Assembly: GCA_944332995.1 (NCBI GenBank)
Contig: CALVKR010000003.1
Coordinates: forward strand, 186,001 to 250,000
DNA: 64,000 nt
Origin: an uncultured Clostridia bacterium
GTDB taxonomy: Bacteria > Bacillota > Clostridia > Christensenellales > CAG-917
Reading direction: 5' to 3'
Part shown: positions 1 to 64,000 of the stretch, piece by piece
How positions within the stretch are numbered: position 1 is the stretch's first letter
Layout of the letters: every line of letters begins with the position of its first letter
Notes under the pieces: model-generated
Database searches by the model: none
What the model was told of the DNA's origin: nothing
Seen by the model: only the letters and a program-made list of their open reading frames with translations
Program-made: the position numbers and the translations under genes

Positions 1-3000
1 GTCGGAAGTGAGAATATAATCACCCTCAATCGACGGATTGGTAAGGCGTGCTTCCGCTTCCGTCTTGTAAGAAACGGAATTTACAACCTTGCTGTAACGC
101 AATGTGTGAATCGACGAATCATACTTGGTGTACGTCGCCACCGTCTTGCCCGAAGCGTCGGTGGTAAGAGTTCTGCCGTAATATCCGTTTGCGTCCTCTA
201 CGTAGAGGTCGTCTTCGTGCTCAACAAGATATTTGAACAGGTAGTAGTTTGTAACTTTCTGATAACGTGTCGCCGACTTATACTGCGCCTTACCTGCCTC
301 ATCGAGGTCGTCGTAGAGGACGTATGTTCCGAGTGCGCCGTAGTTAGCCTTTTTCGTTTCGCTGTAAGTGTTATACTCGGCCTTATCGATAGTGGTTTTA
401 CCGTCCGACAAGAGAACATACCTTTCAGCATCATCTGCGATAAAGACGTAGTCGCCGTTGGCGTATTGACGGAAGGAGTTGACCTCGGTGTATCTTTCCT
501 CGTAAGGAAGTATGAGCGAATATTCCGCTTCGACCCACTTGTAGTCGCCGTCGCCCGCATCTGTACCCAAAGCGGTCTTGAAGTAACCTTTATAGAAGAA
601 GTATGTATAATCTCCCGAAGCGCCCTGTCCGTAAACTCTGTTGGAGTCTTTGACCTGAGCATAATCGCTCGTCATGATATCGATAACTCTGGTAAGCGAG
701 GCTACGGGGACTCTCAGTCCGAGGTCGCTGACGTTGATGGTGGCAATTCTGCCTATGTTAGCTTCCGAAACGGCAAGTTGCTCGTCGTTGGCGTCAAGCC
801 AGATGTAGCTGTTGAGCCTGTAAACGACGCCGTTGTAGAGGAAGTACCATTCCGTAACGGAAGTATCGTATTGAGATGCAAGATCGGCGTTGGCAAAATA
901 TCCGTAGCCGTATCTCGTGTAGCTTTCATTACCCGCAGCAAAAGAGGCGTTCCAAGCGGTTTCAGTTCCGTCCTCGCCGATATAAATCTGAACAAAGCTG
1001 CGAGCGTTGATAACTTCAAACGTAGCTTGCTTTCTGTAAACGCCCGAAGCGTTCTTGTGCCAGCTGTAATCATACGTATCGACAACCGTCAAGGTTGCTC
1101 CCGCATTTGAAACGGTGGCGAAAGCGTAGAGCTGCGAATTTACTTCAACGTAAAGCGGTCCGTTCTCGAAGGTCTTACCGACGTCTGCGCCGGATACGTA
1201 AACGTATTTAGCTCCGTCGTAAGCGACTTCCGAGCGGTCTTGAGTAAAGAGACTGAGACGTCCGTATTCTCTCACGAGCGTAGCACGCGATATGTCGATA
1301 TAATTTCCGTCGGAGAGAATAAATTGTCCGATAGTATTTAACTGATAGTAATTGCCCTGTGCGGTAGCCGTCAAAGGAGCGTAAGTCTTGACGCCGTCGA
1401 CGTAAATTTCCGCATAGTCGCCGTAGGTTGACGAAACGTATTGGTCACCCACTTTGAAGAAGCGTCTTGCAATCTGATAATAGTTGCCTTCATACAATAC
1501 GTAGCTGTTGAGAGATGCGGCAACCGTTATTTCCTGCGTGGAAACAGGCGTCGTGGTATCGACGTAGCCGTTGCCTATCTTGATATAAGTTCCGCTTGCG
1601 CTTTCCGAATAGGTTCCGTCGCCGTTGGATACGTAGCGTGTCGGATAATCGGAAATGCGATAGTAGTTATTTTGATATTTGACGTAAGCGTTGCCGTAAA
1701 CGTTTTCGTTTTCAACGCCGTTGCCGTGGAGATAATATCCGATAGCGTATTTGTCGTTATCGCTTATTTCCTCGCTGAAGTCGAGCAATTCGTAATAGAG
1801 ACCGCCGGTAACGTAGTAGTCGCCGTTTTCGTTTTCATAATATACGTTTTGGTCGATATCGTGCTTTGTATAGAAAGTGGTATCTCTTGCAACGATATAC
1901 TGTCCGTCGTTGACGTCGATATAACCCGTTCCGACAGAACCGTCGATACCGCACTCAACTGCGTTGTCGATGAGAACGTATCTGTTGAGAGCCTTGTCGT
2001 AGTGATATTTGCCTAAAAGCTCGCTCACGTTGACGGGCTTGAACATCTCATAAATGTTGCTGAATCTGTCGGAATTGCAAATTTCGTCGAAGTCGAGGAT
2101 ATCGTGGCTGAATTCGCCCTTATCGATGCTGAGAGTCAAATTGAGCTCGTCAAACACGTCGCCGATATCGCCGAGCGACGGGAAGAGCAATCCGAGTATG
2201 ACCGAGAAGAAGCTCTTGGTCAAAACGAGTTCGATTGCGGGGTCGGATAAGATAAATTCAATGACAGCGTCCGCAGCTCTTGAAGATACGGGAACAGCCG
2301 TCGGGTCTGCCGAAGATACAGCTTCGGAAGAATTTCCGCTTTCCGTCGAGCCGGAAGCGATGAGGTCGGAAATGTTTTCGACAATATCGACGATGTTAGG
2401 AATATATGCGACAGGTGCGCCTTCAAAGAGGTCACGTCCGTCGATATAGAGCGTGTTGTTGGCAAGGTATATACCTCCCCTCGAAATAACGTTTCCGTTT
2501 TCGTCGTATTTGTAGTTGCCGTAGGTGTCGAGTTCGACAAGTTCCAAGGCTATCTCGAGCGAACTGAGTTCGCTTCTCTCGAGGAAGTCTTTAAAGGTGT
2601 ATATTTCCTTATAAAGTCCGTTTTCGTCTTCAACGTAGGAAACAACCTCTTTGCCGTCTTCGTCATAGTCGATTTGCTCGGAATACTTGGTGCCGGTATA
2701 CGTCGTGCCATTTGTGGCTTCCCACTCGCTTATGAGTTCGTAACCGTTTTTGGTGAAGTAGTCCAAGAACAAATCGCCGAGGTTGAAGTTTGCGCTGAGT
2801 TTACCGCCGACAGCGTCGTAGAATTCCTGGTCGGACATCAAAGATATCATCATATCTCCGAAATACGAGCCGAGCAGGTCGGACGAATGGAACAGCGTCG
2901 ACAAATCGTAGCTTGCTTCACCGCTTGAGCCGACGTAGAGTTTGCCCAAAACGGAGAGGTTGTAAGTCTGACCGGTGTAGTTGGTCAAATCGGCGAAATC

Positions 3001-6000
3001 GTCTTCGGAAACGCCGTCGCCCCAAATGGATGTGGATTCGCCTATCTCAATTGCAAATGCCGCCGCAAGAGAAAGTTTGAGCCTTAATCCGTCAACAGTT
3101 TCCATACCCACCGAAATGGACGGCTTGCCGTCAAACGCAGGGTCGCTGAGGGTAAGGAACAATCCGCTCGACTCCTCGTCGAGGAAGAATCTCGAAAGGT
3201 CGACGGGGTCGTTGCTGAACAGCGCCACGACTGCCTGAAGCATATCGGTGTTGAACATTATGTTGATCGAGTCGAGCGTCTTGAGCGTGGCTCCGCTTCT
3301 GAGCTTTGCCTTTACGATAACGGTTTTGACAATTGCGTTCAACACCTTAGAAAGCGTAGAAGTCGTATCGTCTGCCGTTTCGTCCGTGGTGGTAGCTTCG
3401 CTGTCACCGCCCAAAGAGCCGAGTTCGTCAAAGAGGAAGTCCGCCGAAAGTTTAGCTTTGGGTCCGTCTATGCCGCTGAGATCGAGGAACAGATAATTGT
3501 TCTTGAGGTAAACGCCTACCGTCTTTTCCGCTACTTTTTGGTTGTTGGAATCGAGCATCGAAATTTCGATACCGAATTCGCATGCGTTGAGGAGAGTTTC
3601 AAGCGAGAAGTTATCGACAAACTGAAGCAGGTCGTCCTCTCCTTCTATGACGGAATAGATGCCGAGTTTTTCAAGATTGATATTTCCTTTTAATGTCAAT
3701 ATCAAGGTAGTGTTGACAGCGTCGTCGGCATAGAATCTGAGAGCAATGGTCTCGAGCAAGTCGCCCAATGTTACGTCGCTGCCGAAATTGACGCCGTTGG
3801 TTATCGAAGTTATAAAGTCAAGACCTAACGCCGCATCGAGCATTTCCTGGAATTCTCTTGCCACTCTCTGGTATGTTCCGAATTCGTCCTGAACGAAATG
3901 CATACCGTCGGCAAGCATCGAGTACCTGTCTTCGGGAGCTACGTAGTTGGGATCGGAAGTATTACCGGCATTGCTGACCAAAATCTGCGTTTCGGTCATC
4001 GGAACGAACGTGGCGTCAAGAGCATAGTTGAAGTAGAAGTCGAACGAGAACGTAAGCAAAGGATTATCGTCAAAGTTGTTGAGCGTAGGATTGCCGTCCT
4101 CGTCAACGCCCGCTTGAAGTCTTGCGATTGCGTCTTGAAGTTTAGAAGACGTCTTCTGAAGTTTTTCGTAAACTTCCAAAGACGAAATCAATATATACGT
4201 TCCGTCTACGTTGATGTAATCGGTAACCTGCGCCGTCTTATCCGAAACGGGCGTATAGTTATCGGGCGTGGTCATTTCATATACGTTGACCTCGCCGTCC
4301 GTGACGAGTTCGACATAGCTGTCGCGGTAGTAAACGTAGTAGCCGGAAAGGTCTTCCTTTTCTTCGGGACGGTCGATGAGGTTATAACGGTCGGAAATAA
4401 GTCCCGTGGCGAGATAAGGACGAACGATTGATATGCTTGCGTCAAAGAGCTCGGAATTGATACCTACCAACACCGAAGGAGTGAGCAAGTCGAGCGAAAC
4501 TTCGACTTCGAGTCCGAGATCGACGGGGTTGCCTTCGTCGTCCACCATAGAATTGATGATTGAGTTGATATCCATTTGCTCGTCTTCCGGCTTGCCGTTG
4601 TTAATGAAGTAGTTTATCAAGGCAAGAACGAGATTTTGAGCAAGCGTCAAAGATACTTCTTTACTTGCAATCTGAATGATAAGTTCGAGTGCCTGTTTAG
4701 AATCGATAGTGGCGTCCCCACCTTCTTCGGGGTCGGCGCTCGAAACCGCCTCGCCGCCTGACGGAGAAGTGACTGAGGTTGTCAAATCAGAGATGATACC
4801 GTTGATTGCGTCGTTGACGATAAGTCCGATATCGATATTTTCCAATATGAAGTTATCCTCGCTGAGTGCTCCGAGTTCGACGTAGAGCGTGCTGCCGAGG
4901 AGGTAGAGACCGAACATAACCTTGCCGTCGGTATTGTCTCTCAATACGACGTAAAGTTCGGTGGAGTCCGCATTTGCGATATTGATATTCGCTTCGATTT
5001 CGACAGTCAAATCAAGCCATATATCTTCTTCTATATCGATACCGAAATCGAGAACAAGGTCGGCTATGAAGGCTTTGAGATAATTGTCTATTTTAATGAC
5101 ACCGTCTTTCTCGTCTTGAGAATTTTTGAGCTGTCCTTGAATTGCAATCTCAAATGCGAGTGAGAATTGTGACAAATCCTGCAAGGAGATGTAATCGGTG
5201 TTGTCTATGTTTGCTCCAATTGACTTTCTGTTAAACGAAATAGTCGGAGTGGAAGCGAAAAGTTCGAGTTGCAACGGGTCTATGCCCGCAGATATATTGA
5301 GGTCGTGCGAGTTGAAGCCGTAGGAAATATAGGACCTGTCGGGGTTCATTTCCGCCATAGGCTTGAGCGTTTTGGTGCCGTCCTCGTTTTCTTCATACAT
5401 TCCGGGGATAAACTGCGCCAAAAGCACTGCAAGGAATTTGGACGAGAGGTTGACCAAGAAGGTTTCTTCGCTCATCGTGATTGCGGAAAGTCCCGTGCTG
5501 AGCAAGACGGCAACGAGATCCATCGTTGCGTTTTCGCTCTCACCGCCCTCTTCCTCTTCATCGCCCGTATCGGGAGTCTCATCGGGATTGACAATGCTCA
5601 TAAACATCGTCTTTTCCGCACCGTCGTGGCTCGCCGTGATGATGACGGGACCGGAGCCGACCGCCTCAACGACGACCTGTCCGTAATTGTTTACGGAAAC
5701 GGTTGCGATTGCTTCATCGGAAGACGTAGCGGAAACGGTTCCCCGCGGATTATCGAATGCCTCCCAGCGATATTGCCCGCCTGTTTCAAGCTGGGTGTAA
5801 ACCTTATCGACGACGTTGACTTTTATGGTCTTTTCGATAAGTTCGCCGTCGTTATTCGTATAGCTGATATCCACGACGCACTCGCCCAAAGCGTTGCCCG
5901 TGAATTTGACCGCTCCGTTTTCGGCGACAGCCGAAACGATAGCGTCGTTTTGACTCTTTACGATGAGGTCGGCAAAGTTGCCGTCCGAGCCGACTTTGGC

Positions 6001-9000
6001 GTCGGAAGCGACTTGGCTCTTCACGTCGACGGTATTGCCTTTTTTAACGCCGAGTTCTGCGTCATAAGCGGTGCCGAGCAAGCCGAGGAGCGAACCGATA
6101 TCGAAGCCGTCCACCATAATGTGCACGTTTTGAATGAGCGCCGTTTCAATGTCGAGATAGAGCGTGCTGTAAGGAACGCCGAGGTCGTTTTCGCCCTTAT
6201 ATACGAGATAGAGAGCCATAATCTTCTGACTCGTCGGGTTGGAGAGATTTCCGTCCCAAATTTCAATGGAAAGGTCGGAGTGAGTGAGTATGTAATTGAA
6301 ATCGAGAACGCTGTCGAGGTTGAACGTCTTGTCGTTCATATTTATTCCGCTGAGGTCGAATCTCAAGAGCGCGGAAATCTTGAAGCCCAAGGTTTCGGTT
6401 ACCTGCGAAGGAATTTCGAAAGCGACGAGGAGCTGATAGAGCAAGCTGCCGAGTGCCGCCGAATCGGTGGTATAAAGGCTTTCGATCCAATCGCCCAGCT
6501 GCCATTTTTCCTCTTCGTTGGTAGCGTCGCTCTGATATGCGGAAATCTCTATGCCGCCTTCGAGTTCGAGGAAGATACCTTCGAGGTTGACGGAACCGTC
6601 CTCGTTGAAGAGTTCGAGCTTGTTGTAACCCTCGTCGAAATCGGTGACGGAGATGTCACGCTGACTGAATGTGATATCGGGAGCGTTGACGTTGAGTTCA
6701 ACCATAATCATACGCTCGTTTTTATCGTTGTTGATTGCAACGTAACCTGTCAATCCCGACGGTTTGGTCGAGCCGTCTTCGTATTCCGTTTCATTGTATC
6801 TGATTTCAAGCGCCGCCTCTATCTCGGAGAAGCCGAGACCCAATTTGTTGAGAACGAGTTGCGTGAGACCGTCAGCGACTTCGAGGATAAATCTCGTATC
6901 GGAAAGAGCCATCGAAAGCAAGAGTGCGACGTCGTATTTTTTGACGACACCGTTGTCGACGTATTCGGTATCGAAATCGATGAGTTCGGAAGCGGATACG
7001 GCTTCATCCGTAGTCGCACTTTCCTCCCCGCCGAGCGAGGCAAAGAGGTTGCTAGCGAGCAATACTTCCATTATCGCCTCAAACATATTGAATTCCAAAG
7101 CGATTTTTTCAAGTCCGAGCCACTCTGCGTCAATATAGAGGCTACCGCCGTAGTAGTAGATACCCAAAATCGTGCTCGGATATGCGCCGTTTATGCTTCT
7201 TGTCAGCTGCAACATAAACTGAGTATTGTTGTTGCTGTACATCGAGCCGGTGGCAACCATCTGATTGAAGGTTTCCTCGTCTTTGAGGTATTGCATGAGC
7301 GGAGTGAAGTCTACGCTGAGTTCGAGGTCAAACGCATATTCCGCCGAGATGTTTTCTTCTACGACAAGCGACTGAATGGCGCTGTCCATGACAAGACCGA
7401 GCTTTTCGAGGAGCGCCGCCACGCCTTCTTGCAAGTCAACCTGACCGGCTATGATATCGACGTTGAGCGCACCGCCTACGGCGAGCGAGAGATAGGGGTT
7501 TTCCATAAAGTCGACGTATCCGCTCTCTTTGTAAATCGCTTCGGGAGAGTCGGAATCGGAAACTTTAAATCCGACTATCCTGCCGTCGTTGTAAATAGGC
7601 TCGTATCTCGTTCCCGTATAGGAATCGAGGTCTTCGATCTTCTCGTAATCGGGAGTAAGGAATTGTTCCGTTGCCGCTTTAATCGTGAAATCGGAAAGTG
7701 CGAAGTTCATATCGAAACGGTTTCCGCTTGCAAGGAAAATATCGATTTGAAGCTCGTTGAGGTTGAGGCCGTCTGCAAGGGCGATTCTGATACCGCCGCT
7801 GATATTGTCCATATCACCGACAACGAGTTTGTCGTCAAGCTCGAGTGCCGCAATAAGGTTTGAAACAAGGCTGCCTGCAAGATAGAGCGACAACGTTTCG
7901 GAGCCGATGTCGACGCCGGAAATCATAGCGGCGATAATTGCAACGATATCCACACCGCTCGATTCGCCGTCGGTGGTTTCGTCCGAGCCTACCGCCTCGT
8001 TCGAAACTTCTTCTTTTCCTATAAAGTCGGAAAGGTCGACTTTTACTTTCTGAATATTAAAATAGGATAAATCTATATATAATACTTTATTTATATAATA
8101 AAGCTCGAGATACTCCGTTCCGTCTGCGTCCACCACGGTGAAGCACAACTCGCTTTCAAGGAAGTTCGCAAAATCGATATTTCCTTCGATGTTGAAATAG
8201 AGTTTTGCCTGCGTGGTATTGTCGAGGTGCATGAGGACTTGCAACAGCAAAGTGCTTGCCGAAGTGACGTCACGGTATTGAATGGTCGTGAAGTCGCCGT
8301 TTGAAGTATAAAGGTCAAGCTCACCCTTGAGCGAAACGTAAAGTTTGCCGATAGAGAACTGACCGTTTTCGTCTCTTTCGTAGTTGAGATAATTTGCGCT
8401 ATCCGCCTCGACTTTTGCCAAAGCCTCGGACATATCGATGACGTTTTGAAGCTGTGTTATCGTGCCGTATGTAAGTTCCGCGACAGCCTTCACCATAAAG
8501 CCGTCAAACGGGTCTGCCATATTGATTGTGAAAGTAAGATTGTTTCTTGCGAAATTATCCGATTCCGTCCTGTTGTTGAGCACGACTTCCGCCGACTTGA
8601 TGGGCAGCGTCGAATCGGGAGCGAAAATGCTGACGATGCTGTTTAAGGTTTCCTGTCCTATGACAAGGCTGAAACGCTCGAGACTGAGCCAACCGCCTTC
8701 GCCCATGACCACTTCGAGATTCGATAAAATATCGGAAATAATCGCCATATAGTCGGTCGAATCGGCAGCCGTTTGAGCTTCGTTTACCAAGGTGTGTCTG
8801 GTGAACACTTCGCCGTTTAAAATCATGTTTTTGACGAGCGAGTAAACTTCCGCTTTGGGCATCACGTTGCCGTCCGCCATATTGACGTCGACGTATTCCG
8901 AAACAAGGTAAGCCATCTTTTCGGAGAGTGAGGTAACGTCGGCCGCACCTTCCGCCTCACCGCTCGAGCCGATACCGGCGACAAGTCCTTCAATGGCGTC

Positions 9001-10365
9001 GTCTATCGTGGCAATAAGGTCAAAGTTCTGAAGTTTGTATTTGCTGCCCTGGCCGAGTATTCCCTGCAAATCGAGATAGAGAGTCTCGCTGGCGCCGACA
9101 TAATACAAACCGAGCCTTACCGTGCGGTTTGAACCGCCGTATAATTCAAAGAATACGTTTGTTTTGGAATTGTCTTTAAAGTCGAGCTCCGCCCTGAGAG
9201 ACATCTCGAGTTTGTAAATTGCGGGCTCGAAAGAAATAGTTTTATCTTTGATGAGGTCTTCGATTTTATCGCTCATAACGCCGGCAAGCAGAGCGCCGAG
9301 GGAGTCGACGATACCGCCTATCGTTATATCTTTCTCCGTCGTGGAAACGGAAACGGACGCATCGAGGCTGAGCGTCGTGAACGAGAAATCTTTCATTTCG
9401 GCATTTTCGATATAGTCGGGGAGAACGACTTTCTGAATACCGTCGACAGATGCGCTGTTGAATCCGAGTTCGATAGCTACGTCTTCGGGCACGCTTCCTT
9501 TGCCGTAGTCTATTGCGGCGTCAAGATTTACGCCGGACAACACGGAATTGTCGAAATCTGCCTCGATTGTGGCTTCGAGGTTAGGAATGAGAGCGGAAAG
9601 ATTGGTGAGATCAAGACCGGTAATATCTCTGACGACTTCAAGAATATCCTGATAATCGGCAAGCATTCCCTGAACGATACCGAGCAACGTCGGCAAGAGA
9701 GTGTTCAAGGCAAGCTCTACTCTTACTCTTTCCTTACCTGCTCCGAGCGAAACGAGATGGCTCTTTCCGAAAAGCATGGCGGGAATAAAGTTGGACAAAG
9801 GCTGTCCGAGTATTGGAGTCGAAAGCAAATCGTCAAGCGTTCCCGAAAGGTCGAGAGAACCGGTTATCGACTGAATGAGTTTGACGAGTTTGGTGAGGTC
9901 GACGTCGTCAGCGCTGAGTACGTGCATTCCGCCGAACAAGGTTCTGAGGTCGGCATAAAGGTTACCGTCGAAGTAATAAACGCCGATGATAATCTTTTTG
10001 TTCTCGCCGTTCTGGTCTGTCGAACCGAGCTCGAATAAGAACTTGCTCTGCTCGTTGTCGTAAACGTCGATGGACCCCTGCGTGTTTATGAAGTACTTCG
10101 AGCCGACGGAATCTTTCAAGAAGGTGAAGTAGAACGTCGTATCGAAGTTCAGAAAACTCGCGTCCCCTCCGTCACCCAAGAGCCCGCCTATACCCTTGTA
10201 GATTTTGTCCCAGGCGTAACTCTGAGTAATTTCGGTCGCGGAATCATACGCCCCGTCTTCGTAGAGGTCGCTGATTTTGGTAGGTTCGCCGCATGCCGCA
10301 AAGACGCCACATACCGTCACGACAAGCACCACTACCATTAAAAGCAATCCGATCTTCCTTTTCAT
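1..10365 (-). CDS. Giant multi-module lipoprotein, 3' end outside the window
   Basis: One frame stays open from the ATG at 10365 to the window edge: 3,455 codons with no stop. A GGGAG ribosome site lies 8 nt upstream. The N-terminus is a lipoprotein signal: basic start, hydrophobic core, lipobox VFAAC with Cys25, so the protein should sit on the outer face of the membrane. A degenerate hairpin motif of the type G-[ILV]-Y-Y-x(3-8)-L-Y-[IVA]-D-L recurs near residues 132, 418, 752, 1066, 1385, 1818, 2285 and 2631. It is usually followed by an acidic Ser/Glu/Asp/Thr linker and an Ile/Leu-rich helical stretch, which suggests about eight modules of 290-470 residues. Residues about 1440-1600 resemble bacterial Ig-like (Big_2) domains. 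From about 2790 on, short Tyr/Gly-rich strands take over. I do not recognise a catalytic domain; a cell-surface or adhesin-like role is inference. Long open frames on the opposite strand (for example 5269-7863) are codon shadows. Confidence 0.88.
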   Translation of the reverse strand, partial: MKRKIGLLLMVVVLVVTVCGVFAACGEPTKISDLYEDGAYDSATEITQSYAWDKIYKGIGGLLGDGGDASFLNFDTTFYFTFLKDSVGSKYFINTQGSIDVYDNEQSKFLFELGSTDQNGENKKIIIGVYYFDGNLYADLRTLFGGMHVLSADDVDLTKLVKLIQSITGSLDLSGTLDDLLSTPILGQPLSNFIPAMLFGKSHLVSLGAGKERVRVELALNTLLPTLLGIVQGMLADYQDILEVVRDITGLDLTNLSALIPNLEATIEADFDNSVLSGVNLDAAIDYGKGSVPEDVAIELGFNSASVDGIQKVVLPDYIENAEMKDFSFTTLSLDASVSVSTTEKDITIGGIVDSLGALLAGVMSDKIEDLIKDKTISFEPAIYKLEMSLRAELDFKDNSKTNVFFELYGGSNRTVRLGLYYVGASETLYLDLQGILGQGSKYKLQNFDLIATIDDAIEGLVAGIGSSGEAEGAADVTSLSEKMAYLVSEYVDVNMADGNVMPKAEVYSLVKNMILNGEVFTRHTLVNEAQTAADSTDYMAIISDILSNLEVVMGEGGWLSLERFSLVIGQETLNSIVSIFAPDSTLPIKSAEVVLNNRTESDNFARNNLTFTINMADPFDGFMVKAVAELTYGTITQLQNVIDMSEALAKVEADSANYLNYERDENGQFSIGKLYVSLKGELDLYTSNGDFTTIQYRDVTSASTLLLQVLMHLDNTTQAKLYFNIEGNIDFANFLESELCFTVVDADGTEYLELYYINKVLYIDLSYFNIQKVKVDLSDFIGKEEVSNEAVGSDETTDGESSGVDIVAIIAAMISGVDIGSETLSLYLAGSLVSNLIAALELDDKLVVGDMDNISGGIRIALADGLNLNELQIDIFLASGNRFDMNFALSDFTIKAATEQFLTPDYEKIEDLDSYTGTRYEPIYNDGRIVGFKVSDSDSPEAIYKESGYVDFMENPYLSLAVGGALNVDIIAGQVDLQEGVAALLEKLGLVMDSAIQSLVVEENISAEYAFDLELSVDFTPLMQYLKDEETFNQMVATGSMYSNNNTQFMLQLTRSINGAYPSTILGIYYYGGSLYIDAEWLGLEKIALEFNMFEAIMEVLLASNLFASLGGEESATTDEAVSASELIDFDTEYVDNGVVKKYDVALLLSMALSDTRFILEVADGLTQLVLNKLGLGFSEIEAALEIRYNETEYEDGSTKPSGLTGYVAINNDKNERMIMVELNVNAPDITFSQRDISVTDFDEGYNKLELFNEDGSVNLEGIFLELEGGIEISAYQSDATNEEEKWQLGDWIESLYTTDSAALGSLLYQLLVAFEIPSQVTETLGFKISALLRFDLSGINMNDKTFNLDSVLDFNYILTHSDLSIEIWDGNLSNPTSQKIMALYLVYKGENDLGVPYSTLYLDIETALIQNVHIMVDGFDIGSLLGLLGTAYDAELGVKKGNTVDVKSQVASDAKVGSDGNFADLIVKSQNDAIVSAVAENGAVKFTGNALGECVVDISYTNNDGELIEKTIKVNVVDKVYTQLETGGQYRWEAFDNPRGTVSATSSDEAIATVSVNNYGQVVVEAVGSGPVIITASHDGAEKTMFMSIVNPDETPDTGDEEEEGGESENATMDLVAVLLSTGLSAITMSEETFLVNLSSKFLAVLLAQFIPGMYEENEDGTKTLKPMAEMNPDRSYISYGFNSHDLNISAGIDPLQLELFASTPTISFNRKSIGANIDNTDYISLQDLSQFSLAFEIAIQGQLKNSQDEKDGVIKIDNYLKAFIADLVLDFGIDIEEDIWLDLTVEIEANINIANADSTELYVVLRDNTDGKVMFGLYLLGSTLYVELGALSEDNFILENIDIGLIVNDAINGIISDLTTSVTSPSGGEAVSSADPEEGGDATIDSKQALELIIQIASKEVSLTLAQNLVLALINYFINNGKPEDEQMDINSIINSMVDDEGNPVDLGLEVEVSLDLLTPSVLVGINSELFDASISIVRPYLATGLISDRYNLIDRPEEKEDLSGYYVYYRDSYVELVTDGEVNVYEMTTPDNYTPVSDKTAQVTDYINVDGTYILISSLEVYEKLQKTSSKLQDAIARLQAGVDEDGNPTLNNFDDNPLLTFSFDFYFNYALDATFVPMTETQILVSNAGNTSDPNYVAPEDRYSMLADGMHFVQDEFGTYQRVAREFQEMLDAALGLDFITSITNGVNFGSDVTLGDLLETIALRFYADDAVNTTLILTLKGNINLEKLGIYSVIEGEDDLLQFVDNFSLETLLNACEFGIEISMLDSNNQKVAEKTVGVYLKNNYLFLDLSGIDGPKAKLSADFLFDELGSLGGDSEATTTDETADDTTSTLSKVLNAIVKTVIVKAKLRSGATLKTLDSINIMFNTDMLQAVVALFSNDPVDLSRFFLDEESSGLFLTLSDPAFDGKPSISVGMETVDGLRLKLSLAAAFAIEIGESTSIWGDGVSEDDFADLTNYTGQTYNLSVLGKLYVGSSGEASYDLSTLFHSSDLLGSYFGDMMISLMSDQEFYDAVGGKLSANFNLGDLFLDYFTKNGYELISEWEATNGTTYTGTKYSEQIDYDEDGKEVVSYVEDENGLYKEIYTFKDFLERSELSSLEIALELVELDTYGNYKYDENGNVISRGGIYLANNTLYIDGRDLFEGAPVAYIPNIVDIVENISDLIASGSTESGNSSEAVSSADPTAVPVSSRAADAVIEFILSDPAIELVLTKSFFSVILGLLFPSLGDIGDVFDELNLTLSIDKGEFSHDILDFDEICNSDRFSNIYEMFKPVNVSELLGKYHYDKALNRYVLIDNAVECGIDGSVGTGYIDVNDGQYIVARDTTFYTKHDIDQNVYYENENGDYYVTGGLYYELLDFSEEISDNDKYAIGYYLHGNGVENENVYGNAYVKYQNNYYRISDYPTRYVSNGDGTYSESASGTYIKIGNGYVDTTTPVSTQEITVAASLNSYVLYEGNYYQIARRFFKVGDQYVSSTYGDYAEIYVDGVKTYAPLTATAQGNYYQLNTIGQFILSDGNYIDISRATLVREYGRLSLFTQDRSEVAYDGAKYVYVSGADVGKTFENGPLYVEVNSQLYAFATVSNAGATLTVVDTYDYSWHKNASGVYRKQATFEVINARSFVQIYIGEDGTETAWNASFAAGNESYTRYGYGYFANADLASQYDTSVTEWYFLYNGVVYRLNSYIWLDANDEQLAVSEANIGRIATINVSDLGLRVPVASLTRVIDIMTSDYAQVKDSNRVYGQGASGDYTYFFYKGYFKTALGTDAGDGDYKWVEAEYSLILPYEERYTEVNSFRQYANGDYVFIADDAERYVLLSDGKTTIDKAEYNTYSETKKANYGALGTYVLYDDLDEAGKAQYKSATRYQKVTNYYLFKYLVEHEDDLYVEDANGYYGRTLTTDASGKTVATYTKYDSSIHTLRYSKVVNSVSYKTEAEARLTNPSIEGDYILTSD

Positions 10366-10388
10366 AATAATTTCTCCCTTACGCGTGA

Positions 10389-10415
10389 TATACGCGTGCG
10401 TGCGCGCGTGCGCGT
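10389..10415. repeat. 27-nt perfect alternating pyrimidine-purine tract
   Basis: Every base alternates pyrimidine and purine, mostly CG and TG steps, directly upstream of the giant lipoprotein gene and ending 24 nt from its ATG. Such tracts favour left-handed Z-DNA and are prone to slippage. It is far more GC-rich than the flanking AT-rich sequence. Confidence 0.8.
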
Positions 10416-11370
10416 TTATATGATAACTTACGTTACCATTTTATATCATTGAAAACAACTCTGTCAATACCAAAACGCTTTTTAAACTGCCAATTTAAAG
10501 AAATTTTTAGGATTTTGAGCCGATTTAAGCCTATTTTGAGACTTGTCGATAAAAGCCGAAAAAAACGGCGAGAAAAAGGGCATTTCCCCCTTTAGGGGGA
10601 ATATGTCGGAAAAAGCGGATAAAAAGGGGTTGAAAAGGGACTGAAAACAGGAAAAAAAACGGCAAAAACCGAGCAAAAAACCGGGTTTGAAAACAGGCTT
10701 TTGAGCCATGAAAAATGGCGGTAAAAACGGCGGATTTTCCCCCTTTTTCCGCCCCTGAATTCCTCTGTTTTTTCCCCATTTTTTAAGCCTTTCGGCAATG
10801 CTCTCCAAGGCGCAAATCGGCTCTGTTTTTAGGTTATTTTGCCGAAAAACCACCGGATTTTCCACTGCCCAAAGGCAAAAAAAGGCATTTTTAAACGCCT
10901 GTCCGACGGCATAATGCGCCCGAATTTGCCAAAAAAAAGCGTATGAAAACAGCGTTTTAAATGCCGTGCAAAAGCGCATTGAATTGTAAAATTTTTGTAA
11001 AATTTTAAGTTTTTTTGACTCGGTTTCAGGTAAAATATATCCTGAAAAATAAATTTTTTCTGCCGAAAATCAGTGTGAGCGACATAAAAAATTTAAAATA
11101 TTGCGTCGTTTTCGGACAATTTTTTATAGCTCCGACGCTGTAAAACAAAAGGATACGGTTAGTATTTTTTTCGCCGTAAAGTCGGATTTTTCGCCTTAAT
11201 TTTTGCTCTGCGACTTATTTTGCAGGCAAAAATCCGATAAATTTTTCACCTTTTTTGCCTCTTTCGTCAAAATTTTCGTCCTGTAAAACGGCTGTGAAAA
11301 ATTGAAAATTTTGTCTGTTTTCTAAAACGATAAAGTCGGTTTTTAGCTTTTTTATAAGTTAAAACAAAGT
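10416..11370. other. Gene-free low-complexity stretch
   Basis: About 950 nt lie between two minus-strand genes. The sequence is full of A-runs and T-runs and degenerate AAAACGG-like words, with one strong hairpin (TTCCCCC, loop TTTA, GGGGGAA) near 10575-10595. Three overlapping minus-strand ORFs of 68-165 codons are Phe- and Lys-rich, have no ribosome site and look like composition artefacts. I see no gene here. Confidence 0.6.
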
Positions 11371-12117
11371 TCAATCTTTAAATTTCAGGCTTGCCTTAAC
11401 CGTATTTTTGCAAAATTTGTCGAGGCTGTCACGGATAAATTCTTCCGTTTTAGATATATCTTCGTCTAAAAATTTTGTCATATCGATTGCAAAATTGCAT
11501 GAGGTAAATTCGCTTTTTTCGTGACTGCCCGAAAAGGTGGCATTTGCCCATCTTCTGCCTTTGGCGCCGAGGTCATAATTTTTCGTCACGTTCTGACTAA
11601 AAAATTTCGACAGAATTTTGTCGGAAAGCCTTTCGCTTTTGCTCGTGTCGAGCGCTGTTTTTTCTTCGCCGTCAAACCAATCGAGCCCTCTCCACACTTC
11701 GCAGGCATACAGTTTTGTAGGGCGGCAATCAGATTTTTTCAACGCCTTAAACGCTCTCCAAAATGCGGCGAGGTGCGTTTCGTGTCCGTCGAAAGGATTG
11801 TGAATATATACCTCCTCGGGCATATGTTCGTTAAATAACGCTGTTAGTATTTCCTCTACCTCTTTTGAGCGGGTTTTCAATTGCTCAGATGTCAATCCGA
11901 GCATATCTGCCGTATATCCGCCGACCTTGCAGGCGGCAAGCTGCTCTTTTTCTCTTACCCTTTTGAGCTCGTCTGCGCTCATATTTTCATATCCCTTTCC
12001 TCTTGCGCAGCCTGTGCCGTCGGTAAGCACTATGCAATGGAAATCCCCTTTCATTATTGCGCTGAGGGCGAATATCTCCGCATCGTCGGGGTGTGCCGCA
12101 ATAGCCAATCTTTTCAT
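11371..12117 (-). CDS. PIG-L/LmbE family deacetylase
   Basis: A 248-residue protein with the zinc motif AHPDDAE at residues 8-14 and a later HNPFDGHETH segment that supplies the third zinc-binding His. This is the PIG-L (LmbE) fold, which removes N-acetyl groups from GlcNAc-type substrates; the exact substrate cannot be read from sequence. The length is normal for the family. An AAAGGAG ribosome site lies 5 nt before the ATG. It is downstream of the GH20 hexosaminidase on the same strand with a 133-nt gap, so the pair may act on the same amino-sugar glycans (inference). No signal peptide is visible, so it should be cytoplasmic. Confidence 0.88.
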   Translation of the reverse strand: MKRLAIAAHPDDAEIFALSAIMKGDFHCIVLTDGTGCARGKGYENMSADELKRVREKEQLAACKVGGYTADMLGLTSEQLKTRSKEVEEILTALFNEHMPEEVYIHNPFDGHETHLAAFWRAFKALKKSDCRPTKLYACEVWRGLDWFDGEEKTALDTSKSERLSDKILSKFFSQNVTKNYDLGAKGRRWANATFSGSHEKSEFTSCNFAIDMTKFLDEDISKTEEFIRDSLDKFCKNTVKASLKFKD

Positions 12118-12250
12118 TTAAACTCCTTTGGCAAGCCCTTCAGTCGCCTGTCGCATGTAGAAAACTTATACAATTTACCGATAGCAATTAAACTGTGTTT
12201 GCCAAGCCTTGTCGTTTTGATTTTATCTTCCGTTTGTCCTTATTTTGCGC

Positions 12251-13738
12251 TTATCTTTTGCTCTTTGCCTTTGCCGCCCTGATAAGAGAAGGCAAAGTGG
12301 TCTTGTCAATGAGATTGAGCCCGAATTTGAGCGTTTCGAGCGCCGCCGCTCCCCTTTTCGGATTTGCCTTTTCGACGGGCGTATATTCCACTCCGCATTT
12401 GCCGAGGACGTTGAGCGCAGACGGCAGTCTCATCATAAAGGCGTCGTAATCGGCGTTTGACGACCATGCCCTCTCCGCCACCGCCAAAAGACGGGGGAAC
12501 ATCTGCCTTAGCGCTTTAGTTTCGCTGTCCACAAACTCCGTCCAAAGAGGGGCCTCCACGCCGAGCACGTTTTTCACTCCGTCGCTTGACAATCCGTCAA
12601 GAATGGGATTTAACTGATACACCGCCTTTAGAGAGTGCATTCCGTGCGGATAATCGAGATAATAAGGCGAAAATTTAGAAACGATAATCTTTCCTCCGCC
12701 GTCGGCAAATGCCAGCGTTTCTTTTAGCTTGCCCTGCCAATATTGGCACACCGCATCGTCGCTGACGCATTTTACGGCGTCGTTCCAGCAGATAACTTTT
12801 CTGCCTCTGTCCTTTAAATGACACTCCACTCGCCTGAGCATAAGCTCTTTTAACTCGTGATTGCTTTTTAGTTTGTATTCTTTTTTTGTTTTCTGACATT
12901 CAGGACATTTTGACCATACCGAAAGATCCGACTCGTCGCCGCCTATATGGATATACTTTGACGGAAAGACTTCGATTATCTCGTCAAACAGGTCAAACAA
13001 AAATTTATAGGTTTTGTCTTTGCCTGCGCAGAGAGTATGCCCGAGTATCCCGAAAAATTCGTCCACCTTTTTCGTCTTGCCCTCGCATGAGAGGTTAGGA
13101 TAGGACGCCAATATCGCTCCCGTATGGGCAGGTATATCCACCTCGGGGATAATTTCTATATGCCTTTCGGCGGCATAGCTGACAATATCGCAAAGCTCGG
13201 CTTTTGTGTAATATCCGCCGTGCTCTACGTTGTCGCCTCTCGTGCCCTCTCTTTTCGAGCCCACCTCGACGAGCTTTTCAAACTTTTTTGAACCGAATCT
13301 GAAGCCCTGATCGTCGCTGAGGTGCAAATGCAGGCGGTTAAATTTAAACAGAGCGAGAGTGTCGATGATTTTTTTTATAAATTCCGCACTGAAAAAATGC
13401 CTTGCAGTGTCCAGCATAAAGCCTCGGTATGCAAACCTCGGTTTATCTTCTATCTCGACGCATGGCAGAACGGAGCCTGTCAAAAGCATATATTTAAGGC
13501 TCATCGTCGCCCAGAAGAAACCCTCTGCGCCTGACGCTTCCACCTTTACGCCGTCCTCTTTAACGCTCAGTTTATACCCCTCAATCTGCGCCTTTTCGTA
13601 TACGACGGAGCCGCCGCCTGCGCTTCCCGTTTCCGGAAGAAATTTTTTGTATTTTAAAGCCTCCTCGGAAAAGACGGTCGCTTTTCCGAAGACAAATTCC
13701 CCTTGAGTGATTTTCATGTAGTCGGGATTGGGTATCAT
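12251..13738 (-). CDS. Beta-N-acetylhexosaminidase, GH20 family
   Basis: A 495-residue protein with an N-terminal GH20b-like alpha/beta domain (about 1-95) and a catalytic TIM barrel from YRGFMLD at 104. The motif HIGGDES carries the catalytic Asp268-Glu269 pair used for substrate-assisted cleavage of terminal GlcNAc or GalNAc. HLHLSDDQGF (137-146), RHIEIIPEVDIPAHT (192-206) and the late WTEFV segment match the family. There is no signal peptide, so it appears to be an intracellular enzyme acting on imported glycans or muropeptides. The start is not fully settled: AAAGGA lies 11 nt from this ATG, and Met8 is an alternative. A PIG-L deacetylase follows on the same strand. Confidence 0.92.
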   Translation of the reverse strand: MIPNPDYMKITQGEFVFGKATVFSEEALKYKKFLPETGSAGGGSVVYEKAQIEGYKLSVKEDGVKVEASGAEGFFWATMSLKYMLLTGSVLPCVEIEDKPRFAYRGFMLDTARHFFSAEFIKKIIDTLALFKFNRLHLHLSDDQGFRFGSKKFEKLVEVGSKREGTRGDNVEHGGYYTKAELCDIVSYAAERHIEIIPEVDIPAHTGAILASYPNLSCEGKTKKVDEFFGILGHTLCAGKDKTYKFLFDLFDEIIEVFPSKYIHIGGDESDLSVWSKCPECQKTKKEYKLKSNHELKELMLRRVECHLKDRGRKVICWNDAVKCVSDDAVCQYWQGKLKETLAFADGGGKIIVSKFSPYYLDYPHGMHSLKAVYQLNPILDGLSSDGVKNVLGVEAPLWTEFVDSETKALRQMFPRLLAVAERAWSSNADYDAFMMRLPSALNVLGKCGVEYTPVEKANPKRGAAALETLKFGLNLIDKTTLPSLIRAAKAKSKR

Positions 13739-14078
13739 ACAGCCATATATCCTTTTATTTATGCGTTATATGCGTTTAATATTTGCGCATATCTGTCTTT
13801 AAGTTAAATCTTCCGTCATTTATAACGGGTTGTCCGTTTGATAATCCGCCGTCTATAGCGGTGCAGGCAAAGTTTATCGGCAAACGCTCGCCGTGCTTTT
13901 TGTCCGTCAAATTCTTTTGTGCGCTCGGCTTTGGCGTCGGTAAGGTTTTACCGTTGCATTTTGTCGTCCGCCGAGAAAACGGCTCGGCTTGCTTATCTAT
14001 TTTATCAAATCCAAACGGCTTTTTCAACGCTATTTTTATTTTAAAAGACGCTAAGCGCATAATATTTTGTATCTTTAC

Positions 14079-14280
14079 CGCATTTTGACCTTACCTACAT
14101 TTGACCTTACCGTTTTTTGCCTCATTTTGACCTTGTCTCCGTTTAGCCTGCCGTTTTTTATTGTGTTTTGACACTATTGCGTTCGAGCCTGACGCCCTTT
14201 ACCGCATTTTGACCTTATCTACATTTGACCTTACCATTTTTTTTAGCATTTTGACCTTGTCTGCATTTGACCTTACCGTT
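14079..14280. repeat. Degenerate direct repeats built on a TTTGACCTTA core
   Basis: At least seven copies of TTTTGACCTT or ATTTGACCTT lie in this gap; neighbouring clean copies are 16 nt apart, others are separated by T-runs. The rest of the gap (13739-14078 and 14281-14370) is AT-rich and overlapping ORFs there on both strands have no ribosome sites. I see no gene between 13739 and 14410. Confidence 0.7.
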
Positions 14281-14374
14281 TTTACCCATGTTTTTTTATA
14301 CCTGTCTTTTTTTACAATGCCCTATCGCCCTTAATTTTTTCCGCTTTTAGTATCCTTGCTCAAAAGCCCGTTTA

Positions 14375-14404
14375 TTGACACCGCCCCCCTTTTAGTGCTA
14401 TTAT
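14375..14404 (+). promoter_or_regulatory. Promoter TTGACA-N18-TATTAT, possibly leaderless
   Basis: The -35 box is at 14375-14380 and the -10 box at 14399-14404. The -10 box ends 6 nt before the ATG at 14411, so transcription should begin at or next to the start codon. There is no room for a ribosome binding site. Confidence 0.65.
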
Positions 14405-14410
14405 CAATCT

Positions 14411-14890
14411 ATGAAAGCGAGCGGCTGTATTTTAGGACTTGTGGCAGGCAGAGTGTTCTCCGTGGTATGGATGATACTCGAGCTTGTATTTACCGTCATA
14501 GCCAAGGTTATAATATATTTCGGACTCTATTTTCCCATGCTCAGCCTGATATTCGGCGGAGTATTGTTTTTGATATTTGATTTCAATCCTTTCGGAGGAG
14601 GCGTCGATTCAAATCTTTACGTTTTCGGGCTATGTCTATCTTTTGTTTGCGCTCTCGTCGTTACGGTAAGGAACATAATCATTAAACCGATACAAAAATA
14701 TTTTATTGACAGCAAGGTTATCGAATACACGGGTAAACGCCACAAAAACGCACCCGAAGCTCCGAAAATATATAAGAGCAAGGTGAACCCCGGTATTATC
14801 GTATACGAATACGAAAACCGATATGACCTCTATGAGGAGGAAAACGGCGAGCTATACAAAGTCTCGACGGAATACAAGGACAGACGATGA
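14411..14890 (+). CDS. Small membrane protein of unknown function
   Basis: A 159-residue protein with three hydrophobic segments (about 5-25, 28-55 and 75-95) and a soluble, charged, Tyr/Glu-rich C-terminal third. I do not recognise a family. No ribosome site precedes the ATG, but a good promoter ends 6 nt upstream, so the start fits a leaderless mRNA. Its last four bases (ATGA) overlap the start of the next gene, so the two are translationally coupled. The C-terminal part is probably cytoplasmic. A supporting role for its coupled partner, the HGSNAT-like protein, is inference. Confidence 0.75.
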   Translation: MKASGCILGLVAGRVFSVVWMILELVFTVIAKVIIYFGLYFPMLSLIFGGVLFLIFDFNPFGGGVDSNLYVFGLCLSFVCALVVTVRNIIIKPIQKYFIDSKVIEYTGKRHKNAPEAPKIYKSKVNPGIIVYEYENRYDLYEEENGELYKVSTEYKDRR

Positions 14891-15834
14891 GCAAGATAAA
14901 CTTTTTGGACGCTCCGTCGCTTATCCCTTTTCCTACAAAGACGTATTTGAAAGTGGACGGAGCGTTTTTAGACGAACAACCCAAAACGCTGCCCCGCATA
15001 TGGGAAATCGATTTTTTAAGAGGACTTTGCATCCTGCTTATGATAATCGACCACTTCTTCTTTTTGGGATATCACATCTACGGCGCCGCCCTTTCGCAGA
15101 CGGCGTCGGGGTATGAATTCGTCGAGTTTTGCTATTTCTATTGGTATCAAAGCCCGAGGGACGTGATACACGTTATAGTTTTGTTTTTCTTCTTCTCTCT
15201 TTCGGGAATATCGTGCTATCTTTCCCGCTCGAATCTGAAGCGAGGTTTCGGACTTGCCTATATCTCGTTTTGCTATTCCCTTATAACTCTCGAGGTGGAC
15301 AACCTTTTCGACGTCGGTTGCTATTCCGGATACGGCGTGCTGAACTTCCTTGCCACATGTATATTGATATACGCCGTCGTGGAAATGCTCTGTCGCAAAA
15401 ACAACATTGCGCTGTGGGCAATAGGCAGCGTTTCGGCTATTGCCGTCACAATCGTATTCTTTTGCTATACGCCGCCGTCCGACCTCGATATAAAATGGGC
15501 GTGGCTTTTTCCGACAAAATACTTTGAGGGACTTAACATGCTCGACTACTCATGCGCTTCCCCGTTCACTCAAGGTCAGATATCGCCCGGCGACTTCTTC
15601 CCGTTTATCCCCTATGCCGCTTTCTTTTTTGCCGGTATGGCGCTCGCTCCGCTTCTATACAAAAACAAGTGCTCGCTCATTCCCTCGCTCAACGGCAGGT
15701 GGAACAGAGCTATATGCGCTATCGGAAAATTTACCCTTGTCATTTATATTTTGCATATAGCCACCCTTGTATTGCTGTTTGAAATAATAACGCTTATCGC
15801 CACGGGACAGACCGTCATATTTAATTTTATTTGA
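14887..15834 (+). CDS. HGSNAT/DUF1624-like multi-spanning membrane protein
   Basis: A 315-residue protein. After about 40 soluble residues comes RIWEIDFLRGLCILLMIIDH, the R-x3-[LI]-D-x2-RG signature of the heparan-alpha-glucosaminide N-acetyltransferase catalytic domain (DUF1624). About seven further hydrophobic segments follow. In the animal homologue the membrane enzyme transfers acetyl groups from cytosolic acetyl-CoA to sugars on the far side of the membrane; bacterial members are largely uncharacterised, so acetylation of an envelope glycan is inference. The start codon overlaps the stop of the upstream membrane gene (ATGA). The -35 box of the next gene overlaps its own stop codon. Confidence 0.75.
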   Translation: MSKINFLDAPSLIPFPTKTYLKVDGAFLDEQPKTLPRIWEIDFLRGLCILLMIIDHFFFLGYHIYGAALSQTASGYEFVEFCYFYWYQSPRDVIHVIVLFFFFSLSGISCYLSRSNLKRGFGLAYISFCYSLITLEVDNLFDVGCYSGYGVLNFLATCILIYAVVEMLCRKNNIALWAIGSVSAIAVTIVFFCYTPPSDLDIKWAWLFPTKYFEGLNMLDYSCASPFTQGQISPGDFFPFIPYAAFFFAGMALAPLLYKNKCSLIPSLNGRWNRAICAIGKFTLVIYILHIATLVLLFEIITLIATGQTVIFNFI

Positions 15835-15858
15835 CAATATCTTCAATTCGTTTAAAAT
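15831..15858 (+). promoter_or_regulatory. Promoter TTGACA-N16-TAAAAT for the mutase gene
   Basis: The consensus -35 box at 15831-15836 overlaps the stop codon of the upstream gene. The -10 box is at 15853-15858. The predicted mRNA start falls just before the GAGG ribosome site of the gene at 15874, giving a very short leader. Confidence 0.6.
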
Positions 15859-15873
15859 AAAACTGAGGTGAAT

Positions 15874-17073
15874 ATGAAATACGTACTTGTTTTATGCGAC
15901 GGCATGGCAGATTTTAAAATAGACGCACTCGGCGGCAAAACTCCGCTTGAGACGGCAAAAAAGCCTAATATCGATTTTATGGCTAAAACGGCAATGCAGG
16001 GATTTGTCAAAACGGTGCCCGACGGTATGAAACCGGGCAGCGACGTGGCAAACCTTTCGGCGCTCGGCTACGACGCTAAAGCGTGCTACACCGGCAGAAG
16101 TCCGCTTGAGGCGCTATCCCTCGGCATTGATTTAAAACCTACCGACGTGGCGCTAAGGTGCAACCTGGTCACGCTGTCGGACGACGAGCCGTATGAAGAT
16201 AAAACGATGATAGATTACAGCAGCGGCGAGATAACTACTGCGGAGTCACACAAACTCATAGAGGCCGTTGCCTCGGCTTTGAACGACGAAACCTTTTCCT
16301 TTTATCCCGGAGTAAGCTATCGTCACTGTCTTGTATGTCGCAACGGCAGGACGGATTCCGACCTCACTCCTCCGCACGATATAACGGGAAAGAAAATAAC
16401 GGAATATCTGCCTAAAGGCTATAACGCCGACCTGTATTTAACGCTCATGAAAAAATCGACGGAGATTTTAAAAAATCACCCCGTCAACGAGGAGCGCAGA
16501 AAAAACGGCAAACGCACTGCCGACTCGATATGGCTTTGGGGACAAGGCACCAAACCTCGCCTGCAAAATTTTACCGAGCGCTACGGCATTAAAGGCGCAA
16601 TGATTTCCGCCGTCGACCTCTTAAAGGGCATCGCCGTGGGTAGCGGTATGCAAAGTATCGACGTAGAGGGCGCAACGGGCACCATTGACACAAACTTTGA
16701 CGGTAAGGCAAAGGCGGCGCTTGACGCACTTAAAGACAACGATTTTTGCTTTATACACCTCGAAGCGCCGGACGAATGCGGACACCAAAGGGACGCAAAC
16801 GGCAAAACACGCTCTATCGAGCTCATTGACGAGAAGATAATAGGCGCAATTATAAAGGGTCTGAACGGCTCTCCGTTTAAAATGCTCGTAATGCCCGACC
16901 ACTTCACGCCTATAGCGACGGGAACGCACGACGCTACCCCCGTTCCGTTTTTGATGTATTCGTCCGCAAAGGAATTGGGCAAAGGCGAAACGTTTAACGA
17001 GTTTACGCCAAAAGGCAAAATCCTGACGCCTTTTGAGCTTATAAATATGTTTTTGGATAAGGAGGAAAAATGA
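15874..17073 (+). CDS. apgM: Cofactor-independent phosphoglycerate mutase, ApgM type
   Basis: A 399-residue alkaline-phosphatase-superfamily protein. The N-terminus LVLCDGMADF carries the metal-binding Asp, GSDVANLS carries the nucleophile-type Ser, and later metal motifs include HLEAPDECGH and MPDHFTP. This is the archaeal-type 2,3-bisphosphoglycerate-independent mutase, interconverting 3- and 2-phosphoglycerate in glycolysis. A closely related bacterial subfamily has been proposed to be a homoserine kinase; no threonine genes are nearby to support that. I chose the ATG at 15874 because an in-frame GTG at 15868 lies inside the GAGGTG ribosome site. Its stop overlaps the start of the next gene by ATGA. 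Confidence 0.88.
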   Translation: MKYVLVLCDGMADFKIDALGGKTPLETAKKPNIDFMAKTAMQGFVKTVPDGMKPGSDVANLSALGYDAKACYTGRSPLEALSLGIDLKPTDVALRCNLVTLSDDEPYEDKTMIDYSSGEITTAESHKLIEAVASALNDETFSFYPGVSYRHCLVCRNGRTDSDLTPPHDITGKKITEYLPKGYNADLYLTLMKKSTEILKNHPVNEERRKNGKRTADSIWLWGQGTKPRLQNFTERYGIKGAMISAVDLLKGIAVGSGMQSIDVEGATGTIDTNFDGKAKAALDALKDNDFCFIHLEAPDECGHQRDANGKTRSIELIDEKIIGAIIKGLNGSPFKMLVMPDHFTPIATGTHDATPVPFLMYSSAKELGKGETFNEFTPKGKILTPFELINMFLDKEEK

Positions 17074-17522
17074 AAAACGACAGAGTAATTTTTGAGCTTT
17101 CCGACAAATACGCCAAAGGCGACGTGGACGCCGGTATCGCTCTCTTAAAATGCTACGCCTATGCGGCGTTTGTATGCGACTTCAAACACGGCATAACCTA
17201 CGACCTTCTCTCCTATCGCGACCTCGGGCTCAAAAAGGGCGAAACGCTATTTAAAGACCTCAAAAAATCCTTTAAGGAATTAGACTCGGCGTCTAAAAAA
17301 TCTTACGAAGCGCAAATAAAGGGTATTGATAAAGATATCAAAAAGGCTTTAAAGACGGTGGCGGCAAACCTTAAAACGGTACACCAAAACAAAAGAGTGC
17401 CTCTCGATAAAGCGGAAGTGGCAAAACAGGAAGCGTTGGAAAAAGAAATTTCTGCCACATTCGGGTTGGATTTCTCATCGCTCAGTTCAAGACAGCTCGA
17501 AACCAGCGAGAGCTTCCTTTAA
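17070..17522 (+). CDS. Small unknown helical protein coupled to the mutase
   Basis: A 150-residue, Lys-rich, mostly helical protein with no signal peptide, membrane segment or motif I recognise. A perfect GGAGG site lies 5 nt before the ATG, inside the end of the mutase gene, and the ATGA overlap shows translational coupling. Residues about 70-115 are charged with a coiled-coil-like pattern. The 16-bp tandem array begins 22 nt after the stop. Confidence 0.75.
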   Translation: MKNDRVIFELSDKYAKGDVDAGIALLKCYAYAAFVCDFKHGITYDLLSYRDLGLKKGETLFKDLKKSFKELDSASKKSYEAQIKGIDKDIKKALKTVAANLKTVHQNKRVPLDKAEVAKQEALEKEISATFGLDFSSLSSRQLETSESFL

Positions 17523-17543
17523 AATATAGTTTTTTACATAAAG

Positions 17544-17816
17544 TTTGCCGGGCACAGAGTTTGCCGGGCACAGATTTTGCCCAGGCACAGAGTTTACTCA
17601 ACGTAAATTTTGCCCAAAACAGAGTTTACTCAACGTAAATTTTGCCCAAAACAGAGTTTGCCGGGCGCAGAGTATGGAAAGCTAAAAACTTTCTCAACGC
17701 AAATTTTACTCAACACAGATTTTGCCCAAAACAGAGTTTGCCGGGCGCAGAGTTTACTCAACGTAAATTTTGCCCAAAACAGAGTTTGCCGGGCGCAGAG
17801 TTTCCTTCAATAAAAT
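17544..17816. repeat. 16-bp tandem array, about 17 units of three types
   Basis: Units of 16 bp follow each other almost without gaps. Three unit types alternate: TTTGCCGGGCGCAGAG, TTTACTCAACGTAAAT and TTTGCCCAAAACAGAG, with a few mutated copies. Because 16 is not a multiple of 3, the ORFs here repeat the same words in all three frames and are not genes. The array starts right after the small gene at 17522. There are no unique spacers, so it is not a CRISPR array. Confidence 0.9.
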
Positions 17817-17921
17817 TTTATTTTATAAAGAGATTTATTTAATAAAGCATTTAGTTAAAATCGGGTTAGTAAAAAGCTATCCCACGCCTGTCGGACGGCA
17901 CAGCGCAATCTATCCTATATT

Positions 17922-17950
17922 AAAAAAGAGGGCAACCGCCCTTTTTTATT
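17922..17950. terminator. Rho-independent terminator, bidirectional
   Basis: An A-run, then GGGC, loop AACC, GCCC and a T-run. It can stop transcripts from both sides, closing the mutase operon and the convergent transporter gene. Confidence 0.8.
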
Positions 17951-17991
17951 TTTTTTTGCCGTATTCCCTTTTAGGCGAATATATTTTAACG

Positions 17992-18143
17992 TTTAAACAT
18001 ACCGCCACGATATTGGCTTTTGTCGCTTTTTAAATATAAAGCAAGGCGATTATTCCTTTTAACCGAATATTCTCCCACTTTTAAACATACCGCCACGATA
18101 CCTGCTCTTGTCGCATTTTAGATATATAGCAATGCTATATATA
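17992..18143. repeat. Imperfect direct repeat copying the end of the transporter gene
   Basis: About 60 nt beginning at 17992 resembles the stretch beginning at 18080, with a period of 88 nt. The first 21 nt of the two copies are identical. The right copy carries the last codons and stop of the transporter gene (18118 on); the left copy lies wholly outside the gene. It looks like a decayed duplication of the gene's 3' end. Confidence 0.75.
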
Positions 18144-19476
18144 ATCCGCCTATCGTGGCAAAAAGCGTGGGGATACCTATGATAAGTCCGTATGCGCTGA
18201 ATTTTAAAAAGTTGAGTTTTACGTGATAGCCCTGCGTTATCGAAAGGCACATGATGCCTGCAAGAGCGCCGATAGGCGTAAAGAATGCGCCTATATTCGA
18301 GCCGATAATGGCGGCATAAACCTCGGCGGCCGTCTTGTTTAAGACGATAGAGGAAAAAAGCACACTCATGGGTATATTGTTCACAAGGTTTGAAGCAAGC
18401 GCTGCGGTAAGCCCGTAAGTAAGTGCGTTGGCGTCCCCGACGTCGAGTGCGGACGATATGGCGGAAGTTATTCCGTTCTTTTCGAGTGCGAGAACTATTA
18501 TAAACATACACAGCACAAACGGCAACAGCTCCCACGGCGTTCGCAAAAAGGTATTTTTTAATATCGTCGGTTTTTCCTTTTTGATTGCGCTGTATATCAA
18601 TGTGCAGATACCGAGGCAGACGGCAAAGCAGAGAGTGATAAACCACATTTCCACGCCGATAAACTCGGATATGACCAAGAGCAAAAGGCAACCTATCAAA
18701 TGAACAAGTCCCACGATGACCATGGGCTTATTTAAGGTCGGCTCGATATCCTCCGATTGCTCGATAGGCTCGGACAGCGATTTTCTGAAAAGCCAAAACA
18801 GCACCAAAAAGGCGACAAGTCCGCCAAGGAGCGTAGGTAGCGCCATGGCGGCAACGTAGCTTGTGAAAGTCAGCCCGAACGACGAAGCAAGATAAATATT
18901 TGTGGGATTTCCTATTATCAAAAACATACTGAACGTATTCGCCGCCACAAATTCGCAGATTATATACGGCACCGGGTTTATCCTGCCATTAAAACAGAAA
19001 CAGCATATAAAGGGCGTAAATGTCAATATGACTATATCGTTTGAAGTGAAAATCGTAAGTACGGAAACAACCAAAAACAAAAGAACAAACAACCTCTTTT
19101 GGCTCACTCCCGCCCTTTTGAGCGTTTTGAGCGCAAGCAGTTTGAAAAAGCCGAGCTCGTCCAAAAATACGGAAAGCGAAGTCATGGCAAAAAACAGCAC
19201 CAAAATTTTTACGGGATTTATCGAATTTACCGTCTTCCCTTCGAACATCGCCCACATATCCTTGGTAAGTGAGGCAAAAGCGTCCTGAACGGACAGCGCC
19301 CCGACGGCAAGTATCAAAACGGCGCCCACAAACGACGGCATCCAAAACAAGCTCATCTTGACGGTTTTGACGCTTCCGTCCTTTTTATGAACGGCAAAAG
19401 CGACGCTCGGCTTTGTGAGCACAAGCGCCACCGTTGCTATACACGCTAAAACAGCAATTACAATAGAGGCTATCAT
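18118..19476 (-). CDS. ArsB/NhaD-type ion transporter
   Basis: A 452-residue integral membrane protein with about 11 hydrophobic helices. The segment FTSNDIVILTFTPF and the motif ANTFSMFLIIGNPTNI are typical of the ion transporter superfamily that includes ArsB arsenite permeases, NhaD and SLC13 carriers. The later repeat NNIPMSVLFSSI with IGSNIGAFFTPIGAL is the matching second half. The substrate cannot be fixed: arsenite, sodium/proton exchange or a dicarboxylate are possible, and no arsR or other ars gene is nearby. I place the start at the ATG at 19476 because a consensus promoter ends 7 nt before it and no ribosome site exists; in-frame alternatives are ATG 19485 (inside the -10 region) and TTG 19515. 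Confidence 0.8.
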   Translation of the reverse strand: MIASIVIAVLACIATVALVLTKPSVAFAVHKKDGSVKTVKMSLFWMPSFVGAVLILAVGALSVQDAFASLTKDMWAMFEGKTVNSINPVKILVLFFAMTSLSVFLDELGFFKLLALKTLKRAGVSQKRLFVLLFLVVSVLTIFTSNDIVILTFTPFICCFCFNGRINPVPYIICEFVAANTFSMFLIIGNPTNIYLASSFGLTFTSYVAAMALPTLLGGLVAFLVLFWLFRKSLSEPIEQSEDIEPTLNKPMVIVGLVHLIGCLLLLVISEFIGVEMWFITLCFAVCLGICTLIYSAIKKEKPTILKNTFLRTPWELLPFVLCMFIIVLALEKNGITSAISSALDVGDANALTYGLTAALASNLVNNIPMSVLFSSIVLNKTAAEVYAAIIGSNIGAFFTPIGALAGIMCLSITQGYHVKLNFLKFSAYGLIIGIPTLFATIGGLYIALLYI

Positions 19477-19483
19477 CGCATAC

Positions 19484-19512
19484 ATTATACAACCGACAAA
19501 TGTAACTAGCAA
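19484..19512 (-). promoter_or_regulatory. Promoter TTGCTA-N17-TATAAT, possibly leaderless
   Basis: The -35 box is at 19507-19512 and a perfect -10 box at 19484-19489. The ATG at 19476 begins 7 nt after the -10 box, so the mRNA probably starts at the initiation codon. The rest of the gap to 19743 shows nothing else. Confidence 0.65.
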
Positions 19513-19743
19513 CAAAAAACTTAAAATTAAATATTTCCCTTTGACAGTTTCTGCCGAGTGTTTTCCGTCGTTTCGCTTTTGCTTTTTTCCGCATTATCCG
19601 CTATTTCTGTTTTTTCCGATATAATCCGTTTTATCTTTTATACCCTTGTTCGTTTTCCGACCTATTCCGTTTTATCATTTAAAATGTATATATCCGACAT
19701 TATTTAATTGCCGAAAGTCCAAAGTTTTGCCTCTGTCTTTCAA

Positions 19744-20220
19744 TTAAATATCGCCCTTTTTATCCGCATAAAGTTTTGTTTCAAGGGTGTTTATGCGGTT
19801 TCGCCATTCGGCGCGTGAGGCGAGTTTTTCGGCGTATTCTTTTTTGAGTTGCTCCAGCGACAAGCTGCCACCAAGACCTGCCTCGTATAGCTTGCATACG
19901 ATATAGTCTGTTTCGAGCAGCTTGCGTTTTAATTCCTCTATTTCGATTTGTGCAAGCTCGTCGTCGCCGTATTTGATATATACGGCTATATCCTCATATT
20001 CGTCATATGCGGATGCCGCTAAAACAGGCTTGCGGTCGTATACTATTTTTAAATCTTTTCCGCCGTTGGGATATTCGGCTACGACCTCGTAGTGCCACTC
20101 GCCCTTGTCCTCCTCGACAGCGTCGTGATGCGCAATTAAAATTTTATCCGATTTAAGATAACCCTTATTCAAATCGAAATCTGCAAGTTCCTTTGTTTTT
20201 GATTCGTCATAAATTTTCAT
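19744..20220 (-). CDS. Unknown protein paired with a phage-tail-like gene
   Basis: A 158-residue acidic protein. The first half is rich in beta-type sequence, and the second half (about 100-150) is a charged helix with a coiled-coil pattern. An AGGAG ribosome site lies 5-6 nt before the ATG. The start is only 8 nt after the stop of the collar-type gene, so the two form an operon. In phages, the gene after a tail fibre often encodes a small assembly or chaperone protein; that role here is inference, and I do not recognise the family from sequence. Confidence 0.7.
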   Translation of the reverse strand: MKIYDESKTKELADFDLNKGYLKSDKILIAHHDAVEEDKGEWHYEVVAEYPNGGKDLKIVYDRKPVLAASAYDEYEDIAVYIKYGDDELAQIEIEELKRKLLETDYIVCKLYEAGLGGSLSLEQLKKEYAEKLASRAEWRNRINTLETKLYADKKGDI

Positions 20221-20228
20221 ATATTCTC

Positions 20229-21368
20229 CTATTCAACTCTCTTCCACATATAAACAGAACAATAAGGCGGCAAATTGTTATGCGACCCTGAGCCGCCGCT
20301 CAAAGCGGTAACGATTGGCGAATAACTGTTACCAGTACGCGATTGCAGCGTTATACCGTAACCTACAGTGGTGCTCGGCTTACCGGATATTTTGTATTGA
20401 GGATTTATCACCTCATCGTAAATTCCGTCATGCCTGTGCGAAGGCAGTTCCGCCGTTGTCAATTTGTGGGTCGATTCTCCGCCTTCCGCACCTTCGGCAA
20501 AATTATCTCCTACGCCAACCAAGAATTTATCGCCGACACTTGCCCACACGCCTCCGAACAGAGTTGCGGGACTGACCGACGAGAAAGATATATAAACCGA
20601 ACCGACGGGATATACGTCCAAGGCGGTGATTGCGCCTATATTCCCTCTTGCGTAGGCTTTTTGCGATTCCGTAAAAGTCTGAGATACGGTTTTCACCGTA
20701 TTATTTCCCATTGCCTGAATTTGCTGTTCGCATTCTTCGATGCTCTGCTCGATACCGTCAATTGCAAGGGCGTTTGCCGTCGCCTTTTCCGAGACCAGCG
20801 AAACGGTGCTGTTTGTGGAAGATATTTGTTGTAAAATGGCACTTTTTTCCGAATTTATCTTGCTTTCAAGTTCGGTATAATCTTCCTGAACGGCAACGTT
20901 TAACTCGCTTATTGCCTGTTCCAATTCGTCGACGGCGCTTAAATGAACATCACTGTCAAGCTTTGTGTTTATTAAATCAAATAAATAACTTTTTTGCGCC
21001 TCGTTTACGTCAATCTGAGTGTCGAGCGAAGCATTGATTGATTTTCTGACGGTAACCCCCTTTATGACGGGGATAGTCTTATATACCGAATTGCTTGCTC
21101 TGTTATACATAACAAGCTGAAAATCAATCCGTCCGTAACTCTGCGTAAGCACTTTTGTCACGGAATATTCATAAAAATCCGCTTTTCGGCTCAAAGAGTC
21201 GACGTAAGTCTTGCCGCCCGGCAATTTAAATTCAAAAAAACAATTATACTCATCGTCGGGATCTATCTCGAGAGGAATTTTAAAAACCGTTTCTCTGTCT
21301 TCTCCCTGCACCAAAACCAAACCGTCGGCGAACAACGTTTTCGCCTCTTTGTCAAATATAAAGTTCAT
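20229..21368 (-). CDS. Phage tail collar/baseplate-like protein, orphan
   Basis: A 379-residue protein in three parts. The N-terminal 100 residues resemble BppU-type baseplate domains. A coiled-coil of about 90 residues (about 115-220) follows. The C-terminal part begins YPVGSVYISFSSVSPATLF, has GGVWASVGDKFLVG, the SHRHDG collar motif and a final NLPPYCSVYMWKR. That ending is the classic tail-collar/receptor-binding signature of phage tails. The ATG at 21368 has a GGAGG site 5 nt upstream; an upstream in-frame start at 21449 has none. No other phage structural, lysis, packaging or integrase gene is nearby, so this is an isolated cassette, either a remnant or a reused surface-binding protein. 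Confidence 0.82.
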   Translation of the reverse strand: MNFIFDKEAKTLFADGLVLVQGEDRETVFKIPLEIDPDDEYNCFFEFKLPGGKTYVDSLSRKADFYEYSVTKVLTQSYGRIDFQLVMYNRASNSVYKTIPVIKGVTVRKSINASLDTQIDVNEAQKSYLFDLINTKLDSDVHLSAVDELEQAISELNVAVQEDYTELESKINSEKSAILQQISSTNSTVSLVSEKATANALAIDGIEQSIEECEQQIQAMGNNTVKTVSQTFTESQKAYARGNIGAITALDVYPVGSVYISFSSVSPATLFGGVWASVGDKFLVGVGDNFAEGAEGGESTHKLTTAELPSHRHDGIYDEVINPQYKISGKPSTTVGYGITLQSRTGNSYSPIVTALSGGSGSHNNLPPYCSVYMWKRVE

Positions 21369-21688
21369 ATCTGCCTCCGCTACGAGAATATAATATCCGC
21401 TCAAATTTTTAAAATTTTTATGACAAAAAGCGCCGGCAGACAATATCAAACCATGCCGCTTGCAAGGTCTGCAAATTAGGCAAAAAATATCTTAAAAATC
21501 AAAGTGCTTTTGCAAATATAGCACTAACCGAAAAAATTAAAATTTAAAATGCGCCCAACGCCTGTCAGGCAGTTGCCCGAATTGTATTATATGCACAGCT
21601 ATTTAAAAACTTTAAAACAAATCCGGAAACGGAAAACAAATGAAAAAAACGGCAAAAGCCGTTTTAAATTTAAAATAATGTTTGATTG

Positions 21689-21850
21689 TTTATTTAACCG
21701 TTTTATTAACCGTTTTATATATCCGTTTATTTAACGGTTTATTTAGCCGTCTATCCAACCGCTTTATTTCACCGCCTTGTTTAACAGCTTATATAGCCTT
21801 TTATCTAACCGTTTTTTTAACAACTTGCATAGCCGTGCTATTTAACGGTT
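21689..21850. repeat. Degenerate 12-13 bp repeats of the TTTATTTAACCG type
   Basis: About 13 degenerate copies of a 12-13 bp unit run end to end in the gap between the tail-like gene and the capD-like gene. The flanks (21369-21688 and 21851-21941) are AT-rich and hold no gene I can support; a 61-codon ORF across the repeat has no ribosome site. Confidence 0.75.
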
Positions 21851-21941
21851 TAAAATAAGTTTTGACGACATTCAACAATCGGCATTAAATTTTAAAGCGC
21901 CACCTTTGACGCCAAAAACAGAGTTGCGGCTCGGCGAAAGG

Positions 21942-23813
21942 TTACGCCTCTGCGGTATCTTGATGATAGGTGGGAATTATTTCGTGAAGATATTCCTTTA
22001 CCTCTGCCGCCTTGTTATCGCGTGCCAGCTCGAGAAGGTGCTGAAGCTGTTTTGGGAAGGTCTTTTCGTCAATGTCTATCTGTTTGCAAATAAATATCTT
22101 TTTGTTGGTAGTCTTTCTCATACCCTCTCCGGAGATGAGAAGTTCTTCATACAGTTTCTCTCCCGGTCTGAGCCCTGTAAACACTATGGGTATTTCCTTA
22201 TACGGCTCGAATCCCGACAGCCTGATGAGGTTTTCGGCAAGGTCGAGTATCTTGACCGGCTGTCCCATATCTAAAACGAAAATCTCTCCTGTCTGCGAAT
22301 ATGTGCCCGTTTGCAAGACCAGCGATACCGCCTCGGGTATGGTCATAAAATATCTTATTATGTTTTTATCCGTAAGCGTGACGGGACCGCCCTCCGCTAT
22401 CTGCTTTTTAAAGAGCGGAATGACCGAGCCGTTGGAGCCGAGCACGTTTCCGAAACGGACGGCGCAGAACACGGTATCCTTACAGCGTTGAGCATGGTAT
22501 TTTACTATCATCTCACAGCAACGCTTTGAAGCGCCCATGACATTGGTGGGATTTACCGCCTTATCGGTGGATATGAGCAAAAATCTCTGCACCTTATATT
22601 TATCCGCCAGCTTGCACAAATTGAGCGTGCCTACAACGTTGTTTTTTATCGCCTGTTCGGGAACGTGTTCCATGAGCGGAACGTGCTTGTGCGCCGCTGC
22701 GTGGAAAACGATATCGGGGCGGTAGAGGTCAAACAATATGTCGCATTTGTCGTAGTCGGCAATAGAGCATATTTCCGTCATAAGGTCAAGAGAGGGATAG
22801 CCTCTTTTGAGTTCCTGCTGAATCTCATAGGCGTTGTTTTCGTAAATATCCAGAATGATGAGCTTTTGGGGCTCGAATTTCGCTATCTGACGGCAAAGCT
22901 CGCTTCCTATCGAGCCTCCTCCGCCCGTCACCATGACGACTTTTTCGTGAATATATTTTTTGACCTCCTTAAAGTCGAAAGTCATAGGTTCTCTGCCGAG
23001 AAGGTCCTCAATCCTGACGTCACGAGGTTGCGGAACAGCGTCCGAGCCGTCGACGAGCTCGTGAATGGGCGGAACGACTTTTAAAACGCACTTTGTAGCT
23101 ATACAAGCGTTTATTATCTTCTTTCTCGTTTCCATATCGCAGGACGGAATGGCAAAGATAATCTTTTTGATATGATAGCGGTATACCACTTTCTGAATAT
23201 CCTTTGTCGTTCCCGCCACAGGCAAATCGTTTATCTGCCTGCCCTGCTTTTCGTAGCTGTCGTCGACAAAACATACGGGTTTGAAAATCGAGGGATCATT
23301 GGTAAACTCTTTGGAGAGCGCCGAGCCCGTCCAGCCTGCGCCGATTATCAGGGTATTGTTCTTTGCCGATTGCTTTACGTCAAGGAGATGCTTTAGCTGA
23401 TGCTTTCTCAGATATAGCTGAACGACGAAAAGTTTTTCCCCTGACAACACGGCATAACACGTTACGACCATTACGTAATAATAGGTCGCTATCCAGCTTG
23501 CGTATCCGAACGTCAGAAAGGACAGCGCCGTGCCCACGACAAAATCAAGAGCAAGAATTGCAATTAAAATCAAGAACGGTTTTCCGCTAGCGAATTCCCA
23601 TAAAATTTTATTTAACTTGAAAGCGTATTGTAAAATAAAATAGACTACTATAAAATAAAGAGGCAAAGCAAGAAAATGCCTCCAATCGACGGGATAACCA
23701 AGCCCGAATTTATAGAACAACAATATCAATTCGGTCACGCCTGCGATAGAGAAAAAATCGAGGATAACCGATTTTTGCCGTTTTGTAAATTTAAGCATTT
23801 TGTTTTTTATCAT
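21942..23813 (-). CDS. CapD/PglF-type membrane nucleotide-sugar 4,6-dehydratase
   Basis: A 623-residue protein with four N-terminal membrane helices (about 15-125), a first Rossmann-like domain (about 145-270, NTLIIGAGWTGSALSKE) and a C-terminal SDR domain (about 285-590). The SDR domain has TGGGGSIGSELCRQ for NAD(P) binding and STDKAVNPTNVMGASKR, where Met stands in the catalytic Tyr position as in this subfamily. Known members (PglF, WbpM, CapD) remove water from UDP-GlcNAc to give the 4-keto-6-deoxy sugar used in capsules and protein glycans. The likely role is in surface polysaccharide synthesis, consistent with the ligase-like gene nearby. No clear ribosome site precedes the ATG; Met6 is an alternative start. 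Confidence 0.9.
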   Translation of the reverse strand: MIKNKMLKFTKRQKSVILDFFSIAGVTELILLFYKFGLGYPVDWRHFLALPLYFIVVYFILQYAFKLNKILWEFASGKPFLILIAILALDFVVGTALSFLTFGYASWIATYYYVMVVTCYAVLSGEKLFVVQLYLRKHQLKHLLDVKQSAKNNTLIIGAGWTGSALSKEFTNDPSIFKPVCFVDDSYEKQGRQINDLPVAGTTKDIQKVVYRYHIKKIIFAIPSCDMETRKKIINACIATKCVLKVVPPIHELVDGSDAVPQPRDVRIEDLLGREPMTFDFKEVKKYIHEKVVMVTGGGGSIGSELCRQIAKFEPQKLIILDIYENNAYEIQQELKRGYPSLDLMTEICSIADYDKCDILFDLYRPDIVFHAAAHKHVPLMEHVPEQAIKNNVVGTLNLCKLADKYKVQRFLLISTDKAVNPTNVMGASKRCCEMIVKYHAQRCKDTVFCAVRFGNVLGSNGSVIPLFKKQIAEGGPVTLTDKNIIRYFMTIPEAVSLVLQTGTYSQTGEIFVLDMGQPVKILDLAENLIRLSGFEPYKEIPIVFTGLRPGEKLYEELLISGEGMRKTTNKKIFICKQIDIDEKTFPKQLQHLLELARDNKAAEVKEYLHEIIPTYHQDTAEA

Positions 23814-23893
23814 AATAATTTATCAAGGCCTCAACAAAATGTTTTTTCTATATGTCCTTATTTGCAATGAAAATTATATCATTATAATATGGC

Positions 23894-24067
23894 TTAGTCA
23901 AGTGTCTTGGTCTTTACAGAATTTCCCACGCCTTTTGTTTTGTTCTCCAAAACGGTTTTATTTGGCTTTTGAGCGTCTTGTCCGATACCGACGTTTTTTG
24001 AACAGATCGGACACACCATTTTTCCCTCCGGGATTAGAGCTCCGCAACACACGCATCTGTCTTCCAT
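23894..24067 (-). CDS. Small zinc-ribbon protein, 57 residues
   Basis: The frame runs from the ATG at 24067 to TAA at 23894. The N-terminal half has two CxxC knuckles, CVCCG and CPIC, a zinc-ribbon arrangement; the rest is a polar Lys/Asn/Thr-rich tail. An AAAGGAGAG ribosome site lies 3-5 nt before the ATG, which is strong evidence for translation. It sits between the O-antigen ligase-like and CapD-like genes on the same strand. The function is unknown; such ribbons may bind RNA or protein, or sense metal. Confidence 0.75.
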   Translation of the reverse strand: MEDRCVCCGALIPEGKMVCPICSKNVGIGQDAQKPNKTVLENKTKGVGNSVKTKTLD

Positions 24068-24235
24068 ATCTCTCCTTTAACGGTTTTACGTTTTTCGGCG
24101 GATAACCGCCATCGTTTAATGATATTCACAAACAAAAGATAATATTCAATATCAAAAAACAACGTCTAAGGCAAAAAGGGAAATTTTTATGACATAAAAA
24201 AATATCGGCGTTTTGCGAGCGCCTGAAAACAGAAT

Positions 24236-24261
24236 AAAAACCCTCGGTTAATTCCGAGGGT
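24236..24261 (-). terminator. Terminator after the ligase-like gene
   Basis: CCCTCGG, loop of 6, CCGAGGG, followed on the minus strand by TTTTTATT, 8 nt after the stop codon. Confidence 0.85.
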
Positions 24262-24268
24262 AAAGTTA

Positions 24269-26032
24269 TCATTCTTTGCTTTTGCCTTTTTGTTTTACGG
24301 ATTCCTGCTCCTCATCCGGGACAGGCGCACCGCTATCGGCGTCGGTAGACTCGGCTTTGTCTGCCGCCTTGTATATGGCGGACTCCGTCACCGTAACGGT
24401 CGCATCGCCTTCCGTCGGCTTAGCTTCCTCAGCCGTTTCCAAGCTCTTTGCCTCTCCCTCAACGGGAACGGGTTCGAGCTTCTTTTTTCTCTTTTCGTAG
24501 ACGGGCCACTCCCTCTCGCATCTTTCGTTGGAAAGTTCGACAAAGAAAGTGATAAACATCAGTATTATCATCGACGGCATCGGATTAAAGGTTCCCGTAT
24601 CTATCATGGAATATCCCTCGAACGCCAAAAGTCCGAGAAGAATGAAAATGTTGAAAACGTCCTTTTTGATAATGATTTTATATCTTCCTACATAGTTGTA
24701 AACGTATGCCGCAATGCCTACCAGTCCCATACAGGCGATGATTTGCAAGAGCGTCGAATGGAAGAAATAAAAGCCCATAGTTCCGCCGTCGTAGTTAGAC
24801 CCGAAATAGCCTATGCCCACGCCGAATATCGGATTGGTTTTAAAGCATTCCCACGCTTCCGCATAAAGCTCTTCCCTTCCGCTGCCTTCTATATGTCCGT
24901 CCGCTTTAAACGAATTGTTGATGACGCTGTTCAATAGCGAAGAAACCTTATCCCAGAACACGCCGACAAGTATTATCGCTATCAACACGAAGACGCCCAA
25001 AACTATCAGTATTTCTTTTTTACCCTTTTTAGGCGTTGCATAAAGCATGAAGGCAAGTTCAAAAGGCAACAATATCGTGGCGAACAAGATACCGCCTCTC
25101 GACAAACTCATTATCGTGACGATATATTGAATTCCGAAAAACACGGTATATATCCAGGGATGTTTGGATTTTGTTCCGAGATAAAGCGTCCCGGGAATAA
25201 GAAACATCAATGTGCTCGAAAAATTGTTTCCTATACACCAACCAAGCGACACCCTGCCGTTGTCGACGGCCATCTGGTCGGGAGCGATGATATAAGTGAC
25301 AAAGACCTCAAAGCATATTATAGCGGCAAAAGCCATAAGCGTTTTGCATAAATAATCTTTGACGCTCACCTCTTTGGGGAAACGTTCATAGCTTGAAAAT
25401 ACAAGATACAAAAGTAATATTAAAGCGCCCAAAAGCAATACCCAGGCTATGCCGTTGGCGTATTCTTCGGCGGACACGACGCCCACACCGCCCACGATAA
25501 GAGCAATGGATATGGCAAGCTGCGGAAAGAAGAATTTTTTGATTTTAAAGCCTCTGAAATATCTGATGACGTGATATATCAAAGCTATAGGTAAAGGCGC
25601 AAGTCCTATAAACGCCAAACCGTATTCTGCGGGATTCACTTCGGCAGGGAACATCGCTGAAACCATGACGAATATCGGAATAAGAGGCGTCACGTCTTCG
25701 ATGAAAATTAAAATGAACGCGCACAATAAAACGATTATAATTACTCCCGCCACTTCAGAACCGGGAACGAATTTGCCTAAAATCCAGAAAAAGGATATTA
25801 TGAAAGCAACAGTGGCAAAATACCAGCCTGAATATAAAAACTTGTTTAATAAGGCAATAAACTTTTGATATCCCGGCTTTTCCTCAAAAGGGAATTTTTT
25901 TATTTCTCTTTCTTTTTTAGCGATTATATCGTCCGATGAATCGACGCTCAGTTCAGCCTCGGGCTGTGTGATATTTGTTGCAAAAGTCGTTTCTTCGTTA
26001 CTTTCTATCGCAGGCGATTTTTCTCTTTTCAT
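24269..26032 (-). CDS. O-antigen ligase-like membrane protein
   Basis: A 587-residue protein: about 70 polar N-terminal residues, then some 12 membrane helices, then a 90-residue acidic Glu/Ala tail. The periplasm-facing loop with LSRGGILFATILLPFE and the segment NPIFGVGIGYFGSNY is typical of the Wzy/WaaL O-antigen ligase-polymerase family, which joins or polymerises lipid-linked glycans. The exact reaction cannot be told apart by sequence. I chose the ATG at 26032 (third codon of the longest frame) because a promoter ends 6 nt before it and there is no ribosome site. The CapD-like gene lies downstream on the same strand, after the small zinc-ribbon gene, supporting a role in surface glycans. 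Confidence 0.82.
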   Translation of the reverse strand: MKREKSPAIESNEETTFATNITQPEAELSVDSSDDIIAKKEREIKKFPFEEKPGYQKFIALLNKFLYSGWYFATVAFIISFFWILGKFVPGSEVAGVIIIVLLCAFILIFIEDVTPLIPIFVMVSAMFPAEVNPAEYGLAFIGLAPLPIALIYHVIRYFRGFKIKKFFFPQLAISIALIVGGVGVVSAEEYANGIAWVLLLGALILLLYLVFSSYERFPKEVSVKDYLCKTLMAFAAIICFEVFVTYIIAPDQMAVDNGRVSLGWCIGNNFSSTLMFLIPGTLYLGTKSKHPWIYTVFFGIQYIVTIMSLSRGGILFATILLPFELAFMLYATPKKGKKEILIVLGVFVLIAIILVGVFWDKVSSLLNSVINNSFKADGHIEGSGREELYAEAWECFKTNPIFGVGIGYFGSNYDGGTMGFYFFHSTLLQIIACMGLVGIAAYVYNYVGRYKIIIKKDVFNIFILLGLLAFEGYSMIDTGTFNPMPSMIILMFITFFVELSNERCEREWPVYEKRKKKLEPVPVEGEAKSLETAEEAKPTEGDATVTVTESAIYKAADKAESTDADSGAPVPDEEQESVKQKGKSKE

Positions 26033-26038
26033 AGGCAT

Positions 26039-26067
26039 ATTTTACCATTTACGGTTTTTAAAAGCAA
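26039..26067 (-). promoter_or_regulatory. Promoter TTGCTT-N17-TAAAAT, possibly leaderless
   Basis: The -35 box is at 26062-26067 and the -10 box at 26039-26044. The gap to the ATG at 26032 is 6 nt, with no ribosome site. Confidence 0.6.
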
Positions 26068-26257
26068 CTTTTTATCCATTATAAATGTCGTTTTTTGTTA
26101 TTTTAACTCAAAATTAAATTTTTAACCGCAAAACACATATATTATTTTATAACGGCGCTCACTTAAAAACGCCGCATTTGAAGTGCTGCAGACGGTATGC
26201 AAAAAGTTATCTTGACGCTATAGGAGCATAGGCTGTATTAAAATATAATTAAATTTA

Positions 26258-26286
26258 TTGCCTTTAACCGAATTTTATTATATAAT
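26258..26286 (+). promoter_or_regulatory. Promoter TTGCCT-N17-TATAAT for the GlmU-GlmM fusion
   Basis: The -35 box is at 26258-26263 and a perfect -10 box at 26281-26286. The leader is about 35 nt and contains an AGGAGA ribosome site 5-6 nt before the ATG at 26329. The remainder of the divergent gap (26068-26257) holds nothing I recognise. Confidence 0.75.
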
Positions 26287-26328
26287 ATACGGGTATGTGG
26301 GGAAAGACTTTTTAAACAGGAGACAATA

Positions 26329-28392
26329 ATGAGACTATTTTTAGGAATCGACCTTGACGCCTGCGAAGAACTTAAAGACTACAATTTAAAGGACTTGGTT
26401 CAACTCGAAAAGGCAATAAACTACATTCGTCTTAAAATAATTCAAAAACATCTTGACAACGGAGTTATTTTCCGCAATCTTACAAATATTTACATTTACG
26501 ATTCGGTTAAAATCGGCAAAGGAACCGTCATTTACGGAGACCAGCATATCAGAGGAAATACGGTCATAGGCGAAGACTGCATCTTAGAGCCCGGCAACAT
26601 AATCGAAAACACGACGCTCGGAAACGAAGTCAAAGTCATAAAAAGCGTGCTTAAAGACTGCCGTATAGACAACAAAACGACTGTCGGGCCCTATGCAAAT
26701 ATCCATACGGGTTCCAAAATCGAACGTCAATGCCGCGTCGGAAACTTTGTAGAAATCAAAAACTCCAACATAGGCGTAAACACGAAAATGGCGCACCTCG
26801 CCTATATCGGCGACGTCGATATCGGCAATCAGTGCAACATCGGCTGCGGCTCGATATTCATAAACTATGACGGCAAGAACAAACACCGCTCCTCCGTCGG
26901 AGACAGCGTGTTTATCGGCAGCAACAGCAATATCATAGCTCCCGTCACTATTGAGGACAACGCCTACATTGCGGCAGGCACTACCGTTACTGTTGACCTT
27001 CCCAAAAACAGTATGTGCATTGGCAGAAGCCACGAAACAATCAAAGAAAACCGCAGCACCTACCACAAAAACGTTTTCGACAAAAAGTTTTTCGGAACGG
27101 ACGGCATTCGCGGCGTTTACGGAGAGGACCTCACCGACGAGATTGCATATCTCACGGGAAATTATCTCGGCTATTCCGCAAGCGGCGGCAAGGTCGTCTT
27201 GGGTAGAGATACCCGTCTGAGCGGCGAGGCTATCGCCAAACAACTTATAAAGGGTATAACCGACGCAGGCGCCGACGTCATAAACGTCGGCGTGGTCTCC
27301 ACCCCTGCCGTAGCCTATGTAACTACGCATATAGGGGCAAACTACGGAGTGGTCATAAGCGCGTCGCACAATCCGGCTAAATATAACGGAATTAAAATTT
27401 TCAACTACGACGGCAGAAAGCTCACGGAAATCGAGGAGCTTGAAATAGAATCGCACATCACCAACAAAAACGTCATCATAAAAGAGGAAAAGGGTACGGA
27501 ATCTTCCGGAGCGGAATTTATGGATTCCTACTACGATTCGCTCAAGAATTTCATTGGCAGCCTCAAAAACGTCAAAGTCGTGCTTGACTGTGCAAACGGC
27601 GCTATATCCGACGTGGCACCCCGCTTTTTCAGAGAGCTCGGCGCCGAGGTATATTCCTTTAACGACTCGGGCGACGGCACTATAATCAACGACGGCTGCG
27701 GTGCCCTGCACCCCGAATTTTGCGCTCAAAAGGTTGTCGAGCTCGGCGCAAACGTAGGTTTTTCTTACGACGGCGATGCGGACAGACTTATAGCCATAAA
27801 CTCGAAGGGCAAAATTCTCGACGGCGACAGCATCATATACATTATCGCCAAACGCTTAAAACAGCAGAACAGACTCAACGGCGATAAGGTTGTCGGAACG
27901 ATTATGAGCAATATGGGCGTGGAACAGAGCCTCAAAAAACTCGGAATTTCAATGATAAGGACAAACGTCGGCGACCACTTCGTCATGGAAGAGATGATAC
28001 GAAACAATCTCTTGGTGGGCGGAGAACAATCGGGACACATTATTTTGAGAGAGTTTTCCAACACGGGCGACGGACTTTTGGCAAGTCTTTACCTTTGCAA
28101 GGTCATGAAGGAAACAAGGCGCCAGCTTGACAGACTCGACGACAGTGCCCATTATCCGCAGATTATGATAAATCTCGAGACGAACAACAAAAAACAAATC
28201 ATGGAAAGTCCCGAAATGCTCGCCTACAAGGTATCGCTCGAGCGTGACCTTTCCGACAAAGGCCGCATAGTCTTAAGAGCAAGCGGAACGGAACCTAAAA
28301 TCAGAATTATGGCGGAATGCAATAAATTATCGGTTGCAAAACAGGTTGTGGAAAAAATGAAGAAATTTATAACGGAACATTTTGAATTGTAA
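26329..28392 (+). CDS. Fusion of GlmU-type acetyltransferase and phosphoglucosamine mutase GlmM
   Basis: A single 687-codon frame. Residues 1-45 match the linker helix of GlmU, and about 46-240 form the left-handed beta-helix (hexapeptide repeats) of the GlmU acetyltransferase half. The active-site His156 (HLAYIGD), Lys144 and Asn179-Tyr180 (NYDG) are kept, but the phosphate-binding Arg of LRPG in E. coli GlmU is His126 (my alignment by eye). The uridylyltransferase half of GlmU is absent. Residues 253-687 are a complete GlmM: FFGTDGIRG, phospho-Ser346 in SASHNP, metal motif DGDADR and a late RASGTEPKIR. GlmM makes GlcN-1-P from GlcN-6-P and the first half would acetylate it, so two consecutive steps to GlcNAc-1-P are joined. 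UTP transfer must be done elsewhere. It converges on glmS. Confidence 0.92.
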   Translation: MRLFLGIDLDACEELKDYNLKDLVQLEKAINYIRLKIIQKHLDNGVIFRNLTNIYIYDSVKIGKGTVIYGDQHIRGNTVIGEDCILEPGNIIENTTLGNEVKVIKSVLKDCRIDNKTTVGPYANIHTGSKIERQCRVGNFVEIKNSNIGVNTKMAHLAYIGDVDIGNQCNIGCGSIFINYDGKNKHRSSVGDSVFIGSNSNIIAPVTIEDNAYIAAGTTVTVDLPKNSMCIGRSHETIKENRSTYHKNVFDKKFFGTDGIRGVYGEDLTDEIAYLTGNYLGYSASGGKVVLGRDTRLSGEAIAKQLIKGITDAGADVINVGVVSTPAVAYVTTHIGANYGVVISASHNPAKYNGIKIFNYDGRKLTEIEELEIESHITNKNVIIKEEKGTESSGAEFMDSYYDSLKNFIGSLKNVKVVLDCANGAISDVAPRFFRELGAEVYSFNDSGDGTIINDGCGALHPEFCAQKVVELGANVGFSYDGDADRLIAINSKGKILDGDSIIYIIAKRLKQQNRLNGDKVVGTIMSNMGVEQSLKKLGISMIRTNVGDHFVMEEMIRNNLLVGGEQSGHIILREFSNTGDGLLASLYLCKVMKETRRQLDRLDDSAHYPQIMINLETNNKKQIMESPEMLAYKVSLERDLSDKGRIVLRASGTEPKIRIMAECNKLSVAKQVVEKMKKFITEHFEL

Positions 28393-28454
28393 TACGCATT
28401 GTTTAAGTTTGTTTACGCAATCCGAATTTGAAAACAGATATAAAAATTTAACAT

Positions 28455-28481
28455 AAAAAAGCTCTGCAAAGAGCTTTTTTT
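28455..28481. terminator. Bidirectional terminator between the fusion gene and glmS
   Basis: AAAAAAGCTCT, a short loop and AGAGCTTTTTT form a symmetrical hairpin with an A-run on one side and a T-run on the other, placed between two convergent genes. Confidence 0.85.
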
Positions 28482-28533
28482 AATGTTTTTATGACAGCAA
28501 TAAAGAAAGTGAGTCAATCTTTCGGCTTTAAAA

Positions 28534-30330
28534 CTATTCTACCGTGACCGACTTTGCAAGATTTCTCGGACGGTCGGGATTGTAACCTTTATATACCGAC
28601 ACCATATAAGAGAGCATCTGCATGGGAATAATGGAAAACAGCGGAGACAGCTCCACGTCGACCTTAGGCGCCGCCATGACGTCCTTTTCGGACACGGCAA
28701 AATCCTTTAGGTTGAGCGAGGTAAAATAAATGAGTTTCGCTCCTCTTGCTTTTGCCTGTTCGACGATGTTGAGCGTTTTGGATATAAGTTTAGGTTCGGT
28801 AACTATGGCAAGCATTGTGGTTCCGTCTTCAACAAGTGCGATTGTTCCGTGTTTTAGTTCACCCGCCGCATAAGCCTCGCAGGGAATGTATGAAATTTCT
28901 TTAAGCTTTAAACAGCTTTCGAGGCAGGTGATATAATCCATATGTCTGCCCACAAAATAAATGGAACTCGAGTTTGCCACTCTCTTTACGAATTTTTTTG
29001 CACTTGCCCACATACCGTCGAGGTCTATCGACGCCGCCTGGCTCAATATTTTTTCGGCGATGTCCTTATAATCGCCGTCACGCAGAAAATCGGCAAGAAT
29101 CATCATGACGGTAACTTGAGCGTTGTATGCTTTAGTCGACGCCACGGCGACTTCCACTCCTGCGCATATGGGCAGGCAGACGTCGCATTCCGAGGCAAGA
29201 TTGCTTGTCATAACGTTGGTTATGCCAAGCGACTTAGCGCCTCTTTCTTTCGCCACCCTTACGGCGTGGAGCGTATCCGCCGTTTCGCCCGATTGACTTA
29301 CGAACACGCATAGCGTGTTTTTATTTAACAGCGGAGGATTATAAACGAATTCGCTGGCGAGATGCGTTCTTGCAACCTTGTGAGCGTTATCCTCGGTGAA
29401 CATAGCTCCCACCATGCTGGCGTGATAGCTCGTTCCGCAAGCGATAAATTCTATCTTTTCTATATCCTGCCAAAAACTTTTGTCGACTTTGGATATGGGA
29501 TTATCTTCGTTTAAATATATCTTTACAGTATTCTCTATGACGGTGGGTATCTCGTTTATTTCCTTTTGCATAAAGTGCGCATTGTCGCCTTTTTGCGCCC
29601 TCTCGCTGTGGGAAATCATCGATTTAAACTCAAGGCAGACGTCGCTTCCGCTTTCCTCGAACGCCTTTACCTCATCTTTGTTTATGTATCCGTAAACGCC
29701 GTTGGGGACGACTACGTATTCGGAGCAGCTTTTGCCGAGCCCCAAAACGTCGCTGGAAATAAAGGTTTCGCCGTCGCCCTTGCCGATAAGCAAAGGACTC
29801 TCCTTTCTCGCAAAATAAATTGTATCGGGAGTGTCGAGCGCAAGCATTGCCACGGCATACGAGCCCTGAAGATTTTTCAATGTTTCGCAAAGCGCTTCCA
29901 AAACGGAAAGCTTAGGATTTACTATTCGGAAATACGCTACGAGATTTACGATAGACTCCGTATCGACGTTGGTTCTGAAAGGGATATCCTTTAAAATTCC
30001 GTCCTTTATCACGGCATAGTTTTCTATAATGCCGTTGTGGACAAGCGAAAATCTGTTATCAAAACTTATGTGAGGGTGAGCGTTCTTTTCGCACACCTCG
30101 CCGTGAGTAGCCCACCTAGTGTGCCCTATTCCGCAGTGGGTATCTGTAGGACAGGTTATGCTGTCAAACAAATTGGCAACACTGCCCACCCTTTTTTGAA
30201 TTTGAATTGCCCCGTCGTGAATATAACTTATGCCTGCCGAGTCGTAACCCCTGTATTCGACGCTGAGCAATCCCTCTTTTATATTTTCAACACAGTCGTT
30301 TTTACCTAAATAGCCAACAATTCCGCACAT
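28534..30330 (-). CDS. glmS: Glutamine-fructose-6-phosphate aminotransferase (GlmS)
   Basis: A 598-residue protein of normal length. It begins MCGIVGYLG, with the Cys2 nucleophile of the glutaminase domain, followed by EYRGYDSAGI and GHTRWATHG. Two SIS sugar-isomerase domains follow from about 280 (FIACGTSYHASMVG, VFVSQSGETADT), and the C-terminus is RPRNLAKSVTVE. The enzyme makes GlcN-6-P, the substrate of the GlmM half of the fusion gene with which it converges. An AAGGAAA ribosome site precedes the ATG. It has its own promoter about 95 nt upstream; the leader is too short for a glmS ribozyme and I see no ribozyme core. Confidence 0.97.
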   Translation of the reverse strand: MCGIVGYLGKNDCVENIKEGLLSVEYRGYDSAGISYIHDGAIQIQKRVGSVANLFDSITCPTDTHCGIGHTRWATHGEVCEKNAHPHISFDNRFSLVHNGIIENYAVIKDGILKDIPFRTNVDTESIVNLVAYFRIVNPKLSVLEALCETLKNLQGSYAVAMLALDTPDTIYFARKESPLLIGKGDGETFISSDVLGLGKSCSEYVVVPNGVYGYINKDEVKAFEESGSDVCLEFKSMISHSERAQKGDNAHFMQKEINEIPTVIENTVKIYLNEDNPISKVDKSFWQDIEKIEFIACGTSYHASMVGAMFTEDNAHKVARTHLASEFVYNPPLLNKNTLCVFVSQSGETADTLHAVRVAKERGAKSLGITNVMTSNLASECDVCLPICAGVEVAVASTKAYNAQVTVMMILADFLRDGDYKDIAEKILSQAASIDLDGMWASAKKFVKRVANSSSIYFVGRHMDYITCLESCLKLKEISYIPCEAYAAGELKHGTIALVEDGTTMLAIVTEPKLISKTLNIVEQAKARGAKLIYFTSLNLKDFAVSEKDVMAAPKVDVELSPLFSIIPMQMLSYMVSVYKGYNPDRPRNLAKSVTVE

Positions 30331-30425
30331 ATATTTTTCCTTTTTTTTCTAAATCGCTCAAATTATCTTTTTGCTAAATACCTTAAAACGGCAAACCGTC
30401 AATTTGAAGTTTTTCCGTTTTTTAG

Positions 30426-30454
30426 ATTATATAACAATTTTAACGATTTAGCAA
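30426..30454 (-). promoter_or_regulatory. Promoter TTGCTA-N17-TATAAT for glmS
   Basis: The -35 box is at 30449-30454 and a perfect -10 box at 30426-30431. The predicted leader is about 90 nt. Confidence 0.7.
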
Positions 30455-30765
30455 TAAAATTTACCCTATGCATACTATGTGAATCGTAGGTAAATGCGTT
30501 CCGACATTATTCCGACAGTATTTAGTTTATGAATTATGCAATTCCGCATAACGGCAGAAGATACCTGCCGGGTTTTAAATGTCTTTTTAATTTTGTCTGC
30601 CTGGAAAAAAGAAGCCGTAAAATGTCGACTGAAAATCATTTAACACCGTCAAGATACTTAATCTCGATAATTTTCGCAGTTTTATTTATAGGGCAACTTC
30701 TGTTTGGTTTAATGATTTTAATCTGTGAAAATTAAACTTATTTAAAATCAGTGCTTTGTATCTTC
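30455..30765. other. Intergenic stretch, no gene supported
   Basis: About 310 nt, AT-rich. A plus-strand frame of 68 codons (30529-30735) ends in a hydrophobic helix, but neither its start nor an internal Met has a ribosome site, so I do not call it. Confidence 0.5.
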
Positions 30766-31485
30766 TCAGTGCCTTGTATCGTCGGTAAACCTTTCGCAAA
30801 AACGCCCTGCAAAACTCGGCTCTATTCCGTCGACGGCAAGGTGGGAAATATCCCCCATATAAAGACATCTGAGCGAGGCTATGCCCTGCTGTCTTTCCTC
30901 CGTCACGAGAAGCGTTACTCCCGAGGGCAAAACGCAGAAGTTTTGCGAAAATATCATGGGCGAAACGCCGAATAGGTGCGAAAGCATCATACATTCCACG
31001 CCGAAATGGCAGAACAGTATTATAGAGTCGTCGTTGGGTCGGACGGCCTGTAAAACTCCGTCTTTATGGATATATCCGTGAGAGGCGAGCACGCCGTCTA
31101 TACCGCTTGCGACCTCGGCGTATTTTTTGTCTATACCGGCCTTTACAATAAAATCCTGCTTTATCCAGTCGTTTGTCAAAAGGACCTGATTTTTGGCGAG
31201 ATACGCAGGCATAAAATCCCACGGCTGATCCAATTTGCCGAAAGCCTCGTCGCAGACGGGATAGTTAAACTCCATCAAAAAATCCAGAGTCTTTCCGCTT
31301 TTGCCGGACAGCTTGAAATACTCCTCCGCCGTTTTTTGCGCCCTGCCGAGCGGAGATATATAAACGCTTTTGACGCTAAGCGCAGCAAGCCTTTTTGCGG
31401 CGCTCTTTGCCTCGGTAAATCCGTGAGGCGTCAGCGAGTCGTTTTGATAGTCGGGGTCGGCGTGTCTTACTATATAAAGTTTCAT
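30766..31485 (-). CDS. Histidine phosphatase family protein
   Basis: A 239-residue protein starting MKLYIVRHADPDY, where the RH motif supplies the His that is phosphorylated during catalysis. SPLGRAQKTAEEY is the second conserved block, and ILFCHFGVECMML holds the later catalytic His. Family members act on phosphoglycerate, sugar phosphates, alpha-ribazole phosphate and others; the substrate here is unknown. AAGGTGA precedes the ATG by 4 nt. The gene follows the ProB-like kinase on the same strand after a 48-nt gap with a terminator-like hairpin. Confidence 0.87.
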   Translation of the reverse strand: MKLYIVRHADPDYQNDSLTPHGFTEAKSAAKRLAALSVKSVYISPLGRAQKTAEEYFKLSGKSGKTLDFLMEFNYPVCDEAFGKLDQPWDFMPAYLAKNQVLLTNDWIKQDFIVKAGIDKKYAEVASGIDGVLASHGYIHKDGVLQAVRPNDDSIILFCHFGVECMMLSHLFGVSPMIFSQNFCVLPSGVTLLVTEERQQGIASLRCLYMGDISHLAVDGIEPSFAGRFCERFTDDTRH

Positions 31486-31497
31486 ATTTCACCTTAT

Positions 31498-31527
31498 AAA
31501 AAAGGGCAAAAGCCTATGCTCTGCCCC
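31498..31527 (-). terminator. Terminator-like hairpin after the ProB-like gene
   Basis: On the minus strand GGGCA, a loop of about 12, TGCCC and a T-run, lying just after the stop of the kinase gene and before the ribosome site of the phosphatase gene. Confidence 0.5.
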
Positions 31528-31533
31528 ATCTTT

Positions 31534-32358
31534 TTATAAACCGAAAACGGTTGATTTGACTTTTCCTTCCATAATGTCCTTTATGGAATATTTAGAATTT
31601 GCGATAATGACGGTAGTGCCGTTCTTTAAAGGCTCTTTTATATATTCAAGTTTTGCCTTTGCGCCATGCGAACCCTTGCGGTTTGAACCGTAGCAGTGAT
31701 TTTGAAGCTCGTTGACGTTGTCGATGAGCTCGTAAACGTCCTTGCCCGAAACTCTTTCGATAAGCGAATTTTGATCGGATATATCGTTGTATATACCGTC
31801 GAGAGTGGAAAGTATCAAAAGCGTTTTACATTTGACTAGGCAGGCTATCTGACTTGCCGTTTCGTCGTTGTCGATACACTCTATCGCTCTGCCCTGTTTT
31901 TCCTTTATCTTCAGAATTTCCGTTTTGCGGTTTTCCTCGCTACAGACGGCGTCGTTGTAGTTTATTATAGGCACGGCGTTCTGAGCGGGACAGCGCATTA
32001 GCATTTCGTAGAGGTGCTGTCTTTTGGTTTCGTCGTTAAAATGCTGATGCTCGACGAGTATCTGCCTGACCGAATAGCGACTGTCAATAAACTGACGGTA
32101 TGTCTGCATTAAGATAGACTGACCTTGAGCGGAATAATCCGTCTTGTTGTCCTCGTCCGAGCCGTCAAGTTCAAAACCGTTGCGCTTGAGATAATCAAGC
32201 CTGCCTATCTCCGTTGCGCCCGAGGTTATCCAGATATAACCGGGGCGAAGCTCTCTCGACAGCCTTGCGATTATATTGTAATTGATATCCTGGTATTCTC
32301 TGTCGATGAGCGCTATCGAGCCTATTTTTCCTACAAGTTCTATATCGAATTTTGCCAT
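31534..32358 (-). CDS. Amino acid kinase family protein, glutamate 5-kinase-like
   Basis: A 274-residue protein with the amino acid kinase fold. ITSGATEIG corresponds to the SSGA substrate loop, IINYNDAV to the NEND segment, CIDNDETASQIACLV to the ATP-side loop and LLILSTLDGIYND to the LLLTDxxGLY block of glutamate 5-kinase (ProB). The N-terminal glycine-rich lysine loop is weak (FDIELVGKIGS rather than VVKxGS), so glutamate may not be the substrate. No proA is nearby. I start at the ATG at 32358 because AAGGTGA lies 4 nt upstream; a TTG five codons earlier overlaps that ribosome site. Confidence 0.75.
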   Translation of the reverse strand: MAKFDIELVGKIGSIALIDREYQDINYNIIARLSRELRPGYIWITSGATEIGRLDYLKRNGFELDGSDEDNKTDYSAQGQSILMQTYRQFIDSRYSVRQILVEHQHFNDETKRQHLYEMLMRCPAQNAVPIINYNDAVCSEENRKTEILKIKEKQGRAIECIDNDETASQIACLVKCKTLLILSTLDGIYNDISDQNSLIERVSGKDVYELIDNVNELQNHCYGSNRKGSHGAKAKLEYIKEPLKNGTTVIIANSKYSIKDIMEGKVKSTVFGL

Positions 32359-32416
32359 AGTATCACCTTGCAATCATTATATACGCTCTATGGCGGTTTT
32401 GCAAGAGTTTAAGGTT

Positions 32417-33088
32417 TTAAATTTCCACGCCTCTGACAAAGGTGGGCAGATATTTTTCCGCCGCACGCTTTGCAACCTCGAAAAACTTTTTATCGTGCGC
32501 CAAAAGTCCCATGCCGTGGTCTACGTATTGCTGAAGATAAAACGCCTTTTTACCCTCCAGCGCCTTTGCCGCTTCTTCCACGTCGCTTATCTCGAATTGA
32601 GGGACGACCGTCATTCTGAATTCATAGTCGATGCCGCTGTTTGCAATCAATTCTATGCTCTCTTTTAAAATTTCGGGGTCCACGGGCATTGTGGGCGTGA
32701 CTTTATCGTATTTATCGAGCGGAGCCTTTACGTCCATAGCCACGTAGTCTATCTTTTTTTCGTCAAGCAGCTTTTTTATAACGTCGGGACGCTTGCCGTT
32801 TGTATCGAGTTTGACGTCCAAACTCATAGCCTTTATCTTGTCGATAAACTCCGGCAAATCCTTTTGCAAGGTGGGCTCTCCGCCGCTCACGACTACGCCG
32901 TCAAGGAAAAATTTGTTTTTTTCTATCTTTTTTAAAATATCTTCCTCGTCGTAAAGCACGTCGGTATCCAAAATCTGAGCGTTATGGCAATACCAGCAGC
33001 GCATATTACAACCGGCGACAAACACGACTGCGGCGATATGACCTTTATAATCTACAAACGAATTAGCCTGAAATCCCGCTATTTTCAT
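32417..33088 (-). CDS. nrdG: Anaerobic ribonucleotide reductase activase (NrdG)
   Basis: A 223-residue radical-SAM protein with the motif GCNMRCWYCHNAQ (C-x3-C-x2-C), which holds the [4Fe-4S] cluster that cleaves S-adenosylmethionine. DGVVVSGGEPTLQ is the second SAM-binding block. It would place the glycyl radical on NrdD, whose gene lies just upstream on the same strand. Longer than the E. coli enzyme (154 residues), it matches the YjjW/pyruvate-formate-lyase-activase-like length seen in Firmicutes. GAGG lies 5 nt before the ATG. A terminator separates it from nrdD, so it is either made by read-through or has its own promoter. Confidence 0.9.
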   Translation of the reverse strand: MKIAGFQANSFVDYKGHIAAVVFVAGCNMRCWYCHNAQILDTDVLYDEEDILKKIEKNKFFLDGVVVSGGEPTLQKDLPEFIDKIKAMSLDVKLDTNGKRPDVIKKLLDEKKIDYVAMDVKAPLDKYDKVTPTMPVDPEILKESIELIANSGIDYEFRMTVVPQFEISDVEEAAKALEGKKAFYLQQYVDHGMGLLAHDKKFFEVAKRAAEKYLPTFVRGVEI

Positions 33089-33209
33089 ACATACCTCATT
33101 TATAACTAAACGAATATCTTATCTTTTAACAATTAAACAGCCTAAAAAACTGTCCATAACTTAACAACAAAACCGTCACATAAATTGCTTTATTATTACA
33201 ATCATCTAA

Positions 33210-33241
33210 AAAAAATAAGGGGCGAATGCCCCTTATTTTAT
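33210..33241 (-). terminator. Terminator after nrdD
   Basis: AAATAAGGGGC, loop of 4, GCCCCTTATTT with a T-run on the minus strand, 6 nt past the nrdD stop. Confidence 0.85.
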
Positions 33242-33247
33242 ATATGT

Positions 33248-35350
33248 TTATTTAACGTCTTTGCATTGTTCAGGGCGAATAACGTATTTAACTCTTTCAC
33301 GGTATTCTTCCTTTTTACCCTTGTTGTAATTTTGAACGGGTCTTAAATATCCGACGACTCTGCTGTAAACTTCCGTTTCCGCACCGCACTGAGGACAAGT
33401 AAAGTGTTCGCCTGCGATATATCCGTGCTCGTTGCAAACGCTGAAGGTAGGAGTCATCGAGATATACGGCATTTTGGAAATCGTGAATATCTTTTTGATC
33501 ATCTTCTTGCACACTTCGATATCTTCAATACGCTCGCCGAGATAGAGGTGTTGCACCGTACCTCCGGTATAGAGGAACTGAAGCTCGTCTTGAAGTCTGA
33601 CCGTTTCCATAATATCGTCGGTATATCCGACGGGGAGCTGTGTGGAGTTGGTGTAGTATACGTCCTTCTCGCCTGCCGTGATAATGTCGGGATACTGAGC
33701 CTTGTCAAGTCTTGCAAGACGGTAAGTCGTGCCCTCTGCGGGAGTTGCTTCGAGGTTGTAGTTGTGTCCCGTCTCTTTTTGGAACTCAACCATAATTTCT
33801 CTTAAATAGTGCATCACTTTGATAGCAAACGCCTGTCCCTCGTCCGTGGTGATGTCCTTATTCATAAAGTTGAGGCAAGCCTCGTTCATACCGACGATAC
33901 CGATCGTGTTGAAGTGATTTGACCAATACTCGCCCGTTCTCTCTTTGACGCCTCTGAGGTAGTGCGTCGAATAAGGATAAAGTCCCTTTTCGCTTTGAGC
34001 CTCGACAATCTTTCTCTTGATTTCGAGCGAGGTCTTGGCAAGGATAGCCATATTCTTGAGCCTATCCATAAACTCCGCTTCCGTCTTGGAAAGATAACCG
34101 ATACGGGGAAGGTTTATTGTGACGACGCCGATAGAGCCTGTAAGCGGATTGGAGCCGAACAAGCCGCCGCCGCGTTTGCGGAGCTCGGAAACGTCAAGAC
34201 GAAGTCTGCAGCACATCGAAACTGCGTCTTCCGGCGAGAGGTCGGAGTTGATATAGTTTGCAAAGTAAGGAATACCGTATTTGCAGGTGATGTTCATAAA
34301 TGCGTTTACGACTTCGCTGTCCCAATCAAACTCTTTGGTTACGTTTATTGTAGGAATCGGGAAAGTGAACACTCTGCCTTTAGCGTCGCCCTCTAACATG
34401 ACGTCGCAGAAAGCGAGGTTGAACATATCCATTTCCTTTTGGAAATCTTTATAGCATTCCTCTTTATACTCGCCGCCGATGACAACGGGTTGGTCGGCAA
34501 GCGTTCTCGGAACTTTAATATCGAACGTGAGGTTCGAGAAGGGGCATTGGAATCCCACACGGGTAGGCACGTTGATATTGAAAACGAATTCCTGAATGCA
34601 CTGTCTGACCTGTTCGTAAGTCATATTGTCGTATCTGATAAACGGAGCGCAGTAAGTATCGATTGAGCTCCATGCCTGTGCGCCCGCCGTCTCGCCCTGT
34701 GTGGTGAACGTGCTGTTGACAAGCTGTCCGAGGAAGGATCTGAGGTGCTTTGCAGGATGAGACTCCACCTTTCCGGCAACGCCGCCGAAACCGTCGGTCA
34801 AAAGCTGTCTGATATCCCAGCCTGCGCAGTAAGGTCCGAAAAATCCGAGGTCGTGAAGGTGGATAGCTCCGCTCTCGTGAGCCTCTCTGACCTCTTTAGG
34901 ATATACCTTATAGAGCCAATACTTTTTGGTGAAGTGCTCGCGAACGTAGTTGTTGAGTCCGTTTACGCTCTTTTGCATATTGGCGTTTTCCTTTACTCCC
35001 CAATCTTTCTCGGCAAGGTAACCGGTAAAGAGTTCGCTCGTTTCGCCTATGAGGGCGTTGATGTTTCTCGCCTCTTGTCTTCTTTCACGGTAGAGAATGT
35101 AAGCCTTTGCGGTCTGAGCGTGTCCTTCGTTGATGAGCACTTCTTCGACGATGTCCTGAATGTCCTCAACGGTGGGTATCTTGTCGTTGAATTTGGCTTC
35201 CGCCGCTTTTACGACGAGGTCTGCAAGCGTAGCGGATAAAATTTTATCCTTACCGCCGCAAGCCTGAGCCGCTTTGAAAATGGCTTCGGTGATTTTGTCT
35301 TTCTCGAAAAATTCGATTCTGCCGTCACGTTTCAAAATTTTGATAATCAT
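33248..35350 (-). CDS. nrdD: Anaerobic ribonucleoside-triphosphate reductase (NrdD)
   Basis: A 700-residue class III reductase that makes deoxynucleotides without oxygen. The N-terminal ATP-cone (about 1-95, IKILKRDGRIEFF) is the allosteric dATP/ATP switch. The catalytic barrel includes FQCPFSNLTFD and HLHDLGFFGPYCAGWD. The C-terminal end has a four-Cys zinc site (CNEHGY and CPQCG) and the glycyl radical loop RVVGYLRP with Gly667. The ATG at 35350 has GGAGGAG 7 nt upstream; an in-frame start 12 codons earlier overlaps it. NrdR-like boxes lie in and above its promoter. It works with the activase NrdG encoded downstream. Confidence 0.97.
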   Translation of the reverse strand: MIIKILKRDGRIEFFEKDKITEAIFKAAQACGGKDKILSATLADLVVKAAEAKFNDKIPTVEDIQDIVEEVLINEGHAQTAKAYILYRERRQEARNINALIGETSELFTGYLAEKDWGVKENANMQKSVNGLNNYVREHFTKKYWLYKVYPKEVREAHESGAIHLHDLGFFGPYCAGWDIRQLLTDGFGGVAGKVESHPAKHLRSFLGQLVNSTFTTQGETAGAQAWSSIDTYCAPFIRYDNMTYEQVRQCIQEFVFNINVPTRVGFQCPFSNLTFDIKVPRTLADQPVVIGGEYKEECYKDFQKEMDMFNLAFCDVMLEGDAKGRVFTFPIPTINVTKEFDWDSEVVNAFMNITCKYGIPYFANYINSDLSPEDAVSMCCRLRLDVSELRKRGGGLFGSNPLTGSIGVVTINLPRIGYLSKTEAEFMDRLKNMAILAKTSLEIKRKIVEAQSEKGLYPYSTHYLRGVKERTGEYWSNHFNTIGIVGMNEACLNFMNKDITTDEGQAFAIKVMHYLREIMVEFQKETGHNYNLEATPAEGTTYRLARLDKAQYPDIITAGEKDVYYTNSTQLPVGYTDDIMETVRLQDELQFLYTGGTVQHLYLGERIEDIEVCKKMIKKIFTISKMPYISMTPTFSVCNEHGYIAGEHFTCPQCGAETEVYSRVVGYLRPVQNYNKGKKEEYRERVKYVIRPEQCKDVK

Positions 35351-35419
35351 CTTTTTTCTCCTCCAATTTAAGAATTCAAGCGACATAGGCCGCCCTACTC
35401 ATGTTTGCTTAATGAGTCT

Positions 35420-35444
35420 ACCATAACAATATATTGTATGTCAA
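35420..35444 (-). promoter_or_regulatory. nrdD promoter region overlapping an NrdR-like box
   Basis: TTGACA on the minus strand at 35439-35444 is a consensus -35 box. Just downstream, 35424-35439 (TAACAATATATTGTAT on the plus strand) matches 13 of 16 positions of the NrdR box ACACwATATATwGTGT and centres on the palindrome AATATATT. The -10 box is uncertain: TATGGT at 35420-35425 has an extended TG but a short spacer. A repressor here would block the polymerase. Confidence 0.6.
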
Positions 35445-35660
35445 GATTTTTTTGACCACAATTTATAGCTTTTTTTAAATATTTTCGTGAAACGGTTTCA
35501 CAGCCGTTTTTTATGCATTTTGCCCCTGTTTTACCGCCTTTTATGCACAAAAATCCGTATATCCTTAACAGTCTTAACCTTATTAGCGAATGAATTTTTA
35601 TAAACGCCGAAAAATCGCATGCAATGTTATATCAACCGTCGTTTTTTCTTGCGACCTAGG

Positions 35661-35696
35661 GCACTATATATTGTGTATGCCACCTATATATCGTAT
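35661..35696. promoter_or_regulatory. Pair of distal NrdR-like boxes
   Basis: GCACTATATATTGTGT at 35661-35676 matches the NrdR box at 15 of 16 positions. A weaker copy, CACCTATATATCGTAT at 35681-35696, matches 11 of 16. They are 20 nt apart start to start, about two helical turns, and roughly 310 nt upstream of nrdD. NrdR is the ATP/dATP-sensing repressor of ribonucleotide reductase genes; no nrdR gene is in this window. The gap 35445-35660 shows no gene. Confidence 0.6.
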
Positions 35697-35705
35697 AAGC
35701 CTAAA

Positions 35706-35732
35706 ATAAAAGCAACCGTAAACGGTTGCTTG
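35706..35732 (-). terminator. Terminator after the MBL hydrolase gene
   Basis: AAGCAACCGT, a loop of 3 and ACGGTTGCTT, then TTTATTTT on the minus strand, about 105 nt past the stop of the MBL gene. Confidence 0.75.
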
Positions 35733-35836
35733 AATATTTTTAGTTTTAAGTTGCAAAACAAGCCGCTTGGTTTGCGGTGCCGCAAATGTGTTACGGCGTC
35801 GGCGTTAATGCAACCGTGTTACCGTGACGGCGTAGG

Positions 35837-37000
35837 TTATGCCGCATCCGCCACCTTATCCGCTCCCACCTGCGCCTGCTCCTGCGTGGCTTCCTTTTCG
35901 GTTATAAACGAGATTTCGGTATCCTTTATAGAAATGACTATATTTCCCATAAGGTCGGTGCGGTAAATCATAACGCCCCTTGCTATAAACCTGTCGAGAG
36001 TTGCCTGACGGGGATGCTTGAAAGTGTTGCCGTCGGCGTTACAGCTTATAAAGCAATCTTCCACCTTGATAAAATTGAGGAAACTTTCGGTCGAAGACGT
36101 TGCGCTGCCGTGGTGTCCCACTTTGAGAACGTCGCAGTCGAGAGTTTCCACTCTGTATTTCGCTTTTGCCTTGGCTATGAATTTGGGTTCGTTTATCTCG
36201 TTGGAATCGCCGGTAAGCACCACCTTTTTGCCGTTATAGAAAAGTATGCCTATGGGCGATATGGCGTTTTTGGCTTCCGCATTATTTAAACGTGTATCGT
36301 CCCAATCTTCTTGGTCGTAGCAGAAAAAGTCTATCTGCCAGCCCTCGCCCTCGAGCGTAAAGTCTCCTATGTTCAATCTTATGTTGGCTTCTGGCTCGGT
36401 AAGTGCCGCTATAAAGAAGTCGGCATAACACTTTGTATCTACGTCGTCGGGATCGGTAAACCAGGCAAGTTTTTCATCGTCGAGGTTAGCCTCGGCAACA
36501 GATGCGTGAGAAGCCATGACGTTTGGCATATAGATATTGTCCACGTCGTATTCGGCAAGCACCTCGTCCATAAAATAGACGTGGTCGGAATCGCAGTGAG
36601 TGAGCATAAGATAATCTATCTGACCGTCGGTGACGTATGTATCTATATACGCCAAGGCTTCTTCCATTATATCGCCCGAGTTGTTATAGTTGGCGCAGTC
36701 GATAAGCATTTCCTTGCCGTCGGGGAAAAGAATCAAAATACAGTCGCCCTGCCCGACGTCTATCATATGTATCTGAAGTTCGCCCTCGGTGATAACGACG
36801 GGAGGAAGTCCCTCTCCCGAGCCGCCGCTGTCAGGCGTGGACGGGTCGCCGTTTCCCGTTATGAAATTAAGCCCCTTTTCAAATATCTCGGGAGCGCCGA
36901 AATATAAACCGATAACGACTGCGGCTATAACTATCACCAAAACGACGGCGATGATAAGTAGCAAACCTTTCTTGTTTTTAGAATTGGATTTTGTCGCCAT
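35837..37000 (-). CDS. Membrane-anchored metallo-beta-lactamase-fold hydrolase, ComEC C-terminal type
   Basis: A 387-residue protein. It begins with a Lys/Asn-rich cytoplasmic end and a single hydrophobic helix (about 14-38), then a Pro/Gly/Ser linker, then an MBL domain from about 75. The domain has IDVGQGDCILI, the metal motif THCDSDH (from HxHxDH, with Cys in place of the second His), GDSN and KVGHHGSATS. This arrangement is that of ComEC-type and competence-like hydrolases, which cut nucleic acids or phosphodiesters outside the membrane. The cell-surface location is inferred from the anchor. The ATG at 37000 has a perfect AAAGGAGG site 4 nt upstream, preferred over the ATG at 37018. Confidence 0.85.
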   Translation of the reverse strand: MATKSNSKNKKGLLLIIAVVLVIVIAAVVIGLYFGAPEIFEKGLNFITGNGDPSTPDSGGSGEGLPPVVITEGELQIHMIDVGQGDCILILFPDGKEMLIDCANYNNSGDIMEEALAYIDTYVTDGQIDYLMLTHCDSDHVYFMDEVLAEYDVDNIYMPNVMASHASVAEANLDDEKLAWFTDPDDVDTKCYADFFIAALTEPEANIRLNIGDFTLEGEGWQIDFFCYDQEDWDDTRLNNAEAKNAISPIGILFYNGKKVVLTGDSNEINEPKFIAKAKAKYRVETLDCDVLKVGHHGSATSSTESFLNFIKVEDCFISCNADGNTFKHPRQATLDRFIARGVMIYRTDLMGNIVISIKDTEISFITEKEATQEQAQVGADKVADAA

Positions 37001-37099
37001 GTTGCCTCCTTTTATCATTATATTATATGCTCTATCCTTTGAGCAGGCAAAGCACCCGTTTGGCTTTAGCCGTCAAAATGTCGGGGTTTAAAATTAAAG

Positions 37100-37121
37100 G
37101 CGGAACTTTATTAAGCTCCGC
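37100..37121 (-). terminator. Possible terminator after dapL
   Basis: GCGGA with an imperfect inner stem and TCCGC, followed on the minus strand by CTTTAATTTT. The inner stem has a mismatch, so this is a weak call. Confidence 0.4.
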
Positions 37122-37127
37122 ACTCAT

Positions 37128-38318
37128 TTACGCTTTTAAATCTTTCACCACTTGTTTAAAGATAGCCATTGCCTTTACGACGTTTTCTCTGTTGCCGAAA
37201 GCGGTAAGACGGAAGTAGCCGTCGCCGTGCACGCCGAAACCGACGCCGGGAGTTCCCACCACGCCGTAGCTTAAGAGCAGGTCGAAAAAGTCCCACGAAT
37301 TCATATTGCCGGGGCACTTGAGCCAGATATAAGGCGAGTTTTTGCCGCCCACGTACCAGATGCCGAGCTCGCCTAACGTATCCATCATAACCTTGGCGTT
37401 GCCGAGATAATAGGAAATGTTTTCTCTTGTCTGTTTATATCCCTCGTCGGTGAATACCGCCTCGGCACCTCTTTGAATGACGTATGAAACGCCGTTAAAT
37501 TTCGTTGTCTGACGTCTGAGCCACATTTTGTTGAGGCTCGTATTTTCAAAGACGAGGTCCATGGGTACAACGGTGTATCCGCATCTCGTTCCCGTAAAGC
37601 CTGCCGTTTTGGAAAGAGAGCATATCTCTATGGCACAGGTTTTTGCGCCCTCTATCTCGTATATGGATGTGGGAAGCGTCTTATCCTGAATGAAAGCCTC
37701 GTAAGCGCTGTCAAATAAAATTATCGCACCCTTTTTATTGGCGTAGTCCACCCACGCTTTAAGCCCCGCCTTGTCGTATACGGCGCCCGTGGGATTGCAG
37801 GGCGAACAGATATAGATAATATCGGCGTCCACACTCTCGTCGGGAAGCGGCAGGAAGTTGTTTTGAGCGTTGCCCTCGAAAAACTTGACTTTTCTGCCTG
37901 CCATGACGTTGGTGTCGAGATATACGGGATAAACTATATCGCTCATCAAAACCGTGTTGTCCACCGAGAAGATATCCAAAATGTTGCCGAGGTCGCTCTT
38001 TGCTCCGTCGGAAACGAATATCTCGTCGGAAGAGAGCGTCACGCCCTTCGTCTTATAATAATCGGAAATCTTATCCCTCAAAAAGGCGTAGCCCTGTTCC
38101 TCGCCGTAGCCTTTAAAAGTTTTGGCGTCGCCCATCTCCTCGCTCGCCTTGACAAGCACCTTTACGACTATCTTCGGGAGCGGAAGCGTAACGTCGCCTA
38201 TACCCAAACGGATAATCTCCTTGTCGGGGTGAGCGGCTTTAAACTCGTTTACCTTTTTGGCAATAGTGGAAAAAAGATAACCTTCTTCTACGTTGTGATA
38301 ATTTGAATTGATTTTCAT
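37128..38318 (-). CDS. dapL: LL-diaminopimelate aminotransferase
   Basis: A 396-residue fold-type I PLP enzyme. RLGIGDVTLPLP, FVSDGAKSDLGNI, PVYLDTNVMAG and SLSKTAGFTGTRCGY (with the PLP Lys) are the DapL signatures. It converts tetrahydrodipicolinate straight to LL-diaminopimelate, bypassing the succinylase or acetylase routes. DapF, which finishes meso-DAP, is encoded about 1.6 kb upstream beyond guaA on the same strand. GAGG lies 6 nt before the ATG. Confidence 0.96.
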   Translation of the reverse strand: MKINSNYHNVEEGYLFSTIAKKVNEFKAAHPDKEIIRLGIGDVTLPLPKIVVKVLVKASEEMGDAKTFKGYGEEQGYAFLRDKISDYYKTKGVTLSSDEIFVSDGAKSDLGNILDIFSVDNTVLMSDIVYPVYLDTNVMAGRKVKFFEGNAQNNFLPLPDESVDADIIYICSPCNPTGAVYDKAGLKAWVDYANKKGAIILFDSAYEAFIQDKTLPTSIYEIEGAKTCAIEICSLSKTAGFTGTRCGYTVVPMDLVFENTSLNKMWLRRQTTKFNGVSYVIQRGAEAVFTDEGYKQTRENISYYLGNAKVMMDTLGELGIWYVGGKNSPYIWLKCPGNMNSWDFFDLLLSYGVVGTPGVGFGVHGDGYFRLTAFGNRENVVKAMAIFKQVVKDLKA

Positions 38319-38434
38319 ATATACCTCATATGATAATAAATTTCGCTGTTAATACCGATTCTTGTTTTTACTGATTTGTTTTTTGTCTGTTATACCTATT
38401 TATTTGGCAATGGACTTTTGCAATCCGTCAAAAT

Positions 38435-39961
38435 TTATTCCCACTCTATAGTGGCGGGCGGTTTGCCCGATATGTCGTAAACTATTCTCGACACGCCGTC
38501 CACCTCGTTTGAAATTCTCGATGAGGCACGCTCTAAAACCTCGTGCGGCACTTTGCAGTATTCCGCCGTCATAAAGTCGCTCGTGTTTACCGCCCTTAGT
38601 GCCAAGATATAGTCGTAGGTTCTGAAGTCACCCATGACGCCCACCGAGCGCATATTCGTGAGCACGGCAAAGTATTGGCTTGCCCCCACGTTCGCCTTTT
38701 CCATTTCATAGGTAAAAATTGCGTCCGCCTCTTTTAAAATGTTAAGTTTTTCCTCAGTTATCTCGCCTATTATTCTGACGGCAAGTCCGGGACCCGGGAA
38801 GGGCTGACGGTATACGAGTTTGTCGGGAAGCCCGAGCTTTTTACCTATCTGCCTTACCTCGTCTTTAAACAAACCTCTGAGCGGCTCGACAAGCGTGGTA
38901 AAACTCATATTTTTGGGAAGTCCGCCCACGTTGTGGTGACTCTTTATATTTGCGCTGTTCTTTGCGCCCGATTCGATGACGTCGGGATATATCGTGCCCT
39001 GCGCCAAAAATTTGACGTTGCCGAATTTCTTGGATTCGTCCTCGAACACTTTGATAAACTCTGCGCCTATTATCTTTCTCTTAGTTTCGGGGTCGGTAAC
39101 GCCCTTTAGTTTTTCCAAAAATCTGTCTTTTGCGTTGACTCTTATAAATCTTAGGTCAAAAGGCTTGAACGCCGCCTCGACGTCGTCGCCCTCGTTTTTC
39201 CTCATCAGACCGTGGTCGACGAATATGCACACAAGCTGACTGCCTATCGCCTTTGAAAGAAGCGCCGCCACGACTGAGCTGTCCACGCCGCCGCTGAGAC
39301 CGAGTATGACCGTCTCATCACCCACAGTCTCTCTGACGAGCTTTATCTGCTCTTCGATATAGCCTTCCATCGTATAGTCGCCCGTCGCTCCGCAGACGCC
39401 GAACACGAAATTTCTGAGCATTTCTTTTCCGTTTTCCGTGTGTTGCACTTCGGGGTGGAATTGCACGGCGTAAAGTTTTTTGGCGTCGTTTGCCATTGCC
39501 GCCGTCGGACAATCCTTAGTCTTTGCCACCGCCTTAAAGCCTGTCGGAACGGTCTTTACGTAGTCGGTATGCGACATGAGCGCAACCTGCTTTTTATCCA
39601 TGCCGTCAAACAAAACACAATCGCCCGTTATCTCGGTATCTATCTTGCCGTATTCGCTCACGTTGCACGAAACGACTTCCCCGCCGAGCTTATACGCCAT
39701 AAGCTGCATACCGTAGCAAATGCCGAGAATAGGAATGCCTAGCTCAAACAGCGCCTTATCGCAGGTCGGGGCGTTTTCTCCGTAAACGGAATTGGGGCCG
39801 CCCGTAAGCACGATGCCTATAGGGTTCATCTTTTTTATCTCGTCAACGGGCATATCGCCGGATTTAATGATAGAGAGAACGTGCATCTCTCTTATTCTTC
39901 TTGCAATCAGTTCTTTATACTGACCGCCGAAATCCAAAACCAAAACAGTCTGATTGTTCAA
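38435..39961 (-). CDS. guaA: GMP synthase (glutamine-hydrolysing)
   Basis: A 508-residue protein of normal length: N-terminal class I glutaminase (about 5-190) with GICYGMQ holding the nucleophile Cys and FHPEVQHTE holding the His-Glu pair, then the ATP-pyrophosphatase domain (LSGGVDSSV, about 224) and the dimerisation domain ending PPATIEWE. It turns XMP into GMP. Its start overlaps the stop of dapF by ATGA, so translation is coupled, an unusual purine/lysine gene pairing. No purine riboswitch is visible upstream. Confidence 0.97.
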
Positions 39962-40803
39962 ATTTCTACCTCCCCGTTAAAGACGACTGCCGCGGCTCCC
40001 GTCATCATAACGCTCTCGCTTGTATAGTTTATCGTCAGTTCTCCGCCTATAAGGCTGACGGTTATATCTTTGCCCATATCTGCATAACCGCTGAGCACGG
40101 CGGCTACTGCGCTGGCACACGCTCCCGTTCCGCAGGCGAGAGTCTCTCCGCTTCCTCTTTCCCAAACTCTCATCTTGAGTTTGTTACGGCCGAGAACTTC
40201 GATAAATTCCGTATTTATTCTGTCGGGGAAAATATCGGCGTTCTCGAAAACGGGGCCTATCTTTTCCAGGTCAAGTCCGTCCACCGAATCGACGAACACC
40301 ACGCAATGCGGATTGCCCATCGAAACGCAGGTTATGACTTCCTCTTTATTTCCTATCATCGCCTTTTCGGAAATTATCTTTCCTTTTTTAAGCGTGACGG
40401 GTATCTTTTCCGCTTCGAGTTCGGCTTGTCCCATATCCACCTTGACTTTGGCGATTTTGCCGTCCTCGCCCTCGTATAGCGTAAGATATTTTATTCCCGA
40501 AAGAGTTTCGATAGAAATCTCTTTTTTGTCCACCATAGCGTTATCAAAAAGATACTTGCCCACACACCTTATGGCGTTTCCGCACATCTTACCCTCGCTT
40601 CCGTCGAGATTGAACATTCTCATCTTGGCGTCGGCTACCTTTGAGGGACAAATCAAAACTATGCCGTCGCCGCCTATTCCGAAATGACGGTCGCTCAGCT
40701 TTACGGCAAGTTCGTTCGGATTTTCGATTTCCTGTTTGAAACAATCAAAATAGATGTAGTCGTTTCCTATACCCTGCATCTTGGTAAAAAACAATTTTTT
40801 CAT
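39958..40803 (-). CDS. dapF: Diaminopimelate epimerase
   Basis: A 281-residue protein with the two catalytic Cys motifs of Dap[11 protein letters not shown] in the first half and [12 protein letters not shown] in the second. It turns LL-DAP into meso-DAP for peptidoglycan and lysine. The ATG at 40803 has AGAGGA 3-4 nt upstream; a longer frame from 40830 would run through the -10 box. A consensus promoter lies upstream, so dapF is the first gene of a dapF-guaA unit. Confidence 0.95.
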
Positions 40804-40818
40804 AAGTCCTCTGCCTAA

Positions 40819-40847
40819 ATTATAATACATAAAAAAAATTCAGGCAA
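40819..40847 (-). promoter_or_regulatory. Promoter TTGCCT-N17-TATAAT for dapF-guaA
   Basis: The -35 box is at 40842-40847 and a perfect -10 box at 40819-40824. It is the same hexamer pair as the promoter of the GlmU-GlmM fusion gene. Confidence 0.75.
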
Positions 40848-40850
40848 TAA

Positions 40851-40873
40851 AAAAAGCCCCATTAGAGGGCTCA
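40851..40873 (-). terminator. Second terminator upstream of dapF
   Basis: On the minus strand AGCCC, a loop of about 7, GGGCT and TTTTTTT. It protects the dapF promoter from read-through. Confidence 0.75.
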
Positions 40874-41010
40874 AGTTTTGAATTTTTAAATGCGACGGCA
40901 TTTAAAACAAACTCGGGGTTTACCTGCAAAGCAATAGCGGTTTGTCCGTTGCCCTGTCCTTTTTTGCCGGTTTCCCTGCCCGGGCTTGTCCGTTGCCTTG
41001 TCTTATAAAA

Positions 41011-41035
41011 AACAAAACGGCTTTCGCCGTTTTGC
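41011..41035 (-). terminator. Terminator after the membrane protein gene
   Basis: AAAACGGC, loop TTTC, GCCGTTTT, then TTTTTTAT on the minus strand, about 10 nt past the stop of the gene at 41046. Confidence 0.85.
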
Positions 41036-41045
41036 ATAGTCGGGT

Positions 41046-42047
41046 TCAGTTGTCGGACAAATCGTCGCTTGCCACCTTGTCTTTGGCTCTTTTGAGTTTA
41101 AAGGAAAGTTTGCCGTTTTCGTCCTTTTCGACGTATTGCTCGACTTTGCGAGCGGCGGCGTCCTTCAGCTCGGCTACTTTGTCTTTTGCCTTTGCCGTCT
41201 TGTCTTTAAAAGAGGCAAAAAAACCTTTGCTCTTTTCCGCCTTTTCCGCCTCAGGCTCGGCGTTTTCTATCACGTTTACCTCACCCGCCGTCTGAAGCTC
41301 GCCCTCTTCGCTTTGGCGTGCGATAAGCGCTCTCTCCTCTTTCTCTTTTTGCCTTAACTGCTTTTTCTCTTCCTTCTGCGCCTTTTTTAGCGCTTTAAGT
41401 TTTTTCCTCGTCTCTCTCTTTTTGACGTAGTTCACCACCTGAGTCAGAGTGGGACTTTCGTTTATCTTTTCCTCAATCGCTTCCTTTGCCGCCTGTGCGC
41501 CGAGTTTGGCAAGCTTGGGTATGAGGTTTGAAAGTATCAAAACGACAATCTTAAAAACAATAGATAGCACGGCAAATATAAGCGTGGCAATCGTTATCAC
41601 CCAGGACAGTATCCTCTCCGTTTCGCTTCCCGAAAAACTGTAAAGCAAAACCGTTATGGTGAGGGAGCAATAGACGACGTTGAGTATTCCTTTAAATACG
41701 GCTATCCCCGTCTTATAAGTCTTTAAAAGCATGCGCTTTTTCTTTTTGCCCTCGGATGCGAATATCAACAGCGCAATAAAAATCAGTATGTATGCGCCCA
41801 ATATTCCGAAAGCGACGTATCTGTATGTCGGCTCTCCGAATTTGCCGAAAACGGAATATATCAGAAATCCCGTGCTGATAATCATCGAGATTACCGTCCA
41901 GGCAAGCGAAAACTTCTGCAAAAGCGCAATCTTGTCTTTGAGCTCCTGCATAGCCGTTTTCTTTGGCGACGTATCCTCTTTAAAATCGCCGTCTGTCTCG
42001 GCAGGCGTCTTGACTTCTTTCTCAAGCAATTCCGTATCTTTTTCCAT
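41046..42047 (-). CDS. Membrane protein with a long charged tail, unknown function
   Basis: A 333-residue protein. About 40 polar residues come first, then four hydrophobic helices (about 45-65, 75-95, 115-135 and 145-175), then a 150-residue Lys/Glu-rich tail with coiled-coil and KAKDKVAELKDAA-type amphipathic repeats. I do not recognise a family. The start has no usual ribosome site (only GAAG 2 nt upstream), but a promoter ends 6 nt before the ATG, so the mRNA may be leaderless. Confidence 0.75.
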   Translation of the reverse strand: MEKDTELLEKEVKTPAETDGDFKEDTSPKKTAMQELKDKIALLQKFSLAWTVISMIISTGFLIYSVFGKFGEPTYRYVAFGILGAYILIFIALLIFASEGKKKKRMLLKTYKTGIAVFKGILNVVYCSLTITVLLYSFSGSETERILSWVITIATLIFAVLSIVFKIVVLILSNLIPKLAKLGAQAAKEAIEEKINESPTLTQVVNYVKKRETRKKLKALKKAQKEEKKQLRQKEKEERALIARQSEEGELQTAGEVNVIENAEPEAEKAEKSKGFFASFKDKTAKAKDKVAELKDAAARKVEQYVEKDENGKLSFKLKRAKDKVASDDLSDN

Positions 42048-42053
42048 AACTTC

Positions 42054-42082
42054 ATTTTAAAGCAAATCGACAAAAAATGCAA
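42054..42082 (-). promoter_or_regulatory. Promoter TTGCAT-N17-TAAAAT, possibly leaderless
   Basis: The -35 box is at 42077-42082 and the -10 box at 42054-42059, six nt from the ATG at 42047. Confidence 0.65.
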
Positions 42083-42204
42083 CCCTATCAAAAGAGGTAA
42101 ATCTTCCCAAATAAATCACGCCCCGACATATCCACGATGAGTGTCATCAAAAAGTTGAATTTTCATAGCCTTGCTATTTTCATAAGCATATCGCTTTCGG
42201 CTCA

Positions 42205-43476
42205 TTATGCCGATATACCTTTGCAAATATCGGAAATATCTTCATACAAAAGCGTATCTTTCTTGACAAGTTCCGCCGCAATTTTTTCCACAAACGTCCA
42301 ATTCTTTCGCAGAACGGTTTTTGCCTCTTCATAAAAACGGGAAAGCATGGAGCTGCGTTCTGCGACAATTTTTTCGTTTTGGCTTATCGAATCCAGGTTA
42401 AACATATTATCCGGTTTAAACAGCGCAAATCCGCTCGCCGCATAATCGGCAACAAACCTCTGCACGATGGCAGATGCACGGTCTATATCACTCTTTGCGC
42501 CTACGTCAAGTCTTCCGTATTTAAGTTCAATAGCGGCTTTGCCTGCAAGCAAAGCAATCACTCTTTCCCGCATCCGATCATACGAGCTGAAATAATTTTC
42601 TCTTTTGAAAATCTGCACGACGCCACGCTCATCGCTTTTGCCGGGACACACCGAAATAAGCCCGACGCTCTCGGGATCAAACGCAAGCGCCACCACGGCA
42701 TGACCCGCTTCATGGAATGAGACTTCTTCTCTTTCCTCCGCCCCCATTTCATTGAAGGAATCCCTAGATTTAAAAATTTTATTCAAAACTGCACGCACGA
42801 AATGTTCTCGCCCTATCTCGGATTTATTTTCAAATCCTGCGTAAATTCCTGCCTCGTTTAGCACCGATTCGAGCGCCGCACAGGAATTTCCGTCCATCAG
42901 CAGAGCAACGCTTTCCGCTGTCACGCTCGCATCTACTTTTTTATCCGAAAGATAATGCTTGACGATTTCCACCGCCTCTTTGCGGTTAGGAGGACAGATT
43001 TCAAGAACACGGTCAAATCTGCCCTCACGTCGCAAAGAATAAGGCAATGTTCGGAGCGAATTTGCAGTCGCAATTACAAATACATCTGTTCCGTTTACTT
43101 CATCGATTCCCGATTGCACGGCAATAAATTCTGCGGGATTTCTCGATTCCGTTTCAGAGGCAAACTTATCGAGGTCGTCCAGAAAAATGACGGAAGGCGC
43201 ATGCGATTTTGCCTCGGCAAACAAATTCCTGATAGTATCGATAAACGCATCGTCTGCCTTATCTTTCCTACAGGTATAACACACCCTGCCCATTTCCTCA
43301 ACGAGCGCAGACGCCATCAGCGTCTTTCCTACCCCCGGCACACCGTGAAACAAAATTCCGCGCGGAAGTTTTACCCCCAATGTCGCATACTTTTCGGGAT
43401 TTTTCACCATGTCACACAGCTGAAACAATTCCTCTTTTTCTTTCTCATAGCCGATTACTTTGTCAAACGCACTCAT
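42205..43476 (-). CDS. Soluble FtsH-like AAA ATPase/M41 zinc protease
   Basis: A 423-residue protein made of the two catalytic domains of FtsH without its membrane anchor. The AAA part has Walker A GVPGVGKT (45-52), Walker B VIFLDDLD (96-103, Asp in place of the usual Glu) and an arginine-rich RREGRFDR second region of homology. The M41 part has HEAGH (255-259) and the third zinc ligand Asp330 in GAKSDIDRAS. FtsH is normally over 600 residues with two membrane helices; none is present here, so this is probably a cytosolic unfoldase-protease. Target proteins are unknown. GAGG lies 6 nt before the ATG. It is divergent from the TIR gene, and a perfect palindrome sits in its promoter. Confidence 0.88.
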   Translation of the reverse strand: MSAFDKVIGYEKEKEELFQLCDMVKNPEKYATLGVKLPRGILFHGVPGVGKTLMASALVEEMGRVCYTCRKDKADDAFIDTIRNLFAEAKSHAPSVIFLDDLDKFASETESRNPAEFIAVQSGIDEVNGTDVFVIATANSLRTLPYSLRREGRFDRVLEICPPNRKEAVEIVKHYLSDKKVDASVTAESVALLMDGNSCAALESVLNEAGIYAGFENKSEIGREHFVRAVLNKIFKSRDSFNEMGAEEREEVSFHEAGHAVVALAFDPESVGLISVCPGKSDERGVVQIFKRENYFSSYDRMRERVIALLAGKAAIELKYGRLDVGAKSDIDRASAIVQRFVADYAASGFALFKPDNMFNLDSISQNEKIVAERSSMLSRFYEEAKTVLRKNWTFVEKIAAELVKKDTLLYEDISDICKGISA

Positions 43477-43518
43477 AAAATACCTCGCTTTGTTTTATTT
43501 TCGTGTACATTATGCAAC

Positions 43519-43542
43519 ATTATATGTCCCTTTTTTGGGACA
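43519..43542 (-). promoter_or_regulatory. -10 box with an adjoining 18-bp perfect palindrome
   Basis: TATAAT on the minus strand (43519-43524) directly abuts TGTCCC-TTTTTT-GGGACA (43525-43542). The palindrome fills the spacer between the -10 box and a T-rich -35 region, the classic place for a repressor site. The rest of the divergent gap (43543-43815) shows no convincing gene; a minus-strand 71-codon frame at 43677-43892 has no ribosome site and runs into the TIR gene. Confidence 0.6.
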
Positions 43543-43815
43543 AAAAAATAATGCGCTAAAACCTATATCGTCAATGCAGGATAAATGAAAAATTAATGAA
43601 AAATTGGCACCATAATTACCCGAGCTTTAAAGCACGCAGCCACTGCCATAATGCATACGAATAAAACTACAAAACTCTAAGCAAATCCGTTACTCGGCTG
43701 TGTCAGCCCGCCAAACAATATTCGCATTGCACTACTCAGCCGTCGCTTTTTACCAGACAGAGGGACAATCAATGGATTTCCCTTTCGAGTTGTTTTTCGT
43801 TTATTAACTTTCTTG

Positions 43816-43844
43816 TTGAATTTGATTAACTTATATGATATAAT
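43816..43844 (+). promoter_or_regulatory. Promoter TTGAAT-N17-TATAAT for the TIR gene
   Basis: The -35 box is at 43816-43821 and a perfect -10 box at 43839-43844. The leader is about 20 nt and carries an AGGTGA ribosome site. Confidence 0.7.
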
Positions 43845-43869
43845 CGTATGGGATATAAAAGGTGAAATC

Positions 43870-45210
43870 ATGTACAAAGGACAAGAATACAATGTTTTTA
43901 TTTCATACAGAGGAGACAGAACGGGCGAATTAGGCGCTTCTATTTATAAAGACCTGCTACACTACAAAAACGCCGACAAGAAAAACGAGTTTGCTCCCTT
44001 CTTCGCCCCTCTATGCATACCTAAAGGCGAAGATTTCAAACAGGCTATCGCAAGCGTTTTAGCGGACGTCAAATGTTTTATCCTGCTTCTGGATAAAGAC
44101 TATTTCCGAAACTGCAAGAATGACGACGATATGGTCTTTTTTGAACTGCAAACGGCTCTTTCCAATTCAAACATTTCTTTTGTGCCCGTCGCTCTTCCGG
44201 AATTTTCATACGACAATCAACCCGAGCTTTTAAGCTGTTTCGAGACTTCGGAAATAAACAGAATACGGCATATCAATCCTGTAAATTATCTCGGTGTCTA
44301 CAATTTTAAAGCGGAAATTGATTTGATTCCGGTTATTCTATCCACATTAAACTCCACGCATACGCAGTCGGCATCGCCTGCAATCTTCAATCTTGATATA
44401 AACGAATTCAGAAAGGTCAGCGATAAAAAATTCACTTTCGGCCGCTATCCTCAGTCCGTCGTATCGGACCTGGATCTGATAGATAAAATTGCAACGGGTA
44501 TGTTTAACGGCGAAACTTCTTTAAACCCCAACACATACACTTTGCAATTCAGAGATAAAGCTTTTGCCACGATTGCCGAAAATCCTTTTAACAAAACGAA
44601 ATTCGACAACGGCAAGGTTATCAATGCCGGAGCAAGAAATTATTATGAATTGAGTCCCATCGTATGGCAAGTGCTTTTTGAAAACGACGACTACTATTTC
44701 GCCATCACGGATAAAATTATAGACGCCGTTCAATTCAGCCTTAACAGATTTCCCCAACGCTTAGACAACAACAAGTTCTGCCCCGCCAACAGTTGGGAAA
44801 CATCCTATGTCCGCAGATGGTTAAATAACGAGTTTTTCTATGATGCCTTTACCGAATCTGAAAGAGAAAAAATCGTTTACGTCAGGATCAACAATACCGA
44901 TAGCGGCTATTATCCGTCCACGTCCTCAGATACCAACGACAAGGTATTTTTGATTAGCCACAGCGAAATTTACAAAACGGATTGCGACGGTGCATTGACC
45001 ACAGATTACGCCAAGGCAAGAGGAGCATATTCGAGCACGAGTGCCAGCCATTACGGGAAAGGCGATTGGTGGACACGTTCCCCGGGCGTTACAAACGACT
45101 CCGTTGAAAACGTCGACCGACGCGGCTGCGTAAATGCCGTTCCGTTTTGCAATTACGTAGACGACACGGCGGCAAGCCTCCGCCCTTGTATTCTCATTAA
45201 AAAACAATGA
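43870..45210 (+). CDS. TIR domain fused to a DUF6273-like domain
   Basis: A 446-residue protein. Residues 6-160 are a TIR domain: YNVFISYRGDRTGE is the opening strand, LADVKCFILLLDKDYF the central strand, and FFELQTAL carries Glu92, at the position of the catalytic Glu of NAD-cleaving TIRs. From about 188 to 446 is a DUF6273-type domain: FTFGRYPQ, IVWQVL, SYVRRWLNNEFFYDAF, WWTRSPG and a final SLRPCILIKK. That domain resembles sulfatase-modifying/C-type-lectin-like folds as I recall, which often bind ligands; the link is inference. TIR plus a putative sensing domain is the layout of bacterial immune effectors. The ATG at 43870 has AGGTGA upstream. The stop overlaps the GNAT start by ATGA. Confidence 0.88.
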   Translation: MYKGQEYNVFISYRGDRTGELGASIYKDLLHYKNADKKNEFAPFFAPLCIPKGEDFKQAIASVLADVKCFILLLDKDYFRNCKNDDDMVFFELQTALSNSNISFVPVALPEFSYDNQPELLSCFETSEINRIRHINPVNYLGVYNFKAEIDLIPVILSTLNSTHTQSASPAIFNLDINEFRKVSDKKFTFGRYPQSVVSDLDLIDKIATGMFNGETSLNPNTYTLQFRDKAFATIAENPFNKTKFDNGKVINAGARNYYELSPIVWQVLFENDDYYFAITDKIIDAVQFSLNRFPQRLDNNKFCPANSWETSYVRRWLNNEFFYDAFTESEREKIVYVRINNTDSGYYPSTSSDTNDKVFLISHSEIYKTDCDGALTTDYAKARGAYSSTSASHYGKGDWWTRSPGVTNDSVENVDRRGCVNAVPFCNYVDDTAASLRPCILIKKQ

Positions 45211-45701
45211 TTATAAGACAATTAACTTCAAATGACTCCGCCATGCTCGAAAGCCTGATTTATGCTATTGAAAGCGGAATGGAAAATCGCCTTTGGTGGC
45301 TGCCTATAAACAGAATTTCAAGAAATCACTTTCTGGATCCCGAGTGGTGTTATTTTTTAGGCGTCTTCGATAAAGGCAAATTGGTTGCGGCGTCCTGCCT
45401 TTTTCTGAACGAGCACGAATTTAAAGAATCTTTAAAATCACTTGACGACGTCCCCTTGCCCGTAGCCGAAATAGGCAGATGTATGGTTATGCCCGCATAC
45501 CGTGGAAACAATCTTTTATTGACCGTCAACAAGGAATTGCTGTCCGTTGCAAAGGCAATCGGAATAAAGACGATAATAGTTACTATCCACCCCGACAATA
45601 TTGCCAGCAAGCGCTCCTTTCTCAAATTGGGGGCAGAATTAAAGGCAACCACAGTCAAAAACTCTTTTTACGACAGAGATATTTACACAATAAACGTTTG
45701 A
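45207..45701 (+). CDS. GNAT-family N-acetyltransferase coupled to the TIR gene
   Basis: A 164-residue protein. The middle strand VAEIGRCMVMPAYRGNNLLLTV carries the Q/R-x-x-G-x-[GN]-type acetyl-CoA loop (YRGNNLL), and the end HPDNIASKRSFLKLGAEL is the typical GNAT C-terminal helix and strand. It would move an acetyl group from acetyl-CoA to an amine; the target is unknown. The start codon lies inside the end of the TIR gene (ATGA overlap) with no independent ribosome site, so the two proteins are made together. Confidence 0.8.
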   Translation: MIIRQLTSNDSAMLESLIYAIESGMENRLWWLPINRISRNHFLDPEWCYFLGVFDKGKLVAASCLFLNEHEFKESLKSLDDVPLPVAEIGRCMVMPAYRGNNLLLTVNKELLSVAKAIGIKTIIVTIHPDNIASKRSFLKLGAELKATTVKNSFYDRDIYTINV

Positions 45702-45716
45702 AGCAATCCGGCTTTC

Positions 45717-45744
45717 TTGCGGTTATATTGAATAATAATAAAAT
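45717..45744 (+). promoter_or_regulatory. Promoter TTGCGG-N16-TAAAAT before the unknown gene
   Basis: The -35 box is at 45717-45722 and the -10 box at 45739-45744. It gives the gene at 45777 a short leader with an AAGGAG site, so that gene may be expressed apart from the TIR-GNAT pair. Confidence 0.5.
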
Positions 45745-45776
45745 TCGGCAATTTTTTATTACAAAAAGGAGAAGAT

Positions 45777-46376
45777 ATGGAAAGACTTTATAAAATTTTT
45801 GATTTGGAGCCCGTATACTTTGACGACCAAAAGTCCGTTAAAGAACTGTTGGAATATGCCCTCGACCGTTCCGATTATTATGAGCCTGCGGGTACGGATA
45901 TCTTAACGGTCTACGACGCCTCAAAATATCACGTCGTCACCGATACCTCGATTGCCTGTTGCGAGGCTTTTTCCCCGGAAGATTCACTCGGCCACGGAAG
46001 AAACGGCTTATGTCTGGCATACTATTTGCCAAACTGCTTTTTTTATGCCGAGGGCGGATGGGGACATCATATGATAGAAATGAACCTCGCTAAAAAAATA
46101 CCCGATCCTGTCGCTATCAGTTTCCAATTCAATGATTTTAAAAATACCGTGGTGGTAAACGGAAATTTATCCATTGAGCAAATCTATGACTATTTGACCA
46201 AAACGACATACCTGGAAAAATATCAAACCATTTTTAACTTCTATGATATGGATTACGGTCTGCCGAAACCCGGTACGAAAAGAACTTTTAAGGCCTTAAC
46301 GGAAGACGGAAAAACCAAAATTAAAAAGGCGTGCGACAAATTTATAGAACCCATTTGCCGCATTCCCTCACGTTAA
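45777..46376 (+). CDS. Unknown 199-residue protein next to the TIR-GNAT pair
   Basis: A soluble protein with no signal peptide or membrane helix. It opens with an acidic helix-rich stretch, has a central hydrophobic, aromatic block (NGLCLAYYLPNCFFYAEGGW, with GHHMIEM next), and a basic end. I recognise no family. The AAGGAG ribosome site is 5 nt from the ATG. It could be a third component of the TIR locus, since it is on the same strand 75 nt downstream, or an independent gene given its own promoter. Confidence 0.7.
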   Translation: MERLYKIFDLEPVYFDDQKSVKELLEYALDRSDYYEPAGTDILTVYDASKYHVVTDTSIACCEAFSPEDSLGHGRNGLCLAYYLPNCFFYAEGGWGHHMIEMNLAKKIPDPVAISFQFNDFKNTVVVNGNLSIEQIYDYLTKTTYLEKYQTIFNFYDMDYGLPKPGTKRTFKALTEDGKTKIKKACDKFIEPICRIPSR

Positions 46377-46560
46377 ACATTTAAAATTATAAAGCGCCAA
46401 AGGCGCTCCTCCGAAAAAGCGACAGCTTTTGAAAAAATAGAGAAGCAATCAGTTTCGGAAATAGGCTTTTAAAAAACATAATAAGTTATGTTTTTGATCT
46501 CAGCCTTTTCCTCGCCTTTCCGCAAAAATTTTTTGCGGAATTATAGGTTGCAAAAAAAAA

Positions 46561-46584
46561 TCGAAGCAAAGAGCTTTGCTTCGA
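46561..46584 (-). terminator. Strong hairpin with a T-run on the minus strand
   Basis: A 24-nt near-perfect palindrome (TCGAAGCAAAG arms) followed on the minus strand by nine T. No gene on the minus strand ends just before it except the tRNA-Ala transcript. The stretch 46377-46560 holds only short hairpins, including AGCGCC-AAA-GGCGCT at 46394-46408. Confidence 0.6.
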
Positions 46585-46591
46585 CACCTTA

Positions 46592-46778
46592 GTGGAGATG
46601 AGGGGGTGGCGTAAGGAGCATAGCGACGGAATAGCGATTGCCGTTTGCGGCAAGAGCGTCAGCCCGTAGGGGTTCGAAAAGGCTTTAGCCTTTACGGGCG
46701 TATGCCCTTCCCCACTCTCGCAACAAAATAAAAACCTAAACCGTTTCGGTTTAGGTTTTATTGGTGGAGATGAGGGGG
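46592..46778. repeat. Direct repeat of the tRNA-Ala 3' end flanking a structured insert
   Basis: GTGGAGATGAGGGGG occurs at 46592-46606 and again at 46764-46778, where it is the end of the tRNA-Ala gene. Between the copies lies a GC-richer stretch with several hairpins (TTGCCG-TTTG-CGGCAA, AAAGGC-TTT-AGCC, GGGCGTATGCCC). The 3' ends of tRNA genes are common integration sites, so the second copy may be a leftover attachment half-site. Confidence 0.45.
46732..46759 (-). terminator. Terminator of the tRNA-Ala gene
   Basis: AAACCTAAACCG, loop of 4, CGGTTTAGGTTT and a T-run on the minus strand, directly after the tRNA. Confidence 0.85.
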
Positions 46779-46837
46779 GTCGAACCCCTTACCTTTTGAA
46801 TGCCATTCAAACGCTCTACCAGTTGAGCTACACCCCC
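46762..46837 (-). tRNA. tRNA-Ala (GGC anticodon)
   Basis: A 76-nt cloverleaf with encoded CCA. The acceptor stem is GGGGGTG with CATCTCC (two G-U pairs), D arm AGCTCAACTGGTAGAGC, anticodon arm TTTGA-ATGGCAT-TCAAA with anticodon GGC, and T arm GGGG-TTCGACC-CCCC. It reads GCC and GCU alanine codons. Confidence 0.97.
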
Positions 46838-46848
46838 AGGCAAGTTGT

Positions 46849-46876
46849 ATTATATCATATTCCAAAAAAAATGCAA
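46849..46876 (-). promoter_or_regulatory. Promoter TTGCAT-N16-TATAAT for tRNA-Ala
   Basis: The -35 box is at 46871-46876 and a perfect -10 box at 46849-46854, ending 11 nt before the mature 5' end. Confidence 0.7.
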
Positions 46877-47003
46877 TCGTTTAAAGGCAGTTGGGCAAAA
46901 TTTTTCGATGTTGACTTGGACGGCTGCCACTATTAAAAGCCTCTTTACGCAACCTCATTCCGATTAAGTAAAACAAAACCGTTTTTCACGCCCTTTTTGC
47001 CTA

Positions 47004-47032
47004 TTGATTTAGGCGCCGTTATTTTATATAAT
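47004..47032 (+). promoter_or_regulatory. Promoter TTGATT-N17-TATAAT for the CPBP-like gene
   Basis: The -35 box is at 47004-47009 and a perfect -10 box at 47027-47032. The predicted leader is about 8 nt and consists almost only of the GAGGGG ribosome site. Confidence 0.65.
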
Positions 47033-47046
47033 TGATTAGAGGGGTT

Positions 47047-47967
47047 ATGACTAAAGAGGAAAAACGCAAATACGCATTTAAAATGGCCACGTTTTTGCTT
47101 GGCGCTCTGACGATGGGGCTTACCACCGTCATAGGAAGCTGTGCCGACGTTATGCTCGGGACGGACGTTTTCTCGCACTTCGGATACAAAGTGCCGGGAC
47201 TTTTTGTAAATCTCGGGCGCCTCTTTTTTATTCTGTTATGCCTCTTTTTAATGTTCTTCAAAAAGGATAAGCCCTTTAGAGGCAAATACTTCACCGTCAC
47301 TTTGCTTTTATCTCTTGTCCCGGTGGCTCTGTTGCTTATAGGCAAAACGGGTGCGTTCGACAAAGGTTTCGACGTTTCCATATTCTTTATATGGATAATT
47401 TCCCTCACCCTAACCGTATTTTGCGATGAGCTCTATTTCAGATACGTGGCGGCTTCCTTCTTCAAGCGCAGAGGCAAACTGTCCGGGCTGACGTTGGCGC
47501 TCACGACGATAATATACGGATTGCCCACACTTATGACGCTGATTGTCGCACCGCACGAATATGAATATGTTCTGCTCAATCTTGTTACTTATTCGTCCGT
47601 CGGCTACTTCTATCTCGCCGCCGACCTCAAAACGCACAACGTGGGAATTTCGCTCACCTCGCACTTTTTGCTTACTCTCGTATCCCAGACTTTCGACATA
47701 TGGTCTTCGGACGCACACTTCCACCCTGCCGTCCACTATGCCATGGTCGCCATCTGCGCCGTGTTCTGCTTCAGTGTCGGAACGGTTATTCTGTATAAAG
47801 GCAACCTGATAATCAAAAAACCAAAGCCTCTGAAAAATGATTCCGCTAACGATTCCCCTGCCGAAAGCGAACAGTCGCCGCCCGCTTCCCCCGACTTGCA
47901 ACAGGCAGACGGCACCCGGCCAAACGCCCTTACCGCCGAAAACCTACCCGAAGAGAATTTGCAATAA
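47047..47967 (+). CDS. CPBP-like intramembrane protein
   Basis: A 306-residue membrane protein with about eight helices and a 55-residue Pro/Ser/Glu-rich C-terminal tail. CDELYFRYV fits the EExxxR motif of CPBP (Abi) glutamic intramembrane proteases with Asp for the first Glu, and SHFLLTLV fits the later His motif; the match is degenerate. In bacteria such proteins process peptides or give immunity to bacteriocins; the role here is unknown. The ATG at 47047 has GAGGGG 2-5 nt upstream, preferred over a TTG at 47032 that lies in the -10 box. Confidence 0.65.
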   Translation: MTKEEKRKYAFKMATFLLGALTMGLTTVIGSCADVMLGTDVFSHFGYKVPGLFVNLGRLFFILLCLFLMFFKKDKPFRGKYFTVTLLLSLVPVALLLIGKTGAFDKGFDVSIFFIWIISLTLTVFCDELYFRYVAASFFKRRGKLSGLTLALTTIIYGLPTLMTLIVAPHEYEYVLLNLVTYSSVGYFYLAADLKTHNVGISLTSHFLLTLVSQTFDIWSSDAHFHPAVHYAMVAICAVFCFSVGTVILYKGNLIIKKPKPLKNDSANDSPAESEQSPPASPDLQQADGTRPNALTAENLPEENLQ

Positions 47968-48108
47968 TTTTTATCCGTTTGCTTAAAATCGTTTTGATAA
48001 ATCGAACTTAAGGTGTATAATCACATTTGCAACGGATATCCCGAGCATAAATAAGCCCCTCCCACTCGGCGAAATATAATATTGCTCGGCAGAATACCGC
48101 CTCAATAC

Positions 48109-48183
48109 GCTTCCGTAGTTAAATGGATATAACAGCCCCCTCCTAAGGGGCCGTTGTGGGTTCGATTCCCGCCGGGAGTACCA
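48109..48183 (+). tRNA. tRNA-Arg (CCT anticodon)
   Basis: A 75-nt cloverleaf with encoded CCA. The acceptor stem is GCTTCCG with CGGGAGT, the anticodon arm CCCC-CTCCTAA-GGGG has anticodon CCT, and the T arm is GTGGG-TTCGATT-CCCGC. It reads AGG arginine codons. Confidence 0.95.
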
Positions 48184-48191
48184 CCTTTTAG

Positions 48192-48220
48192 GCACCTTGC
48201 TACCCGCACGGTGCTTTTTT
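48192..48220 (+). terminator. Terminator of the tRNA-Arg gene
   Basis: GCACC, a loop of about 13, GGTGC and TTTTTT, starting 9 nt after the tRNA. Confidence 0.8.
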
Positions 48221-48524
48221 ATGCTCTCCCGTCAATGCTGTATTCTTTTACAACGAAACATACTCCGCAAAATTTTATTTTGCGGAAAACGAGGAAAGCG
48301 GCGACAAGAGGAAAAACAAACGAAGTTTGTTTTGAAAAAATCAGCCGACTTTCCGAGTCGATGACGCTCGACTTTTATGTCTCGATATAGCGAAAACAGA
48401 CACAATAAAATTAGGGGGTAAATTTTATGGAATCAATGATTTTCAAATTTGCGAATTAAAGAATTCTCGGCTAAAATTTGCACGAACGAATTTTCAGCTA
48501 AAATCCGCACAAGCACATAAAAGG
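48221..48524. other. Intergenic stretch with hairpins, no gene
   Basis: It contains the hairpin CCGCAAAATTTTATTTTGCGG near 48270-48290. A similar hairpin with a similar CCTCG/TTTCC flank lies in the opposite orientation near 46510-46540, so the two may be copies of one small element. A short direct repeat of the CGGCTAAAAT type lies near 48468-48505. Confidence 0.5.
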
Positions 48525-48556
48525 AAAAAAGCCGAGAGAAAACTCTCGGCTTTTTT
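48525..48556 (-). terminator. Terminator of the leucine-rich-repeat gene
   Basis: GCCGAGAG, loop AAAA, CTCTCGGC with an A-run on one side and a T-run on the other, about 50 nt past the stop. Confidence 0.85.
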
Positions 48557-48605
48557 ATGTAATGATAATATCTAATATTTTTAATGTCCATATATGCGTC
48601 TTAAA

Positions 48606-51600
48606 TCATAAGTTTACCGTCCCGTCAGAGCATTTTACGCTTTTAAACGGACACTCCTCATTCCAATCAGCCCCTTTCGATATTGCGTTCCATTCATTAA
48701 CGTTTCCATTGAACGTTACATTTTGCAATGCGTTGCAAAAACTGAACGCACTATCGCCTATACTTGTCACGCTATGGGAAATGGTAATAGACGTAAGACT
48801 CTCACAACCAAGAAAAGTTTGATTTTTTATACTCGTCACGCCGCTGCCTATGGTCACAGAAGTCAGACCGGTGCAATAACGGAATACGTCCGCTCCTAAG
48901 TTAGTCACGCTGTCGGGAATAACAAATGACGTCAGCTTATCGCAATAACGAAATGCGCCGTCTTCTATGTCGGTCACACTATCGGGTATGCTAATAGACG
49001 TCAAGTTCTTGCACAATTCGAACGCATATCTACCTATGCTGGTCACACTTTGGGAAATACTTACAGCCGTCAGGGCGGTGCAAGCGTTGAAAGTACATGC
49101 CGGAATCTTAGTCACTCCGTCACCGAACGTCACCGTGATTCCGTTTCCCGAAGTTCCTGCATAGTCGAACAATCTGCTGCCCTGTGAAAAATCCTGAACC
49201 GATACCGCATTCCAGTATATTTCCGTCAAAGCCTTGCAATTTTCAAAAGCCGAAGTTCCGATAACGGTGACGCTTTCGGGAATTGTCAACGACGTAAGCC
49301 CCTCGCAGCCGTAGAAGGCACTATCTCCTATACTCGTCACACTGTTTCCTATAGTCAACGACGTCAGCCCCGCACAGCCGTCAAAGGAATGATTTCCTAT
49401 AACGGTCACGCTATCGGGAATGGTCAACGACGTCAGACCCACACAGCCGTAGAAGGCACTATCTCCTATGCTCGTCACACTGTTTTCTATAGTCAGCGTC
49501 GTCAGCCCCACACAGCCGTCAAAGGAATGATTTCCTATAACGGTCACGCTATCGGGAATGGTCAACGACGTCAGACCCACACAGCCGTAGAAGGCATAAT
49601 CTCCTATACTTGTCACGCTATCGGGTATGTTCAACAACGTCAGACCCGAGCAATTATAGAAGCTATAATTTCCGATTCTCGTCACGCTATCGGAAACGGT
49701 TAAAGAAGTCAAAATCGTGCAACCGTAGAATGCATATGCCGGAATCTTAGTCACGCCGTCTCCGAACGTCACCGTGATTCCGTTTTCCGGCGTTCCTGCA
49801 TTGTAGAACACGTTACTGCCGCCTGTTAAATCAGCGACGGCTACCGCATTCCAGTATATATCCGTCAAACCCGTACAACCGTAGAACGCTTGACTTCCTA
49901 TACTCGTCACGGCGTTGCCTAAAGTTAAAGACGTTATACTGCCGCAATTATAAAAAGCTTGTTCGCCTATATCGCCTTTTGTAACGGTGACCGTCTGTAA
50001 ATTGGTTTTAGGAATAAAAGCGATTGCCATTGCCGGAATCGTAACGGTTTCAAGCGACGAACAGCCCGCAAATGCGTCTTTGCCGATTGACAGCACGCCG
50101 TCTGAAACGACTAACGCCGATAATCCCATGCAATTGTAAAACGCTCTCTCTCCGATATAGGCAACGCTGTCGGGAATTATAACGGAACTCAAGCCGGCGC
50201 ACTCGGCAAAAGCTTGTGCGGTTATGCTGTATGTACCGTCTAAAACCGATACAGACGTATTATCGGGCATATTTCCCTTGTAGGTATAGAGAGCTTTGCC
50301 GATATAAACCAATCCGTCTGGTTGTGCATTATACCAGGCGCATTGAAGCATAGCGTCGGCGCCGACCGTTTTTATATTGGCTAAAAAGTCGATTTCAGCA
50401 AGAGCGGTGCAATAAGCAAACGTCATCTTGCCGATTGTATTAACGTTTTCGGAAAAAATTATATTTGTCAGAGAAACATTGTTGAAAAATGCGTAATCGC
50501 TCAAGGAGGTCGCCGCCGTCAACGTAATATTTTGAAGTGCGTCGCAACCGTAAAATGCGCCGAACAAAATCTCTTTGCCAACCGTTACGGACGTAAGATT
50601 GCTTGGTATGTAATAGGTTGCCGATTCCCCTTCCGCCGTGCCGTACAGCTGAACGGTTTCAAACGCTCCGAGGTATTTGTTTGAGCCGAATATATAACCG
50701 AACAAAGTAGACTCGGAAGGAGCTACGGCATCGGCACTGCCACCGACGAATGGAAGCGTCATCGTTACAAGCCCATAGCATCCCGAAAAAGCGCCGTTGC
50801 CTATATTTGTTACAGAATCGGGCACTGCTATCTCGCTTATTTGCGAGCAGTTTGCAAACGCCTCGCCGCCGATTGATTTTACACCGTATTCAACGGTGAT
50901 ATATTTTAACTTAGTGCATCCCTTAAAACTTCCGACACCGACGCTTTGGACGTCTGCGCTTAAGGTCAACGTGGTAAGGTTTGCGCAATTTGCAAACGAG
51001 CTTTGTGCTATATCGCCCGCCGTGACGTGCAATACCTCCAGCGAGCTTTTATCCATTAAAGGCGCAACTATAGCCGGTATCGTCGCATTGGCTATATTAG
51101 TGCAATCGGCAAAGGCGTCGGACCCTATAGTTTCAAGATTTTTTGATACGGTCACGGCTGTCAAAGACGTGCAACCGGCAAAGGCTCTCGCTCCGATACT
51201 TGTAACGGTATCGGGGATAATAACGGATTGGATTGAGGTGTTGTCTTTAAACGCTTCGTCGCTTATGGCTACCACCGTGCCGTTATTATAAGCGGTGGGT
51301 ATAAAAACGTGCCGGCGGCTGCCGAGATAGCTTGCAAGCCTCCAACTGTTATTGCCGAGCGAAACAAAACGAAACTCGCTTGCGGGTGAAACTTCGACCA
51401 AACCGCATTCGCACTCTCCGCCGTTTTCAAACATGTGCGCAACTCTTTCCGATTCCTTTCCGCAGCGGACGCACTCTCTCCAATGATTTATTTCATCGAA
51501 TTGCCATTCTGCGCCTTCATAATTATGTCCGAGCGCTTCTGTCGCTTGCGTCTTTGACTGATTGCACGCCGAGCAAACGCACGTCATTTCTCCTGCCGAC

Positions 51601-52106
51601 TCGCATGTTGGAGCAATCGTCTCTTCCCACTCGCCCCACGTATGAGCCGCAATGATAACGTCCGTTTCCGTCTTGCCGCATACGGAGCATTCGTGATAGC
51701 GTTCGCCGTCGACCGTACAAGTCGCAGGCGTTGTTACCGTCCATTCTCCCCAAGTATGCGATTCTTCCCAAATAGCATACAGCGTTATGTTTTCTTCTAC
51801 CGTATCGGTCAAAAGATCCCACATATTTTCGCCTGCCCTGTCAAGCGCAAAGCCTATCAGGCGGGAACACTGTTTTGTAGGAGTGGCAAACTCTTTCAAT
51901 GTTTGTCCCTGCTCGACTTTCAATTCCGATATGTTGCTTCCGCCTTGAGTGTCAAAAGTGACCGTAAAAATTTCCGTTTTGACCTGCCCGCTGTCTTCAC
52001 CTGCGCCTTGCTCATTGTCCAAATCGTTGCAGGCGACGAAAACGCCGGCAAAAAGCAGTAACATACAGCATAAAATCACAAAAAGAAAAACCGATGTTTT
52101 TCTCAC
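48606..52106 (-). CDS. BspA-type leucine-rich-repeat surface lipoprotein
   Basis: A 1166-residue protein. The signal peptide ends in the lipobox VFVAC (Cys26). Residues about 45-115 are a Listeria-Bacteroides (Flg_new/InlB B) repeat ending TLYAIWE. Residues about 116-245 hold three Cys-pair modules of the HTWGEW...C...CSVCGK type, probably metal-bound. From about 270 to 1160 run some 35 LRR_5 units of about 23 residues with the core SVTSIGDxAFxxCxxLTSI. BspA-like proteins are surface adhesins in gut and oral bacteria; binding a host or microbial ligand is inference. The start is GTG at 52106, chosen because GGAGG lies 7-8 nt upstream. Two-repeat blocks near 49250-49650 are almost identical in DNA. 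Confidence 0.93.
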   Translation of the reverse strand: MRKTSVFLFVILCCMLLLFAGVFVACNDLDNEQGAGEDSGQVKTEIFTVTFDTQGGSNISELKVEQGQTLKEFATPTKQCSRLIGFALDRAGENMWDLLTDTVEENITLYAIWEESHTWGEWTVTTPATCTVDGERYHECSVCGKTETDVIIAAHTWGEWEETIAPTCESAGEMTCVCSACNQSKTQATEALGHNYEGAEWQFDEINHWRECVRCGKESERVAHMFENGGECECGLVEVSPASEFRFVSLGNNSWRLASYLGSRRHVFIPTAYNNGTVVAISDEAFKDNTSIQSVIIPDTVTSIGARAFAGCTSLTAVTVSKNLETIGSDAFADCTNIANATIPAIVAPLMDKSSLEVLHVTAGDIAQSSFANCANLTTLTLSADVQSVGVGSFKGCTKLKYITVEYGVKSIGGEAFANCSQISEIAVPDSVTNIGNGAFSGCYGLVTMTLPFVGGSADAVAPSESTLFGYIFGSNKYLGAFETVQLYGTAEGESATYYIPSNLTSVTVGKEILFGAFYGCDALQNITLTAATSLSDYAFFNNVSLTNIIFSENVNTIGKMTFAYCTALAEIDFLANIKTVGADAMLQCAWYNAQPDGLVYIGKALYTYKGNMPDNTSVSVLDGTYSITAQAFAECAGLSSVIIPDSVAYIGERAFYNCMGLSALVVSDGVLSIGKDAFAGCSSLETVTIPAMAIAFIPKTNLQTVTVTKGDIGEQAFYNCGSITSLTLGNAVTSIGSQAFYGCTGLTDIYWNAVAVADLTGGSNVFYNAGTPENGITVTFGDGVTKIPAYAFYGCTILTSLTVSDSVTRIGNYSFYNCSGLTLLNIPDSVTSIGDYAFYGCVGLTSLTIPDSVTVIGNHSFDGCVGLTTLTIENSVTSIGDSAFYGCVGLTSLTIPDSVTVIGNHSFDGCAGLTSLTIGNSVTSIGDSAFYGCEGLTSLTIPESVTVIGTSAFENCKALTEIYWNAVSVQDFSQGSRLFDYAGTSGNGITVTFGDGVTKIPACTFNACTALTAVSISQSVTSIGRYAFELCKNLTSISIPDSVTDIEDGAFRYCDKLTSFVIPDSVTNLGADVFRYCTGLTSVTIGSGVTSIKNQTFLGCESLTSITISHSVTSIGDSAFSFCNALQNVTFNGNVNEWNAISKGADWNEECPFKSVKCSDGTVNL
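49381..49596. repeat. 138-bp intragenic direct repeat in the LRR gene
   Basis: The 77 nt from 49381 recur exactly from 49519, with a period of 138 nt, which equals two LRR units of 23 codons. Flanking copies before and after are close but not identical. This marks a recent in-frame expansion. Confidence 0.88.
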
Positions 52107-52203
52107 CTTTTACCTCCGCTTTGTTACATTTTTTTTCGTTAACATTATATATTCGCTGTTTTTTTAAGTCAAGTTCCATATTTAGGTATGAAAATCAAAA
52201 ACT

Positions 52204-52235
52204 AAAAACCAAAACAGCCCGAAGAGGCTGTTTTG
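52204..52235 (-). terminator. Terminator of the fructose PTS operon
   Basis: AAAACAGCC, loop of 6, GGCTGTTTT, then GGTTTTTAGTTTTTG on the minus strand, about 65 nt past the ptsI stop. Confidence 0.8.
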
Positions 52236-52301
52236 CATAAGGGGAATGAAAAAGCGTCAGCTTTTAAAAACCTTTATTAATTTACTGTTTAAGATAGACG
52301 G

Positions 52302-53933
52302 TCACTCGGATAAATTCAAAGAACGGATTTTTTCTCTAAGCGGCAGGACGTATGCGGGAGAAACACTCAGTTCGTCAACGCCTATTTTCAGGAAATATTC
52401 CGTCAAAGACAAATCTCTTGCCAATTCGCCGCATATTCCCACCCATTTTTTGCAGGCATGAGCATTTTGAACTGTCATCGAAATCAGTCTCATAAGTGCG
52501 GGATGATGTTTGTCGCACACCTTTTCGAGTTTGCTGTTCTGACGGTCTACCGCCAAAGTATACTGAGTCAAGTCGTTTGTTCCTATGCTGAAGAAGTCTG
52601 CCTTTTTCGCCAGCACGTCGGATATTATCGCAGCAGCAGGCGTTTCAATCATTATACCCAGAGGCATCTTTTCGTTGAATTTTATTTTTTGAGCTTTGAG
52701 TTTTTCTCGCACATTCTTTGCCATGTCAAGCACCCAATCGAGTTCACTTTCGTTTGTTATCATAGGAATCATAACCATAAGATTGCCGAATGCGCTTGCA
52801 CGGTAAAGAGCGGTGAGCTGTGTTTCCATAATTTCGGGACGCTCTAAGCATATCCTTATCGAGCGGAAACCGAGTGCGGGATTTTCCTCTTTTTCCAGAT
52901 TGAAATAGTCTGCCTGTTTATCCGCTCCGATATCCATAGTCCTTATTATGACGGGTTTGGGACTCATCGTTTCAACCGTGTTTTTGTACTGAATAAACTG
53001 TTCTTCCTCGGTAGGATAGTCTTTCGACTCAAGATACAGAAACTCACTTCTGAACAGTCCTATTCCTCCGGCGTCGTTTTTGAGCGCAAGGCTCGTATCG
53101 CTTGCATTTCCGATATTGCAATATACTTCTACCCTTTTCCCGTCTATCGTTTCGTTAGGTTTACCGATAAGCGATTTTTGCATTTCTTTGGCTTTTGCAA
53201 TCTTTTGAGCTTTTGCCAAATATTCTTTCAATTGAGTTTTATCGGGATTGACGATAAGCGTTCCGCTCTCGCAATCGATTACGGCGTCTTTACCGTCATC
53301 GGTTATCGGAATATCTACCCCTGTCGCCACTATGCAGGGAATACCCAACGTCCTTGCAAGTATCGCCGTATGGGAGTTGTCCGAACCGCCCTTTGTCGCA
53401 AATCCCAGCAATTTTGCCGAATCGATTTTGACTATCTCGCTTGGAGAAAAATCGTCGGAATACAAAATGCAAGGTTTATCGATAACAATTGTTTCGCTTG
53501 AAAGACCTGCCAGATTGCGGATTATCTGTTCCGAGACGTCAAGAACATCAGCCGAACGGGCTTTCATATATGCATCGTCCATAGATGCAAACATTTCGGA
53601 TAAATTTCTGCCCGCTTCCTTTACGGCATATTCGGCGCAGTAACCGCTCTCGATTGACGATACGACTGCATCTTCGAAGTCGAGGTCTTGCGCCATCATT
53701 TTATGCATATTGAATATTTCCGCTTCCGAGTCTTTGAGGTTGCTGTTTACGGCACGTTGATAAAGAGATTCGAGATAATCGCAGGTCTTTTCCCTCGCTT
53801 CGATAAATCTTACCTTTTCATTTTCGGGCGCAAACTTTTTATCGCTCGAAATTTCTATTTTCTGATGCACGATAATCTTTAATTTGCCTACCGCAATGCC
53901 TTCAAAGACTCCTTTGCCTTTTAATATCATCAT
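52302..53933 (-). CDS. ptsI: PTS enzyme I
   Basis: A 543-residue protein: N-terminal HPr-binding and phospho-His domains, with the phosphorylated His in GGSDNSHTAILART, and a C-terminal PEP-binding barrel with GLFRSEFLY, IRTMDIGADKQ, PLGIMIETPAA and FFSIGTNDLTQY. It takes phosphate from PEP and passes it to HPr. It is slightly shorter than usual (about 570), ending in LREKIRSLNLSE. It is the last gene of the fructose operon, 19 nt after ptsH. General EI genes are usually paired with ptsH in a separate locus, so this looks like a fructose-dedicated or sole copy. Confidence 0.96.
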   Translation of the reverse strand: MMILKGKGVFEGIAVGKLKIIVHQKIEISSDKKFAPENEKVRFIEAREKTCDYLESLYQRAVNSNLKDSEAEIFNMHKMMAQDLDFEDAVVSSIESGYCAEYAVKEAGRNLSEMFASMDDAYMKARSADVLDVSEQIIRNLAGLSSETIVIDKPCILYSDDFSPSEIVKIDSAKLLGFATKGGSDNSHTAILARTLGIPCIVATGVDIPITDDGKDAVIDCESGTLIVNPDKTQLKEYLAKAQKIAKAKEMQKSLIGKPNETIDGKRVEVYCNIGNASDTSLALKNDAGGIGLFRSEFLYLESKDYPTEEEQFIQYKNTVETMSPKPVIIRTMDIGADKQADYFNLEKEENPALGFRSIRICLERPEIMETQLTALYRASAFGNLMVMIPMITNESELDWVLDMAKNVREKLKAQKIKFNEKMPLGIMIETPAAAIISDVLAKKADFFSIGTNDLTQYTLAVDRQNSKLEKVCDKHHPALMRLISMTVQNAHACKKWVGICGELARDLSLTEYFLKIGVDELSVSPAYVLPLREKIRSLNLSE

Positions 53934-53952
53934 AACCTCCCGCCGTTTTAAA

Positions 53953-54210
53953 TTAAAGATTTTGTTTTAAAACTTCCTTTAATTTGAGTTCTGCCGCATC
54001 CTCGTCTTCTCCTTCGCAGATTACGGTGACGGTATCTCCCTGTTTTGCAATCAAACTCATTATTGCGAACATTCTCTTTGCGTCCGCCTGTTTGTCATCC
54101 TTTTTTATAGTGATTTGCGAAACGAATTTTTTTGCCTCAGCAACCAATATGCCTGCCGGTCTTGCGTGAATTCCTTCCTTATCCGTTATGGTAAAATCGA
54201 ATTGTTTCAT
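53953..54210 (-). CDS. ptsH: HPr-type phosphocarrier lacking Ser46
   Basis: An 85-residue HPr fold with phospho-His15 in GIHARPAG. The second conserved block, usually KSIMGVMSL with regulatory Ser46, reads KRMFAIMSL: residue 46 is Arg. HPr kinase therefore cannot phosphorylate it there, and it could not act with CcpA in carbon repression the way classic HPr does. The gene sits 13 nt after fruA and 19 nt before ptsI, with a GGAG ribosome site. It probably works only as a carrier of phosphate from EI to the fructose EII. Confidence 0.95.
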   Translation of the reverse strand: MKQFDFTITDKEGIHARPAGILVAEAKKFVSQITIKKDDKQADAKRMFAIMSLIAKQGDTVTVICEGEDEDAAELKLKEVLKQNL

Positions 54211-54223
54211 TTTTCTTCTCCTT

Positions 54224-56272
54224 TTATTTAAGTTTTTTGTTTTTACTAAGACTTTTAAGCCACGTTTTAAATTTGCTCTCTTTATCGGGAAATTCAGACG
54301 GGTCCACTTTCTTTCTCATAATTCCAAGCAACAGCATTCCGACAACGGCGCCTACAACCAATGCAAGTAGATAGAATCCTGCGTTACCCACGACCGGAAT
54401 TACGCATATTCCGCCGTGAGGGGCAAGCAGTGTGCATTTAAATGCCGCACTCAAACCGCCCGCAAAGGCACTTCCGACAACGCACGCGGGAATAACTCTT
54501 AAAGGGTCACTTGCCGCATAAGGTATTGCGCCTTCTGTTATAAAACAAAGTCCCATTACATAGTTTACTTTGCCGTCGTTGCGTTCTTTTTTGGTGAACT
54601 TCTTCGGGAAGAATGTTGAGGCAAGGGCGATTGCAAGCGGAGGCACCATACCTCCTATCATAACCGCCGCCATAATCATCGGATTTGTTTCAATCGTTGC
54701 TATGCCCGTGATATATGCCGCCTTGTTTATCGGTCCGCCCATATCCACCGCCATCATTCCGGCGACAAGTATGCCCGTCAAAATATTGAGCGCCTCGTTT
54801 GAAGCAAGATATAAAAGTCCTTTTTGTATTCCGTATGAAATATATCCGAACGGCACGTTTAGCACCCACATTGTCACGCCGATACCCAAAATTCCTATCA
54901 AAGGATAAATTAGCGTCGGTTTTAATCCTTCCATACTGAGCGGCATTTTTGCCGTAAGTTTTTTAAGTCCGAGCGTCATGTATCCGCCAAGGAAGCCTGC
55001 TACTAATGCGCCGAGGAATCCGGGGGCCGCAAATGAAGCTCCGTCGATAATATTAAACATAACGGCAAAATTCGCTTCCGCCATTGTCGCCATCACTCCC
55101 CCGACAAAACCTACGGCAAGACCGGGACGGTCCGCTATCGAATAAGCGATATATCCGGAGAGCACGGGCAACATAAAATTAAAGGCATATCCGCCTATCG
55201 TCTTGAAAAACTTTGCGGCGTTGGTGTGTGTGCCGAAATCCGCATCCTGAGGCATTCCCGCCATTCCGTCGATAAGAAAGGCAAGAGCAATTAAAATTCC
55301 GCCGCCTATGACAAAGGGCAGCATATGCGAAACGCCGCTCATGAGGTGTTTATAAATTACCCTCCATACGGATTCCTTTGCCTGCTTTATTTCTTTCTTG
55401 GGTTTTTCGGAAGAATTGAAAATGGCAACCTGGTCGGATAACACTTTCTCTATAAGTTCTTTTGGCTTGTGAATGCCGTCTGCAACCTTTACGAAAAGAA
55501 CCTTTTTTTGGTCAAACCTCGCCGTTTCGACATTTTTGTCGGCGGCGACTATTATGCCTTCGCAGTTAGCGATTTCTTCATCGGTCAGCTCGTTTTTCAC
55601 TCCACCGGAGCCGTTTGTTTCAACCTTGATGCCGATGCCCATCTTCTTTGCGGCCTGCTCAAGAGCTTCTGCCGCCATATAAGTATGAGCAATTCCCGTC
55701 GGGCAAGCCGTGACGCACAAAACTCTGTACCCCTCACTTTTGTCACCTTTCTTTTTTTCCGATTCTTTCTCTTCTTCTTTCTCTTCGGCAGGTTTTTCCG
55801 CTTCGTTACCGAAGCGTTTTGTTTCCGCTTCGTCAATCGTATCCAAAAATTTCTTTTTGCTTTTTGCGTTCAACAACTTTTGATAAAACGCCTCGTCCAT
55901 CAAAAGCGTCGAAAGTCTGCCCAAGACTTCAAGGTGAATATTCTCTTCGGTATTAGGCGCAGCAATTAAAAAAAATAGTTTTGCGACTTCTCCGTCGAGT
56001 GATTCAAAATCTACTCCGTCTTTTACCACCATCGAGGCGAGCGCAGGCTTAGTTACCGCATCCGTCTTTGCGTGCGGAATTGCAATTCCTTCGCCGATGC
56101 CCGTCGTTCCTTCCGTTTCCCTTTTTAGCACCGCTTGTCTGTATTGTTCTTTGTCGGTCAGATTATTATGCGTTTCCATCAGGTTTACCAATTCGTCGAT
56201 AGCTTCGGTCTTGGTCTTCGGTTTGGCATTGAGATTGATGCTCTCTTCTGTCAACAGGTCGATAATCCTCAT
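54224..56272 (-). CDS. fruA: PTS fructose transporter EIIABC
   Basis: A 682-residue fusion in the order IIA-IIB-IIC. IIA (about 1-150) has phospho-His67 in GIAIPHAK. An acidic Lys/Glu linker (about 152-178) follows. IIB (about 182-285) has the phospho-Cys in TACPTGIAHTYMAA. IIC (about 300-660) has about nine membrane helices, with GGPINKAAY and FITEGAIP(Y)AASDP. It imports fructose as fructose-1-phosphate. It is followed by ptsH and preceded by fruK, 20 nt apart. Confidence 0.96.
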   Translation of the reverse strand: MRIIDLLTEESINLNAKPKTKTEAIDELVNLMETHNNLTDKEQYRQAVLKRETEGTTGIGEGIAIPHAKTDAVTKPALASMVVKDGVDFESLDGEVAKLFFLIAAPNTEENIHLEVLGRLSTLLMDEAFYQKLLNAKSKKKFLDTIDEAETKRFGNEAEKPAEEKEEEKESEKKKGDKSEGYRVLCVTACPTGIAHTYMAAEALEQAAKKMGIGIKVETNGSGGVKNELTDEEIANCEGIIVAADKNVETARFDQKKVLFVKVADGIHKPKELIEKVLSDQVAIFNSSEKPKKEIKQAKESVWRVIYKHLMSGVSHMLPFVIGGGILIALAFLIDGMAGMPQDADFGTHTNAAKFFKTIGGYAFNFMLPVLSGYIAYSIADRPGLAVGFVGGVMATMAEANFAVMFNIIDGASFAAPGFLGALVAGFLGGYMTLGLKKLTAKMPLSMEGLKPTLIYPLIGILGIGVTMWVLNVPFGYISYGIQKGLLYLASNEALNILTGILVAGMMAVDMGGPINKAAYITGIATIETNPMIMAAVMIGGMVPPLAIALASTFFPKKFTKKERNDGKVNYVMGLCFITEGAIPYAASDPLRVIPACVVGSAFAGGLSAAFKCTLLAPHGGICVIPVVGNAGFYLLALVVGAVVGMLLLGIMRKKVDPSEFPDKESKFKTWLKSLSKNKKLK

Positions 56273-56292
56273 AATTTACCTCCCAAATAAAT

Positions 56293-57195
56293 TTATTTAA
56301 TTCTTTTTCTTTGAAATTCAATTTCTTCCGCCACGGCAAGTCCCTCTTTAAACGCAGAGGCACTGCCTGCCGCTATCCCTTGCAAGAGCGCTTCTTTTTT
56401 GTTTCCCGTTCTCAGATATCCCGCCAAAAAACCCGCTACAAGAGAATCGCCTGAACCTACCGTATCTACAACTTTGCCGTCGGGAGCTTCGGTTTTGAAT
56501 ACCTCGCCTTCTTCCGTTACCATAATCGCTCCGTTTTTGCCCATCGAAACGATTGCGTTTTTTGCTCCCATGCTTTGCAACCGCTTTGCGTATTTTACAA
56601 TGTCATCGTCGGTTTTTATATTTGCCGAAAACAATTCGGCAAGCTCGTCTTTGTTGGGCTTGATCAAAAACGGTTTATACTTCAAAACGTTTTTTAACAA
56701 ATCACCCGTGGCGTCAACGACAAACTCCGCCCCGCTGTTTTTTATGCCGTTTAAAATTTTTTCGTATATGTCGTCCGGCAGAGTTTTGGGAACGGTTCCT
56801 GCCAAAACAAGTATGTCGCCTCTTTTTATGCGTGAAATTTCTTCAATCAGTGCCTCATAGTTTTCCTTTGAAATTTTTACGCCCTGTCCGTTTATTTCCG
56901 TTTCGACGTCCGTCTTAAGCTTTACGTTTATACGATTTAACCCTTCCGTTTCGATAAACTTTGTCTTTAAGCCTTGTGCTTTGAGCATATTTAAAATAGC
57001 TTCTCCCGTAAAACCTCCGCAAAATCCCATGGCCACGTTTTCTATTGAGAGATTGTTAAGGACGATTGATACGTTTATTCCCTTTCCTCCCGCTCTGATT
57101 GTTTCATACTCCGTCCTGTTCGTCATGCCCATTTTAAAGTCTTTGACTTTGACAACATAATCTAAAGACGGACTGAACGTCACTGTATAAATCAT
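56293..57195 (-). CDS. fruK: 1-phosphofructokinase
   Basis: A 300-residue PfkB-family kinase. IRAGGKGINVS is the sugar-binding block and DTVGSGDSLVAGFLAGY the ATP/anion-hole block with the catalytic Asp. It phosphorylates fructose-1-phosphate to fructose-1,6-bisphosphate, the next step after FruA. Tagatose-6-phosphate kinase is a related alternative, made unlikely by the operon. The start is 9 nt after the fruR stop. Confidence 0.94.
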   Translation of the reverse strand: MIYTVTFSPSLDYVVKVKDFKMGMTNRTEYETIRAGGKGINVSIVLNNLSIENVAMGFCGGFTGEAILNMLKAQGLKTKFIETEGLNRINVKLKTDVETEINGQGVKISKENYEALIEEISRIKRGDILVLAGTVPKTLPDDIYEKILNGIKNSGAEFVVDATGDLLKNVLKYKPFLIKPNKDELAELFSANIKTDDDIVKYAKRLQSMGAKNAIVSMGKNGAIMVTEEGEVFKTEAPDGKVVDTVGSGDSLVAGFLAGYLRTGNKKEALLQGIAAGSASAFKEGLAVAEEIEFQRKRIK

Positions 57196-57204
57196 AATCC
57201 CTCC

Positions 57205-57942
57205 TTAATTAAAAATTCTCAAACCTGCAAGAGCAAATTCCGACCCTTCATCGTCGGTTATCAAAACCGCATCTTCGAGCTTTGCGAACGATACAAAGGC
57301 GGATTTATTGAACTTCGAGCTGTCTGCAACTACATATGTCTTGTCGCATCTGAGCATTGCGGCTCTTTTTACCGTCGCCTCCTTTTCGTCGGGAGTGGAA
57401 AACCCCGCACTTTCCGATATCCCGTTTGTTCCGAAAAATCCTATGTTAAAGTGATAGCTTTCCAGCATCTTTGCCGCCATAGAGCCGACATAAGCCGCCG
57501 TTTTGGATTTATATTCGCCGCCTATGCCGTAAACCGTAAATCCCATCGAAGAGAGTTTCTCTGCGTGATGATGAGAATTTGTCACGAAAACCGCATTTTT
57601 TGCCTTTATCTCGTCGATTATAAAAGATACGGTCGTGCCCGCATCAAGATAAACCGTGTCCCCGTCCGAGACGAGGCCGGACGCAAGTGCGCCTATTTTC
57701 ATTTTGGAGACGACGTTTACGCTCATGCGCTCGGCAATCTCTTTGTCTTCTACGCCCGACTCTGCAAATTGCTTGATTGCCCCTCCGTGAACTTTTTTCA
57801 GTAAGCCCTGACTGTCAAGGTCTATCAAATCACGGCGAACAGACGATTCGCTGCAATTCAGTTTTTTCGAAAGCTCTTTTACCGTCAAAGATTCGGAACC
57901 GTTAAAAAGCTTTAAAATGTCAAGTTTTCTCGAAGCGTTCAT
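57205..57942 (-). CDS. fruR: DeoR-family regulator of the fructose operon
   Basis: A 245-residue protein: N-terminal winged helix-turn-helix (about 1-57, RKLDILKLF and VKELSKKLNCSESSVRRDL) and a C-terminal sugar-phosphate sensing domain (about 75-235, DGDTVYLDAGTT and TNGISESAGFSTPDEKEA). Members of this family repress fru operons until fructose-1-phosphate is bound. It is the first gene of the operon, so it controls its own transcription. GGAGG lies 6-7 nt before the ATG, and likely operator repeats overlap the -35 side of the promoter. Confidence 0.92.
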   Translation of the reverse strand: MNASRKLDILKLFNGSESLTVKELSKKLNCSESSVRRDLIDLDSQGLLKKVHGGAIKQFAESGVEDKEIAERMSVNVVSKMKIGALASGLVSDGDTVYLDAGTTVSFIIDEIKAKNAVFVTNSHHHAEKLSSMGFTVYGIGGEYKSKTAAYVGSMAAKMLESYHFNIGFFGTNGISESAGFSTPDEKEATVKRAAMLRCDKTYVVADSSKFNKSAFVSFAKLEDAVLITDDEGSEFALAGLRIFN

Positions 57943-57965
57943 ATTATTCCTCCAATTTCAATCAC

Positions 57966-58020
57966 ATTATATCAAAAATAATCGGTTTGTCAATATAAAA
58001 TATTCAAAATCTTTCAAAAT
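57966..58020 (-). promoter_or_regulatory. fru operon promoter and likely FruR operator
   Basis: TTGACA at 57988-57993, a 16-nt spacer and TATAAT at 57966-57971. Just upstream the 8-mer TTCAAAAT occurs at 58003-58010 and 58013-58020, one helical turn apart, as DeoR-type operators often do. Confidence 0.7.
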
Positions 58021-58412
58021 ATTCCATCTTTGAGCAGTTTTTTCGATTTTTTTTAAAAAAACAATCAATATCAGTCAAATTAAATTTGAATCTAAACATA
58101 AAACTACTTAAATAAGGATGTTTAACCGCAAACGAGTTTGAAAGACGGAATTAACCCGAAACATTTCAATCGGCGAAATTGACAAGACGATATTCAACGA
58201 TGATGCGTTCGCCAAAAATATTCCCGGGCAAAACTCGGTTTGCTCAAAAATAACGAATATAAAATAATTAAATCAAAACAGGGAAAAAAGCAAAATTTCA
58301 CAAAATCGTTATGGACTATGAAACGCATTAAGCTGTCATAACCCGAATATGTTTATCAAAACAATTGAACGGATTTAGTTCGAAAACGCTTTTAAGTTAA
58401 AAATTTAAGACT
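58021..58412. other. Intergenic stretch, nothing recognised
   Basis: About 390 nt of AT-rich sequence between the fru promoter and the terminator of the next gene. I see no ORF with a ribosome site, repeat family or RNA structure. Confidence 0.5.
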
Positions 58413-58440
58413 AAAAAAGTTTTACGCAAAAACGTAAAAC
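58413..58440 (-). terminator. Terminator after the C_GCAxxG_C_C gene
   Basis: GTTTTACG, loop of 6, CGTAAAAC and TTTTTT on the minus strand, about 30 nt past the stop. Confidence 0.75.
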
Positions 58441-58469
58441 CCTTTTGTTGCCTCGGCTTAATATCGCCG

Positions 58470-58907
58470 TTAAATCATTTTTGCTATTATGTTTGCCGCC
58501 ACTTCACATATCTCTGCGCAAGGGCGTTTTTTATAATAGCTTTCCGTCCTCTCGTCCGGCACCGGCGAGCTGTCCGTTTTTACTCCCGAAAGAAGCTCTT
58601 TGCATATTATCGAGCCGTTTTCCTCTTTAAAAGCCTCGGTAAACTGCCTCACTCTCTTATAGTGCTCCGTCTTTGAAACGTTATCCGTGGGCGAGGTGTA
58701 TCCGCCTAAAATACCCAACACCATTGCGCCGCCGCTCACCGCTCCGCACACTTCCCTGAGCCTTGCAAGCCCTCCGCCGAACGACGAGGAAAGTTTCAAA
58801 AGCGTTTCGGCGTCTATGCCCAGTTCCTCTTTAAATGCGAGCACTACCGCCTGAGCGCAGTTGTATCCCGCCTTGAAATTTTCTTTTGCTATATTTCCTT
58901 TATCCAT
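58470..58907 (-). CDS. C_GCAxxG_C_C family protein
   Basis: A 145-residue protein with the Cys pattern that names the family: YNCAQAVV, then CGAVSGGAMVLG, then ICKELL and CAEICEV. The family is a putative redox or metal protein, sometimes seen next to transporters or oxidoreductases; its function is unknown. I start at the ATG at 58907 rather than 58934 because the longer frame would run through the TATAAT box and has no ribosome site. The -10 box ends 6 nt before this ATG, fitting a leaderless mRNA. Confidence 0.85.
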   Translation of the reverse strand: MDKGNIAKENFKAGYNCAQAVVLAFKEELGIDAETLLKLSSSFGGGLARLREVCGAVSGGAMVLGILGGYTSPTDNVSKTEHYKRVRQFTEAFKEENGSIICKELLSGVKTDSSPVPDERTESYYKKRPCAEICEVAANIIAKMI

Positions 58908-58913
58908 AGCTTT

Positions 58914-58941
58914 ATTATATATCCAAAGGCGCAAAAAGCAA
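58914..58941 (-). promoter_or_regulatory. Promoter TTGCTT-N16-TATAAT, possibly leaderless
   Basis: The -35 box is at 58936-58941 and a perfect -10 box at 58914-58919, six nt from the ATG at 58907. Confidence 0.6.
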
Positions 58942-59130
58942 CCGCTTTAATTAAATTATTAAATTTTGAAAAACTCACTCCGTCATATGCCGTATCTCAA
59001 AAGATAATCATACCGCATAAGGCAAATGCTATCCCTCGTGCGATATTCGTTTAACATACGCACCTTCACCCGATAAACCTAACGCCTTTGCCTGAAGCAT
59101 ATCTGCCGGGACGGGCAAAAACGGACAAAA

Positions 59131-59157
59131 AATAATTCGGCATAATGCCGAATTATT
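59131..59157 (-). terminator. Terminator overlapping the stop of a small ORF
   Basis: AATAATTCGGCAT with ATGCCGAATTATT is a perfect palindrome followed on the minus strand by TTTTTTG. It marks the end of a minus-strand transcript. Confidence 0.8.
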
Positions 59158-59254
59158 CGTTTTTGGCGCCCGGTTTCACGTTGGGGTCCTTTATCGCCCC
59201 AAGCGACGGAGCGGACAACGTCTCGTCCTTTTTTCTTTTAAGTCGTCTTTTCAT
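59153..59254 (-). CDS. Candidate 33-residue basic peptide
   Basis: The frame starts at the ATG at 59254 with a very basic end (MKRRLKRKK), continues with a Ser/Pro/Gly-rich part and stops at TAA 59153, which lies in the left arm of a strong terminator. That placement supports a real transcript. The ribosome site is weak (CTAAGA), and nothing similar is known to me, so this is tentative. Confidence 0.4.
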   Translation of the reverse strand: MKRRLKRKKDETLSAPSLGAIKDPNVKPGAKNE

Positions 59255-59448
59255 ATTCTTAGTTTTAGCAAAACTCGGCTTATTATACTTCCCGTTTAAA
59301 GGTCTGTAAACGCTAAAACAAAACTGATAAAACTAAAAGCCTGCCTGCAAGCGGTTATCCCGTCAAAGGATGTTTGTTAAAGCCCGAAAAACGCTATATA
59401 GCTCAAGGCGAAAAATAAAACGCCTTGCATTAAAACAACCTAAAAGAC

Positions 59449-59647
59449 CTTGTTTTAAATAAACCTCGCACTTTGTTGAAACAACGGCAAACACCTTTTA
59501 TAAACCAGCCAAAAAGTCTTGCGCTTAACAATATAAAACGCATTTCACCGAAACAATCAAAAAAAACTTGTTTAAATAAACCTCGCACTTTGTTGAAACA
59601 ACGGCAAACAGCTTTTATAAACAAAGCCAAAAAGTGTTGCGCTTAAA
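59449..59647. repeat. Two 80-nt copies of an intergenic direct repeat
   Basis: Copy one (59449-59529) and copy two (59567-59647) are about 118 nt apart and nearly identical, sharing CTCGCACTTTGTTGAAACAA and its flanks. Weaker related words lie just before each copy. A 66-codon frame across them repeats the same peptide and has no ribosome site. I see no gene between 59255 and 59718. Confidence 0.8.
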
Positions 59648-59659
59648 CTACACAAAATA

Positions 59660-59716
59660 AAAAGGACTAACCGTGTTAGTCCTCAAAAAATAAATTGACG
59701 GCAATGCCGTCAATTT
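59660..59716 (-). terminator. Two consecutive terminators after ferredoxin
   Basis: On the minus strand AATTGACGGC with GCCGTCAATT and a T-rich run, then AGGACTAAC with GTTAGTCCT and TTTTTATTTT. Both lie within 60 nt of the ferredoxin stop. Confidence 0.85.
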
Positions 59717-59718
59717 TT

Positions 59719-59892
59719 TTAGTTGCTTTCGCTGATAGCGCCTACGGGGCAAGCCTCTTCGCAGGCTCCGCAATCTATACATTCAGCGCCGTTGATGACG
59801 TATTTCCCGTCTCCTTCCGAAATGACGCTAACGGGGCAGGTGTCTGCACAAGTTCCGCAGCTGATGCAACTGTCATTGATTACTCTTGGCAT
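59719..59892 (-). CDS. 2[4Fe-4S] ferredoxin
   Basis: A 57-residue protein from the ATG at 59892 to TAA at 59719. Two CxxCxxCxxxCP motifs (CISCGTCADTCP and CIDCGACEEACP) hold two [4Fe-4S] clusters, the clostridial-type low-potential electron carrier. AGGAGA lies 6-7 nt before the start. It is monocistronic and closed by two terminators. Likely partners are the cell's radical-SAM and oxidoreductase enzymes. Confidence 0.95.
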   Translation of the reverse strand: MPRVINDSCISCGTCADTCPVSVISEGDGKYVINGAECIDCGACEEACPVGAISESN

Positions 59893-59968
59893 AATCGTTC
59901 TCCTTTAATACTTTGATGAGCATATTTTAACACAGCAACGGTGTTTTGTATAGTCTTTTTTTAAAATT

Positions 59969-60829
59969 TTATTGTTTGTCTTCCTCTTCCGAGTCGTCTA
60001 TCTCGTTGGCGTTCTGGTGCGACTTTACGCCTATCTCGTTGAGGTTGTAAGTTCTTCTTTCTATATCGCCGTTTTTGAGCGTGACTTTGGCGGTAACGAG
60101 TTTTCTTATGAGGTCGTTTGATTCAACCACCGCCCTGCCGTCCTTTGTGGTGATTTCCGAGCCGACTTTGGGCATTTGCTTGAACACCTCGGAATAGTAG
60201 TCGTTTTCGTATTTCAAACAGCACATAAGCCTGCCGCAGCAACCGTTTATCTTTTGCGGATTGAGCGACAGTCCCTGAATTTTAGCCATTTTTATCGTAA
60301 CCTTTTCAAAGTCCTGCAAGTGCGTCGTACAACAGCACGGTCTGCCGCAGACGGCGAGCCCTCCCCTCATCTTTATGTCGTCGCGTTCGTATATCTGGCG
60401 CAGTTCTATCCTGACCTTGAACACGGCGGCAAGCTCTCGGACGAGTTCTCTGAAATCCACTCTGCCCGACGACGTGAAATAAAAAATAAGTTTGTGGCGG
60501 TCAAAGGTGTATTCCGCATCGACAAGTTTCATTGAAAGGTTCATCTTTTGCACCTTTTCCGCTATGACCTCGAGAGCGTGCTCTTTGTCCTTTTCGTTTC
60601 GTTTTAGCTGTTCGACGTCCTTGTCCGTCGCCTTTCTTATGACCGGTTTGAGCTCGGAAACAATTTCCTTTTCGTCCACCTCTTTATTGGGGACGGCAAC
60701 CGTTCCGTATTCGACGCCCCTTACCGTTTCCACGATAACTCCGTCGTTTTCGGCAAACTCTATCCCCTCGGGACTGAAATAATATACCTTAGCGGAATTT
60801 TTAAATTTAACGCCTACAATCAGCGACAT
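59969..60829 (-). CDS. ricT: PSP1-domain protein RicT/YaaT
   Basis: A 286-residue PSP1-domain protein. The Cys-rich centre (GGLAVCGRPCCC and INGCCGRLMCCLKYE) matches B. subtilis RicT (YaaT). With RicA and RicF it binds [4Fe-4S] clusters and helps RNase Y mature operon mRNAs. The start overlaps the end of holB by 10 nt, the same order as in B. subtilis. The last 25 residues are an acidic tail. Confidence 0.93.
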   Translation of the reverse strand: MSLIVGVKFKNSAKVYYFSPEGIEFAENDGVIVETVRGVEYGTVAVPNKEVDEKEIVSELKPVIRKATDKDVEQLKRNEKDKEHALEVIAEKVQKMNLSMKLVDAEYTFDRHKLIFYFTSSGRVDFRELVRELAAVFKVRIELRQIYERDDIKMRGGLAVCGRPCCCTTHLQDFEKVTIKMAKIQGLSLNPQKINGCCGRLMCCLKYENDYYSEVFKQMPKVGSEITTKDGRAVVESNDLIRKLVTAKVTLKNGDIERRTYNLNEIGVKSHQNANEIDDSEEEDKQ

Positions 60830-61791
60830 CTGTATTTTACCTCCAACATTTTAAAGAGCATTCGCTCGAGCACGACCTGAACGGATACGTTGAGTTTCAG
60901 TTTTGCTTTCGCCTCGTTGACGACGAATATGCACTGCGCCGCCGCCATCGGGCTGAATTCGCTCTTTAATCTTTCAATCTTATCTTTAACGTGCGCCGTA
61001 AGCACGAGCCTGTCGTTTATATCCGACGCCAAAACGTCCCTCAGTATCACGGAAAGCACGTCGAGAAATTCGGGCGTGTTTTTTTCCGCTTTTTTGCTTC
61101 CTATAAACTCCGATATATCCGACGACTTTTTCACCGTGTCAAGCATATCGAGCACGGCGGTAAATGTTTCGACGTATTCCGGCGACGACGCAATCTTTTT
61201 GGCGACGTAAAGTTTGCCCTCGCTGCAAGCCGCCGCAATTGACGAGGTTTTCTCGTCCGACGTTAAAGCGTATATCTCGTCGTATACCGTCTGATAGTCA
61301 AACGCCTCGACGGGCACTGTTCTGCAACGGCTCTTTACCGTGTCCAACAGAGCGGCGGGCTTTGCCGTCCCCAAAAACAGAATAACGCCTTCCGGCGGCT
61401 CCTCGAGCGTTTTCAAAAGTTTGTTTTGCGCCTCACCCGTCATACAGTCGGCATAGTTTATGAAATACAGCTTCAAAACTCCCGAAACGGGGCTATAGTG
61501 CACACTGTCGACAAGCTCGTTTATCGCCCCCACCTTTATCGTCTGCTTTTCGGCGTTAAGTTCTATAACGTCGGGATTCACTCCGTCTAAAATCTTGTGG
61601 CACTCTCTGCACTCGAGGCATGCGCTTTGCGTTTCGCAAAAAATGCGGCACGCCACAAGCCTGAAAAGAGGAAAGATTATTTCCTCGTCCGTCGCCGTCA
61701 GAAGATAGGCGTGCGCCATCGAGTTTTTTATATCGTTTTGCAAAAGGCGGTATGCCTTGCTTTTTTTGAGAGCGTCATAAAACTCTATCAA
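60820..61791 (-). CDS. holB: DNA polymerase III delta-prime subunit
   Basis: A 323-residue clamp-loader AAA protein. The four-Cys zinc site (CRIFCETQSACLECREC) and the segments INYADCMTGEAQNKLLKTLEEPP and LLDTVKSRCRT identify the delta-prime/gamma family; there is no Walker A, as expected for delta-prime. It loads the sliding clamp at the replication fork. The start overlaps the tmk stop by ATGA and the end overlaps ricT. Confidence 0.93.
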   Translation of the reverse strand: MIEFYDALKKSKAYRLLQNDIKNSMAHAYLLTATDEEIIFPLFRLVACRIFCETQSACLECRECHKILDGVNPDVIELNAEKQTIKVGAINELVDSVHYSPVSGVLKLYFINYADCMTGEAQNKLLKTLEEPPEGVILFLGTAKPAALLDTVKSRCRTVPVEAFDYQTVYDEIYALTSDEKTSSIAAACSEGKLYVAKKIASSPEYVETFTAVLDMLDTVKKSSDISEFIGSKKAEKNTPEFLDVLSVILRDVLASDINDRLVLTAHVKDKIERLKSEFSPMAAAQCIFVVNEAKAKLKLNVSVQVVLERMLFKMLEVKYRCR

Positions 61792-62405
61792 CGGATAATA
61801 CCCCTCTGCCTTAATGCGTTTAAGATTTTCTCTTTCGTTTCCGATTTATCCTGACAGGGCACAATCTTCACTATTCTGTCGGGATTTTCTTCCGCTTCGG
61901 CTATATACGCCTCGTAAACTTTGCGGTGAAATTCCATATCCTCCGACTCGAGCCTGTCCTCTTTTTTTACCGTCCTGAAAGCGTGATTGGGTTCGAGGTC
62001 GATAAACACGGTTAGGTCTACCTTTATATAATCGGTGGCGAAAGCGGATATCGCCTTTATCGCCTTTTTATCGAGCCCTCTGCCGCCGCCCTGATAGGCT
62101 ACGGAAGAATCTATAAAACGGTCGCAAATGACAAGTTTTCCCTCATCGAGCGCAGGACGAATGACTTCCTCGACAAGCTGAGCTCTCGACGCCGCATAGA
62201 GAAGCGCTTCCGTTTTGGAACACATCTCTTTGTTGTCGCACGACATGATGATATTTCTTATCTGTTCGGAAATATCCGTGCCGCCCGGCTCCCTGACAAA
62301 GACGGCTTCCTGCCCCGTTTGAGACATGTATTCCTTTAAATATCTCAGCTGCGTAGATTTACCTACTCCGTCGCAGCCTTCAAAAGTGACCATAATACCT
62401 TTCAT
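61788..62405 (-). CDS. tmk: Thymidylate kinase
   Basis: A 205-residue protein. FEGCDGVGKSTQL is the P-loop, REPGGT the DR(E)-type motif, DRFIDSSVAYQGGGRGL the dTMP-binding and lid block. It turns dTMP into dTDP. GGAG lies 8 nt before the ATG. The gene is in the usual cluster with holB and the decarboxylase-like gene. Genes yaaQ and yaaR of the B. subtilis order are missing between tmk and holB. Confidence 0.96.
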   Translation of the reverse strand: MKGIMVTFEGCDGVGKSTQLRYLKEYMSQTGQEAVFVREPGGTDISEQIRNIIMSCDNKEMCSKTEALLYAASRAQLVEEVIRPALDEGKLVICDRFIDSSVAYQGGGRGLDKKAIKAISAFATDYIKVDLTVFIDLEPNHAFRTVKKEDRLESEDMEFHRKVYEAYIAEAEENPDRIVKIVPCQDKSETKEKILNALRQRGIIR

Positions 62406-62430
62406 CGCTTTAACTCCGTCTTTTGTTGAT

Positions 62431-63723
62431 TTACTTGTCCATTATAACACAAATTTTGCCGTTCACAAGATTAAATGTGTGTTTTTCGGCGGATAAAAAT
62501 TTAATTTTTTCCGACGTGATGACCTCGCCCTCGTAAATGAGCGGCACTCCCGGCGGATACGAGCCTACGTCGTCGGCGGATATTCTGCCTTCGCTTTCGG
62601 TCAAAGGAACGTATTCCCTTTTGCCTTTCGCCCTTTTAAGCTCGCTCGGCATTTTCATATCGCCGTATCCTCTTTGTGCGCTCATTGGGACGGGAAGTTT
62701 TTTTACCGCCTTTACAAGTTTTTTTAGTCGGCAGGCGTTAAAGAAATTGACTATAAATACGGAATATTCCCCCCACGACGCCTCGGGATATATCCCCTCT
62801 TTTTCGAGAGAGTCGCCGTCGACTTTTATTACAAGACGGGTAAAGTCGTCCGTATTTTTTACCCTGTCGCCCAGGCAGCTTTTTACTTTGTCGATTTTTT
62901 CTTTTAAAACTTCGTATCGGGCTTTAGCGTTTATATCGAACAGCGCTCTTGCGTAGTCTATCGACGCCATGACGATATAGCTCGGACTTGAAGTTGTAAG
63001 GCGTGCTCTGTGAAATTTTGCCGCTTCGTAAAACTTCTCTTTTACGTTTAGGACGGCTCCGCCGCCGTATACCGGCATAGTTTTGTGCATACTGTCGCAA
63101 ACAAGGTCGGCATAGCCGTTTGCGCTTTTCGGCAAAAGCGGCGAAAAGCCGAAATGCGCCCCCTGCGCCTCGTCGACAAACAGCACAGCTCCGTGACGGT
63201 GAACGACTTTTGCTATTTTTTCAACGTCGCTTACCTTTCCGAAATAATCGGGGCTTGTCACCGAAACGGCTTTGATGCTCGGATTTTGGCTTAATATCTT
63301 TTCAATCCTGTCACAGTCTATCGGTTTAGGGAAAACGCCGTCAAACTCTCTTTGTATTAATGTTGCCTTAAAATCGAAATTTTTTGCGGCGCAAAAAACG
63401 CTTTTGTGCGAAAAGGAATCTATCAATATCCCGTCCGTGTATTCTCTCAGCGTCGCCATTGCCGTCCATATAGCGCTCGTCGCACCCGACGTGAACATGA
63501 GCGAGAAAGGACTAAAGTAGCTTTTTGCCAAAAGCGTTTCCGCTTTTAATATCACTCCGTCGGCGTTGACGAGGTTGTCGGAAAAGGACAGCTCGGTAAA
63601 GTCAAACGCACAAGAGCTATACAGACAGCCGTCTATATCCCGCCCGGCGTGCGACGGCATAAAAAAACGGGATATATTTCCCTTTGCATATTTTTTCAGC
63701 GTTTCATACAGCGGTGCGTTCAT
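62431..63723 (-). CDS. Orn/Lys/Arg decarboxylase-family protein
   Basis: A 430-residue fold-type I PLP protein. MPSHAGRD opens the core, VDEAQGAHFGF carries the Asp that binds the PLP ring, and CDSMHKTMPVYGG carries the PLP Lys. B. subtilis YaaO/SpeA sits at the same place before tmk and shares this family; real arginine or lysine decarboxylases are usually about 480 residues, so the substrate is uncertain. A promoter ends 6 nt before the ATG and there is no ribosome site, so translation may be leaderless. It heads the operon tmk-holB-ricT. Confidence 0.88.
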   Translation of the reverse strand: MNAPLYETLKKYAKGNISRFFMPSHAGRDIDGCLYSSCAFDFTELSFSDNLVNADGVILKAETLLAKSYFSPFSLMFTSGATSAIWTAMATLREYTDGILIDSFSHKSVFCAAKNFDFKATLIQREFDGVFPKPIDCDRIEKILSQNPSIKAVSVTSPDYFGKVSDVEKIAKVVHRHGAVLFVDEAQGAHFGFSPLLPKSANGYADLVCDSMHKTMPVYGGGAVLNVKEKFYEAAKFHRARLTTSSPSYIVMASIDYARALFDINAKARYEVLKEKIDKVKSCLGDRVKNTDDFTRLVIKVDGDSLEKEGIYPEASWGEYSVFIVNFFNACRLKKLVKAVKKLPVPMSAQRGYGDMKMPSELKRAKGKREYVPLTESEGRISADDVGSYPPGVPLIYEGEVITSEKIKFLSAEKHTFNLVNGKICVIMDK

Positions 63724-63729
63724 ATTTAA

Positions 63730-63758
63730 AGTTTACTATTTAGCTATGCCGAGGTCAA
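63730..63758 (-). promoter_or_regulatory. Promoter TTGACC-N17-TAAACT, possibly leaderless
   Basis: The -35 box is at 63753-63758 and the -10 box at 63730-63735, 6 nt from the ATG at 63723. Confidence 0.55.
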
Positions 63759-63786
63759 GCAATTACATAAGTGCGCATTGAAATAT

Positions 63787-63815
63787 TTGACATTATTTTT
63801 TCAAGGTATTATTAT
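63787..63815 (+). promoter_or_regulatory. Promoter TTGACA-N17-TATTAT for leuS
   Basis: A consensus -35 box at 63787-63792 and a -10 box at 63810-63815. The leader is about 20 nt, so no T-box is possible here. Confidence 0.7.
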
Positions 63816-63840
63816 ATAAATACTTTATTCGGAGTATTAT

Positions 63841-64000
63841 ATGGATTTTAAAACTATTGAAAAAAAATGGCAAAAAAGATGGGCGGATTCCAAGCTTTAT
63901 TCTTTCAACAAAGACAACATATCCAAAAAACATTACGTTTTAGAGATGTTCTCCTACCCCTCGGGCGCTAAACTTCACGCCGGACATTGGTTCAACTACG
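63841..64000 (+). CDS. leuS: Leucyl-tRNA synthetase, 5' part only
   Basis: The first 53 codons are in the window. [20 protein letters not shown] is the N-terminal signature of bacterial LeuRS, with the class I HIGH motif as HAGH. GGAG lies 8 nt before the ATG. The rest lies beyond the right edge. Confidence 0.93.

Follow-up and report, generated by a model that had tools for sequence, protein, structure and literature searches.

The acetyltransferase half of GlmU is joined to a complete GlmM in one gene of an uncultured, gut-type Clostridia bacterium. The fusion is real, conserved and recurrent, and its product would almost certainly be a bifunctional enzyme that converts GlcN-6-P to GlcNAc-1-P. 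The explanation that likely covers the whole is that this bifunctional fusion formed after the uridylyltransferase domain of GlmU decayed, and that the last step is carried out by another protein, most probably one of the GalU family. The gene lies in the window, which is the whole stretch of 64,000 nucleotides that was analysed. Coordinates are given in Table 1.

Table 1. Features of the fusion gene, its surroundings and related loci. Positions are those of the window unless another contig is named.
Feature	Position	Strand	Basis
Likely ribosome-binding site (caggagac), AGGAG-type, ahead of the fusion-gene ATG	26312..26326	+	Sequence reading
Fusion gene, 687 aa, GlmU-type acetyltransferase and GlmM	26329..28392	+	ORF/translation; NCBIfam/Pfam; AlphaFold model
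Acetyltransferase half, residues 1-245, helix 23-43 then left-handed beta-helix	26329..27063	+	NF010934, TIGR01173, PDB GlmU chains, model
His126, matching Arg333 of GlmU in E. coli numbering	26704..26706	+	Alignment of 71 acetyltransferase domains
His156, equivalent of the GlmU acetyltransferase catalytic His	26794..26796	+	Invariant in 71/71 sequences
Inter-domain linker, residues 241-252	27049..27084	+	Lowest inner pLDDT of the model; no Pfam domain there
Complete GlmM, residues 253-687	27085..28389	+	TIGR01455; motif residues; Foldseek GlmM matches
glmS, preceding pathway enzyme, convergent neighbour	28534..30330	-	SIS and glutamine amidotransferase domains
GalU of the window genome	G000 C2:261223-262119 (L007 1432-2328)	-	Changed sugar-pocket residues
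Fusion genomes among the matches listed: G000 (f1, window genome); G268 (f24); G278 (f28)
Fusion genomes of f5 among the matches listed: G091, G243, G170, G348, G397, G263, G316

The open reading frame is uninterrupted and starts with ATG. Residues 20-241 of its product correspond to the C-terminal half of GlmU (267 bits with NF010934, positions 223-444). TIGR01173 matches the same half with profile positions 225-448, and the GlmU chains in the PDB align with it from residue 225 onward. Helix 23-43 of the fusion is the linker helix that in GlmU comes after the uridylyltransferase. As a whole, the fusion scores 244 bits against the GlmU equivalog TIGR01173, below the cut-off of 366.85, and the N-terminal uridylyltransferase domain is absent. 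Residues 255-681 are GlmM from end to end: TIGR01455 gives 457.5 bits with a cut-off of 447.55, and covers positions 1-440 of 442. The AlphaFold model (mean pLDDT 92.4) has two confident domains with a weak linker at about 241-250. A beta-helix is followed by a four-domain mutase, and a Foldseek search of the PDB with this model leads to GlmM structures. NF010934, TIGR01455 and the model thus bear out the original prediction of an acetyltransferase half and a complete GlmM in one reading frame.

The genome of the window measures 1.54 Mb and is 98.7% complete; it was found to contain no other GlmM or GlmU. It had been proposed that UTP transfer is left to another protein, and that the genome be checked for a second GlmU or GlmM and for a stand-alone uridylyltransferase. 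No uridylyltransferase of the GlmU type was detected in this genome, stand-alone or otherwise, nor in any of the 33 sampled genomes of its family. Across the order, one was detected in 59 of 396 sampled genomes (42 of the 329 of good quality), with weak matches in families f3 and f10; the query was an intact uridylyltransferase of the order, and very divergent copies may escape the cut-off. Since the genome is without this domain, it is nearly certain that another enzyme must complete UDP-GlcNAc, and that the uridylyltransferase has been replaced by a different protein.

In relatives there are GlmU-like genes, 330-400 residues long, in which the N-terminus has shrunk. Two of these contain clearly decayed uridylyltransferases (L142, E 2.6e-23, and L135, E 2.9e-11), and in other remnants nothing but the stretch surrounding the Asp-x-Pro-Leu motif is left. 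In the alignment, the remnants have lost the LAAGxGxRM nucleotide-binding signature and the GTGHA, GYGR and EKDA motifs. A structural model of one remnant has a weak likeness to GlmU and to other nucleotidyltransferases. Genome G046 has a split GlmU with both halves retained, and carries two genes for stand-alone uridylyltransferases of the GlmU type, each about 250 residues long, L240 (C7:24603-25262) and C4:37456-38145.

The fusion was looked for in one genome per species, over 84,980 species. Once duplicate entries in the collections are merged, 13 distinct fused genes remain. Eight belong to the window type, and all come from uncultured Clostridia or from MAGs named Christensenella. Mapped across relatives, as the original prediction had suggested, stop-free fusions are present in at least 10 of the 396 sampled genomes of the order, in four families. 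In many families a separate acetyltransferase gene of about 200-350 residues sits immediately 5' of glmM, sometimes with glmS after that.

A single origin is rejected on the concatenated acetyltransferase and GlmM sequences (p-AU 0.0145), and still is when the long-branch row L050 is removed (p-AU 0.0169). The same test is borderline on GlmM alone (p-AU 0.051) and gives no rejection on the acetyltransferase alone (p-AU 0.58). The rejection on the concatenated data, on whose tree the fusions form three groups, points to at least two separate fusion events. The fused proteins also differ in where they start, at about residues 1-20, 48 or 58 in the numbering of the window protein. The members of the window's fusion clade carry three different family codes, suggesting that the fusion moved horizontally within it.

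The nucleotidyltransferases of the window genome are GalU, GlgC, GlgD, IspD, a 603-residue nucleotidyltransferase-aminotransferase and a stand-alone protein of 231 residues. The 603-residue protein (L009 1495-3306, plus strand, on G000 C5) is a fusion of a LicC-like nucleotidyltransferase and a CobD/HisC-type aminotransferase. The best candidate for the replacement is the GalU-family enzyme, and on balance it is probably the right one. It is favoured because it is nearly universal in the family, because of its gene clusters, and because its sequences divide according to whether the genome keeps the GlmU domain, with changes in the sugar pocket.

Within the family, 31 of the 33 genomes sampled have GalU, and the two that lack it are 79% and 86% complete. 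The two larger fusion clades have nine sampled genomes between them, all with GalU. In genus g99 (G197) the gene order is acetyltransferase-glmM-glmS-galU, and the glmM-galU spacing in G208 and G400 matches this cluster. In genus g8, galU and glmM adjoin tail to tail. In the window genome galU is beside galE, as for an ordinary UDP-glucose enzyme.

The GalU of the window genome scores 323.6 bits with TIGR01099, just below the cut-off of 326.8. It has GSGWAV in place of GLGHAV, SLGRF in place of AI/VxGRY, and GEIYLTD in place of GEIQLTD. Within the order, almost every sampled genome without the GlmU uridylyltransferase has a GalU changed in this way. The changes are L115 to S or T, I/V211 to S or N, and Q237 to Y, with L135 also changed. 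Position 115 is Leu in all 25 sampled GalU sequences from genomes with the GlmU domain, and Ser, Thr or Asn in 57 of the 59 from genomes without it. Position 211 aligns with Val204 of YngB, a predicted glucose contact (PMC7961091). With hhalign, positions 115, 211 and 237 pair with the GlmU motifs GTG(HA), EIN and GEYYLTD. This would mean that the sugar pocket of the candidate has moved partly towards that of GlmU, and that with the changes at these three positions it may take a 2-acetamido group.

On the GalU tree, the change is for the most part a single event. The association with GlmU loss is therefore mostly one ancestral coincidence, plus the independent case of G063 (L335), where no GlmU uridylyltransferase was detected and an otherwise canonical GalU has Leu115 to Ser and Leu135 to Asn. 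A canonical GalU is kept in G055 (L142), whose GlmU uridylyltransferase is decayed, and in G081 (L344), where none was detected; G086 and G250 are possible further exceptions. The phylogenetic profile of GalU across the order was tried as a way to decide the matter and set aside: GalU is found in 219 of the 396 genomes, including roughly half of those that keep the GlmU domain. By the cut-offs used, more than 100 sampled genomes, among them G042, G044, G062 and G085, have neither the GlmU domain nor GalU. No single replacement can therefore serve the entire order, and there must be others.

The uridylyl transfer could instead be performed by the 231-residue nucleotidyltransferase (G000 C8:8252-8947), with the same bifunctional fusion and with GalU making UDP-glucose only. 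This protein is a PF00483 enzyme that stands alone, with no partner domain, and is related to GMPP/HddC/MurU and, weakly, to GlmU. Close homologues that likewise stand alone (46-58% identical along most of the protein) occur in 10 of 26 genera without the GlmU domain and in none of the 8 with it, for a one-sided p of about 0.04 that ignores relatedness. It is however missing from g3, g4, g7 and g8, genera of the window genome's family that are also without the GlmU domain, and its conserved neighbours (RNase J, serC/serA) include no sugar genes. This makes it an unlikely choice next to a GalU-family enzyme. A different doubt concerns the fusion itself, which several relatives might seem to explain, as they have the two genes adjacent but separate: an assembly or frame error may have merged such neighbours. 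The original prediction had named an artefact at the junction near codon 245 as something to check. The same fusion is present in other assemblies (L044-L048), at 50-69% identity, in frame and with an identical junction. There are eight distinct window-type genes in several independent assemblies, all with this in-frame junction, and an artefact is rejected as wildly improbable.

The fusion could also be a vestige or a moonlighting protein. The equivalents of E. coli GlmU K351, H363, Y366, N377 and R440 are invariant in all 71 acetyltransferase domains aligned. The R333 position, which we take to be near the substrate's phosphate in published GlmU structures, is His in the eight-member fusion clade and its unfused sister G009 only. 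It is invariably Arg in the other 62 sequences, and the change to His could weaken the acetyltransferase activity. On this basis the acetyltransferase half might be weak or have another substrate, while UDP-GlcNAc is made through an unrecognised route. This is quite improbable given that within the clade every other acetyltransferase residue examined is invariant and that conservation of the domain is high (62-76% identity among fused homologues). Nor is there another candidate GlcN-1-P acetyltransferase in the genome, where other hexapeptide matches are weak. In the GlmM part, the phospho-Ser346, the metal loop DGDADR (481-486), the sugar loop GGEQSGH and the phosphate loop RASGTEP are all intact, and these motif residues are kept in essentially all of the 58 GlmM sequences aligned. 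A working bifunctional enzyme remains the preferred reading of the fusion.

Two further candidates for the last step were rejected. UDPGP of the UAP1 type (PF01704) is absent from the window genome and occurs in only 3 of 60 relatives; these three genes (L154 in G053, L155 in G045 and L156 in G048) are in genomes without GalU and without an intact GlmU uridylyltransferase. GlmR/YvcK (TIGR01826/PF01933) was not found in the window genome, by a search that also missed it in the B. subtilis control and may have gaps. With that same silent control, it is apparently missing from 58 of 60 relatives, which is unusual for Firmicutes.

The original prediction also placed the gene next to glmS. The adjacency stands and an operon does not: glmS is on the opposite strand. 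The two are convergent, and are therefore tail-to-tail neighbours that are not co-transcribed. Other amino-sugar genes near the fusion are a GH20 beta-N-acetylhexosaminidase (12251-13738, minus strand) and a heparan-alpha-glucosaminide N-acetyltransferase-like membrane protein (14887-15834, plus strand). Just ahead of the fusion gene are a CapD-like polysaccharide biosynthesis protein (21942-23813) and a Wzy_C/O-antigen ligase (24269-26038), both on the minus strand. A protein with a C-terminal domain like phage baseplate Gp10_C is encoded at 20229-21449, also on the minus strand.

The pattern is larger than what was originally predicted. It comprises an order-wide loss of a GlmU domain, repeated fusion and an altered GalU. 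The proposed history runs from an intact GlmU to a shrunken remnant, then to a stand-alone acetyltransferase gene beside glmM, and finally to the in-frame fusion. In the resulting enzyme, the GlmM part would convert GlcN-6-P to GlcN-1-P, and the acetyltransferase part would turn this into GlcNAc-1-P. Another protein, most probably of the GalU family, would then combine GlcNAc-1-P with UTP to form UDP-GlcNAc. The benefit of the fusion may be the proximity or the fixed stoichiometry of its two active sites, and the two steps may conceivably be channelled, as the original prediction suggested. GlmM is a dimer and the GlmU acetyltransferase a trimer, so a larger dimer-by-trimer assembly would be expected. 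There is about an even chance that all of this holds together: decay of the GlmU uridylyltransferase across most of the order, replacement by a GalU with a pocket shifted towards GlmU, and at least two acetyltransferase-GlmM fusions that act as a dimer-by-trimer assembly from GlcN-6-P to GlcNAc-1-P.

GlmU is a drug target that is regarded as essential to bacteria and found in all of them. A lineage without one of its domains would show that the last UDP-GlcNAc step is exchangeable. The recurrent fusion of GlmM with the acetyltransferase makes a direct test of channelling possible in this pathway. If it is true that GalU makes UDP-GlcNAc in these bacteria, then the annotation 'UTP--glucose-1-phosphate uridylyltransferase' is wrong or incomplete in many gut genomes. 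A search of the open-licence literature found no description of GlmU-GlmM fusions or of a bacterial order without the GlmU domain, and earlier notice elsewhere is possible.

That a protein different from GlmU can turn GlcNAc-1-P into UDP-GlcNAc has a precedent in GlmR/YvcK, a proven accessory uridyltransferase in Listeria (PMC10128056); unlike there, that protein was not found in the window genome or in nearly all sampled relatives, with the B. subtilis control silent. The candidate replacement belongs to the same family as GalU/YngB (TIGR01099; PMC7961091), from which it differs at L115, L135, I/V211 and Q237 in genomes without the GlmU domain. In RmlA, the L89T variant broadens the acceptance of sugar-1-phosphates (PMC9415975). 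Judging by motif position, this is a Leu to Thr change at the apparent equivalent of GalU position 115, although the RmlA variant is engineered and the enzyme is a thymidylyltransferase. Like the bifunctional GlmU of E. coli and S. pneumoniae (TIGR01173), the fusion has a left-handed beta-helix acetyltransferase, C-terminal in GlmU, with the catalytic His, Lys, Tyr, Asn and Arg and with the acetyl-CoA residues. It differs by lacking the N-terminal uridylyltransferase, by having His for the substrate-pocket residue R333, and by carrying the preceding enzyme GlmM at the C-terminus. That GlmM is full length, with all four domains and all motif residues of known GlmM proteins (TIGR01455; 3pdk, 6gyz, 7ojr), and is set apart from them by the extra acetyltransferase at its N-terminus.
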